In this document: one piece after another, positions 1-40,363 of the stretch
How the letters are laid out: every line of letters starts with the position of its first letter
Position numbering within the stretch: position 1 is the first letter of the stretch
Assembly (NCBI GenBank): GCA_017408685.1
Contig: JAFQUE010000089.1
Location: 1 to 40,363 of the forward strand
DNA length: 40,363 bases
From: Bacteroidaceae bacterium
GTDB taxonomy: Bacteria > Bacteroidota > Bacteroidia > Bacteroidales > Bacteroidaceae
Direction: 5' to 3'
Program-made: the position numbers and the translations under genes
The notes under the pieces: generated by a model
Seen by the model: only the letters and a program-made list of their open reading frames with translations
Database searches by the model: none
Told to the model about the DNA's origin: nothing

Positions 1-1
1 A

Positions 2-1267
2 GAGAAAGACAGTATAGATGGTGATTTTGTTCTTTATAAACAAGGTTTACATAATCATGCGGTATATTCAGTCTTTTCGGGAGATATAAGTGGCGACTTC
101 TGGTTCTTTCCTGGCTACCGTACAACGGTTACCGTTGATTTGCCTGCAGCAATGGCCAAAAGATATGAACTCGAAGGGTATGAATTTGCAGGCAATGAGG
201 TCACATTTGATGGGCCTGTAGGAGATTTGTCACAAGTTTTATGGGACCTTACACATATGGATTGGCAGACGGTCATAGGACATGAATCCGTTTTGGAGAC
301 ATCTTTTGAGGATTTTGCCAAAATACAATGGGATACCATGCAGGTCCGTAAGAAAAAACTGCTGCAGAGCGAAGTTTATAATAATAGACAAAGGCAACTG
401 GCTTCTTTGTTCGCACAAAAAGAGTATATAAGGAATATAATCTCATATCCGCAATGGCTTAAACGTTCTTTACAGAGAGCCCGTGTTGCCAATGTCGATT
501 CTGTGTACAATATCAAGATTAAGGAGTATACGTTAAAAGATACACATTCAGTAGATATAGAATTGTTTGACAAAAACTCAAACGCAGCCTTATGGCTTAT
601 AAGGGATGCCACGATATTGCCTTATGCTGTTGCAAATGGCCTGACCGATAACCCTGTAGCACGTTGGATGTCCGATTTTGAGTATTCGCGGAAAATATGT
701 CGCCAAATCAGTGCAGAGCCATTTGATGACGGTGCCGTACAATGGGATAGTGTTGCTCCGCAATTTATGGAAAAGGTACGCGGCTTTAACCGTTTTATAC
801 GTAACGAAAAGGCTCGTATGCAGGCTGAAATGAAAGATAAAGTAAAAGTTTGCAGTGTTCCTGACAAATATCAAGGTTCGGTAATTGATTATGTCTCATC
901 ACAATTTAAAGGCAAGATTCTGCTTATTGATTGCTGGGCTACATGGTGTGGCCCATGCAAAGCAGGAATACGCCAGATAAAAGATTATAAAACAGAAATG
1001 GAGGGAAAACCTGTGGCGTTTGTTTATCTAACCAATGGCAGTAGTCCCTATCAGGAGTGGAGTAATACAATAATGGGTATTCCTGGTTATCATTATCGCC
1101 TTTCAGACAAGGATTGGAATACCATCCCTAATATAAATGGCATACCACGTTATTTCCTTTGTGATGAAAATGGCAAAGTCATTATGGACGTGGAAGGTTG
1201 GGGCAAGAATAGCCTAGAGAGGTTCAAGAGCAAAATCAATGAACTGTTGAAAGAGATGGAACTTTGA
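2..1267 (+). CDS. Thioredoxin-like (TlpA/ResA-type) thiol-disulfide protein, 5' truncated by window edge
   Basis: The reading frame is open from base 2, so the gene begins before the window; an internal ATG at 140 is not a convincing start. The C-terminal third is a thioredoxin fold with the redox motif WCGPC (codons at 944-958), preceded by a hydrophobic strand ending in DCWAT. This matches TlpA/ResA-like proteins, which in Bacteroidota are usually exported or lipid-anchored and reduce or oxidise envelope protein cysteines. The long N-terminal part (about 290 visible residues) resembles the poorly defined domain that precedes thioredoxin in many Bacteroidota TlpA-like proteins; I do not recognise a specific family. 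The signal sequence is out of view. The gene looks more AT-rich than its neighbours. It ends at a TGA shortly before a large palindromic terminator shared with the convergent MFS gene. Confidence 0.85.
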   Translation, partial: EKDSIDGDFVLYKQGLHNHAVYSVFSGDISGDFWFFPGYRTTVTVDLPAAMAKRYELEGYEFAGNEVTFDGPVGDLSQVLWDLTHMDWQTVIGHESVLETSFEDFAKIQWDTMQVRKKKLLQSEVYNNRQRQLASLFAQKEYIRNIISYPQWLKRSLQRARVANVDSVYNIKIKEYTLKDTHSVDIELFDKNSNAALWLIRDATILPYAVANGLTDNPVARWMSDFEYSRKICRQISAEPFDDGAVQWDSVAPQFMEKVRGFNRFIRNEKARMQAEMKDKVKVCSVPDKYQGSVIDYVSSQFKGKILLIDCWATWCGPCKAGIRQIKDYKTEMEGKPVAFVYLTNGSSPYQEWSNTIMGIPGYHYRLSDKDWNTIPNINGIPRYFLCDENGKVIMDVEGWGKNSLERFKSKINELLKEMEL

Positions 1268-1354
1268 GTATTGTCGTTATCTTGCTTTGGGGCGGACACT
1301 TTGGTAGCGCCCCTACAGTCGGGACAAATACGCCTGGTATCTTGTCTATTCTTG

Positions 1355-1408
1355 TACACCTAAAGGAGCCGTGTCAAAATTAATTTTGACACGGCTCCTT
1401 TAGGTGTA
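1355..1408. terminator. 54-bp perfect palindrome, bidirectional terminator
   Basis: The sequence from 1355 to 1408 is a perfect inverted repeat with its axis in TTAA at 1380-1383. It lies between the convergent thioredoxin-like gene and MFS gene. A GC-rich core (GGAGCCGTGTC) flanked by A and T stretches gives hairpin plus T-tract geometry on both strands, so it can stop transcription from both sides. Confidence 0.85.
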
Positions 1409-1422
1409 TTATTTCGAGGATT

Positions 1423-2934
1423 TTACTTCTCGTTCTTCTGCTCAAGACCGTAGTTGTATTTCTTGTCGGCGCCTTTGAGCAGCATTGAGATAATTACTGC
1501 TACCACTCCAAAGCCTGCGAAGATTGCCATGGGGACTGTGTAGTCTGTGGTGCCGTTCACAGTATTGCTCTGTATGACGTTGCCAATGAGTACGGGAACC
1601 ATTGACAGGCCTATGTTCTGTATGTAGAATATGATGGCGTATGCCGAGCCCAACTGCTTCATCGGGATAATCTTGGGCACTGATGGCCACATAGCCGATG
1701 GAACAAGTGAGAATGCGATACCGAGCAGTATCATCACAATCACAGCGAACCACCACACGTTCATAACCGGCAGTGCGAAGAGCACGTGTACCACAGTGAG
1801 CAGTGCCGAACCAATGAGCATTAGTGTTGCGCCCTTGCCCACCTTGTCATATACTGAACCGAAGAGCGGTGTGAGCAGTATTGTGCCGAAAGGCAGCAGG
1901 CCGGGAATCATGCCTGCAAGGTCGGGGCTTACGTGGTACTTTATAATCATGAGGTTGGTCGCGAATTTGAGGAAGGGGAACACTGCTGAATAGAACATGA
2001 GGCAGAGCAGTGTGATGAGCCAGAATCCTTTGTTGCAGAAGATAACTTTAAGGTCGCTCATCTTGAACTGTTCCTCGCTCTCAGCAGCGCCTTCAGTTTC
2101 AGTTGCCGAAGCGTCGAGTTTCTTGTCCATTACGCAGTATACGATGTATGAGAGCATGCCAATGCACAATGCCGACGCGCCAATCATTACAGGTGCAGAA
2201 ACAATGCCGAAGTGCTGTGCCACGGGGAGCGCGAAGAAGAGAGCGCATGCTGTACCCACACGTGCAAGGGCTACCTGCAATCCCATTGCAAGTGCAAGTT
2301 CATGGCCTGTAAACCACTTTGCGATAACCTTTGTTACGGTGATACCTGCAATCTCGCAACCCATGCCGTAGATGGCAAAGCCAAGGCATGCAAGGGCAAC
2401 TTGTGTGGGCAGGCCCACAATCTCGCCTGTGAATGTGCTGTTCACTGCATACCACTTGATTGCCGCACCGGCGAACATGAGCGCTGTACTCATGAGACCT
2501 GTAAAGCGTACACCCATCTTGTCGAGGATGATACCTCCGAAGAAGAGCATGAGCAGGAACACGTTGATATATCCGTATGCACCCGAGAATACTCCGTAGT
2601 CATCGCTTCCCCAACCGAGGCCGTTGATTGTTGAGTCAACCTTTACGGTCTCTTCGTTGCCTGCGTTGTTGATTGTGTACTCGTTGCCTACTGTAATATC
2701 ATCTTCCGAAGCAATCTCTACGGTGCTTACTTTCATCAGCGAGTCGGCCGAGAGGTATGTGCCGTTGTCAAAATATACGAGCTTACCCTTTGTGGTAAGG
2801 GGTGCTTCGAGCGGGCCCATCACGTCAGTGAAGAAGTAGGCCATCATCATTGTGAACGAAACGATGACCAGCGCGCTCCAACGTGCTGCCTTTGAGTCGT
2901 TCAGTCTTTTCTGGAGTTTTTGTGTTGTTGTCAT
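1423..2934 (-). CDS. MFS transporter with large extracytoplasmic insert after TM1
   Basis: A 503-residue polytopic protein of the major facilitator superfamily. After a basic N-terminus and a first hydrophobic segment (about residues 18-38) there is an unusual polar stretch of roughly 70-75 residues (about 45-120). About eleven more hydrophobic segments follow. The loop between TM6 and TM7 is charged and Glu-rich (about residues 260-285), as expected for the cytosolic central loop. The substrate cannot be read from the sequence; distant similarity to nitrate/nitrite-type or organic-anion MFS carriers is possible. The ATG at 2934 is followed by a plausible cytosolic N-terminus. No clear sigma-ABfr promoter is seen directly upstream. 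It is not obviously co-transcribed with the S9 peptidase upstream, because 289 nt with a strong hairpin separate them. Confidence 0.8.
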   Translation of the reverse strand: MTTTQKLQKRLNDSKAARWSALVIVSFTMMMAYFFTDVMGPLEAPLTTKGKLVYFDNGTYLSADSLMKVSTVEIASEDDITVGNEYTINNAGNEETVKVDSTINGLGWGSDDYGVFSGAYGYINVFLLMLFFGGIILDKMGVRFTGLMSTALMFAGAAIKWYAVNSTFTGEIVGLPTQVALACLGFAIYGMGCEIAGITVTKVIAKWFTGHELALAMGLQVALARVGTACALFFALPVAQHFGIVSAPVMIGASALCIGMLSYIVYCVMDKKLDASATETEGAAESEEQFKMSDLKVIFCNKGFWLITLLCLMFYSAVFPFLKFATNLMIIKYHVSPDLAGMIPGLLPFGTILLTPLFGSVYDKVGKGATLMLIGSALLTVVHVLFALPVMNVWWFAVIVMILLGIAFSLVPSAMWPSVPKIIPMKQLGSAYAIIFYIQNIGLSMVPVLIGNVIQSNTVNGTTDYTVPMAIFAGFGVVAVIISMLLKGADKKYNYGLEQKNEK

Positions 2935-3002
2935 AGTGTTTTTTTGATTGTTGTTTGTTTTTAATTAAGGACTAAAAGGGCCAAAAGGACCAGAAGGGTG
3001 TT

Positions 3003-3034
3003 GATTGAGATTCTTCGCTGCGCTCAGAATGACA
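3003..3034. repeat. Recurrent intergenic sequence of the TTCTTCGCTGCGCTCAGAA type
   Basis: This short imperfect inverted repeat (TTCT-CGC-T-GCG-AGAA) followed by TGACA resembles an intergenic sequence that I recall from many unrelated bacterial genomes. That is a memory and could not be checked. Only one clear copy is present in this window. Confidence 0.4.
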
Positions 3035-3064
3035 AAACTTTAGTTTTGTTATCGGCGAGTTCAT

Positions 3065-3116
3065 TAGCGGTTGGTCGCACGCTGCATGGGTTAAACTCAT
3101 GCCGTGCGGGCCGCTA
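3065..3116. terminator. Long imperfect hairpin downstream of the S9 peptidase gene
   Basis: Paired blocks are AGCGG (3066-3070) with CCGCT (3111-3115), CGCACG (3076-3081) with CGTGCG (3103-3108), and GCATG (3084-3088) with CATGC (3098-3102). It lies about 110 nt downstream of the stop of the minus-strand S9 gene. It may be its terminator or an RNA processing site, but no strong T-tract is present. Confidence 0.45.
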
Positions 3117-3223
3117 AAGGATGAACGAGCCAATGACCTTGCAAATATAGAGACAGCCTCTTACTTCTTTGGTGCCAATTTCATCGGCACTTCCCGCGAC
3201 CAATTGCTGCAAGGCTTATCGAA

Positions 3224-5365
3224 TTATTCTTTAAGCCATTTGTCGAGCCATGCGAAGAATGTGCGCTGCCACAAGATACCGTTCTGTGGTTTCAGAACCC
3301 AGTGGTTCTCATCGGGGAACAGGAGCAACTGTGCAGGTATGCCCTTGAGGCGTGCCGCGTTGAATGCTGCCATTGACTGCGATGAGAGAATGCGGTAGTC
3401 GCGGTCGCCATGGATGAGAAGAATCGGGGTGTCCCACTTGTCAACGAACTTGTGCGGGGAGTTGGCGTATGAGCGTTTTACCTCTTCGGTCTGCTCGTAT
3501 GGTGCGCCGCCGAGGTCCCAGTTGGGGAACCAACTCTCCTCGGTCTCGTAGTACTGCTGCTCCATGTTGAAGAAACCGTCATGGGCAATGAATGCCTTGA
3601 AACGCTTTTCGTGGTGTCCGGCAAGCCACATTGCCGAGTAACCTCCGAAACTTGCGCCGACACAACCCAAGCGGTCGGTGTCGACGTATGGTTCTTTGGC
3701 TATGTCATCTATTGCCGCAAGCAGGTCGCTCATGCAGTTGCCGCCGTAGTTGGTGCTGATTTCCCAATTCCATGCATGTCCGAAACCGGGGAGGCCGCGG
3801 CGGTTAGGAGCGATGATGATATATCCGTTGGCTGCCATAATCTGGAAGTTCCAGCGGTAACTCCAGAACTGGCTCACGGGCGACTGTGGACCGCCCTCGC
3901 AGAACAGCAGGGTGGGGTACTTTTTCGCAGGGTCGAAGTGTGGCGGGTATATTACCCATGAATGCAGGTCTTTGCCGTCTGCACTCTTGCACCAGCGTGC
4001 TTCTACCTTGCCTGTAGCAATCTGGTCAAGTATGTGTTTGTTCTCCTCGGTGAGTTGCTTGACCTCGGCACCGGCTTTTGCTTCCATTGCATATATGTCG
4101 GCCGGAGCGCTCATCGATACTCGTGTCATGATGAGACTGTTTTCACCAAGCATGGCAACCGAGTTGTAGTCGTGCATGCCTTCGGTCATCTTTGTGAGTT
4201 TGCTCTCGGTGGTTATGTTGTAAACCTGTGTGGTGCCGTGCCATGTGCCGGTGAAGTAGAGGCTCTTGCTGTCGGGTGCCCAGCAGTAACTGTCGACGTT
4301 GCTGTCGAAGATTGCTTTCTCCTCGCCGTTGGGTTTCTCGGTAATGTACTTGCGCTCGCCTGTAGCAAGGTTCATTACGCAAAGGCGGTTCAGGTCGCTC
4401 TCATAACCGTCGTGCTCCATGCTCAACCATGCAATCATTGTGCCGTCGGGCGAGAATTGGGGCGCGGTGTCGTAACCGTAGTTAGAGCGTGCCGCGTCGG
4501 GCTTGCAAAGGTTCTCGGTGTTGCCGCTCTCAAGGTCATAGAGATAAATGTCGGTGTCGGTGCTTACGGTGTAGTCGCGGCCGGTCTTCTTGTTGCAGGC
4601 ATAGGCCAGTTTTTTGCTGTCGTTGCTCCATGCCAACTGTTCTACGCCTCCGAAGGGGCGGTTGGGGCAGTCGTATGCTGTGCCCTCGAGAAGGTCCTTG
4701 CCCTCGTCGATGGTATTGCCGTCAAATGCGGCAATGAAAGGGTGTGGGGCGTCATTGAGCCACTCGTCCCAGTGCTTGTACATGAGGTCGTCCACAACGA
4801 ATCCCTTTGCCTGCGGCAAGTCGGGGTGTATGTCGGCGGTTGTTGGCTTTATCTTTATGCGTTTTACAAGGACAACCTTGCTTTCATCGGGTGAAAAAAG
4901 GAAACCTTCGATGTCGCTTGCGTCGTTTGTGAGTTGCTTGCGGTCTGTGCCGTCGGGGTTCATCTCCCACACTTGGTTGCTGCCGCTTTCATTGGAAAGA
5001 AAGGCAATTTTTGTGCCGCCTTTTATCCATGCTGCGCTGCTTTCGTTCGCTGCTGTTGTCGTTAGCAGGGTCTTGTCGCTGCCGTCGGCATTCATTATGT
5101 TCAGTGTGTGGTGACTCTTGTTCTGTTCCACGCTGTAGTAACTTACACCATAGATAATGCTTTTTGAGTCGGGTGACACGCTCACCTCGCCAATGCGGCC
5201 CATTGCCCAAAGTGCCTCGGGTGTCATCAGTCCGCCGTCGACCTTTATTGTCGACTTGCCTATGATTGCGCTCTGTTCCTGTTGCGGCGTGTTGTTGCCG
5301 GTACATCCGGTCAATGCGGCGCCTGCGATTGTCATTGCTGCCATAATTGCTGAAAATCTTTTCAT
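3224..5365 (-). CDS. S9 family prolyl-oligopeptidase-type serine peptidase lipoprotein (DPP5/S9C-like)
   Basis: A 713-residue secreted peptidase, probably releasing dipeptides from peptides in the periplasm for amino-acid catabolism, like dipeptidyl peptidase 5 of Porphyromonas. The N-terminus is a lipoprotein signal ending LTGC, which decides for the ATG at 5365 over the in-frame ATG at 5401. Residues about 35-430 form WD40-like (PD40) beta-propeller repeats of the type SPDxxxI. The C-terminal alpha/beta hydrolase carries the triad: Ser572 in GASFGGYS, Asp656 in HGDRDYR and His688 in DENHW. The length fits S9C peptidases. A sigma-ABfr promoter lies at 5469-5439. Exact specificity (DPP5 or acylaminoacyl-peptidase type) is inferred. 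Confidence 0.92.
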   Translation of the reverse strand: MKRFSAIMAAMTIAGAALTGCTGNNTPQQEQSAIIGKSTIKVDGGLMTPEALWAMGRIGEVSVSPDSKSIIYGVSYYSVEQNKSHHTLNIMNADGSDKTLLTTTAANESSAAWIKGGTKIAFLSNESGSNQVWEMNPDGTDRKQLTNDASDIEGFLFSPDESKVVLVKRIKIKPTTADIHPDLPQAKGFVVDDLMYKHWDEWLNDAPHPFIAAFDGNTIDEGKDLLEGTAYDCPNRPFGGVEQLAWSNDSKKLAYACNKKTGRDYTVSTDTDIYLYDLESGNTENLCKPDAARSNYGYDTAPQFSPDGTMIAWLSMEHDGYESDLNRLCVMNLATGERKYITEKPNGEEKAIFDSNVDSYCWAPDSKSLYFTGTWHGTTQVYNITTESKLTKMTEGMHDYNSVAMLGENSLIMTRVSMSAPADIYAMEAKAGAEVKQLTEENKHILDQIATGKVEARWCKSADGKDLHSWVIYPPHFDPAKKYPTLLFCEGGPQSPVSQFWSYRWNFQIMAANGYIIIAPNRRGLPGFGHAWNWEISTNYGGNCMSDLLAAIDDIAKEPYVDTDRLGCVGASFGGYSAMWLAGHHEKRFKAFIAHDGFFNMEQQYYETEESWFPNWDLGGAPYEQTEEVKRSYANSPHKFVDKWDTPILLIHGDRDYRILSSQSMAAFNAARLKGIPAQLLLFPDENHWVLKPQNGILWQRTFFAWLDKWLKE

Positions 5366-5438
5366 ATTTTGTCTTTTTTGGTATTTGTGTGTTTTATGCA
5401 TAAATATACATTGGAACGTGTTCTATGCAGGTTTGTTG

Positions 5439-5469
5439 CAAATTTACACATAAATAAGTTTTCATGCAA
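5439..5469 (-). promoter_or_regulatory. Sigma-ABfr-type promoter for S9 peptidase gene
   Basis: On the minus strand the -7 box TAAATTTG (5446-5439) is preceded, with a 20-nt spacer, by TTG (5469-5467). This fits the Bacteroidota consensus and puts transcription start near 5432, about 67 nt before the chosen ATG. Confidence 0.65.
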
Positions 5470-5623
5470 TTAATAAGCCTTAAAATAGATAATAACAAAT
5501 GCTAAATAGGTGGCACTCGCTTGTAATGGAAGTCATATTCTGCCTCTTCTCTCTGTTTCTTCGCCTTATTTATGACATATTTGTACCCGTTTTTCAAAAA
5601 TAGAGATAAAATTTCCAAAAAAT

Positions 5624-5655
5624 TTGCGAATAATAAATAAAATGTAGTACCTTTG
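5624..5655 (+). promoter_or_regulatory. Sigma-ABfr-type promoter for small lipoprotein
   Basis: TTG (5624-5626, within TTTG) and TACCTTTG (5648-5655) are 21 nt apart. The predicted start near 5662 leaves a leader of about 68 nt before the ATG at 5730. Confidence 0.7.
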
Positions 5656-5729
5656 CAACTGATTAAATGAAAGAGGTTTGCTGAAACGCTAAAAAGGGAG
5701 TAAGCATTAATTAAATATCTAATGTTGTT

Positions 5730-5933
5730 ATGAAGAAAATGATGTTCGTAGCCGTTATGGCTTTCGCAATGGTTTCTTGTGGTGGTAACAAGGCTGCTGA
5801 GGCTCAGTGTGAGGCTCCTGTTGCTACTGATAGCGTTGTAGTTGCAACAGAGATCGTTCCTGCTGCTGCTACAGATGTTATTCCTGCTGCTGTAGGTGAG
5901 ACTCCTGCTACAGAGGTTATTCCTGCAGAGTAA
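5730..5933 (+). CDS. Small Ala/Val/Thr/Pro-rich lipoprotein (67 aa)
   Basis: The first 17 residues are a lipoprotein signal ending MVSC with GG after the cysteine (Cys17), so the mature protein is a lipidated peptide of about 50 residues. The rest is low-complexity and acidic, with repeated units such as TEIVPA, TDVIPA and TEVIPA. No enzyme domain is visible. Codons are GCT/GTT-rich, suggesting good expression, and the gene has its own consensus promoter. It stands alone, with divergent and unrelated neighbours. It could be an envelope spacer or a bacterial entericidin-like small lipoprotein; I do not recognise a named family. A longer antisense frame over the same bases lacks any protein-like features. 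Confidence 0.75.
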   Translation: MKKMMFVAVMAFAMVSCGGNKAAEAQCEAPVATDSVVVATEIVPAAATDVIPAAVGETPATEVIPAE

Positions 5934-5965
5934 TTCGGAACAGCAACTGAAGTATAGATGCCAAG

Positions 5966-5999
5966 CAATCTCATTGTCCAAATAGGACAAACGAGATTG
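5966..5999 (+). terminator. Stem-loop downstream of small lipoprotein
   Basis: CAATCTC (5966-5972) pairs with GAGATTG (5993-5999) and an inner TTGTCC pairs with GGACAA. No T-tract follows directly, although a T6 run occurs at about 6014-6020. Confidence 0.45.
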
Positions 6000-6067
6000 T
6001 AGGGCACTAACTTCTTTTTTATTGACAGTGTAAAATCATCTGCTCCATGCAGAGGATTCATTCGATA

Positions 6068-6104
6068 AAGAGACAGCATTGATAATTTGTCAATGCTGTC
6101 TCTT
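6068..6104 (+). terminator. Perfect 15-bp stem-loop, probable terminator before mtaB
   Basis: The arms 6068-6082 and 6090-6104 are exact reverse complements around a 7-nt loop. It sits about 135 nt after the lipoprotein stop and about 90 nt before the mtaB -7 box, which fits a transcription boundary. Confidence 0.6.
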
Positions 6105-6193
6105 GTATGTGGTTTGGCATTTTTCGAAGTATTCCCTAAATAAAACTTCTGCTTCTTAATGCATTTTTGTTTTACATATGCGTTGAAAAATAT

Positions 6194-6201
6194 TACTTTT
6201 G
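6194..6201 (+). promoter_or_regulatory. Putative -7 box for mtaB operon
   Basis: TACTTTTG fits TAnnTTTG. The nearest upstream TTTG (6166-6169) is 24 nt away, wider than usual, so only the -7 element is credible. A start near 6208 gives a leader of about 40 nt. Confidence 0.45.
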
Positions 6202-6248
6202 TAAAGAATTGGCGCAGGTAAGCAAATGTCGCCGAAGATTTGTTTTGT

Positions 6249-7583
6249 ATGATTGACTATACGGTTTTTAAAGATAAGAAGGCGGTATATTATACCTTGG
6301 GTTGTAAACTCAACTTTTCAGAGACGGCTACTATTGAACGCCGTTTGCAAGAGGCCGGCATACGTACTGCAAAGCGTGGCGAGAAGGCCGATATTTGCGT
6401 AGTGAATAGTTGTGCTGTCACTCAGGAGGCCGAAAAGAAATGCCGTCAGGTTATACACAAACTCGTACGTCAGCACCCGGGTGCATATGTCGTGGTTACA
6501 GGTTGTTATGCACAGTTGTCGGCCGAGAAACTTTCCAAGGAAATGGGAGTGGATGTGGTGCTCGGCATTGACCGCAAGGGCGATGTCCTCGAACATCTCG
6601 GTACTCTCACAAAGCATGAGAACGGTGGCGAATGGTTCGCGCAACCGGCAAAGGATGTGCGCAATTTTGTGCATTCATGCTCACGCGGCGACCGCACACG
6701 ATATTTTCTCAAAGTACAGGATGGGTGTGACTACTTCTGCACATACTGTACAATTCCTTTTGCACGCGGGCGTAGCCGCAATCCCCATGTGAGCGAACTT
6801 GTCGGGCAGGCACAGATGGCTGCAGCTGAAGGTGGCAAGGAGATAGTAATCACGGGTGTGAACATCGGTGACTTCGGTAAGAGTACAGGCGAGAGTTTCC
6901 TCTCGTTGGTGCAGGCGCTCGATGGCGTCGAGGGCATATCCCGTTACCGCATATCATCAATCGAACCAAACCTCATAACCGATGAGATTATAGAATATGT
7001 AGCCGGTTCGCGTGCATTCATGCCGCATTTCCACATTCCTTTGCAGGCGGGTAGCGACGAGGTTCTCAAATTTATGCACCGTCGGTATGACACCTCTTTC
7101 TTTGCTCAAAAGATTGCAAGGGTACGTGAACTGTTGCCCGACGCTTTTATAGGTGTCGATGTTATTGTGGGAACCCGTGGCGAAAGCGAGGAACTCTTTG
7201 CCAAGGCATACGAGTTTATAAAAGGACTTGATATCTCCCAATTGCATGTATTCAGTTATTCCGAGCGCCCGGGTACTCAGGCCCTGAAGATTGACGGGGC
7301 TGTACCGCCGGCAGAAAAGCACCGCCGCAGTCAGTTGCTCATTGCATTGAGCGAAGAAAAACGCATTGCTTTCTATGAACGCTACATTGGCAAGGAGGCT
7401 GTTGTGCTTTTCGAGAAACCACGTTCAGGCATGCCTATGGGTGGTTTCACAAGTAATTACATACGTGTGGAGACACCGCAGAATGTAGAATATGTAAACC
7501 GCCTTGTACGTGTGCGGCTGGGTGGTTTCAACGAAGATAGGTCGGCGCTTATAGCCGATGAGATAATAGGTTTTGCCGAATGA
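6249..7583 (+). CDS. mtaB: tRNA t6A37 methylthiotransferase MtaB
   Basis: A radical-SAM methylthiotransferase that converts t6A at tRNA position 37 to ms2t6A. At 444 residues it has the three-domain layout of the MiaB/MtaB family. The N-terminal UPF0004 domain has cluster cysteines at Cys19, Cys55 and Cys86 (LGCKLN, NSCAV, TGCYAQ). The radical-SAM core has CxxxCxxC at Cys160, Cys164 and Cys167. A C-terminal TRAM-like RNA-binding region follows. The motif LGCKLNFSET favours MtaB over MiaB or RimO. The ATG at 6249 is preferred to an in-frame TTG at 6240. It is first in an apparent operon; the glycosyltransferase starts 5 nt after its stop. Confidence 0.93.
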   Translation: MIDYTVFKDKKAVYYTLGCKLNFSETATIERRLQEAGIRTAKRGEKADICVVNSCAVTQEAEKKCRQVIHKLVRQHPGAYVVVTGCYAQLSAEKLSKEMGVDVVLGIDRKGDVLEHLGTLTKHENGGEWFAQPAKDVRNFVHSCSRGDRTRYFLKVQDGCDYFCTYCTIPFARGRSRNPHVSELVGQAQMAAAEGGKEIVITGVNIGDFGKSTGESFLSLVQALDGVEGISRYRISSIEPNLITDEIIEYVAGSRAFMPHFHIPLQAGSDEVLKFMHRRYDTSFFAQKIARVRELLPDAFIGVDVIVGTRGESEELFAKAYEFIKGLDISQLHVFSYSERPGTQALKIDGAVPPAEKHRRSQLLIALSEEKRIAFYERYIGKEAVVLFEKPRSGMPMGGFTSNYIRVETPQNVEYVNRLVRVRLGGFNEDRSALIADEIIGFAE

Positions 7584-7587
7584 TGTC

Positions 7588-8604
7588 ATGAGCAAGGTTG
7601 CGGTAGTCATATTGAATTATAACGGCGAGGAAATGCTTGGGCGTTTTCTCCCGTCTGTGGTGGGAAATAGTCTCGGAGCGGATATTATCGTGGCCGATAA
7701 TGCGTCGACCGACGGCTCTGTCGCATTTGTAAAGGAGAATTTCCCTTCAGTAAAGATTGTATTACTTGACAGGAACTATGGTTTTGCAGGGGGGTATAAC
7801 AGGGCTCTTGAGAAAGTGGCTGCCGATTATGTGTTGTTGCTGAATTCTGATGTCGAGACCACGCCGGGGTGGTTAGAACCGCTGGTTGCGTTGCTTGACG
7901 CCGACAGCAGCATTGTTGCCTGTCAGCCCAAGATACTTGATTTCAAACGTAAAACCCATTTTGAGTATGCCGGTGCCGCGGGCGGTTTCATCGACCGTTA
8001 CGGTTATCCCTATTGCCGCGGGCGGTTGTTCGATACTGTGGAAGAGGATAAGGGACAGTACGATGTGCCTTGTGATATATTCTGGGCGACGGGTGCTGCG
8101 TTCCTGGTGCGTGCTGCTGCATACCGTGCAGCAGGCGGTTTCGACGAGTGTTTCTTTGCCCATATGGAGGAAATTGACCTATGCTGGCGTTTGCGGTCGC
8201 GTGGTTACCGCATTGTGTGCGAACCACGCAGTGTCGTCTATCATGTAGGCGGTGCAACGCTGTCGGCAGGCAATCCCCAAAAGACATACCTCAATTTTCG
8301 CAACAACCTGCTCATGCTGTATAAGAACCTGCCGTCATGCGAACTCGGCACAGTCATGAGGGTGCGTTGTCTCCTTGATTATGTGGCAGCGCTGAAATTT
8401 GCCGTCACAGGCGATTGGTTGCATTGTAAAGCCGTGCTCAAGGCGCGCAGGGACTATGGGAGAATGAAAAAGGAATATTCTGAAGTGCGCAGCGCCAATC
8501 TTGCCGCAACGGTTGCCGGCGATATAAAGGAGCGCTGCGGTTTCATGCTTTTGTGGCGCTATTATGCCTGTGGTTCGAAACGTTATTCACAACTGAAAAA
8601 ATAG
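7588..8604 (+). CDS. Family 2 glycosyltransferase
   Basis: A 338-residue GT-A fold enzyme, probably cytosolic or membrane-associated, that transfers a sugar from a nucleotide donor to a cell-surface glycan. It opens with the GT2 strand VVILNYNG, followed by ADNASTDGS. A donor/metal site NSDVE comes at about residue 95, and an acceptor-side region contains EEIDLCWR, as in rhamnosyl- and related transferases. No transmembrane domain is obvious. The ATG at 7588 lies 5 nt after the mtaB stop; an upstream in-frame TTG overlapping mtaB is less likely. The methylase gene follows after 4 nt, so the three genes are likely co-transcribed. Donor and acceptor are unknown. Confidence 0.88.
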   Translation: MSKVAVVILNYNGEEMLGRFLPSVVGNSLGADIIVADNASTDGSVAFVKENFPSVKIVLLDRNYGFAGGYNRALEKVAADYVLLLNSDVETTPGWLEPLVALLDADSSIVACQPKILDFKRKTHFEYAGAAGGFIDRYGYPYCRGRLFDTVEEDKGQYDVPCDIFWATGAAFLVRAAAYRAAGGFDECFFAHMEEIDLCWRLRSRGYRIVCEPRSVVYHVGGATLSAGNPQKTYLNFRNNLLMLYKNLPSCELGTVMRVRCLLDYVAALKFAVTGDWLHCKAVLKARRDYGRMKKEYSEVRSANLAATVAGDIKERCGFMLLWRYYACGSKRYSQLKK

Positions 8605-8608
8605 TACG

Positions 8609-9313
8609 ATGGAGACTGCATTATACCTTATACCCGTTACATTGGGCGATACGGAAATTGCAAGGGTGCTGCCCGATTACAACGCTGGTGTCATTGCCGG
8701 AATAAGACATTTTATAGTGGAGGATGTGCGCTCGGCAAGGCGTTTCCTGCGTAAGGTCGACCCTCAGTTCGATATTGACGGTTCACAATTCTTTGAACTC
8801 AACAAACATACCGTTCCCGAGGTGGTTGCGGGTTATTTGAAACCTTTGCAGGACGGCAAACCCATGGGGGTGATTTCCGAGGCCGGTTGTCCGGCTGTTG
8901 CCGACCCGGGGGCCGATGTGGTTGCCGTTGCGCAGCGCAAGGGACTTAAGGTGGTTCCGTTGGTGGGTCCCTCAAGCATAATCCTTTCTGTTATGGCGTC
9001 GGGTTTCAACGGACAGAGTTTTGCCTTCAACGGTTATCTCCCAATCAAACCCGAGGAGCGTGCAAAGAAACTGCGCCAACTCGAGCAGCGCATTTACAAC
9101 GAGGAACAGACGCAACTTTTTATTGAGACACCCTACCGCAACGGTAAGATGATTGAGGATATACTCAAGAATTGCCGTCCGCAGACAAAATTGTGCATAG
9201 CGGCCAACCTTACATGTGAAGGGGAGTATGTGCGCACGCTCACGGTAAAGGAGTGGCGGGGTAAAGTGCCCGACTTATCCAAGATTCCTTGTATTTTCCT
9301 GCTGTATAAATAA
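8609..9313 (+). CDS. RsmI-like SAM-dependent methyltransferase (tetrapyrrole methylase fold), short form
   Basis: A 234-residue protein of the tetrapyrrole methylase superfamily, closest to RsmI, the 16S rRNA (cytidine-2'-O)-methyltransferase. Visible features are an N-terminal LIPVTLGD strand, the SAM-site segment ISEAGCPAVADPGAD, VPLVGPSSI, and FNGYLPIKPEERAK. RsmI itself is typically near 280 residues; this protein lacks the C-terminal extension and has a diverged start (IPVTLGD where RsmI has TPIGNLxD). It may therefore be a Bacteroidota RsmI paralogue with a different target. It is the last gene of the mtaB operon and converges on the mscS-like gene, with 36 nt between them and no clear terminator. 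Confidence 0.85.
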   Translation: METALYLIPVTLGDTEIARVLPDYNAGVIAGIRHFIVEDVRSARRFLRKVDPQFDIDGSQFFELNKHTVPEVVAGYLKPLQDGKPMGVISEAGCPAVADPGADVVAVAQRKGLKVVPLVGPSSIILSVMASGFNGQSFAFNGYLPIKPEERAKKLRQLEQRIYNEEQTQLFIETPYRNGKMIEDILKNCRPQTKLCIAANLTCEGEYVRTLTVKEWRGKVPDLSKIPCIFLLYK

Positions 9314-9349
9314 GACGCCGGTGTAGATTATATTCACGCAAGATTTTTC

Positions 9350-10525
9350 TTATTTCCCAACTTTTGAGAAGTCTGTTCCTGCGGGTGCCTGGAATGCCTT
9401 TATACCGAACTCCGGGAGTATGGCAATGAGGTGCTCGAATACATCGGCCTGCAGGTGCTCATAGGCAACCCATGCCGTGTCTGCCGAGAAGAAATACAAT
9501 TCAAGCGGCAATCCCTGTGCAGTTGGCTGCAGTTGGCGCACCATCAATATCATCTCCTGGTTCACGCGCCGGTTCTTGCGCAGGTACAGGTCGATGTAGT
9601 TGCGCAGTACCGTAAGGTTAACAATCTCCCCTTCGCTGCAGTCTAATCCTTCCAGCCAACCTTTTTGCATGAATCTGTCAATCTGCTCCTTTGTACAGAA
9701 CCCTATTGAGTTCATGTCAATGTAGATTGAGCGCTTTATGCGTCGGCCGCCGCTGTCGAACATCCCTCTCCAGTTCTGGAACGATTCACTAACGAGCACA
9801 TAGGGCGGGATTGTGGTAATTGTCTTGTCCCAGTTCTGTACTTTCACTGTCGTGAGCGTCACTTCCACAACCATACCGTCGGCGTCGTGTTTGGGAAGTG
9901 TAATCCAGTCGCCCGGGCGCAACATGTCGTTGGCCGAGAGTTGTACGCCGGCAACCAGTCCCATGATGGGGTCCTTGAATACCAGCATGAGCACCGCCGC
10001 CATGGCACCGAGGCCTGTCAGCACGTTTGACGGGTTCTTGTCAATGACAATGCTTATTATGATTATGGCTCCAATGCACACTGCCATAATCTTGAACATC
10101 TGGAATACTCCTTTCAGGGTTCTGTTCTTGAAATTCTGGTTCTGGTTCAAAAGGTCGTACAAGGCATTCAATCCCGCAAATGCAAGCCTTATGCTGCTTG
10201 CTGTAATGTATATGTTCAAGACCTTTTCGGTCCAGAAGAATATTTCTCCTGTGGGTACGAACATCTTGGGCAACAGCATGAGCAATAGTACCGGCGGAAT
10301 TATCCTGAAGGCATTCGTCAGCACTTGGGCATTGAACAAAATATCGTCCCACCCCGACTGTGTCCTCTTTGTTATCCTGCCGGTCAACGGTACAATGACC
10401 TTGCGGCAAAGCAGGTCGGCAAGGTGCAACAGCAGGATACTTGCTGCCACAAATATTGTAAACCGCAATACATCGCTGTCGTGCCATGTCTGCATTATGC
10501 CGTCGGTATCGATGAAACTTATCAT
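9350..10525 (-). CDS. MscS-family mechanosensitive ion channel (large, YbdG-like)
   Basis: A 391-residue inner-membrane channel that probably opens on hypo-osmotic shock. Several N-terminal hydrophobic segments (about residues 20-150) precede the MscS core. There is a pore-lining-like helix with GLGAMAAVLMLVFKDPIMG, then the beta domain (LRPGDWITLP) and an extended C-terminal domain. The motif order and length resemble YbdG/YnaI-type members rather than the minimal MscS found at 20680. The ATG at 10525 is chosen because a promoter at 10578-10550 predicts transcription start near 10544, inside the only upstream alternative (TTG at 10552). Confidence 0.88.
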   Translation of the reverse strand: MISFIDTDGIMQTWHDSDVLRFTIFVAASILLLHLADLLCRKVIVPLTGRITKRTQSGWDDILFNAQVLTNAFRIIPPVLLLMLLPKMFVPTGEIFFWTEKVLNIYITASSIRLAFAGLNALYDLLNQNQNFKNRTLKGVFQMFKIMAVCIGAIIIISIVIDKNPSNVLTGLGAMAAVLMLVFKDPIMGLVAGVQLSANDMLRPGDWITLPKHDADGMVVEVTLTTVKVQNWDKTITTIPPYVLVSESFQNWRGMFDSGGRRIKRSIYIDMNSIGFCTKEQIDRFMQKGWLEGLDCSEGEIVNLTVLRNYIDLYLRKNRRVNQEMILMVRQLQPTAQGLPLELYFFSADTAWVAYEHLQADVFEHLIAILPEFGIKAFQAPAGTDFSKVGK

Positions 10526-10549
10526 ATAGGATTCAAATTTGACTTTCAG

Positions 10550-10578
10550 CAAAAATAGTGTAAAAACTAATAATGCAA
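10550..10578 (-). promoter_or_regulatory. Sigma-ABfr-type promoter for mscS-like gene
   Basis: TATTTTTG (10557-10550) is preceded by TTG (10578-10576) with an 18-nt spacer on the minus strand. It starts just before uvrB ends (10583), so its upstream part lies at the 3' end of uvrB. Confidence 0.5.
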
Positions 10579-10582
10579 TAAT

Positions 10583-12610
10583 TTATTTCTCTTTCTTTTT
10601 CAGTAGTTCTTGTAAACGGAACATTTCGTCACGGTATTGTGCCGCCTCAATGAACTCCATCTTTTCGGCCGCCTGTTCCATGAGTCTGCGTGTGCGCTCA
10701 ATGCTCTTTTCGAGTTGCTCTGCGCTCATGTATTCCACAATGGGGTCGCATGCGACGGGTGCTTGTACGGTATCTTCGCTGTACATCTTCATTACCTTGC
10801 TGCCTTTCTCCTTTCTGTCTGTAGCCAAGGCGTTGCTTATCTCCTTCTTGATTTGTGTAGGGGTAATGCCGTGCTCTTTGTTGTAGCGCATTTGCTTCTC
10901 GCGGCGGCGCGCAGTCTCGTCAATGGTGCGCTGCATGCTGTCGGTAATGTTGTCGGCATAGAAGATTACTGTTCCGTTCACGTTGCGGGCGGCACGGCCT
11001 GCAGTCTGGGTGAGCGAGCGGTGGCTGCGCAGGAATCCCTCCTTGTCGGCGTCGAGTATTGCTACGAGGGAAACCTCGGGCAGGTCAAGACCTTCGCGCA
11101 GCAGGTTTACTCCAATCAGCACGTCGTAAAGGCCTTCGCGCAGGTCGGTCATAATCTGTATGCGGTCAAGTGTGTCGACATCACTGTGTATGTAGTTGCA
11201 GCGCACACCGTTCTTCTGCAGATAGTCGGTCAGTTCCTCGGCCATGCGCTTGGTAAGGGTGGTCACGAGCACTCGCTCTTCGCGCTCCACACGCAACTGT
11301 ATTTCTTCCATCAGGTCATCGACCTGGTTGGCCAGCGGCCGCACTTCTATTATGGGGTCGAGCAATCCTGTGGGGCGTATTACCTGTTCCACCACAATGC
11401 CCTCGCTCTTGACAAGTTCAAAGTCGGCAGGGGTGGCGCTCACATATATTGTCTGCGGAGTCAGTTTTTCAAATTCCTCGAACTTGAGCGGGCGGTTGTC
11501 GAAAGCCGCAGGCAGTCGGAACCCGAACTCCACAAGGTTGCTCTTGCGGGCACGGTCACCGCCGTACATCGCGTGTATCTGTGGAACGCTTACATGACTT
11601 TCGTCTATGATAAGCAGGAAATCTTCGGGGAAAAAATCCAGCAGGCAGTAGGGTCGTGTACCGGCCTCCCGCCCGTCGAAATAACGCGAGTAGTTTTCAA
11701 TGCCCGAGCAATGTCCAAGTTCGCGAAGCATTTCAATGTCGTACGTCACGCGTTCGTGCAGTCTCTTTGCCTCGAGCGGCTTGCCTATTTCGCGGAAATA
11801 CTCCTCCCTGTCGGCAAGGTCCTTCTCAATCTCTGCAATAGCACGCTCGGTACTCTCCTTTGTGGTCATGAAAAGGTTGGCGGGGTATATCCTGTAATCG
11901 TCGAAAGTGGCAACGCGCACTCCTGTCACACCGTCAATTTCCTCAATGCCGTCAATGTCATCGTCCCAAAAAGTTATGCGCAGCACGTGGTCGCTGTAGG
12001 CAAGACTCACTTCCACCGTGTCACCCTTCACGCGGAAGTTGCCGCGTGCCAGGTCTACATCGTTGCGGGTGTAAAGGCTGCCCACCAATTTGCGTAGGAA
12101 TACATTGCGGTCCAGTTTCTGCCCCACGGCAATCTCTATCACATTGTTGTAGAAATCACTGGGATTGCCCATGCCGTATATGCATGATACCGATGAGATG
12201 ACAACCACATCCTTGCGCCCCGAAAGGAGTGCCGATGTTGCGGCAAGTCTCAACTTGTCAATCTCGTCGTTTATGGCAAGGTCCTTCTCTATGTAAGTGT
12301 CGCTCGAGGGAATATATGCCTCGGGCTGGTAATAATCGTAGTACGATACATAGTACTCCACGGCATTCTCGGGGAAGAATCCCTTGAACTCATTGTACAA
12401 CTGTGCTGCCAGGGTCTTGTTGTGGCTCAGAATTAGAGTCGGGCGGTTAATCTCCTTTATTACATTTGCCATTGTAAAGGTCTTTCCGGAACCGGTCACA
12501 CCCAACAGGGTTTGTGCCGGCATTCCCTCCTTAATGCCCTGTACAAGTTGGGCGATAGCCTCAGGCTGGTCGCCCATGGGCGCGTAGTCCGATACGAGTT
12601 TGAAATTCAT
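10583..12610 (-). CDS. uvrB: UvrABC excision repair subunit UvrB
   Basis: A DNA-damage-binding helicase-like subunit of nucleotide excision repair that loads from UvrA and recruits UvrC. The 675-residue protein has the UvrB start MNFKLVSDYAPMGDQP, which fixes the ATG at 12610. Walker A GVTGSGKT is at residues 37-44, and the UvrB beta-hairpin YYDYYQPEAYIP wraps damaged DNA. Helicase motifs include DESH and QTAGRAARN. A C-terminal UVR motif (about residues 635-670) is the UvrC-interaction site. Length is normal. A promoter lies in the 90-nt gap to the ICMT-like gene upstream. Confidence 0.97.
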   Translation of the reverse strand: MNFKLVSDYAPMGDQPEAIAQLVQGIKEGMPAQTLLGVTGSGKTFTMANVIKEINRPTLILSHNKTLAAQLYNEFKGFFPENAVEYYVSYYDYYQPEAYIPSSDTYIEKDLAINDEIDKLRLAATSALLSGRKDVVVISSVSCIYGMGNPSDFYNNVIEIAVGQKLDRNVFLRKLVGSLYTRNDVDLARGNFRVKGDTVEVSLAYSDHVLRITFWDDDIDGIEEIDGVTGVRVATFDDYRIYPANLFMTTKESTERAIAEIEKDLADREEYFREIGKPLEAKRLHERVTYDIEMLRELGHCSGIENYSRYFDGREAGTRPYCLLDFFPEDFLLIIDESHVSVPQIHAMYGGDRARKSNLVEFGFRLPAAFDNRPLKFEEFEKLTPQTIYVSATPADFELVKSEGIVVEQVIRPTGLLDPIIEVRPLANQVDDLMEEIQLRVEREERVLVTTLTKRMAEELTDYLQKNGVRCNYIHSDVDTLDRIQIMTDLREGLYDVLIGVNLLREGLDLPEVSLVAILDADKEGFLRSHRSLTQTAGRAARNVNGTVIFYADNITDSMQRTIDETARRREKQMRYNKEHGITPTQIKKEISNALATDRKEKGSKVMKMYSEDTVQAPVACDPIVEYMSAEQLEKSIERTRRLMEQAAEKMEFIEAAQYRDEMFRLQELLKKKEK

Positions 12611-12644
12611 TGTATTTCTATCGTTGTTAAAAAATGGTGAACCG

Positions 12645-12675
12645 CGAAGATACGGATTTTCCTTCATCCGTGCAA
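12645..12675 (-). promoter_or_regulatory. Promoter for uvrB (TTCG variant of -7 box)
   Basis: TATCTTCG (12652-12645) with TTG (12675-12673) and a 20-nt spacer on the minus strand. The predicted start near 12638 is compatible with the ATG at 12610 and excludes the longer frame beginning at 12667. Confidence 0.6.
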
Positions 12676-12700
12676 GAACCGTGCGCGGGTGAAAAGTCTG

Positions 12701-13366
12701 CTACCACAGATACGGCACCAAGCGCCAGCGTACTTTTCTGCAATACGCGGTGTATCCGTCAAGCTCGGCTTTCAGCAAATGCTCCTCGTCTTTTATGCGT
12801 GCTGCTATTATTGGAATATATGTTATCATTACAATGAAGGCCCACCACGAACCCAGCACCAAAGGCATTGAAAGAAACATGACTATTGTGGCTGTGTACA
12901 TGGGATGGCGCACAATCCCGTATAGTCCGTTGCTCACAACCTTTTGTCCCGCACTTGTTTCAACGGTGCGCGATAACCATTTGTTCTCCCTCGTCACTTC
13001 TGCATAAAGTGCATATGATATAATGAACAGCACACCGGCTGTGTATACTGTGCCTTTGCCGACATTAGACCATCCGAAACGGAAGTCAAGACCGGCAACT
13101 ATGAAGGCAAGAATGAACAGCGCTCCTGATATTTTTACAATGCCGTCCTGTTTTTTGCGTTTTTCTTTTGAGTTAAGGCGGCGCTGCAGGGTTTCCGGCG
13201 CGCGGACAAGCAGGGCTGTTCCAAGCAGAAGCATAGGTATAAAGAGTAGGGCGATAAGACGCCATGCTCCCCTGTAGGCAAGAGTCCCTGCGGGCACAAA
13301 CAGCAACAATGCCATTATAGTTGCTCCTGTTATCAGTTTTACAAGAGCGTTAATGAGTATTTTCAT
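12701..13366 (-). CDS. Isoprenylcysteine carboxyl methyltransferase (ICMT)-family membrane protein
   Basis: A 221-residue integral membrane protein with about five or six hydrophobic segments. It carries the SAM-binding signature of the ICMT/PEMT/NnrU group, GLYGIVRHPMYTA (about residues 147-159). The C-terminal region IKDEEHLLKAELDGYTAYCRKVRWRL matches the family ending ExxL...Y..Y...RWR (quoted here as pattern only). Bacterial members are mostly uncharacterised; they may methylate lipids or small molecules rather than prenylated proteins. It is divergent from the GH27-GH16 gene and upstream of uvrB on the same strand. Confidence 0.85.
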   Translation of the reverse strand: MKILINALVKLITGATIMALLLFVPAGTLAYRGAWRLIALLFIPMLLLGTALLVRAPETLQRRLNSKEKRKKQDGIVKISGALFILAFIVAGLDFRFGWSNVGKGTVYTAGVLFIISYALYAEVTRENKWLSRTVETSAGQKVVSNGLYGIVRHPMYTATIVMFLSMPLVLGSWWAFIVMITYIPIIAARIKDEEHLLKAELDGYTAYCRKVRWRLVPYLW

Positions 13367-13383
13367 TATGTAACAGTTTCTGC

Positions 13384-13391
13384 CAAAGATA
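13384..13391 (-). promoter_or_regulatory. Putative -7 box for ICMT-like gene
   Basis: TATCTTTG on the minus strand fits TAnnTTTG and lies 18 nt upstream of the ATG. No clear -33 TTG is found at the right distance. Confidence 0.4.
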
Positions 13392-13438
13392 GTGCTTATT
13401 CTTCTTTGATGAAGAAAAACGGCTTGTTTTTGCTTATT

Positions 13439-13471
13439 TTTGCATTATTTTGTTTTGTTTGGTTATATTTG
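13439..13471 (+). promoter_or_regulatory. Sigma-ABfr-type promoter for GH27-GH16 gene
   Basis: TTTG (13439-13442) and TATATTTG (13464-13471) are separated by 21 nt. The predicted start near 13478 leaves an AT-rich leader of about 80 nt. The promoter shares the 191-nt divergent region with the ICMT-like gene. Confidence 0.65.
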
Positions 13472-13557
13472 CAAATTGAATGTTATGTACATGGTGTTTG
13501 AATGATAAAAAAATATTAGAAAAACGTTTATTAGAAATTTAAACAACTTCTTATTAT

Positions 13558-16416
13558 ATGAAAAGATTTTTTTACACTTTGCTGTTGGCGTTGCCGTTGT
13601 GTGCGGTAGCAGATAATCCGCCTCTTATGGGTTGGAGTTCGTGGAATACATATGGTTTTCAAATCAACGATTCTGTAATAAAGGCGCAGGCCGACGCCAT
13701 GGTAAAACTCGGTTTCAAGGATTGTGGCTATAATCACATAAATATCGATGACGGTTTCTTCGGAGGTCGCGATGAGAATGGCAAACTGCTCATTCATCCC
13801 ACCCGTTTCCCGGGCGGGTTGCGCCCGCTTGTGGATTATATCCACACTCAGGGATTGAAAGCCGGCATATATTCCGACGCCGGTGCGAACACTTGTGCGT
13901 CGTATTGGGGAGAACCAAAGGATACAATCGGGATAGGAGTGGGCCTGTACGGTCACGACGCCGAGGACATGGCGCTCTACTTCAATGAATTGAATTTCGA
14001 CTTTATAAAGGTCGATTATTGCGGTGCCGACGCAAAAAACAATGCCGACGGGCTTGACCTTGATGTGGAAAAACGTTACAGGGAGATTGCTGCAGCGATA
14101 AAGGCTACAGGACGCACCGATGTTACATGGAACATCTGCCGTTGGGCATTTCCCGGTACTTGGGCCTGTGAAATTGCCGACTCTTGGCGTACTACCGAGG
14201 ATATCTCCCTCGGGTGGGAGTCGGTGAAGAATATCATCAATCAGAGTCTTTATCTGTCGGCATATGCTTCTCCTGGGCATTACAACGATATGGACATGCT
14301 TGAAGTCGGGCGCGGGCTAACCGAAGAGGAGGACAAGACCCACTTTGGCATGTGGTGTATGATGAGTTCCCCGTTGCTCATTGGTTGCGACCTTAATGAT
14401 ATCAAGGGTAATGCCCTTGAACTCATGCAGAATAAGGAACTGATTGCCGTTGACCAGGACCCGCTCGGGTTGCAGGCATATGTGGTAAAGCGAGAGAACG
14501 GAGGTTATGTACTTGTGAAGGATATTGAGAAAAAGTATGGTACAACGCGTGTTGTGGCTTTCTATAATCCGACAAACAGCACTATAAACATGAGCGTGGA
14601 CTTCTCGCAACTCGACCTTGCGGGCGAGGTCAAGGTGCGAGACCTTTTTGAAAAGGCCGACAAGGGTGTCTACAAGAAATCTCTCTCGGCAAATATCCCT
14701 GCGCATGGTACCCGTATTTATAAACTCGAGGCCGATGAACGTCTTGAGCGCACCCTGTATGAGGCCGAAACAGCATGGCTTACATCATATCAGGAAATCA
14801 AGAATAATGAAGTTTATGGCACTGCAATATATGCCGAGAACGGTATCTGTTCGGGCGGTGTGGCAGTTGGCTGGTTGGGCGGTAAGGCCGAGAATGACCT
14901 GCAGTGGCGTAACGTCTACAGCAAGAATGGCGGCGAATACACATTGCGCGTATATTTCATTACCGGAGAGAACCGCACAATGAAATTGAGCGTTAATGGC
15001 GGTGAACCCATTGTATATACCGGAAAATCGGCAGGCTGGGGTAGTGTTGGTTATGCTGAATTTGATATCGTGTTGCAGAAGGGCGAAAATGTAATCCGTC
15101 TTTTCAACGAGAGTGCTTACACGGGTGATATTGACAAGATGGAACTCGTCAGAGAGGTTCCGCTTTCTGTCAATACAGTGAATGGAAGTATCGATGGTGC
15201 CGGGAATACTGCTCTGCCAAGAAAAGTTGCCCTTCAACAGGAACTGAATGTTGTACTGCGTCCGGCTCCCGGATATGAACCTTCGGAACTTGTGGTGCGC
15301 TATGGTAACAATGTGCATGGCGAGCAGTTTGTGGACGGCGTGCAGCAGTGGAGCGAAACGGCTGTTCCCGTGACGTCGGGCACGGCTGTCATTGACGGTG
15401 CTTACATTGAAAACGAAGTCGCTCTTTATGCAACCTTCCTTCCACAAGAGGGAAGTGAGTGGGAACTCGTATTCAGTGACGAGTTCAATGCCGAGGACTA
15501 CAGCCAGCCGCTTGATGAGAAATGGATGCGTTGCCAGCGCTACGGTGCTACCTGGAACCGTTGGCTAAGCAACAGCAAGGAAGTTGTATATCTGCAGGAT
15601 GGTGACCTTGTTACACGTGCAATTCCCAACCCCGACCAGGAGAATGACCCTGTTCCCATGATTACAGGCGGTATAAAGAGCAACGGGCGTTTCGGTTTTA
15701 CATACGGTTATGTCGAGGCGCGTATCCTCAGCAATGCATGGATAGGCCATTTCCCCGCATTCTGGATGATGCCCGAAGACCAGTCGGCAGGTTGGCCCGA
15801 TTGCGGCGAGATTGATATATGGGAAGCTATTGACACTGACGGCCGTTCATATCATACAATCCACAGCAACTGGACTTATGACCTCGGCAACAAGAACAAT
15901 CCTCAGTCAAGTTTCAATACGGGTGTCAACTATGACCGCTACCACACTTATGGTCTCAAATGGGATGAGAAGAGTCTCGTTTGGTATGTCGACGGCAAAG
16001 AAGTAGGGCGTTACAATAAGTCAACCAATGCTTCGCAACTCAATCAGGGACAATGGCCCTTCGACAAGCATTTCCACCTGATTCTTAACCAAAGCGTGGG
16101 CAATGGTTCATGGGCAAAAGACGCCGATGTGAACCACACCTATGAAACCCGCTTCGATTGGGTACGTGTGTACCAGGCGAAAGGCATGCAGAATACCGAC
16201 GGTACCGTGGGCATTGCCGCTGTTTCTACGACCGATGGTGTTGCGGTACGTTGTGTCGCAGGCGGAATCGTCCTCTCGTCGGAGACTCCTGCAGATGTTC
16301 CTGTGTATGACGGCACGGGCCGTAAAGTGGCCGAGGTGCATGTCGATGGTTCTGTGTCGGTTGCACTCGGGAAGGGCTTCTATGTAGTGGCAGGCAAGAA
16401 AGTAGTCGTTCTGTAA
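13558..16416 (+). CDS. Secreted bimodular glycoside hydrolase: GH27 alpha-galactosidase, CBM6/35-like module, GH16 endo-glycanase, C-terminal sorting-like domain
   Basis: A 952-residue exported enzyme with a signal peptide ending near CAVA/DN. Residues about 20-310 are a GH27 barrel with LMGWSSWNTYG, the nucleophile Asp153 in KVDYCGAD, and the probable acid/base Asp215 in WRTTEDI. A C-terminal beta-sandwich extends to about 390. Residues about 400-531 resemble a CBM6/CBM35 sugar-binding module (YEAETAW start). A linker/beta domain follows to about 630. Residues about 634-873 are GH16 with GEIDIWE, giving nucleophile Glu751, Asp753 and acid/base Glu756. The last 70 residues (about 880-952) resemble a T9SS-type C-terminal domain ending in GFYVVAGKKVVV. 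The enzyme may trim terminal alpha-galactose and cut a beta-linked backbone of one glycan; the substrate is not known. No SusC/D pair is adjacent. Confidence 0.92.
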   Translation: MKRFFYTLLLALPLCAVADNPPLMGWSSWNTYGFQINDSVIKAQADAMVKLGFKDCGYNHINIDDGFFGGRDENGKLLIHPTRFPGGLRPLVDYIHTQGLKAGIYSDAGANTCASYWGEPKDTIGIGVGLYGHDAEDMALYFNELNFDFIKVDYCGADAKNNADGLDLDVEKRYREIAAAIKATGRTDVTWNICRWAFPGTWACEIADSWRTTEDISLGWESVKNIINQSLYLSAYASPGHYNDMDMLEVGRGLTEEEDKTHFGMWCMMSSPLLIGCDLNDIKGNALELMQNKELIAVDQDPLGLQAYVVKRENGGYVLVKDIEKKYGTTRVVAFYNPTNSTINMSVDFSQLDLAGEVKVRDLFEKADKGVYKKSLSANIPAHGTRIYKLEADERLERTLYEAETAWLTSYQEIKNNEVYGTAIYAENGICSGGVAVGWLGGKAENDLQWRNVYSKNGGEYTLRVYFITGENRTMKLSVNGGEPIVYTGKSAGWGSVGYAEFDIVLQKGENVIRLFNESAYTGDIDKMELVREVPLSVNTVNGSIDGAGNTALPRKVALQQELNVVLRPAPGYEPSELVVRYGNNVHGEQFVDGVQQWSETAVPVTSGTAVIDGAYIENEVALYATFLPQEGSEWELVFSDEFNAEDYSQPLDEKWMRCQRYGATWNRWLSNSKEVVYLQDGDLVTRAIPNPDQENDPVPMITGGIKSNGRFGFTYGYVEARILSNAWIGHFPAFWMMPEDQSAGWPDCGEIDIWEAIDTDGRSYHTIHSNWTYDLGNKNNPQSSFNTGVNYDRYHTYGLKWDEKSLVWYVDGKEVGRYNKSTNASQLNQGQWPFDKHFHLILNQSVGNGSWAKDADVNHTYETRFDWVRVYQAKGMQNTDGTVGIAAVSTTDGVAVRCVAGGIVLSSETPADVPVYDGTGRKVAEVHVDGSVSVALGKGFYVVAGKKVVVL

Positions 16417-16431
16417 AGACTGTCTCTTGAT

Positions 16432-16472
16432 ACAAACATCACGGCCATGCAGTGTATGGCCGTGATGTTTGT
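16432..16472 (+). terminator. 17-bp perfect stem-loop after GH27-GH16 gene
   Basis: Arms 16432-16448 and 16456-16472 are exact complements with a 7-nt loop, starting 15 nt after the stop codon. The 3' arm ends in GTTTGT rather than a pure T-tract. Confidence 0.7.
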
Positions 16473-16545
16473 TCTGAATGGTGGGGTAGATTTGTCGGAT
16501 TTATGATTTATTCACTTATTTCGCGGGAAGATTGGACGGAAACTG

Positions 16546-16576
16546 TTTGATTTTTGATTGGAATATACTATCTTTG
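16546..16576 (+). promoter_or_regulatory. Sigma-ABfr-type promoter for bamD operon
   Basis: TTTG (16546-16549) and TATCTTTG (16569-16576) are separated by 19 nt. The predicted start near 16583 gives a leader of about 43 nt. Confidence 0.7.
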
Positions 16577-16625
16577 CAGACTGAATTGCAATGATGTGTT
16601 CTTGCGGTTCGGATAATCGTTTGAA

Positions 16626-17438
16626 ATGAAAAGGATTCTATTCATACTTGTATCGGCAGCGGTGATGTTGAGTTCATGTAATTCGTACAACAGATTGTTG
16701 ACTACGAATAACATTGACTATAAATATGAGGCTGCCAAAGCATTCTATCTCAAGGGGGAATATGCCAAGGCAACGGAACTGCTTGAGAGCATAATAACAT
16801 TGCTCAAGGGCAGTGACAAGGCCGAGGAGTCGCTCATTCTTCTGGCAAGGAGTTATTACGAATCGGGGGATTATGACACCGCTTCACAATATTTCAAGGT
16901 GTATTACACGAATTTCCCCAGGGGTGAGTTCGCCGAATATGCACGTTTCTACTCCGGAAAATCTCTTTTCATGGATATTACGGAACCGGAACTTGACCAG
17001 TCAGGGACATATTTGGCCATAGGTGAACTGCAACTCTTCATGGAGTACTTCCCGTTGAGCAGCATGAGAAACGAGGCTCAAGACATGATTGTGAGAATGC
17101 ATGACCTTTTGGTTGAAAAGGATTACCTTTCGGCCAAACTCTATTATGAGTTAGGAGACTTCATGGCATATAAAGGAAACAATTATCTGGCATGCATAAT
17201 CACGGCTCAGAATGCGCTTAAGGATTATCCGTTCACAGGACTCAGGGAGGAACTTTCAATGCTTATACTGAAAGCCAGATATAAAATGGCTCACCATAGT
17301 GTGGAGGAGAAGAAACTTGAACGCTACCGCGAGACCATTGACGAGTACTATGCTTTCAAGACTGAATTCCCGAGCAGCAAATATCTTGACGAGGCCGAGG
17401 ACTTCTTCAAGGAAGCAAAAAAGTATGTAAAGGATTGA
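16626..17438 (+). CDS. bamD: Outer membrane protein assembly factor BamD
   Basis: A 270-residue periplasmic lipoprotein of the BAM complex that helps BamA insert beta-barrel proteins. The signal ends LSSC (Cys18). The mature part is built of TPR-like helical pairs: YEAAKAFYLKGEYAKA, then a segment with YYESGDYDTASQYF, with NFP and YP turns typical of BamD. Residues about 115-160 (TYLAIGELQLFMEYFP) match the conserved central repeats. It is first in an operon with the omega-like RNA polymerase gene 22 nt downstream, an arrangement I know from Bacteroides and Prevotella genomes. Confidence 0.92.
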   Translation: MKRILFILVSAAVMLSSCNSYNRLLTTNNIDYKYEAAKAFYLKGEYAKATELLESIITLLKGSDKAEESLILLARSYYESGDYDTASQYFKVYYTNFPRGEFAEYARFYSGKSLFMDITEPELDQSGTYLAIGELQLFMEYFPLSSMRNEAQDMIVRMHDLLVEKDYLSAKLYYELGDFMAYKGNNYLACIITAQNALKDYPFTGLREELSMLILKARYKMAHHSVEEKKLERYRETIDEYYAFKTEFPSSKYLDEAEDFFKEAKKYVKD

Positions 17439-17460
17439 CAATATTAAACTTATATATAAG

Positions 17461-17799
17461 ATGGACTATAAAAAGACAAATGCCCCGACAAACACTGTCA
17501 CAAGAAATATGGCAGATTTTGTGAGCGAAACAGGCAATGTGTATGAATCGGTTGCAATCATCGGCAAACGCTCGAACCAGATTGCTGCAGAGATGAAAGA
17601 GGAACTGCTTAAGAAACTGAACGAGTTTTCTTCATCTACAGACAACCTTGAGGAGCAGTTCGAGAACCATGAGCAGATAGAGATTTCACGCTACTATGAA
17701 AGGTTGCCGAAACCTACTTTGATTGCTGCTCAGGAGTTCATTGACGGTAAGGTGTACTTCCGTGACCCTTCAAAGGATACCGAAGAGGAGGATATCTGA
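17461..17799 (+). CDS. rpoZ: Bacteroidota-type RNA polymerase omega/Rpb6-like subunit
   Basis: A 112-residue protein that probably stabilises the beta' subunit of RNA polymerase. The central region NVYESVAIIGKRSNQIAAEM matches the omega/Rpb6 core, in which the helix IIGKRSNQIA corresponds to the conserved ARxRAxQI segment. The C-terminal half, ending in an acidic TEEEDI tail, is a Bacteroidota-specific extension. Its position between bamD and a DUF4293 gene is the usual one in the phylum, supporting the call. The ATG at 17461 follows an AT-rich leader with no clear SD. Confidence 0.85.
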   Translation: MDYKKTNAPTNTVTRNMADFVSETGNVYESVAIIGKRSNQIAAEMKEELLKKLNEFSSSTDNLEEQFENHEQIEISRYYERLPKPTLIAAQEFIDGKVYFRDPSKDTEEEDI

Positions 17800-17839
17800 T
17801 TTGTATACAACAGAATTCTTTGCATAGGAGATACGGCGT

Positions 17840-18307
17840 ATGAAATTCCGCTTTTATCAACTCTTTCCGGTTGCTGTGATAGCCTTGCTTGTATGGGCCA
17901 TGATTGAACCGCTGATGAGGTTTACAGAACCCGGAGGCGAGCAAATGCTCATGAGCAACTTCAAACTCTTGTCCCACTATGGCGAGGTCTCATGGTCGGT
18001 GATTGCATTGGGTATTGTGCTCATTTTTGCGACAATAGTGAATCTGTTTACCTTCCTGGTTTCGTTTTTCAGCAATTTTGAACTCATGAAACGCAGCAGC
18101 ATACTTTCAATGTTGCTGATAGCCGGGTATTACATTGTTCTGCTCATATATTCGCTTATACTTCTCAATGGAGTGGAACTTGAGGTGGACTTGCCTATGC
18201 TGTTCCCACTGTTCGCACTTGTGCTCAATATGGTATTCGTAAAACTCGTTTCCCGTACAGAGGCAAGTATCATTGCAAAGGCTTCAGGTTTCAGATTGAG
18301 GGACTGA
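17840..18307 (+). CDS. DUF4293 family membrane protein
   Basis: A 155-residue integral membrane protein with four hydrophobic segments (about residues 7-25, 52-75, 85-108 and 115-132) and a C-terminal basic tail ending FRLRD. This layout matches DUF4293, a Bacteroidota-restricted family usually found after bamD and the omega gene. The function is unknown. An AGGAG-like site lies about 10 nt before the ATG at 17840, unusually good for this organism. In many relatives coaBC follows; here a strong terminator and unrelated genes follow instead. Confidence 0.8.
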   Translation: MKFRFYQLFPVAVIALLVWAMIEPLMRFTEPGGEQMLMSNFKLLSHYGEVSWSVIALGIVLIFATIVNLFTFLVSFFSNFELMKRSSILSMLLIAGYYIVLLIYSLILLNGVELEVDLPMLFPLFALVLNMVFVKLVSRTEASIIAKASGFRLRD

Positions 18308-18366
18308 CAAGCTCCTATTTCAGTAAAAGGGGTGGCTTTGAACTTTGCTTTTTATTCACCACCGAC

Positions 18367-18395
18367 AAAAAGAGGATTCGGATCCTCTTTTTTTT
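18367..18395 (+). terminator. Intrinsic terminator of bamD operon
   Basis: AAAAAGAGGAT (18367-18377) pairs with ATCCTCTTTTT (18382-18392) around a TCGG tetraloop and continues into a T-run to 18395. This is a textbook hairpin. A weaker GGTGG...CCACC pairing lies just upstream. Confidence 0.9.
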
Positions 18396-18462
18396 ATTTC
18401 TCCATGAAAAGGTAACGAACAAATGGAATCCGCTTCTTGTTTCCATTGAAAAACCGAATGCA

Positions 18463-19434
18463 ATGGAGAAGATGAAGATTACAGTATTTGCTGACCCTGC
18501 ATGTACATGGTGCTGGGGTAGTGTGCCTGTCCTCAGGGCGCTCTCTTACCAATACGGTGAGCAGTTGGAGATTTCTTATGTTATGGGAGGAATGATTGAG
18601 GACATTCTCTCGTACAATAACCGCAGGCTTTCAATAGGTGGGGACATTGCAATGTCCAACAGGAATATGTACAAGCATTGGCTCGAGGCCTCTGCAATCC
18701 ATGGCATGCCTGTGGCGGGAAAGACGGTGCACCTTTTCTCGGAGGAGCGGCGTTCTACAATACCTCTTAACCTGGCATACATTGCGGCATGCGAGTATGT
18801 GAAGGCGGATAAAGGTGTGGAGCATAATGCTCATCGCCGCTATCTGCGTACATTGCAGGAGATGACGGCTGTTGACGGTGCACACACTAATGATGAGGAA
18901 GTAATTGTGGGCGCAGCGGCTGTGGTGGGTTTCAATGAGGAAAAATTCCGTACGCTTTACCGCAGTCCCGAGGTAAAGAGGATATATGCACAAGGCAAGG
19001 AAACGTGCAAGGATTATGAGGTGCACTCGTTCCCGTCATTCAGGTTGCAGTACCGGGGAGAAGAGATGATGGTGCGTGGTTTCACAACCTATGAGACGCT
19101 GTGCCACTGTATTTCGCAACTTTCTTATGAGAATATCAAACCTCTTTCCGACGGGCGTGAAAGGCCGTCAAAGGATAATATCAGGAATTTTATGACCGAG
19201 TACGGTACGGCTTATCCGGTTGAGATTGCTACTGCATTCTCCATGTCACGTAATGGCGGGCATACGGCATTGAATGTCGAGTCTTATGCAGGTCTTCCCG
19301 ACATTATCGATGAACTTGTGAAGGAGGGTAAAGTTGCAATGGCACCAAAGGGTAACGGGTTTATCTTCTACACTTTAAAGGAACATAAAGGTTTCTCGCA
19401 GCGGCGTAGCGAGACTGCTGCTGTGGTTCAGTAA
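18463..19434 (+). CDS. DsbA-family (YjbH/FrnE-like) thioredoxin-fold protein
   Basis: A 323-residue cytosolic protein without a signal peptide. It opens with a thioredoxin strand and the CxxC motif Cys14-Thr-Trp-Cys17 (ADPACTWCWGS), as in the DsbA-like family that includes FrnE oxidoreductases and the Spx adaptor YjbH. A helical insertion (about residues 45-170) precedes the cis-Pro-type segment HSFPSFRLQ. The last 100 residues form a separate region of mixed helices and strands. A role in cytosolic thiol redox or proteolytic adaptor work is inferred; I cannot choose between them. ATG at 18463 or 18472 is possible. It is monocistronic, ended by the hairpin at 19456-19491. Confidence 0.8.
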   Translation: MEKMKITVFADPACTWCWGSVPVLRALSYQYGEQLEISYVMGGMIEDILSYNNRRLSIGGDIAMSNRNMYKHWLEASAIHGMPVAGKTVHLFSEERRSTIPLNLAYIAACEYVKADKGVEHNAHRRYLRTLQEMTAVDGAHTNDEEVIVGAAAVVGFNEEKFRTLYRSPEVKRIYAQGKETCKDYEVHSFPSFRLQYRGEEMMVRGFTTYETLCHCISQLSYENIKPLSDGRERPSKDNIRNFMTEYGTAYPVEIATAFSMSRNGGHTALNVESYAGLPDIIDELVKEGKVAMAPKGNGFIFYTLKEHKGFSQRRSETAAVVQ

Positions 19435-19455
19435 ACATTTCCCCGGTAAATAACG

Positions 19456-19498
19456 GTTGATTTCATACATGCGCACATGTATGAAATCAACTTTTTTT
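19456..19498 (+). terminator. Intrinsic terminator of DsbA-like gene, abutting next promoter
   Basis: Arms 19456-19471 and 19476-19491 are a perfect 16-bp inverted repeat around CGCA, followed by T7 (19492-19498). The -7 box of the next gene begins 2 nt later. Confidence 0.92.
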
Positions 19499-19499
19499 G

Positions 19500-19507
19500 T
19501 ACCTTTG
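19500..19507 (+). promoter_or_regulatory. Putative -7 box for cyclophilin/bcp operon
   Basis: TACCTTTG fits TAnnTTTG exactly. The expected -33 position falls within the 3' arm of the preceding terminator hairpin and has no TTG. The predicted start near 19514 gives a leader of about 20 nt before the ATG at 19535. Confidence 0.55.
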
Positions 19508-19534
19508 CACCCGAATTTACGACGGGTGACGTAT

Positions 19535-20209
19535 ATGAAAAAGATATTATATATAATATTGTCGGCCTTTCTTGCCGTGTCGTGCTCGACGACCAGGTTC
19601 TCTTTTGTGAGAATGACTACAACCGAGGGCGTCATTGACCTTAAACTATATGATGAGACCGAGGCTCACAAGAAAAACTTTGTGAAACTTGTCAAGGAAC
19701 ATAGGTACGATTCCCTGCTTTTCCATAGAGTGATAAAGGATTTCATGATTCAGGGAGGTGACCCCGATTCAAAAAAGGCTTCACGAGGAAAACTCTTGGG
19801 CGAAGGCGACCTTGGCTATAAGGTGCCGGCTGAAATCATGCCCGAACGCCATTTCCACAAGCGAGGTGCCCTGGCTGCTGCACGCGAGGGCGATGATGTG
19901 AACCCCGAAAAGGCTTCGTCGGCTTCGCAGTTCTACATTGTTTGGGGAACGGTGTTTTCAAAAGAGCATTTGAAACGCATGCAGGAGCACTATTCAAAGC
20001 GTCGTGGCAAGGAGGTTGTCTTTACGCCTCAGCAGGTTGAGGCATACACGAAAATAGGCGGCACCCCGCACCTCGACGGTGAATATACTGTTTTTGGAGA
20101 GGTAGTGGATGGTCTTGAGGTTGTAGAAAAAATACAGGGTAAGCGCTGTGACAAGAATGACCGCCCGCTTGAGAATGTAAGGATATTGAAGGTTGAACTT
20201 ATGAAATGA
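19535..20209 (+). CDS. Cyclophilin-type peptidyl-prolyl isomerase lipoprotein
   Basis: A 224-residue periplasmic foldase that isomerises Xaa-Pro bonds. The lipoprotein signal ends AVSC (Cys17), which decides for the ATG at 19535; a longer frame from 19457 would run through the terminator hairpin and promoter. The cyclophilin core follows: TTEGVIDLKLYD, FHRVIKDFMIQGGDP (catalytic Arg within FHRVI), SSASQFYIV and GEYTVFGEVVDGLEVV. An insertion of about 35 residues with KRMQEHYSKRRG lies before the last strands, as in other Bacteroidota cyclophilins. bcp starts 6 nt after its stop, so the two are probably co-transcribed. Confidence 0.93.
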   Translation: MKKILYIILSAFLAVSCSTTRFSFVRMTTTEGVIDLKLYDETEAHKKNFVKLVKEHRYDSLLFHRVIKDFMIQGGDPDSKKASRGKLLGEGDLGYKVPAEIMPERHFHKRGALAAAREGDDVNPEKASSASQFYIVWGTVFSKEHLKRMQEHYSKRRGKEVVFTPQQVEAYTKIGGTPHLDGEYTVFGEVVDGLEVVEKIQGKRCDKNDRPLENVRILKVELMK

Positions 20210-20215
20210 TATGGT

Positions 20216-20665
20216 ATGCTGAAGATTGGTGATATGGCTCCCGATTTCCTCGGTCTTGACGAGAACGGAACCGAAATACGTGTCAGTGATTACAAAGGAC
20301 GCAGGCTTGTGGTTTATTTCTATCCCAAGGACAGCACTCCTGGTTGCACGGCCGAGGCTTGCTCTTTGCGTGACGGAATGGATGAACTTTCTGCAGCAGG
20401 TTATGCTGTTGTAGGTGTAAGTGCTGACAGCGCTGCGTCGCATTCGCGTTTCAAGACCAAACAACAGTTGAACTTCCCGCTTGTGGCCGATGTGGAAAAG
20501 AGTACAATTCAGGCTTTCGGTGCATGGGGAGAGAAAAAGATGGCCGGAAGAACATATATGGGTATTCTGCGCACCACATTCGTGATTGACGGGGAAGGTG
20601 TTGTAGAGAGGGTTATTACAAAAGTCGATACAAAAAATGCCGCAAGGCAAATTCTTGAACAATAA
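20216..20665 (+). CDS. bcp: Thioredoxin-dependent thiol peroxidase (peroxiredoxin Q/BCP)
   Basis: A 149-residue cytosolic peroxiredoxin that reduces hydrogen peroxide and organic hydroperoxides using thioredoxin. The signature PKDSTPGCTAEACSLRD holds the peroxidatic Cys44 and the resolving Cys49, in the BCP-type spacing of four residues between. GVSADSAASHSRF and FPLVAD are conserved. Length is typical. It lies between the cyclophilin lipoprotein and mscS; the 14-nt gap to mscS suggests a three-gene transcript ending at 21613-21641. Confidence 0.95.
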   Translation: MLKIGDMAPDFLGLDENGTEIRVSDYKGRRLVVYFYPKDSTPGCTAEACSLRDGMDELSAAGYAVVGVSADSAASHSRFKTKQQLNFPLVADVEKSTIQAFGAWGEKKMAGRTYMGILRTTFVIDGEGVVERVITKVDTKNAARQILEQ

Positions 20666-20679
20666 TTTATTTTATTACT

Positions 20680-21594
20680 ATGATTACAGATTCTTTAATG
20701 TTCCTCGCTGCTACGACTGCCGAGGTTGCCGATGCCGTTGGCATGACAACAGTTTTCGAAAAGTTCGCGGGTATGACCCCTGAACAGGTGTTGCATGCTG
20801 TTACTGCATTGAGTGTTTCAATTGTCGGAAAATTGATAAAGGTATTGCTCATTTGGATTGTGGGTCGCTGGATTATCCGTCATGTCGTGAAGTTCCTTAA
20901 GAAACTTATGGAGAAACGGAATGTGAATCCTTCGGTAAACTCATTCGTTTCGAGTCTTATCGATGTTGTGGCAATGGCGGTTATAATCATCATGATTATC
21001 AGTGTTCTGGGTATCGACACATCTTCATTCATCGCATTGTTCGCTTCGGCCGGTGTGGCTGTGGGTATGGCGTTGAGCGGTACATTGCAGAACTTTGCCG
21101 GTGGTGTACTTATACTGCTTTTCCGTCCCTTCAAGGTGGGTGATTTCATTGAGGCACAAGGTGTTTCCGGCACAGTAAAGGAAATCCAAATATTCAATAC
21201 TCTTGTCTACACAGGTGACAACAAGGTTATATTGCTGCCTAACGGCCCGGTTTCAACAGGTATCATAAACAATTATTCGAAGGAACCTAAGCGTCGTCTT
21301 GATTTGAGTTTCTCCATAGCTTATGGCGATGATTACGAAAAAGCAAAGGAGGTTCTCATGCGCCTTATTAAAGAGGATGGTCGTGTGCTTGACAATCCGG
21401 CTGCTCCTTTTGTGGCAATGAGTGCTCTCGGTGCAAGTTCAATTGACATTGTTGTCCGTGTATGGTGCAAGCAGGAGGATTACTGGGGCTTAAAGTTCGA
21501 CCTTAACCAAAAGGTGTACGACACATTCCCCAAGGAGGGTCTTAACTTCCCTTATCAGACACTTACATTGCATGTAGAGAATGACGCGAAGTAA
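20680..21594 (+). CDS. mscS: Small-conductance mechanosensitive channel MscS
   Basis: A 304-residue inner-membrane channel of canonical MscS size. Three membrane segments lie at about residues 45-65, 85-110 and 115-150. The Gly/Ala-rich pore helix ASAGVAVGMALSGTLQNFAGG is seen in shorter pieces (VAVGMALSG, LQNFAGGV). The beta domain starts at RPFKVGDFIEAQG, and the C-terminal alpha/beta domain ends at FPYQTLTLHV, a typical MscS ending. It follows bcp by 14 nt. The window thus has two MscS-type channels, this minimal one and the larger one at 9350. Confidence 0.95.
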   Translation: MITDSLMFLAATTAEVADAVGMTTVFEKFAGMTPEQVLHAVTALSVSIVGKLIKVLLIWIVGRWIIRHVVKFLKKLMEKRNVNPSVNSFVSSLIDVVAMAVIIIMIISVLGIDTSSFIALFASAGVAVGMALSGTLQNFAGGVLILLFRPFKVGDFIEAQGVSGTVKEIQIFNTLVYTGDNKVILLPNGPVSTGIINNYSKEPKRRLDLSFSIAYGDDYEKAKEVLMRLIKEDGRVLDNPAAPFVAMSALGASSIDIVVRVWCKQEDYWGLKFDLNQKVYDTFPKEGLNFPYQTLTLHVENDAK

Positions 21595-21612
21595 AGTACG
21601 CATTTATAATGG

Positions 21613-21641
21613 AAATGGAGGGCATGTGTCCTCCATTTTTT
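21613..21641 (+). terminator. Intrinsic terminator after mscS
   Basis: AAATGGAGG (21613-21621) pairs with CCTCCATTT (21630-21638) around an 8-nt loop and is followed by Ts to 21641. Confidence 0.9.
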
Positions 21642-21687
21642 ATGCCTCAATAGAACTTTGTCATATCTTTTTTAACATAAAATAACC

Positions 21688-21714
21688 TTGAAAAAGATTT
21701 ATTTAGTAACTTCG
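21688..21714 (+). promoter_or_regulatory. Possible promoter for SulP gene
   Basis: TAACTTCG (21707-21714) is a TTCG-type -7 box. TTG at 21688-21690 is only 16 nt upstream, shorter than usual, so the -33 element is uncertain. Confidence 0.4.
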
Positions 21715-21790
21715 CACAGTTTTTACCGCAAGCATTATGCCGTGTCAACGGTGTTTGTCGGAAAGTGATTAAAACACAATAATATACATT

Positions 21791-23494
21791 ATGGAAAAGA
21801 GAAATATAATAGATTTCCATCCAAAATTCTTCAGTACATTCAAGAATTATTCACGTGAGAAGTTCGGTGCCGATGTGATGGCAGGTATCATTGTGGGTAT
21901 TGTTGCAATTCCATTGGCAATTGCATTCGGTATCGCCAGCGGCGTAGGTCCGGCCGAGGGCCTTGTGACTGCAATCCTTGCCGGTATGCTCATATCGGTA
22001 TTCGGTGGTTCAAAGGTACAGATAGGTGGTCCCACGGGTGCTTTCATCATTATAATCTATGGCGTAATACAGCAGTATGGCCTTGGCGGGCTTGCCATTG
22101 CAACGATAATGGCAGGTATAATTCTCATAATCATGGGACTATGCCGTCTGGGAACTGTGATAAAGTTCATGCCTTATCCCATTATAATAGGTTTTACAGG
22201 TGGTATTGCAATCACCATCTTCTCCACACAGATAAATGACCTTCTCGGCCTTGGTATAAGCAATGTGCCTGCGAACTTCATTGATAAATGGATTTGTTAC
22301 TTTGACAATATCGGTAACATAGATTATTGGAGCGCCGGCATGGGTGTGTTGAGTGTCGTACTCATTGCTATAACTCCAAAATTCTCCAAGAAAATCCCGG
22401 GTTCGTTGCTGGCAATTGTTGTTATGACGGTGGTTGCATATCTTCTCAAGGAATTTGCCGGTGTAACCACCATAAAGACAATCGGTGACCTGTATACTCT
22501 CCCATCGGGGCTGCCTCAGTTTGTGGTTCCTTCGCTCGAGGGTGGCGCGTCACTTTGGGCAACAATGCAGAATCTTGCTCCTGTCGCATTTACCATTGCC
22601 ATGTTGGGAGCAATAGAGTCGTTGCTGTCGGCAATGGTGGCCGATGGTGTCATTGGTGACAGGCATAACTCAAACACAGAACTTATTGGTCAGGGAATTG
22701 CAAATGTTGTTGTACCTTTCTTCGGCGGTATTCCTGCCACAGGCGCAATAGCACGTACAATGGCCAATATAAACAATGGCGGCAAGACCCCTGTGGCCGG
22801 TATTGTGCATACATTGGTGTTGTTGCTTGTGCTGTTGTTCCTTGGCGGGCTTGTAGAACTTATTCCAATGCCATGCCTTGCCGGTGTACTCGTGATGGTG
22901 TCCTACAACATGAGCGGTTGGAGAACAATCGTATCAATGTGCAAGAGCTCAATGTCGGGTACGAGTGTACTTTTTGTAACTCTGCTGCTTACTGTGTTCT
23001 TTGACCTTACGCTTGCCATTGAAGTGGGTCTTGTAATGGCCATTGTACTCTTTATGAAACGTGCAATGGAGAGCGCGCATATCTCCGTAGTGCGTGACGA
23101 GGTTGAAGTTCACCATGACGGCGAGAATGATGAGGTGCTTTCAATCCCGTCCGGTACTGAGGTGTTCGAGATTGAAGGACCGTTCTTCTTCGGCATTGCC
23201 AACAAGTTCGATGAACTCACACGTAACACCGACGCAATGCCCATTCGTGTCGTGCGCATGCGTAAAGTGACGTTCATAGACGCAACCGGTCTGCATAACC
23301 TCGAGATTTTTATCAATGCCTCGAAGAAAGAAGGCAGGGTAGTTATCCTCTCCGGCGTCCATGACAATGTTGAGAAGTCGCTGCTCAAGGCCGGTATTGT
23401 TGACCTTGTGGGCAAGGAGAATGTATGCAACAACATACATCTTGCTCTCCAGCGTGCGGCAGAAGTCTCAAACACAATGGGGCAGAAGAAGTGA
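21791..23494 (+). CDS. SulP-family inorganic anion transporter with STAS domain
   Basis: A 567-residue inner-membrane carrier of the SLC26/SulP family (sulfate, bicarbonate or similar anions). The N-terminal membrane domain has the family signature GIVGIVAIPLAIAFGIASG and repeated Gly-rich segments (FGGSKVQIGGPTGAF, ELIGQGIANVV, GGIPATGAIARTMAN). After about residue 430 comes a cytosolic STAS domain with EVFEIEGPFFFG and FIDATGLHNLE, where the conserved Asp-Ala-Thr-Gly loop is intact. Substrate is not readable; some SulP proteins carry bicarbonate. It has its own leader of about 70 nt and ends at a palindromic terminator. Confidence 0.93.
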   Translation: MEKRNIIDFHPKFFSTFKNYSREKFGADVMAGIIVGIVAIPLAIAFGIASGVGPAEGLVTAILAGMLISVFGGSKVQIGGPTGAFIIIIYGVIQQYGLGGLAIATIMAGIILIIMGLCRLGTVIKFMPYPIIIGFTGGIAITIFSTQINDLLGLGISNVPANFIDKWICYFDNIGNIDYWSAGMGVLSVVLIAITPKFSKKIPGSLLAIVVMTVVAYLLKEFAGVTTIKTIGDLYTLPSGLPQFVVPSLEGGASLWATMQNLAPVAFTIAMLGAIESLLSAMVADGVIGDRHNSNTELIGQGIANVVVPFFGGIPATGAIARTMANINNGGKTPVAGIVHTLVLLLVLLFLGGLVELIPMPCLAGVLVMVSYNMSGWRTIVSMCKSSMSGTSVLFVTLLLTVFFDLTLAIEVGLVMAIVLFMKRAMESAHISVVRDEVEVHHDGENDEVLSIPSGTEVFEIEGPFFFGIANKFDELTRNTDAMPIRVVRMRKVTFIDATGLHNLEIFINASKKEGRVVILSGVHDNVEKSLLKAGIVDLVGKENVCNNIHLALQRAAEVSNTMGQKK

Positions 23495-23514
23495 TACATG
23501 TACTTTAATATATC

Positions 23515-23545
23515 GGGTGCAATGTCATGACATTGCACCCTTTTT
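23515..23545 (+). terminator. 26-bp perfect palindrome plus T5 after SulP gene
   Basis: Bases 23515-23540 are a perfect palindrome (GGGTGCAATGTCA and its complement), followed by TTTTT at 23541-23545. The EamA gene starts only 8 nt later, so it must be expressed by readthrough or from a promoter inside or upstream of this hairpin. Confidence 0.88.
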
Positions 23546-23553
23546 GAATAGTT

Positions 23554-24438
23554 ATGGAAAATCATAAATCCGCCGGCGCCATGGTCTATGTCACTGCATT
23601 TGTTATTGTAGTGATATGGGGTTGTACATTCGTGCAGACCAAATTGCTTATAAACGCAGGTCTGCGCCCGGATGAGATATTCTTCTTCCGCTTTGTGCTT
23701 GCATATGTTCTAATGTTGCCGTTCGCCGGCAAGAGATTGTGGCTTGGGAACTGGAAGGACGAATTGCTGGCCATTGCATTGGGGCTTACAGGGGGCTCGC
23801 TCTATTTCATTACCGAGAACTATGCTTTGGCTTACGGGTATTGCTCGAATGTGTCACTCATTGTTTGTCTCACTCCGCTTATAACGGTTCTTATCGTAGG
23901 CTGCTTCTATCCGGGCGAGCGCATGGACAGGAAAGGTCTGTTTGCCTCCCTGCTCGCCTTGGCGGGTATGGCATTGGTGGTGTTCAATGGAAACTTCATC
24001 CTCAAACTCTCGCCTGTAGGCGATATTTTGGCTCTTGCGGCTTGCCTGTGCTGGGCGCTATATACACTTATAATAAAAAGGTTGCAGGATAAGTATAGCA
24101 ATATGCTCATTACCCGCAAGGTGTTCGGTTACGGTCTGCTCACAATATTGCCTTTGCTGTGTGTAAACGGGGTAAACGTAGAATTGCTTGTGGATGGCGG
24201 TACTGTCGTTTGGGGGAATCTCCTTTTCCTCGGCTGCGTGGCTTCAATGCTCTGTTTCCTCGGTTGGAACTGGTGCCTTGAGAAACTTGGCACGGTACGT
24301 GCAACCAATCTGCTTTATCTTAATCCTGTAGTTGCAATAACGACCTCGGCGCTTGTACTTGGGGAACGTGTCACATGGGTCGCAATCATCGGTGCGCTGC
24401 TCATACTCTTCGGGCTTTATATGTTCAGGCGCAAGTGA
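23554..24438 (+). CDS. DMT-superfamily transporter (EamA family)
   Basis: A 294-residue membrane protein with ten predicted helices in two EamA repeats (about residues 10-140 and 150-290). Diagnostic pieces are VVIWGCTFVQTK and FFFRFVLAY in the first repeat, and LCWALYTLIIKRL and LYLNPVVAITTSALVLGERV in the second. EamA proteins export or import amino acids, nucleobases and other metabolites; the substrate is unknown here. It starts 59 nt after the SulP stop, directly behind a strong terminator, and converges on the HAD gene. Confidence 0.9.
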   Translation: MENHKSAGAMVYVTAFVIVVIWGCTFVQTKLLINAGLRPDEIFFFRFVLAYVLMLPFAGKRLWLGNWKDELLAIALGLTGGSLYFITENYALAYGYCSNVSLIVCLTPLITVLIVGCFYPGERMDRKGLFASLLALAGMALVVFNGNFILKLSPVGDILALAACLCWALYTLIIKRLQDKYSNMLITRKVFGYGLLTILPLLCVNGVNVELLVDGGTVVWGNLLFLGCVASMLCFLGWNWCLEKLGTVRATNLLYLNPVVAITTSALVLGERVTWVAIIGALLILFGLYMFRRK

Positions 24439-24470
24439 TGCGGGTTTTGATACGGTTATTGTAGTCCCTG

Positions 24471-25097
24471 TTATCTTTCTTTTTCCAGTAATTCCTCAAG
24501 CATATGGCGCCAGTCGGCCCCATTATCAACCTTGAGAGTCTTTATTCCAATCCTTGCAGCGGTTTCAATGTTCTTTATGCCATCATCCACAAATAGAGTT
24601 TCGCTGGCTTTCATCTCTCCCATCATAAGCATTTTGCGGTATATTTCTTCGCTCGGTTTGGAACAGTGCATGCGGTAACTGAAGAAGAGGTTGTCGAAAT
24701 AGTCGGCAAGGGATTTTCCGCATGTGGTGAACCGGTCAGTCAGTGCCCAACTCTGGATGAACGGGTTGGTGTTGCTCAAAACCGACAGACGATAATTACC
24801 CCTCAAGGTCTGTAGATATTCAAGCCACTCCTCGTGTACCTCAACAAGGAAACCCAACCAGGCATGCTTTGCCTCGTCGAATGTGATTTCCCTGCCGCAT
24901 ATTTCACCTGTTTTGGAGCAGAATGTTATGGCGTCGATGTCGCCGTTCTCAACCTCGAAGAACGGACCTTTTTGGCAGTAGGAATTTATATATTGTTTAG
25001 GGTTCTTTACGCCTAACGCTCTGAAACGGTCGAGCGCTCTTTTTGTGTCAATGGTGGTGAGTACGCCACCGAAATCGAATACTATATCTTTTATCAT
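24471..25097 (-). CDS. HAD-superfamily phosphatase (YihX-like, subfamily IA)
   Basis: A 208-residue cytosolic hydrolase with the HAD motifs in order. Motif I is VFDFGGVL with nucleophile Asp8 and Gly instead of the second Asp, as in the YihX glucose-1-phosphatase group. Motif II is VLSNTNPF, motif III the Lys in CSKPSEEIY, and motif IV FVDDGIKN. A helical cap lies at about residues 15-90. It probably dephosphorylates a sugar phosphate or a related metabolite. It is divergent from the 5'-nucleotidase gene. A TTCG-type -7 box (TACCTTCG, minus strand 25123-25116) lies 19 nt before the ATG but lacks a well-placed -33. Confidence 0.88.
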   Translation of the reverse strand: MIKDIVFDFGGVLTTIDTKRALDRFRALGVKNPKQYINSYCQKGPFFEVENGDIDAITFCSKTGEICGREITFDEAKHAWLGFLVEVHEEWLEYLQTLRGNYRLSVLSNTNPFIQSWALTDRFTTCGKSLADYFDNLFFSYRMHCSKPSEEIYRKMLMMGEMKASETLFVDDGIKNIETAARIGIKTLKVDNGADWRHMLEELLEKER

Positions 25098-25115
25098 GGC
25101 TGTTGTCTTTATGTG

Positions 25116-25123
25116 CGAAGGTA
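25116..25123 (-). promoter_or_regulatory. Putative -7 box for HAD phosphatase gene
   Basis: TACCTTCG on the minus strand. The closest TTG is 13 nt upstream, too close, so this is a weak call. Confidence 0.35.
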
Positions 25124-25184
25124 GTCAAATTTTCGGCAATTACTCCCGTGTTTCCTGTCACTATGGCAATAATTTCATCTTTTT

Positions 25185-25216
25185 TTTGAAAAATGCACTT
25201 TATTACGCTATTTTTG
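25185..25216 (+). promoter_or_regulatory. Sigma-ABfr-type promoter for 5'-nucleotidase gene
   Basis: TTTG (25185-25188) and TATTTTTG (25209-25216) have a 20-nt spacer. The predicted start near 25223 gives a leader of about 33 nt. Confidence 0.72.
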
Positions 25217-25255
25217 CACGATAAATAAAGAAAACACAATAATATCAGAATATAT

Positions 25256-26218
25256 ATGGAGAATTTGGACGGGCGTCTTGTCATCGGTGTCTCTTCACGT
25301 GCGCTGTTTGACCTTGAGGCTGAAAACGAAATATTCGAGAAGTACGGTGTTGCCAAGTACCGCAAGTATCAGGAGGAACATGAGGATGAACCTTTGGAGC
25401 GCGGTACTGCTTTCTATCTTGTGAAGAGTCTGCTTGAACTCAACAAGCAGGCTAACCGCCCCATAGTTGAAGTGGTGGTAATGTCACGCAACAGTCCCGA
25501 AACCGGTATGCGCATGCTCAAGTCCCTTGACATGTATGGCCTTGACATCACACGCGTGGCTCTGTCGGGCGGTGAGTCATTGTCCAAATATCTCAAGGCG
25601 TTCTCAATAGACCTTTTCCTTTCGAAGGATGAGGGAGATGTACAGCGTGTGATTGATTCGGGTATATGTGCCTCGGCACTCATATATGCACCGCCAACCG
25701 ACTTTAACCCCGAAGAGAGTCGTGTGAAGATTGCATTCGACGCCGACGCTGTGATTTTTTCCGATGAATCGGAGTGCCGTTTCAAGGAGGAGGGCATTGA
25801 CGCATTTTATAAGTATGAGAAGGAGAATGCCGATGTTCCTCTCAAGGAGGGACCGTTTGCCAATCTGCTAAAGAAACTGTCGCAGATACAGGAGTGTCTG
25901 CCTACGTCGATAGAACTTTCGCCGCTCCGTCTGGCAATTGTCACTTCGCGCAGTCTGCCATCGCACTTCCGTGTTATAAAGACTCTGCGCAAGTGGGGAG
26001 TTTATGTCGATGAGGCCTATTTCCTCGGCGGTCTGCGCAAGGACGAACTGCTAAAGGCTTTCGGTGCGCATATTTTCTTCGATGACCAGGATACTCATTT
26101 GTCTTCGTCGAGCAAATACGTACCTTCGGGTAAGGTCCCGTATTATTCCGATTCGCAGATAAACGATGTAATCCGCGAACGTGAAAAGAAAAAGAATAGC
26201 GAAGCGGCAACCGAATGA
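25256..26218 (+). CDS. 5'-nucleotidase of the cytosolic cN-I (NT5C1) family
   Basis: A 320-residue cytosolic protein resembling eukaryotic cN-I enzymes, which dephosphorylate AMP and other nucleoside monophosphates. Recognisable family segments are VIGVSSRALFDL near the N-terminus, VVVMSRNSPETGMRM, ITRVALSGGES, and the catalytic loop FDADAVIFSDESE, which carries Asp162, Asp164 and Asp170 (HAD-like DxD chemistry). The C-terminal metal-site piece is FFDDQDTH. Length is near that of the core family. A consensus promoter lies upstream. DUF456 and tspO follow on the same strand with gaps of 16 and 89 nt, so partial co-transcription is possible. Function in nucleotide salvage is inferred. Confidence 0.88.
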   Translation: MENLDGRLVIGVSSRALFDLEAENEIFEKYGVAKYRKYQEEHEDEPLERGTAFYLVKSLLELNKQANRPIVEVVVMSRNSPETGMRMLKSLDMYGLDITRVALSGGESLSKYLKAFSIDLFLSKDEGDVQRVIDSGICASALIYAPPTDFNPEESRVKIAFDADAVIFSDESECRFKEEGIDAFYKYEKENADVPLKEGPFANLLKKLSQIQECLPTSIELSPLRLAIVTSRSLPSHFRVIKTLRKWGVYVDEAYFLGGLRKDELLKAFGAHIFFDDQDTHLSSSSKYVPSGKVPYYSDSQINDVIREREKKKNSEAATE

Positions 26219-26234
26219 AACTTGAGAAGTAATC

Positions 26235-26747
26235 ATGCTTGATATTGTGTTGATACTCTTGGCGTTAGCGCTGTGTTTGCTGGGGCTTGTCGGTGCTGTT
26301 GTGCCGGCAATTCCCGGTCCTCCGTTGAGTTGGGTCGGCCTTTTGCTTATGGTTTTTTGCCCATCGTTGGAAATCTCTTTCCCCATAGTGCCGTTCATGT
26401 TGTTGGCATTGCTGGTTATGGTAATTGTCACAGTGCTTGATTTTGTGGCCCCGGTTTGGATAACCAAGCGTGTAGGCGGTACAAAGGCGGGCACCAACGG
26501 CGCAACAATAGGCATGGTGCTCGGTGTTGCCGCAAGTTGTTTCGGGTTCTTCCCCGGTGTACTCATAGGACCCTTTCTTGGAGCATATTGCGGTGAACTC
26601 ATGGCAGGGGTGCAGTCGGGCAAGGCATTCAAGGTGGCATGCTATTCGTTCCTTTCATTCATTCTCACTACCGGTTTGAAAATGCTGTACGGTTTTGCGG
26701 CATTATCTTTTGTGGTTTACGAAGGTGTTGGAATGCTTTTCCCTTGA
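26235..26747 (+). CDS. DUF456 family membrane protein
   Basis: A 170-residue very hydrophobic protein with about five membrane segments. The N-terminal motif GLVGAVVPAIPGPPLSW, the central DFVAPVWITKRVGGTKAGTNGA and the Gly-rich FFPGVLIGPFLGAY match DUF456, whose function is unknown. The second half has the glycine-zipper pattern of the family. The ATG at 26235 lies 16 nt after the nucleotidase stop. Confidence 0.9.
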   Translation: MLDIVLILLALALCLLGLVGAVVPAIPGPPLSWVGLLLMVFCPSLEISFPIVPFMLLALLVMVIVTVLDFVAPVWITKRVGGTKAGTNGATIGMVLGVAASCFGFFPGVLIGPFLGAYCGELMAGVQSGKAFKVACYSFLSFILTTGLKMLYGFAALSFVVYEGVGMLFP

Positions 26748-26836
26748 ACATAAAATGTATATAGGTGTTTAGTTTATATTGATGATTGCTGTCTCTTGTG
26801 ATGGAGCGGTCTTTTGTCCAATATAAACATAGTGCC

Positions 26837-27301
26837 ATGAAACGTTTTCTTCCTATATTGTCATTCGTGATAATATCATTTATTGTAGGTTATGTGTCTA
26901 AAGTTGTGCAGGAGCCCTCAATGGAGGAGTGGTATCCCACGCTTGTGAAATCATCGTTGAATCCTCCCGGCATTGTCTTTGCCATTGTATGGCCGATACT
27001 TTATTTGCTGATGGGTGTGTCTGCCGGCATTGTGTGGAATGTGCGCTCCCTGTATACGTGGCTCACGATATTCCTGTTTTTTGTGCAGTTGGGAATGAAT
27101 ATGCTATGGAGTGTGACCTTCTTTGGTATGCAATCGCCTGTTGTGGGGCTTGTAGTACTCACACTACTGCTTGTCTCGGTGTTGCTGTACATGGGACTGG
27201 CATATATGCAGAGCCGTGCTGCTGCATATATGAATATCCCTTATGTGCTGTGGTTGCTTTTTGCGCTTTACCTTAATGCCGCGGTCGTGCTGTATAATTA
27301 G
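26837..27301 (+). CDS. tspO: TspO/MBR (tryptophan-rich sensory) family protein
   Basis: A 154-residue, five-helix membrane protein of the TspO family, which binds porphyrins and similar ligands and affects stress responses. The conserved stretch LNPPGIVFAIVWPILYLLMG in the first loop and second helix is diagnostic. Further matches are LGMNMLWSVTFFGMQSP and PYVLWLLFALYLNAAV near the end. The ATG at 26837 (MKRFLPIL) is preferred to an in-frame start at 26786, because it begins at the first helix. It converges on the dnaJ-like gene with only 10 nt between the stops. Confidence 0.9.
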   Translation: MKRFLPILSFVIISFIVGYVSKVVQEPSMEEWYPTLVKSSLNPPGIVFAIVWPILYLLMGVSAGIVWNVRSLYTWLTIFLFFVQLGMNMLWSVTFFGMQSPVVGLVVLTLLLVSVLLYMGLAYMQSRAAAYMNIPYVLWLLFALYLNAAVVLYN

Positions 27302-27311
27302 AGAAAATCTC

Positions 27312-28205
27312 TTATTCTCCTTGCTCTCTTATCTTGCGCAGCAGTTCTTTCTGTTTTTCGTTGAACACGGGTAACCGGAGTTCGAGTCTGACAAAGAGGT
27401 CACCGCAAATTTCTTCCTTCTTGTATACAGGCATTCCTTTTCCCCGCAACCGCATTGTGCTGCCGGGTGCTGTATCTTGCTTTATGCGTAATTTTACATT
27501 GCCTTGCAGTGTGGGAACAATGATTTCGCCGCCGAGTACCATTGTGTAAAGGTCTGCTGCAACGGTAATGTAAAGGTCGTTGCCTTTGCGCGTGAAGGTG
27601 TCATCCGGTTCAATCCTTATTGTTATGTAAAGGTCACCCCTCTTGTTGCCGGTTGCCGCCTTGCCATGACCTTTGAGACGTATCTTTTGTCCGTCGGGTA
27701 TTCCGGCCGGTATTGTTATGCGTATATTTTCGCCGTTTATGGTAAATGTATGCTTGCCGGTGACAGCAATGTCGCGCAGTTTTAATGAAAGTGTAGCCTC
27801 AATGTCTTTTCCGCCTCTTGAACTGTATGCCCGGTTACCAAACAACTCCTCAAAAAAATCGCTGAATCCGCTTGAATTGCTGCTGCCACGGCTGAAATCA
27901 CCGAATCCACCGAAACCTCCGAAATCGTAACCGCCGCTGTCGTTGCGGTATTCGCGCCGTTGGGCCTCGAATTCTTCGGCGTTCCTCCAGTTCTCGCCGT
28001 ACATATCGTACTTCTTGCGCTTCTCCGGGTCACCGAGAACCTGGTTCGCTTCGTTTATCTCCTGGAACCGCTCTTTGGCTTCAGTGGAATTGCGGTTCTT
28101 GTCAGGGTGATAAACCTTTGCCAACCTGCGGTATGCCTTCTTGATTTCCTCTTGTGTAGCATTGCTGTCCACTCCCAATACCTTGTAATAATCTATGAAT
28201 GCCAT
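27312..28205 (-). CDS. CbpA-type DnaJ co-chaperone
   Basis: A 297-residue J-domain protein that would stimulate DnaK. The J domain (about residues 4-70) has the HPD motif at His33-Pro34-Asp35. A Gly/Phe/Ser-rich linker follows (about 88-115, with repeated GGFGGFG). The C-terminal substrate-binding domains contain [19 protein letters not shown] and [10 protein letters not shown]. There is no CxxCxGxG zinc finger, so it is CbpA/DjlA-like rather than DnaJ proper. It stands alone on the minus strand between two plus-strand genes. No convincing promoter was found in the upstream 120 nt. Confidence 0.92.
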
Positions 28206-28307
28206 CGCTGTCGAATGTTGTTTTACTGTGTAGATAACAATTTGTGAGCAGTAACAGTTGCGGTCGAGACTATAAATACAAACAGATTCTTAATAATCCA
28301 TTTTTTT

Positions 28308-28339
28308 TTTGTTTATGCAGGGTTTTTGATATATCTTCG
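28308..28339 (+). promoter_or_regulatory. Promoter (TTCG variant) for lipoprotein at 28359
   Basis: TTTG (28308-28311) and TATCTTCG (28332-28339) have a 20-nt spacer. The predicted start near 28346 lies after the in-frame TTG at 28326, ruling out that longer start. Confidence 0.65.
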
Positions 28340-28358
28340 TGCGTGTAATTATAAAAGA

Positions 28359-29300
28359 ATGAACATGAAGGGGATTTTAAAGTACTTTATTCTGCCGCTG
28401 CTTGCTGTGTTTCTTGTTGGTTGCAACGAGAGTGAAAATGAATATAATGCCGACACCGCGGTTTCTCCGTATGAGCCGGTACCGGGGCGCAGGCTTGTGT
28501 CGCAAGTTATCACAACCGATACCATCGATGGTCGTGCATATCAATGGGAGTATAATTTTGTCTATGACGCCAAGAATCGCATAAAGCAGATTTCTTCAAA
28601 TTTTGTCGGTTATAAGGCAAAGGAGTTCTCCAATAATACACGTTACTATGAATGCCGGAAGACCTCGAATGTGTGTTATTACTATCTTGGGAATGATTTC
28701 CGTGTGGAGTATTGGGCTACGCAGCAGTTTCCCGATTACCCCGATTGGAACAGCAGCCCCAGTGCCCAATGGACAGGTTTCTTCAATAGCAACGGCACTC
28801 TTGCCAGATATTCGTTGTTGGATTTTGCCTACAATGCAATGACGTTGAAGTCTGTACATACAGACAGCGATTATTATTATGAAATGAAACATGACGCCAA
28901 GGGTAATGTAATCGGTTATAAACTGATGTGTTACAACAGTGAAGGCTCTGATGTCGTTAAAAAGGATTGTAGCACTGAATGTGTCTATTCTCCCAACAAA
29001 AACAATACGAACATCGATTTCTCGGCATATCTTGGCGTATGGGGGTTTGAAGAATCCTTGCCTTTAGACGATGTCGACAGCCACACACCGTATCAGCTGG
29101 CCGCATTGGGAATGACTGGGGCAACAAGCGGCAATCTTCCGTCGAGAATAGTTTCCAGAGATAGCAAGGGTAATGCAGTCAAGGATGAAAACGGTAATCC
29201 TGTATATTTGGAAATAAAGTGGGAATTTGATACACAAGAGAGCCCTGTTTCATTCGTGATCGGTGCTTGCCGCAAGACCCGAATCAAGTATGTGAATTGA
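28359..29300 (+). CDS. Hypothetical lipoprotein, YD/RHS-like repeat character (DUF4595-like)
   Basis: A 313-residue secreted lipoprotein: the signal contains LAVFLVGC followed by NESENEY, so it is probably anchored in the outer membrane. The mature part has phrases such as YNFVYDAKNRIKQISS, YYYEMKHDAKGNVIGYKL and VSRDSKGNAVKDENGNPVY. These resemble the YD-type beta-hairpin repeats of DUF4595-like Bacteroidota lipoproteins. No catalytic motif is visible. Start could be 28359 or 28365 (MKGILKY). The gene is flanked by its own promoter and a 44-bp palindromic terminator, so it is monocistronic. The family assignment is from memory and tentative. Confidence 0.75.
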   Translation: MNMKGILKYFILPLLAVFLVGCNESENEYNADTAVSPYEPVPGRRLVSQVITTDTIDGRAYQWEYNFVYDAKNRIKQISSNFVGYKAKEFSNNTRYYECRKTSNVCYYYLGNDFRVEYWATQQFPDYPDWNSSPSAQWTGFFNSNGTLARYSLLDFAYNAMTLKSVHTDSDYYYEMKHDAKGNVIGYKLMCYNSEGSDVVKKDCSTECVYSPNKNNTNIDFSAYLGVWGFEESLPLDDVDSHTPYQLAALGMTGATSGNLPSRIVSRDSKGNAVKDENGNPVYLEIKWEFDTQESPVSFVIGACRKTRIKYVN

Positions 29301-29344
29301 TAAAAGCAAAAAAGAAGAGCCGCGGCTCTTCTTTTTTGCTTTTA
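29301..29344. terminator. 44-bp perfect palindrome, bidirectional terminator
   Basis: Bases 29301-29344 are a perfect palindrome with core AGAGCCGCGGCTCT flanked by A and T tracts. It begins right after the stop of the plus-strand lipoprotein and ends 8 nt before the stop of the minus-strand M64 peptidase. Confidence 0.92.
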
Positions 29345-29352
29345 TGGCATTA

Positions 29353-30675
29353 TTATTTGCATATGTAATCAAGGTAACGGTTTATTGCTTCCTGACACAC
29401 GGGGCAGAAATCTGTGAGTGCCTTCATCATGCATTCCGGCCATCCGCGGTATATCCCTTTTTCAAGGTAACCTCCGCCCTCATATGCACCAATCTTCCAA
29501 TCCTTTTCGCTGCTTTCTGCGGTAACTTGTGTTGGAATTGGGGTCCCTTCGGCAATCTTCTTCTCCCATTTGCCGTTGAAGTCGACAAAACGTGTGAGGT
29601 TTGCTTCCCATGGCTCCACGCCTTCGGGGTAGAGCGCGCTCACCGTGTTGCCTATTTCTACGTATTCATCGCCCAATCCCATCAACGAGTGGCCGAACTC
29701 GTGTACATATACTTCGCCTGTGCGGCCTGTCTTGCCGGCTGAACCGAGACCGTAGAAGTTGTATATTCCGCCACCGCCGTACTTGTCGGTATTGGTAAGG
29801 ATGAATATGCTTTCATATGGCGCTGCGGCAGCAACATCGCGTACCTTTTGGAACTCTTCGGTCATCTGGTAGCGTTCGCTGCCAAAAGTGAAGAAACGGC
29901 AATCGAGCAAAGTTTTCTTCCACTCGCCTTTGCCGGGAATGCTTATTCCGCTCTCGGCCGATGGTGCCCACACGGCACGTATGTTTATGCGGTGCTTGTT
30001 CTGTGTAAAGGGTGCGTATGAGAAGAGCGCGTCGCTCCACATATGGCAAGCCGCAATGAATTTGTATTTCTCTTCGGTTGCAAAACCGTCGGGCAGCAGA
30101 ACTATGTCAAGGCTGTGTGCAATGTCGCCGCCTATGTGGATATCCACTTTCTCGTAGTCGCAGTTGCCGGGTTTTATGTTGTAGTCGTTTACACTTACCT
30201 TGTGCTCTTCTTTCTTTTCCCACTCCTTGCTCTTCTTGTTGCGTGCATAGAACTCGATAATGAAGTCATTCTTGGGTTGCGGGAATATCACGCTTTCGGG
30301 GAATGAACGCTGTGTGACTGCTGCCTCGGGTGTCGTCTGCCACTCGTTGAACAGCGTGCAGTAGTTGTTTTTGTAGATGACTTTCCCGCTTGCGGCGTCG
30401 ACAATCCTGAAGTGCTGTTCTCCGTAATCGAACGGGTTTATGAGTGATTCCCGCGAACCGGCCCATTCGCCCTCGAGTATGAGCCTGTCGAAATAGTAGT
30501 ACTCATTGCTGTTGTCACCGGCATGGTGAAAATCGTAACGCAAAGTCTTCTCTGTAAACATATCACCGTACGCCGGTGCCTTGTGCGCAACTGCGGCCGG
30601 TTCCGTAATCTCCTTTGTCGTTGAGCAGGAGAATATTGTCGCTGCCGCCAGCAGCAGGAATAATGTCTTTTTCAT
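29353..30675 (-). CDS. M64 (IgA-peptidase-like) zinc metallopeptidase lipoprotein
   Basis: A 440-residue exported protein with a lipoprotein signal ending IFSC (Cys17). The N-terminal domain (about residues 35-180) is beta-rich and matches the region preceding the peptidase in Bacteroidota M64 proteins. The catalytic domain starts near DIVLLPDGFATEEK and contains HEFGH (His325, Glu326, His329) followed by SLMGLGDEY, with Asp336 a likely third zinc ligand. Cys-rich FCPVCQ near the C-terminus may form a disulfide. The family is named after an IgA-cleaving Clostridium enzyme; the substrate here is unknown. A -7 box TATCTTTG lies at 30740-30733 on the minus strand. Confidence 0.9.
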   Translation of the reverse strand: MKKTLFLLLAAATIFSCSTTKEITEPAAVAHKAPAYGDMFTEKTLRYDFHHAGDNSNEYYYFDRLILEGEWAGSRESLINPFDYGEQHFRIVDAASGKVIYKNNYCTLFNEWQTTPEAAVTQRSFPESVIFPQPKNDFIIEFYARNKKSKEWEKKEEHKVSVNDYNIKPGNCDYEKVDIHIGGDIAHSLDIVLLPDGFATEEKYKFIAACHMWSDALFSYAPFTQNKHRINIRAVWAPSAESGISIPGKGEWKKTLLDCRFFTFGSERYQMTEEFQKVRDVAAAAPYESIFILTNTDKYGGGGIYNFYGLGSAGKTGRTGEVYVHEFGHSLMGLGDEYVEIGNTVSALYPEGVEPWEANLTRFVDFNGKWEKKIAEGTPIPTQVTAESSEKDWKIGAYEGGGYLEKGIYRGWPECMMKALTDFCPVCQEAINRYLDYICK

Positions 30676-30732
30676 TTCCTATTGTTTTGTTTTATTGGTA
30701 ACCGATGTGCTTTACTTGTATTGTATATGTTG

Positions 30733-30740
30733 CAAAGATA
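30733..30740 (-). promoter_or_regulatory. Putative -7 box for M64 peptidase gene
   Basis: TATCTTTG on the minus strand, 57 nt before the ATG. No -33 TTG lies at the usual distance; the nearest is 13 nt away. Confidence 0.45.
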
Positions 30741-30780
30741 ATCCATTATGTGCCAATTTTGTTAAAAAGCATTGAAAAAG

Positions 30781-30811
30781 TTGATGTTGTGTTGCTTTCT
30801 TCGTATATTTG
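30781..30811 (+). promoter_or_regulatory. Sigma-ABfr-type promoter for SPOR lipoprotein
   Basis: TTG (30781-30783) and TATATTTG (30804-30811) have a 20-nt spacer. The predicted start near 30818 gives a leader of about 22 nt and supports the ATG at 30840. Confidence 0.72.
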
Positions 30812-30839
30812 CAGGAAATATGGATTTATAATCACAACT

Positions 30840-31325
30840 ATGAGAAAATCTTTTTTTGTTGCCGTTGCGTTGTGCTCGGCGTTTGTGGTAGTTTCTTGTA
30901 AATCAAAGGATAGTTTGTACAAGACTGCATATGATGAGGCTCGTGTTGAGCAGAGTGAGGGACAGAGTCAGCAGAGTGAGCCGGTGGAAATTGCTCCTGT
31001 AGTCTCTTCGACCTCAAAGGCTGATGTGGATGACAGTTATCGCACTGAAAAGGTGGTACTTGCTTCGGGTGATGAAGGTTCGTTGAAGGAATTCAGTGTC
31101 GTATGCGGCAGTTATGGAAACAAGAGCGGGGCTGAAAAGGTGCGTGCCGAACTCATTGGAGAGGGATACGACGCAATCATCGTTCAGAGTCCTAAAGGAT
31201 TGTACAGGGTTGTTTGTGCTTCGTATGACAGTCGTAGCGAGGCGGCACAGGCCCGTGCTCGTTTTAAGGAATCGCACCCCGGCAATGCCGATTACCAGAA
31301 AGCCTGGTTGCTCTACAACAAGTAA
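30840..31325 (+). CDS. SPOR-domain lipoprotein
   Basis: A 161-residue lipoprotein with a signal ending VVVSC (Cys20), then a Ser/Gln/Glu-rich linker (about residues 30-65). The C-terminal SPOR domain (about 82-160) has the pattern FSVVCGSYGNKSGAEKVRA and YRVVCASYDSRSEA. SPOR domains bind denuded septal peptidoglycan, so a role at the division site or in cell-wall remodelling is likely. The in-frame upstream extension to 30705 would cross the promoter and is rejected. A hairpin at 31373-31396 follows. Confidence 0.88.
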   Translation: MRKSFFVAVALCSAFVVVSCKSKDSLYKTAYDEARVEQSEGQSQQSEPVEIAPVVSSTSKADVDDSYRTEKVVLASGDEGSLKEFSVVCGSYGNKSGAEKVRAELIGEGYDAIIVQSPKGLYRVVCASYDSRSEAAQARARFKESHPGNADYQKAWLLYNK

Positions 31326-31372
31326 TTTTTTACTCCAAAAAGGAAGTGACTGAAAAGTGATTTTCATAACAA

Positions 31373-31400
31373 GAGGGCGACTTTTTAGTCACCCTCCTTT
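31373..31400 (+). terminator. Probable terminator between SPOR gene and mutarotase
   Basis: GAGGGCGACT (31373-31382) pairs with AGTCACCCTC (31387-31396), with one C/A mismatch and a TTTT loop, followed by CTTTT. A longer imperfect outer stem begins near 31335 (CCAAAAAGG with CCTTTTGG). It is only 23 nt upstream of the mutarotase ATG. Confidence 0.6.
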
Positions 31401-31422
31401 TGGTATTATAATGCACTCGATA

Positions 31423-31824
31423 ATGGAAAATAAGAATCCGCAGGAAGGTTACAGGGTAAAGGAGTACTCCGGACCTGTAAAAAGATATTGCCAGACTCTT
31501 GACCTCAAGGAGAACCCTGAACTTATAAAGGAGTATCGCCGCCGCCACAGCGAAGGCGAAGCATGGAGTGAAATTCTCTGGGGTATACGTGAGGTAGGAA
31601 TCCTTGAAATGGAGATATACATTCTCGGTACCCGTCTTTTCATGATTGTAGAAGCGCCGCTCGATTTTGATTGGGAAAGTTCAATGGCAAGGCTCTCTAC
31701 ATTGCCGCGCCAACAGGAATGGGAGGATCATATGTCCGAATTCCAGGAGGCCGCTCCCGGCAGTTCTTCAAATGAGAAATGGCGTATGATGGAGAGGATT
31801 TTCCATATTTACGATAAAGAATAA
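31423..31824 (+). CDS. L-rhamnose/L-fucose mutarotase (DUF718, RhaM-like)
   Basis: A 133-residue cytosolic protein matching the RhaM/DUF718 family, which interconverts alpha and beta anomers of 6-deoxy sugars so that the isomerase gets its preferred form. Visible family pieces are KRYCQTLDLKENPELIKEY, RRH with the candidate catalytic His, ILWGIREVGILEMEIY, RLFMIVEA, and the C-terminal MMERIFHI. The start at 31423 (MENKNPQ) is chosen over 31411 and 31357, which lie in or against the preceding hairpin. fucP starts 3 nt after the stop, so the natural substrate is probably L-fucose rather than L-rhamnose. Confidence 0.88.
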   Translation: MENKNPQEGYRVKEYSGPVKRYCQTLDLKENPELIKEYRRRHSEGEAWSEILWGIREVGILEMEIYILGTRLFMIVEAPLDFDWESSMARLSTLPRQQEWEDHMSEFQEAAPGSSSNEKWRMMERIFHIYDKE

Positions 31825-31827
31825 GTA

Positions 31828-33138
31828 ATGCGTAAGAATAATTCAGAAAGAACGAAATTGGTAGAAAAACGTTATCTTCTGCCGTTTATTCTCGTGACAT
31901 CGCTGTTTGCGTTGTGGGGATTTGCGAATGATATTACTCATCCCATGGTTGCCACATTCCAGACATTGATGGAACTGTCTGCAGCCAAGGCTTCTATGCT
32001 GCAATTTGCTTTCTATGGCGGTTATGCCACGATGGCAGTACCGGCAGCTCTTTTCATACGACGTTACAGTTACAAGAGCGGAATACTTCTGGGTCTTGGT
32101 CTTTATGCTCTTGGTGCTTTTCTCTTTATTCCGGCAGCCCAGAGTCAGGAGTTTGCATTCTTTTGCATAGCACTGTATATACTCACATTCGGCCTTGCTT
32201 TCCTTGAAACGGTTGCCAATCCATTGATATTGTCGCTCGGTTCAAAGGAAACATCTACACGCCGTTTGAATATAGCACAATCGTTCAATCCAATAGGTTC
32301 TTTGTCCGGTATGGCTGTTGCTTCCATGCTTGTGCTTCCTCAACTGCTGTCCGATAAGCGTGACGCGGCAGGCGAGGTTCTTTTCCATGGTCTCAACGCC
32401 GCCGAAAAGGCTGATATCCGTCTTCATGACCTTGCTGTGATACGCGACCCGTATGTGGTTATAGGCTTTGTGGTGCTTGCCGTGTTGCTGCTTTTTCTTT
32501 TTGTGAAAATCCCTAATATGCAGGGAGCGACAAATAAGGCATCCGGCAGCAAGGAGACGCTTTCACGTCTATGGAACAATGCAATGTACCGTAGCGGTGT
32601 CTTTTCTCAGGTGTTTTATGTGGCGGCACAAATTATGATGTGGACATTCATAATACACTATGCCAATAATCTGGGTATTGACAAGGCTACAGCGCAGAAC
32701 TACAATATATGTGCAATGGTAATGTTCTTGTGCAGCCGATTCATTACAACATATCTGATGAAGTATTTCAATTCGCGTACCTTGCTCGCGCTTTTCGGCG
32801 CAGGTGCCGTATGTACTACATTGGGAACTGTGTTGCTTGACGGTATGCCGGGACTGTATTCTCTTGTGGCAACAAGTTTCTTCATGTCTCTTATGTTCCC
32901 GACAATATACGGTATTGCTCTTGAGAACGTCAAGGAAGAGGATACAACCCTCGGTGCGGCGTTCCTTGTGATGGCTATTGTGGGCGGTGCATTGTTGCCT
33001 CCTCTCCAGGGTGCGGTAATAGACCTTGGAACGGTTGCCGGTATGCCTGCAGTGAATGTTTCTTTCCTGTTGCCGATGTGCTGCTTCATTGTTGTAATGC
33101 TTTATGGTATATATGCGCATAAGGCTCTTAAAAGATAA
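31828..33138 (+). CDS. fucP: L-fucose:H+ symporter FucP
   Basis: A 436-residue MFS symporter for L-fucose with twelve membrane segments. The functional acids of E. coli FucP have likely counterparts: Asp35 in WGFANDITHPM and Glu127 in GLAFLETVANP. NIAQSFNPIGSLSG in TM5 and the signature YKSGILLGLGLY are also family-typical. It is coupled with the mutarotase upstream (3 nt) and ruvX downstream (2 nt). No fucose isomerase, kinase, aldolase or regulator gene is in the window, so the rest of the pathway must lie elsewhere. Related FHS carriers for other sugars exist, but the neighbouring mutarotase supports fucose. Confidence 0.9.
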   Translation: MRKNNSERTKLVEKRYLLPFILVTSLFALWGFANDITHPMVATFQTLMELSAAKASMLQFAFYGGYATMAVPAALFIRRYSYKSGILLGLGLYALGAFLFIPAAQSQEFAFFCIALYILTFGLAFLETVANPLILSLGSKETSTRRLNIAQSFNPIGSLSGMAVASMLVLPQLLSDKRDAAGEVLFHGLNAAEKADIRLHDLAVIRDPYVVIGFVVLAVLLLFLFVKIPNMQGATNKASGSKETLSRLWNNAMYRSGVFSQVFYVAAQIMMWTFIIHYANNLGIDKATAQNYNICAMVMFLCSRFITTYLMKYFNSRTLLALFGAGAVCTTLGTVLLDGMPGLYSLVATSFFMSLMFPTIYGIALENVKEEDTTLGAAFLVMAIVGGALLPPLQGAVIDLGTVAGMPAVNVSFLLPMCCFIVVMLYGIYAHKALKR

Positions 33139-33140
33139 GT

Positions 33141-33557
33141 ATGGCGAGACTTTTGGCAATTGATTACGGGAAGAAAAGAACCGGTTTGGCTGTTTCTGAC
33201 GAAATGCAGATGATTGCCGGCGGGCTTACAACAGTGCCTACTGTCGACTTGCTCGGTTTTCTGCTCGATTATGTGAAACGGGAACCGGTTGAGCGGATTA
33301 TTGTGGGACTGCCGAAACAGATGAACAATGAACCCTCGGAGAATATGTGCCGCATTACTCCTTTTGTGAACAGGTTGCGCAAACTTCTCCCCGATATTCC
33401 TGTCGAGTTCCATGATGAACGTTTTACCTCTGTGCTGGCGCAAAGGACTATAATAGAGGCCGGAATAAAGAAAATGGCCCGTAGGAACAAAGAACTGGTA
33501 GACGAGGTTAGTGCAACCATAATCCTGCAGTCGTATATGGAAAGCAGGAGGATGTGA
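33141..33557 (+). CDS. ruvX: Putative pre-16S rRNA nuclease / Holliday junction resolvase (YqgF/RuvX)
   Basis: A 138-residue RNase H-fold protein. The YqgF/RuvX marks are LAIDYGKKRTGLAVSD (first catalytic Asp), IIVGLPKQMNN, FHDERFTSVLAQ (catalytic Glu) and DEVSATIILQSYME near the end (last catalytic Asp). In E. coli it is linked to 5' maturation of 16S rRNA. It begins 2 nt after the fucP stop, so it may be translated from the fucP transcript, an odd pairing of sugar uptake with rRNA maturation. def follows after 69 nt. Confidence 0.93.
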   Translation: MARLLAIDYGKKRTGLAVSDEMQMIAGGLTTVPTVDLLGFLLDYVKREPVERIIVGLPKQMNNEPSENMCRITPFVNRLRKLLPDIPVEFHDERFTSVLAQRTIIEAGIKKMARRNKELVDEVSATIILQSYMESRRM

Positions 33558-33626
33558 AAGGTGAAAACTTAAACCAGGAGTGTTAACTGAAAGAAAAAAA
33601 CTGAAGATAAAACAAAAAGATAAATT

Positions 33627-34184
33627 ATGATACTTCCCATTTATTTGTACGGGCAACCTGTACTGCGTAAGGTTGCAGAGGAGATTACTCCCGATTACCC
33701 GGAATTGAAATCTCTCATCGAGAGCATGTTCGAGACAATGCATCAGGCCGAAGGTATTGGCCTGGCGGCTCCGCAGATAGGTCTTGCGATACGTCTTGTT
33801 GTGGTTGACCTTGATGTGTTGTCCGATGATTATCCTGAATTCAAGGACTTCAGCCGTGTGTACATCAATGCCCATATTCTTGAGACATCGGATGAGACCG
33901 ATACTATGGAAGAGGGTTGCTTGAGCCTTCCCGGCATACATGAGAAAGTGACACGTTCTTCGCGTATCCATGTCAAATACATGGACGAGAATTTTGTGGA
34001 GCACGACGAGTGGGTCGACGGTTATCTTGCACGTGTAATGCAGCATGAGTTCGACCACCTTGAAGGCAAGGTGTTCGCCGACAGGATTTCTATGCTTCGC
34101 CGCCAGATGAACAAGACCAAACTTGGCAATCTCGCCAAGGGTAAGGTGGCTTGTGGGTACAAGACAAAAAGGGTCTTGCGATGA
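33627..34184 (+). CDS. def: Peptide deformylase
   Basis: A 185-residue metalloenzyme that removes the formyl group from nascent proteins. All three motifs are intact: GIGLAAPQ (residues 43-50), EGCLSLPG with metal ligand Cys98, and QHEFDHLEG with metal ligands His140 and His144 and catalytic Glu141. The C-terminal tail is basic (ACGYKTKRVLR). It overlaps the TPR gene by 4 nt (ATGA at 34181-34184), indicating translational coupling. Confidence 0.97.
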   Translation: MILPIYLYGQPVLRKVAEEITPDYPELKSLIESMFETMHQAEGIGLAAPQIGLAIRLVVVDLDVLSDDYPEFKDFSRVYINAHILETSDETDTMEEGCLSLPGIHEKVTRSSRIHVKYMDENFVEHDEWVDGYLARVMQHEFDHLEGKVFADRISMLRRQMNKTKLGNLAKGKVACGYKTKRVLR

Positions 34185-36193
34185 GGTTCTTGAGAGGCAT
34201 AATGCTTCAGGTGCTGCTGTCGGCTGCAATCATATGTAATGCACAACTGAACACGGCACGAGTCATGGAGATAGGGCGCAATGCACTCTATTTTGAAGAT
34301 TATGTACTCTCGATACAGTATTTCAATCAGGTGATTGACGCAAAGCCATTCCTTCATGAACCATACTTTTTCCGTGCGCTCGCAAAGTATAATCTTGAAG
34401 ACTATTCCGGTGCGGTGCAGGACCTTGATATAGCAATAGTCAAGAATCCTTATATTATGCGTTGCTACCAGTTGCGTGGTCTTTGCCGCGCACATCAGGA
34501 TAGCCTGCAACTGGCCGAAAAGGATTTGCGCAGTGCTCTGCGTTTCAATCCGCAAAGTGCCGAAGTGTGGCAGAATCTTGGTGCTGTGGCAATGCAACAG
34601 CAAGATTGGGAAAAGGCGGCTATGGTGCTCGACTCTTTGCTGCTCTTCTCTCCACGCAACAGTCGTGCTTATCTCATGCGCACTCAAGTGGCTCTCAATG
34701 CCCGGGATACGCTGACTGCCCGGCAGATGGTGGAGAAGGCCGTAGTCCATGACAGATATTCTTCCCAGGTCTATGCAGCCAGGGCTGTTGTGAATTCTAC
34801 AGAGGGCAATTATGCGGTAGCAGAGGAAGACCTCGATAAGGCAATAGACCTTTTGCCGAATGATGGCGGCAATTATGTGAACCGTGCTCTGGTCCGTTAT
34901 TACAGGAATAATTTACGTGGTGCCATGGAGGATTACGATATGGCGCTGTATATTGAACCGGGCAGTTTTGTGGCGCATTATAACAGGGGTATACTGCGTA
35001 TGGAGGTCGGTGACGACAACCGGGCAATCGAAGATTTCGATTGGGTGCTGGGTGTTGACCCCGACAATACTCTTGCGCGCTTCAATCGCGCTCTGCTCAA
35101 GGACAAGATTGGCGATTCCAAAGGTGCAGTAGCCGACTATTCCCGGGTCATCGATGGATATCCCAATTTCGAGTATGCTTATCAATGCCGCGCTGCAGCG
35201 CGGCGCAGGAGCGGCGATGTGCGCGGCGCCGAGGCTGATGAGGAGTGGCTGCGCAAAAGACAGCTCGATATATACTTCAACGGTACACAATCGGCTTCGC
35301 AGGAGTATGTGGCAGATAATGACAAGCCCCGTAAACGTTCCGACAATAATGTCCGCAATTACAACAAGATGATATCGTCCGATATCTCCGACGATAAACA
35401 ATATACGACAGAGTATCGCGGCAGGGTACAGAACAGGAATGTTTATGTTGAACTGGAACCCGTTTTCGTGTTGACCTACTACCATTCAACATCGGAACTT
35501 GGTGCCGAAGGACATTATTTCAAGCCATTGGCCGATTTTAATGAGACCGGGTCCGGTCAACCGCTGTTGCTGACGAATGATGAGCGTGCGCTTTCGGAAA
35601 GCGAGGTTACAAGGCATTTTAGCAACATCGACGTGGTGTCAAAGACGCTTGCCGCCAATCCCGGTGACGTGCGGGCACGACTGGAACGTGCGCTTGATTA
35701 TTATCTTGTGCAGGACCTGGGCGAGGCTATGTGTGACCTCAATGCAGCTGTTGCCGCCGCTCCCGATTCGTGGATTCTCTATTTCGTTCGTTCGGCAGTG
35801 CGGTACAAGTTGCTCGAGACAGAACAGATGAACGAAGAGAATGCAGGTGCCGGAATCCTCTCCGGGCATACCGATGGCTTGCCAAGCATAGATTTCCGTC
35901 TTGTCAAGGAAGACCTTGATAGAGTGGTGGAACTTGTTCCGGATTTTGCGCACGCTTATTTCAACCGTGCCAATGCTTCGGCCAAACTTAGCGACTTCAA
36001 GGCGGCCATTGTGGATTATACCGAAGCGATTTCAAAAGACGGTCGTTTTGCCGAGGCCTATTTCAACCGCGGTCTGGTCAGGGTGTATACAGGTAATTCC
36101 GAAGAGGGCCTTGCCGATTTGAGCAAAGCGGGCGAACTCGGTCTTTTCCAGGCCTACAGTCTAATCAAACGTTTCAAGTTGGGCGGGAAGTGA
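34181..36193 (+). CDS. Secreted tetratricopeptide-repeat protein
   Basis: A 670-residue protein with a signal peptide ending near CNA/Q, which places it in the periplasm or at the surface. The ATG at 34181 overlaps the def stop in ATGA and starts at the signal peptide, so it is preferred to 34151. Residues about 25-365 hold about ten TPR units, with repeated phrases such as YFNQVIDAKPFLHEPYF, AVQDLDIAI, AMEDYDMALYIEPGSFVAH and FNRALLKDKIGDSKGAVADY. A non-TPR section (about 370-490) contains YHSTSELGAEGHYFKPL. TPR units then resume (about 495-660) with AYFNRANASAKLSDFKAA and AYFNRGLVRVYTG. It is presumably a protein-interaction scaffold; no enzyme motif is visible. Confidence 0.88.
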   Translation: MRFLRGIMLQVLLSAAIICNAQLNTARVMEIGRNALYFEDYVLSIQYFNQVIDAKPFLHEPYFFRALAKYNLEDYSGAVQDLDIAIVKNPYIMRCYQLRGLCRAHQDSLQLAEKDLRSALRFNPQSAEVWQNLGAVAMQQQDWEKAAMVLDSLLLFSPRNSRAYLMRTQVALNARDTLTARQMVEKAVVHDRYSSQVYAARAVVNSTEGNYAVAEEDLDKAIDLLPNDGGNYVNRALVRYYRNNLRGAMEDYDMALYIEPGSFVAHYNRGILRMEVGDDNRAIEDFDWVLGVDPDNTLARFNRALLKDKIGDSKGAVADYSRVIDGYPNFEYAYQCRAAARRRSGDVRGAEADEEWLRKRQLDIYFNGTQSASQEYVADNDKPRKRSDNNVRNYNKMISSDISDDKQYTTEYRGRVQNRNVYVELEPVFVLTYYHSTSELGAEGHYFKPLADFNETGSGQPLLLTNDERALSESEVTRHFSNIDVVSKTLAANPGDVRARLERALDYYLVQDLGEAMCDLNAAVAAAPDSWILYFVRSAVRYKLLETEQMNEENAGAGILSGHTDGLPSIDFRLVKEDLDRVVELVPDFAHAYFNRANASAKLSDFKAAIVDYTEAISKDGRFAEAYFNRGLVRVYTGNSEEGLADLSKAGELGLFQAYSLIKRFKLGGK

Positions 36194-36246
36194 TTGCAGC
36201 CTGTGAACATTTATTTGCTGTCGGTAAGCAAGAATAACATAAAGCT

Positions 36247-36278
36247 TTTGTCTTTTTTCTCATTTTTTCTTATCTTCG
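36247..36278 (+). promoter_or_regulatory. Promoter (TTCG variant) for thrS
   Basis: TTTG (36247-36250) and TATCTTCG (36271-36278) have a 20-nt spacer. The predicted start near 36285 gives a leader of about 43 nt. The 134-nt gap after the TPR gene holds nothing else. Confidence 0.68.
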
Positions 36279-36327
36279 CACCTCAATTGGATTATCTTTC
36301 AAAGAATAAGAATTAAAGATTAAAGTT

Positions 36328-38295
36328 ATGATAAAAATTTCTTTTAACGGTGAAGTACGTGAGTTTGCTCATGAGGGCAAATCTTACATTGATGTACTGT
36401 CGTCCGTGGACCCTAAACTGCTCAGCAGTTATGTTGCGGTCAAGGTTGGTGATAAGGTTGTTGACCTACGTGATGTTCCCTCCGATGGTGTATGCGCGGA
36501 ACTCGTTGGTCTGGAGTCTAAAGAAGCACTTTCAGTTTTGCGTCATACCACAACACATATTATGGCCGAGGCGGTGAAACACCTTTTCCCGGAAGCAAAA
36601 CTTACAATAGGTCCTGCAACCGAAACAGGTTTTTTCTATGACTTTGAATGCACTCCTTTTACTAAGGAGAATCTCGAGGCCATAGAAAAGGAGATGAAGA
36701 AAATCATCAAATCCGGTCCGCGTATCGAGCGCAAGGAACTCAGCCGCGAAGAGGCTGTAGAGATGATGAAGGCCAAAGGGGAAACCTACAAACTTGAACT
36801 TATTGACGCAATCCCCGAGGGTGAGCGTATAACAGTGTATTCACAGGATGATTTCGTTGACCTCTGCATGGGACCACACCTGCTCAATACACGTCTCATA
36901 AAGGGCTTTAAACTGCTCTCTTCTTCAACTACATATTGGCGTGGCGACAAGAACAATCCGTCCTTGTCACGTATATATGGTACAGCGTTCTTCACAAAAG
37001 AGGATCTTGAGGCATATCTCGCCCACCTTGAGCACATCAAGAACATAGACCACAACAAAATAGGTCGTGAGATGGAACTCTTTACAACCGTCGATGTCAT
37101 CGGTCAGGGACTTCCGCTCCTCATGCCCAAGGGCGCAAAGATTGTACAGACTCTCCAACGCTGGATTGAAGACCTTGAGGATAACGAGTGGGGTTATGTC
37201 CGCACAAAGACACCTCTTATGGCAAAGAGTGACCTGTACAAGATTTCTGGTCACTGGGACCACTACAAGGATGGCATGTTCGTGCTTGGCGACGAGGAGA
37301 CCGACAAGGAGGTATTTGCCCTGCGTCCTATGACATGCCCTTTCCAGTACTATGTCTACAAGGCAACACACCACTCATACCGCGATTTGCCATTGCGTTA
37401 CAGCGAGACATCTACTCTGTTCCGCAATGAGGATTCCGGCGAAATGCACGGTCTCACCCGTGTGCGCCAGTTCACTATCAGTGAGGGACACCTTATTGTG
37501 CGCCCCGACCAGATGGTGGAAGAGTTCAAGAAGTGTCTGGCTCTTGCCAAGCATGTGATGGAGACACTCGGTCTGCAGAATGATGTCACATATGTACTTG
37601 CAAAGTGGGACCCCGAGAACCGCAAGAAGTATATTGGCGAAGCTGAGGTGTGGGAAGAGACGCAGCAACACATCCGCGAAATGCTTACCGAACTTGAAAT
37701 TCCTTTCATAGAAGAAGTTGGCGGGGCGGCCTTCTATGGTCCCAAGGTGGATATAAATGCCAAGAACGTTTATGGTAAAGAGGATACAATGATTACCGTT
37801 CAGTGGGATGCCTTGTTGGCCGCACAGTTCGATATGTATTATGTTGACCAGAACGGTGAGAAGGTGCGTCCATACATAATCCACCGCACAAGTATGGGTT
37901 GTTATGAGCGTACCCTTGCATGGCTCATCGAGAAGTACGAGGGCAAGTTCCCTACATGGCTTGCTCCTGAGCAGGTACGCATTCTGCCTATTTCGGAGAA
38001 ATATGGCGATTATGCGTATGAGGTTGCCGCAGAACTCAAGAAGAACGGTGTTCTTGTACATGTAGATAACCGTTCCGAGAAAATCGGTTACAAGATACGT
38101 GACGCACGTAACAACCGTGTTCCTTATATGCTTGTCCTTGGCCAGCAGGAGGAAGAGAACCGTACTGTAGCCGTGCGCAGCCGCTTTGCAGGTGACGAGG
38201 GCGTGAAACCCATTGCCGAGTTCGTTTCGGCAATATGCGAGGAAATCCGTACCCGTACTATCCGCAAGGAAGCAGTTGCTGAAAGTGAAAAGTGA
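36328..38295 (+). CDS. thrS: Threonyl-tRNA synthetase
   Basis: A 655-residue class II aminoacyl-tRNA synthetase that charges tRNA-Thr. Domains in order are the TGS domain (about 1-62) and the editing domain (about 65-225), with its His73xxxHis77 and Cys180...His184 site intact. The catalytic domain (about 245-535) has class II motif 2 (FRNEDSGEMHGLTRVRQF) and zinc-binding Cys in RPMTCPF. The anticodon-binding domain starts at WLAPEQVRILPIS. Length is typical. It is followed by a 19-bp hairpin, then infC-rpmI-rplT, the usual thrS-infC cluster order. Confidence 0.97.
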   Translation: MIKISFNGEVREFAHEGKSYIDVLSSVDPKLLSSYVAVKVGDKVVDLRDVPSDGVCAELVGLESKEALSVLRHTTTHIMAEAVKHLFPEAKLTIGPATETGFFYDFECTPFTKENLEAIEKEMKKIIKSGPRIERKELSREEAVEMMKAKGETYKLELIDAIPEGERITVYSQDDFVDLCMGPHLLNTRLIKGFKLLSSSTTYWRGDKNNPSLSRIYGTAFFTKEDLEAYLAHLEHIKNIDHNKIGREMELFTTVDVIGQGLPLLMPKGAKIVQTLQRWIEDLEDNEWGYVRTKTPLMAKSDLYKISGHWDHYKDGMFVLGDEETDKEVFALRPMTCPFQYYVYKATHHSYRDLPLRYSETSTLFRNEDSGEMHGLTRVRQFTISEGHLIVRPDQMVEEFKKCLALAKHVMETLGLQNDVTYVLAKWDPENRKKYIGEAEVWEETQQHIREMLTELEIPFIEEVGGAAFYGPKVDINAKNVYGKEDTMITVQWDALLAAQFDMYYVDQNGEKVRPYIIHRTSMGCYERTLAWLIEKYEGKFPTWLAPEQVRILPISEKYGDYAYEVAAELKKNGVLVHVDNRSEKIGYKIRDARNNRVPYMLVLGQQEEENRTVAVRSRFAGDEGVKPIAEFVSAICEEIRTRTIRKEAVAESEK

Positions 38296-38330
38296 AAACG
38301 GGAAAGTAATTCCACACGGAGAATAAACAA

Positions 38331-38372
38331 AAAGCAGTAGAGACTGTCCTGCGGGACAGTCTCTACTGCTTT
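38331..38372 (+). terminator. 19-bp perfect stem-loop between thrS and infC
   Basis: Arms 38331-38349 and 38354-38372 are perfectly complementary around a TGCG loop. Together with the separate infC promoter downstream, it suggests that thrS and infC are transcribed independently. Confidence 0.8.
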
Positions 38373-38478
38373 AGTATTCCTTAGCAACCCTTGCAGACCT
38401 TACTGGCCCTTAATCTCCTTTAATCTTCTTTTCTGTTAAGTTTTTTGCCCTTCGCGCGAAAAATAATAGCCAAAGTTC

Positions 38479-38509
38479 TTCGTAATGTGATAAATAAGTC
38501 CTAAATTTG
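38479..38509 (+). promoter_or_regulatory. Sigma-ABfr-type promoter for infC-rpmI-rplT
   Basis: TAAATTTG (38502-38509) is a perfect -7 box. A degenerate TTCG (38479-38482) lies 19 nt upstream. The predicted start near 38516 leaves a leader of about 58 nt with a small hairpin and a possible short reading frame. Confidence 0.6.
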
Positions 38510-38515
38510 CAACCG

Positions 38516-38573
38516 ATTTTGAAAAGTTATGCCCCTTGGGCGTTTATAAAAGAAAGGACTTATACAATATTTA
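38516..38573 (+). promoter_or_regulatory. infC leader with GCCC-CTT-GGGC hairpin and possible 6-codon leader ORF
   Basis: GCCC (38531-38534) can pair with GGGC (38538-38541). An ATG at 38529 opens a six-codon frame (MPLGRL) that stops at 38547-38549, overlapping the hairpin. It may take part in the autogenous control usual for this operon; this is inference. Confidence 0.35.
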
Positions 38574-39155
38574 ATGAAGAACGACAACCTGAAGAACCAG
38601 TATCGTGTTAACGAGCAAATCCGTGCCAATGAGGTGCGCATAGTAGGTGACGACGTAGAGTCTGTGGTTATGCCACTGCACAAGGCTCTCGCCTTGGCCG
38701 AAGAGAAAGAACTTGACCTTGTTGAAATCTCACCTTCGGCAAATCCTCCGGTATGTCGTCTGATTGAATATTCCAAGTTCCTTTACCAGATGAAAAAGCG
38801 CCAGAAGGAACAGAAGGCAAAGCAGGTGAAGATAGATGTGAAGGAGATACGTTTCGGTCCTCAAACCGATGAGCATGACTACAATTTCAAACTTAAGCAT
38901 GCTATCAGTTTCCTAAAAGACGGTGACAAGGTAAAGGCTTATGTATTTTTCAAGGGACGTTCAATCCTTTTCAAGGAGCAAGGTGAAATATTGTTGCTCC
39001 GTTTTGCCAAGGACCTTGAAGAGTATGGCAAGGTAGATTCAATGCCGGTACTTGAAGGTAAGCGCATGACAATCATGCTGTCGGCAAAGAAGGCTGCTCC
39101 CGCAAAGAAGGAGAAACCTGCAAAACCGGCTGCAGAACAACCTAAAGAAGATTAA
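38574..39155 (+). CDS. infC: Translation initiation factor IF-3
   Basis: A 193-residue factor that binds the 30S subunit, checks start codon pairing and prevents early 50S joining. The N-domain starts [19 protein letters not shown] and has [22 protein letters not shown] basic linker ([13 protein letters not shown]) leads to the C-domain with [17 protein letters not shown]. The tail is extended and Lys/Ala/Pro-rich (about 175-193), as in other Bacteroidales. It uses an ordinary ATG, not the rare AUU known from E. coli infC. Its position before rpmI and rplT is canonical. Confidence 0.97.
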
Positions 39156-39217
39156 AAAAGCGAGTAGTGTTGGATAGTACGCTACCGATAATTGTTAACT
39201 AATAATTTTAAAAAAAA

Positions 39218-39415
39218 ATGCCAAAAGTTAAGACTAACTCCGGTGCCAAAAAAAGATTCGCTCTTACCGGAACAGGTAAAATCAAGAGAAAGCATGCTTA
39301 TCACAGTCACATCCTGACTAAGAAGACAAAGAAGCAGAAGAGAAATCTTGTACACTTTACAACTCTCGATGCTGCAAATGTCAAGAGTGTTAAGGAATTG
39401 TTGTCATTGCGTTAA
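39218..39415 (+). CDS. rpmI: 50S ribosomal protein L35
   Basis: A 65-residue very basic protein of the large ribosomal subunit, beginning [20 protein letters not shown], the family signature. The middle [15 protein letters not shown] is also conserved. It lies 62 nt after infC and 81 nt before rplT, with A-rich leaders before the ATG, typical of ribosomal protein genes here. Confidence 0.98.
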
Positions 39416-39496
39416 GTATTGTATTATTAACCGAGTGTATTTAGCATAAAAGTTCGTCCCGCAGGGCGACGCTAACATTCAAAAGAAATTAAAACT

Positions 39497-39841
39497 ATGC
39501 CAAGATCAGTAAATCACGTTGCTTCAAGAGCAAGAAGAAAGAAAATTTTAGGTTTGACCAGAGGTTACTTTGGTGCAAGAAAGAACGTATGGACAGTTGC
39601 CAAGAATACTTGGGAGAAGGGTCTTACATACGCATTCCGCGACCGTCGTAACAAGAAGCGTGAGTTCCGCGCACTTTGGATTCAGCGTATCAACGCAGCA
39701 GCACGTCTCGAGGGTATGTCATATTCTCAGTTGATGGGCGCTCTTCACAAGGCAGGTATCGAGATTAACCGTAAGGTTCTCGCAGACCTCGCTTTGAACA
39801 ACCCAGCTGCTTTCAAGGCTATCGTGGACAAGGTAAAGTAA
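39497..39841 (+). CDS. rplT: 50S ribosomal protein L20
   Basis: A 114-residue basic protein required early in 50S assembly and a known autogenous repressor of its operon in other bacteria. The N-terminal [19 protein letters not shown] and the segments [10 protein letters not shown] and [11 protein letters not shown] are diagnostic. Length is standard. It is followed by a strong intrinsic terminator at 39877-39903. Confidence 0.98.
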
Positions 39842-39876
39842 TTGCCTGCTTCAAGTACTTTGATAGTGATTTAAAT

Positions 39877-39903
39877 GCGCCGCTCATGAGCGGCGCTTTT
39901 TTT
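39877..39903 (+). terminator. Intrinsic terminator of infC-rpmI-rplT
   Basis: Bases 39877-39896 are a perfect 20-bp palindrome (GCGCCGCTCA and its complement), followed by T7 at 39897-39903. It is a very strong terminator. Confidence 0.95.
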
Positions 39904-39984
39904 AGTAATTGACGTCTTTTTGTGTGAAAAACAGTTTATAATGGAATAAAAATCACAAAAAAGACGTTTTTGTGGCAGAAATGC

Positions 39985-40015
39985 TTGTTTCCGTGAAAAA
40001 AGGTTCTTATGTTTG
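39985..40015 (+). promoter_or_regulatory. Sigma-ABfr-type promoter for 6S-like RNA
   Basis: TTG (39985-39987) and TATGTTTG (40008-40015) are separated by exactly 20 nt. The predicted start at 40021-40022 coincides with the first base of the terminal helix of the RNA. Confidence 0.82.
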
Positions 40016-40021
40016 TATACG

Positions 40022-40210
40022 GTTTTGCTGTACCGATTGACTGGGAAACTCATCAATTATTATCGAAAACCGAGTCAGCTTCGTATTGTCCAATGGCGGG
40101 CCACGCCTTCGGGTAGCTTTAGAGAGCCGGTGGATTACAAAGGACAGGAGCCCTCAAATCTTGTATTCTCGGAGTTTCGTCGTTCTCTTCTGTGCAGCAA
40201 AACTTTTTTT
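40022..40210 (+). ncRNA. 6S-like RNA (probable Bacteroidales-1 RNA), about 189 nt
   Basis: No usable frame is present: the only longer one lacks any ATG. The RNA is bounded by a consensus promoter and a T7 tract (40204-40210). Its ends pair: 40022-40033 with 40192-40203, 12 bp including one U-G. Inside, GAAACT (40045-40050) pairs with AGTTTC (40173-40178), CCGAG (40070-40074) with CTCGG (40168-40172), and TGTCC (40087-40091) with GGACA (40142-40146). A large asymmetric internal bubble (40075-40086 and 40147-40167) lies between the last two. One long rod with a central bubble and about 190 nt is the form of 6S RNA, which binds RNA polymerase as a promoter mimic. From memory, the Bacteroidales-1 motif lies downstream of L20 genes in this order and has been suggested to be the 6S RNA. 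The pairing is seen; the identity is inferred. Confidence 0.8.
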
Positions 40211-40363
40211 ATTGTGTTGTATTTTGTATTCTTCAACACAACTTACGGCTCACTAGCAAAAATTGGGGGGATACTTCTTGAGATAGTATATGAACAGGAA
40301 TGAGAATTTTTGTATTCTTCAACAAACTTACCCTTAACCTGTTATCTTGTATTCTTTTTGTTG
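40211..40363. other. Non-coding tail with hairpin and repeated TTGTATTCT motif
   Basis: No gene is seen up to the window edge. TTGTGTTG (40212-40219) pairs with CAACACAA (40234-40241), which may be a second terminator. The motif TTGTATTCT occurs at 40161, 40224, 40310 and 40347; the two middle copies continue as TTCAACA and then (with a CA insertion in one) AACTTAC. Confidence 0.5.

Follow-up and report, generated by a model that had tools for sequence, protein, structure and literature searches.

A Bacteroidales-1 RNA behind rplT as a probable 6S RNA, and its relationship to the 6S-Flavo RNAs

The RNA locus and its family

The window (by which we mean the whole stretch of DNA analysed, 40,363 nucleotides from a Bacteroidaceae genome) ends in a run of four protein-coding genes and a small RNA gene that begins 184 nt behind the last of them, rplT. 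The features of this region are as follows.

Window end, upstream of infC: thrS, identified by inspection of its translation
Window end, after thrS: infC, rpmI and rplT (Pfam: IF-3, L35 and L20)
39877..39903, + strand: terminator-like hairpin with T7 tract behind rplT, located in the sequence
39984..39990, + strand: CTTGTTT, -33-zone element of a sigma-ABfr-type promoter, located in the sequence
40008..40015, + strand: -7 element TATGTTTG (TAnnTTTG), located in the sequence
40022..40203, + strand: 6S RNA (Bacteroidales-1); match of model R1 at 40022-40203, of RF01693 at 40026-40205
40022..40033, + strand: closing stem P1, 5' arm GTTTTGCTGTAC, pairs with 40192-40203
40045..40051, + strand: helix P2, 5' arm GAAACTC, pairs with 40172-40178
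40052..40071, + strand: central bubble, 5' strand, 20 nt; putative pRNA template
40072..40155, + strand: apical arm, with P3, P4, P5, conserved core and apical hairpins
40072-40074 with 40153-40155, + strand: P3, in the apical arm
40078-40082 with 40147-40151, + strand: P4, in the apical arm
40087-40091 with 40142-40146, + strand: P5, in the apical arm
40093-40104 and 40130-40142, + strand: conserved apical core ATGGCGGGCCAC / GTGGATTACAAAG
40156..40171, + strand: central bubble, 3' strand, 16 nt, with conserved AAAnCnTGT
40172..40178, + strand: helix P2, 3' arm GAGTTTC
40192..40203, + strand: closing stem P1, 3' arm GTGCAGCAAAAC, pairs with 40022-40033
40204..40210, + strand: T7 tract at the 3' end; putative terminator

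The RNA is a member of a family already described. The Rfam model RF01693 (Bacteroidales-1) matches it over the full length of the model (positions 1-179 of 179) with 121.6 bits (E = 7.2e-20), against a curated gathering cut-off of 60 bits. No other Rfam match in the window exceeds its cut-off, and the genome has one copy of RF01693. The original prediction, which had named Bacteroidales-1, was therefore correct about the family. It had also presented the 6S identity as an open matter, and in this respect it was overtaken by existing sources: the Rfam title of RF01693 already reads "6S-Bacteroidales RNA suggested", and the accessible part of Ryan 2020 (PMC7366714) reports a 6S RNA with two classes of pRNA in B. 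thetaiotaomicron. Judging by the Rfam title, the latter RNA would be Bacteroidales-1; RF01693 is not named in that part of the paper.

RF01693 matches 191 of the 201 genomes examined in the window's family, one of which (G260) has three matches, and scores there reach 202.9 bits, compared with 121.6 bits for the window's member. Of 13 genomes of the window's genus, 11 have the RNA. A pattern of 34 bases from its 5' part occurs in 17 public MAG contigs, 15 of which are labelled Bacteroidaceae and come from ruminant hindgut, the other two being labelled Bacteroidales. The ten genomes of the family that RF01693 does not match (G325, G395, G253, G336, G349, G261, G295, G348, G366 and G374) also gave no match with R1, a model that we built from 60 Bacteroidales sequences, none of them 6S-Flavo (0/10, in a run without a positive control). 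Assembly gaps are one possible cause of these absences; five of the ten genomes are at least 90 per cent complete.

The promoter, the 12-bp helix joining the two ends, the T7 tract and the bubble had all been predicted, and each was found in its proposed place. From the promoter spacing and the end of the closing stem, transcription would start at 40022. Across 97 loci brought in by RF01693, R1 or the 6S-Flavo model RF01685, an exact TAnnTTTG occurs near the RNA start in 60, as opposed to 3.2 per cent of shuffles, and 60 of the 63 Bacteroidales loci of the window's group carry it within 160 nt upstream of the RNA. TTG is present in the -33 zone at 50 of the 60 loci with an exact TAnnTTTG (a raw count, without control). 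In the genus, the closing stem is followed by at least six T at 8 of 10 loci. Because a terminator-like hairpin with its own T7 tract stands behind rplT, the RNA gene is probably a transcription unit separate from rplT. The predicted lack of coding potential also held: the open reading frames overlapping the RNA (96, 61 and 56 aa) have no Pfam match at E ≤ 1.

Just behind the T tract, a dispersed repeat begins (40222-40363) and runs to the end of the contig. A 126-base query from this repeat has 34 matches in the genome, including two in the window. Nineteen of the matches span 90 bases or more, and for at least 14 of these a contig end is no further away than about 700 nt. The repeat may explain the assembly break at the end of the window. 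Behind the RNA, similar GGYTCACYWGCAAA-like sequences are also present in four loci of the same genus (L071, L072, L076 and L069). Of 98 oriented loci, seven have available sequence that stops no more than about 200 nt past the RNA, and in one of these seven (L088) we recognised a tRNA-like gene there by eye.

Rod structure, covariation and the central bubble

RNAs of the 6S class are rods of about 180-200 nt with a closing stem, a large central bubble and an apical arm; the bubble corresponds to the melted promoter, the closing stem to the downstream DNA and the apical arm to the upstream DNA. In the window, the closing stem consists of 12 bp, one of which is a G-U pair, and the end-to-end inverted repeat was also returned by a repeat search (15-nt arms, 87 per cent). 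The bubble is bounded by helix P2 on one side and helix P3 on the other. The Rfam consensus for RF01693, as displayed, pairs the apical arm only, whereas our model adds P1 and P2.

Folded on its own, the RNA sequence does not stand out in energy (z = -1.58, with 17 of 200 shuffles as stable or more so), and we rejected folding energy as proof of structure. Covariation, however, settles that the structure is real. Alignment A1 comprises 60 relatives from the genus, family and order, taken from the 95 sequences that were left after removal of two incomplete sequences (L105 and L100) and one duplicate (L041). Double changes occur in 35 of its 42 pairs, and 88.3 per cent of its cells are paired, compared to 40-48 per cent in slid versions; on none of five measures did any of 500 shuffles reach the real value. 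All 14 model pairs of P1 show double changes, with the outer four pairs often unpaired outside the genus. P2 is paired in 96.2 per cent of cells, with double changes in three of its seven pairs. P3 hardly varies and has no double change, and A1 therefore says little about this helix. With P3 uninformative, the proposed helices thus covary as the predicted rod with closing stem and bubble.

Two further alignments agree with A1, both of them fitted to the model and hence leaning towards it. In A2, which holds the 97 loci, 39 of 42 pairs have double changes; these counts include two chance matches (L156 and L157), which were dropped from the promoter, bubble and neighbour counts. A4 also covaries, and its counts include one antisense match (L241) that was dropped from the neighbour counts. 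Without any alignment, the longest run of end-to-end pairing averages 11.5 in the 63 Bacteroidales loci and 12.2 in 29 6S-Flavo loci (window, 12), versus 5.3-5.4 when the 3' ends are shuffled. An ACAAG-CUUGU pairing across the bubble, which looks attractive in the Rfam consensus, was left out of the model because by inspection it is absent from the window and from several relatives. Both the covariation and the bubble strands of 20 and 16 nt agree with the rod form of the 6S class.

The apical core (40093-40104 and 40130-40142) shows almost no variation among the 60 aligned sequences. Such conservation exceeds the need of a duplex-like arm, and contact with a protein is possible.

Among the 63 Bacteroidales loci, the 5' strand of the bubble is 17-22 nt long (mode, 20). 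The 3' strand carries AAAnCnTGT, in which positions 2, 3, 5 and 7 are A, A, C and T in 95, 97, 94 and 94 of the 97 loci, respectively; position 8 is G in 77 and position 9 is T in 91. The suggestion that the bubble mimics TAnnTTTG in sequence was not borne out in this strand, since the 97 loci show no clear excess over shuffled letters: at least four of six positions match in 65 loci (shuffled letters, 53.0) and at least five of six in 6 (shuffled letters, 10.2). The small excess at four of six means little because the loci are related. For the 5' strand, we predict from the sequence that pRNA synthesis begins within the conserved A(U/A)CA next to P2, near CUCAUC, which would yield a GAUGAGUUUCCC-like pRNA. 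Wehner 2014, as cited by Ryan 2020, reportedly predicted pRNAs as well.

Relationship to 6S-Flavo RNAs and gene neighbourhoods

Although no 6S-Flavo sequence went into R1, a search of the phylum with this model gave matches in 26 of 247 genomes: three Bacteroidales, 19 at places of RF01685 matches, and four in the family f128. In the same draw, RF01685 itself matches 30 of the 247 genomes, of which R1 thus recovers 19. When given the 97 loci, R1 matches all of them (63 Bacteroidales, 29 6S-Flavo, four f128 and L190). A second model (R2), built from 71 of the 97 loci with some 6S-Flavo sequences included, matches 39 of 247 genomes across the phylum, including 29 of the 30 RF01685 loci. It misses one R1 match (G091) as well as L190, a weak RF01685 match of 38 bits that we consider doubtful.

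Within the order Bacteroidales, R2 finds the RNA in 148 of 196 genomes, with one match per genome, 85 of them genomes that R1 had not matched (R1, 64/196). The RNA is therefore more widespread in the order than the Rfam model shows, which matches 48 of 198 genomes (36 above cut-off). One RF01693 match (G197) is absent among the R2 matches; this genome may lie outside the 196-genome draw. That one full-length model unites Bacteroidales-1 with 6S-Flavo shows that the two are homologous RNAs, and it links the window RNA to another family that is filed under 6S. Like the window RNA, 6S-Flavo RNA (RF01685) has the rod, the bubble, an AAACTC / GAGTTT helix and a conserved 3' bubble strand.

The two groups differ in their surroundings. 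Every one of the 29 6S-Flavo loci is flanked by zapA and rny (Pfam supports the identity of two ZapA and one RNase Y), and only one of them has TAnnTTTG within 160 nt upstream, whereas the window RNA lies behind rplT with TAnnTTTG directly upstream. The same neighbours appear at the new R2 matches. We examined 40 loci, from 37 of the 85 order genomes and from three genomes outside the order (G444, G581 and G397); none of these loci was used in building R2, and gene neighbours give evidence that does not depend on the RNA model. Downstream of the RNA, rny is found in 38 of the 40, and 34 lie between zapA and rny; the two loci without rny are those of f128. TAnnTTTG occurs within 160 nt upstream in three of the 40. 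Another motif, GTTC[TA]TT, lies no more than 70 nt ahead of the RNA at 24 of the 29 6S-Flavo loci and at 29 of the 40 R2 loci, but at only 2 of 63 loci of the window's group. We take this motif to resemble the boxA antitermination signal of rRNA leaders, and its position between zapA and 6S suggests that a longer transcript may be antiterminated there.

At none of the 63 Bacteroidales loci of the window's group was zapA or rny found beside the RNA, counting some loci whose flanks are short because of contig ends. The window RNA is likewise not between zapA and rny, as it lies behind rplT and is cut off on its downstream side by the contig end. The original prediction had placed the RNA downstream of rplT and expected it there in close relatives. 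The RNA was indeed found in the genus, but its position is less constant: rplT lies directly upstream in 6 of 10 genus loci, and within 400 nt upstream in 21 of the 63 Bacteroidales loci. Position behind rplT is therefore not a property of the RNA. The six f128 loci adjoin neither zapA nor rny, and TAnnTTTG is present in three of them (3/4 in the first set, 0/2 among the further loci).

Recognition of classical 6S RNA fails in both directions. RF00013 has no match in the window's genome, and none at E ≤ 10 when run on seven loci; conversely, E. coli ssrS goes unrecognised by R1 (the best score, 8.3 bits, falls elsewhere in the stretch searched). The two RNAs are nevertheless alike in size (the annotated ssrS is 183 nt long) and in rod architecture. 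Moreover, ssrS lies directly behind zapA, as do the RNAs of most of the Bacteroidia relatives that we examined outside the window's group, and the accessible part of one survey (PMC7641849) reports that zapA-ssrS forms a conserved array in beta- and gamma-proteobacteria. Because RF00013 and R1 do not cross-recognise the two RNAs, we regard the shared zapA neighbour as the best evidence here for kinship with classical 6S RNA. Among the matches listed in our literature search, which covered few subscription papers, no paper dealt with a Bacteroidetes 6S RNA located between zapA and rny. In the literature searched, the union with 6S-Flavo, the wider distribution, and the contrast between zapA-rny and free-standing genes appear to be new; Wehner 2014 may cover parts of this.

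Interpretation and alternatives

6S RNA restrains RNA polymerase globally. Bacteroidales, which are dominant in the gut, use a primary sigma factor of an unusual kind. The account that we favour, and to which we assign a probability of roughly 0.9 as a whole, is that of a 6S gene with its own promoter that has moved out of a zapA-6S-rny arrangement. From the sigma-ABfr-type promoter, a rod of about 182-189 nt with closing stem, central bubble and apical arm would be transcribed. By analogy with 6S RNA, it would imitate an open promoter and occupy the RNAP-sigma-ABfr holoenzyme, and the polymerase would then use the 5' bubble strand as template for a short pRNA, upon which the 6S RNA would be released. 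Polymerase binding, the start of the pRNA and regulation in the window's organism would all follow this analogy. The 6S RNA and pRNAs that the accessible part of Ryan 2020 reports for B. thetaiotaomicron make sequestration and pRNA-driven release likely here as well; the same part states that the primary sigma factor of Bacteroidetes differs.

A structured small RNA could instead pair with mRNAs or bind another protein and have no role as a polymerase regulator. The lack of an RF00013 match would fit this explanation, as would the strong sequence conservation of the apical core (GGCGGGCC / GGATTACAAAG), for which a mere duplex-like arm has no need. We nonetheless consider it unlikely, given the rod with closing stem and central bubble, the homology with 6S-Flavo, the zapA neighbourhood that relatives have in common with E. 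coli ssrS, and the pRNAs reported in B. thetaiotaomicron in the accessible part of PMC7366714. Still less probable is that the RNA acts in cis as a 3' element or attenuator of the rplT operon. Its distance of 184 nt from rplT and the 21 of 63 loci with rplT within 400 nt upstream are what one would expect of such an element, but the terminator-like hairpin behind rplT, the promoter motif in 60 of 63 loci, and the four of 10 genus loci in which no rplT was found directly upstream all argue against it. Finally, a chance fold in non-coding DNA would agree with a z of only -1.58; it is refuted by the Rfam match (E = 7.2e-20) and the covariation, and its probability is negligible.

Synteny also leads us to infer an ancestral zapA-6S-rny cluster from which the gene moved out with gain of a promoter. 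In the simplest reading of the sequences, the gene left the zapA-rny unit in the window's lineage, where it acquired a sigma-ABfr promoter, and a further move took place in f128. Promoter gain is less clear for f128 because TAnnTTTG is present in only half of its loci. We lean, with distinctly less confidence than in the account above, towards a wider history in which a single Bacteroidia-wide 6S family descends from an antiterminated zapA-boxA-6S-rny unit. In this ancestral unit, 6S RNA would be released by cleavage of a longer antiterminated transcript, in the manner of rRNA, and RNase Y, encoded by the adjoining rny, may process or degrade it. In the window's lineage, the escaped gene with its sigma-ABfr promoter would have 6S RNA made by the very polymerase that it is thought to inhibit, which would amount to direct feedback. 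f128 would represent a second family that lost the zapA-rny neighbours, with the promoter motif in some loci. If this history is true, the Bacteroidia 6S family, in which a full-length model links the Bacteroidales and flavobacterial RNAs, includes many Bacteroidales genomes where Rfam sees nothing. Since nature offers two arrangements of the gene, embedded between zapA and rny or behind a promoter of its own, the link between 6S level and growth can be tested in culturable species.

Three of the 40 further R2 loci (L242, L225 and L259) have TAnnTTTG within 160 nt upstream even though rny lies downstream, and are possible intermediates between the two arrangements.
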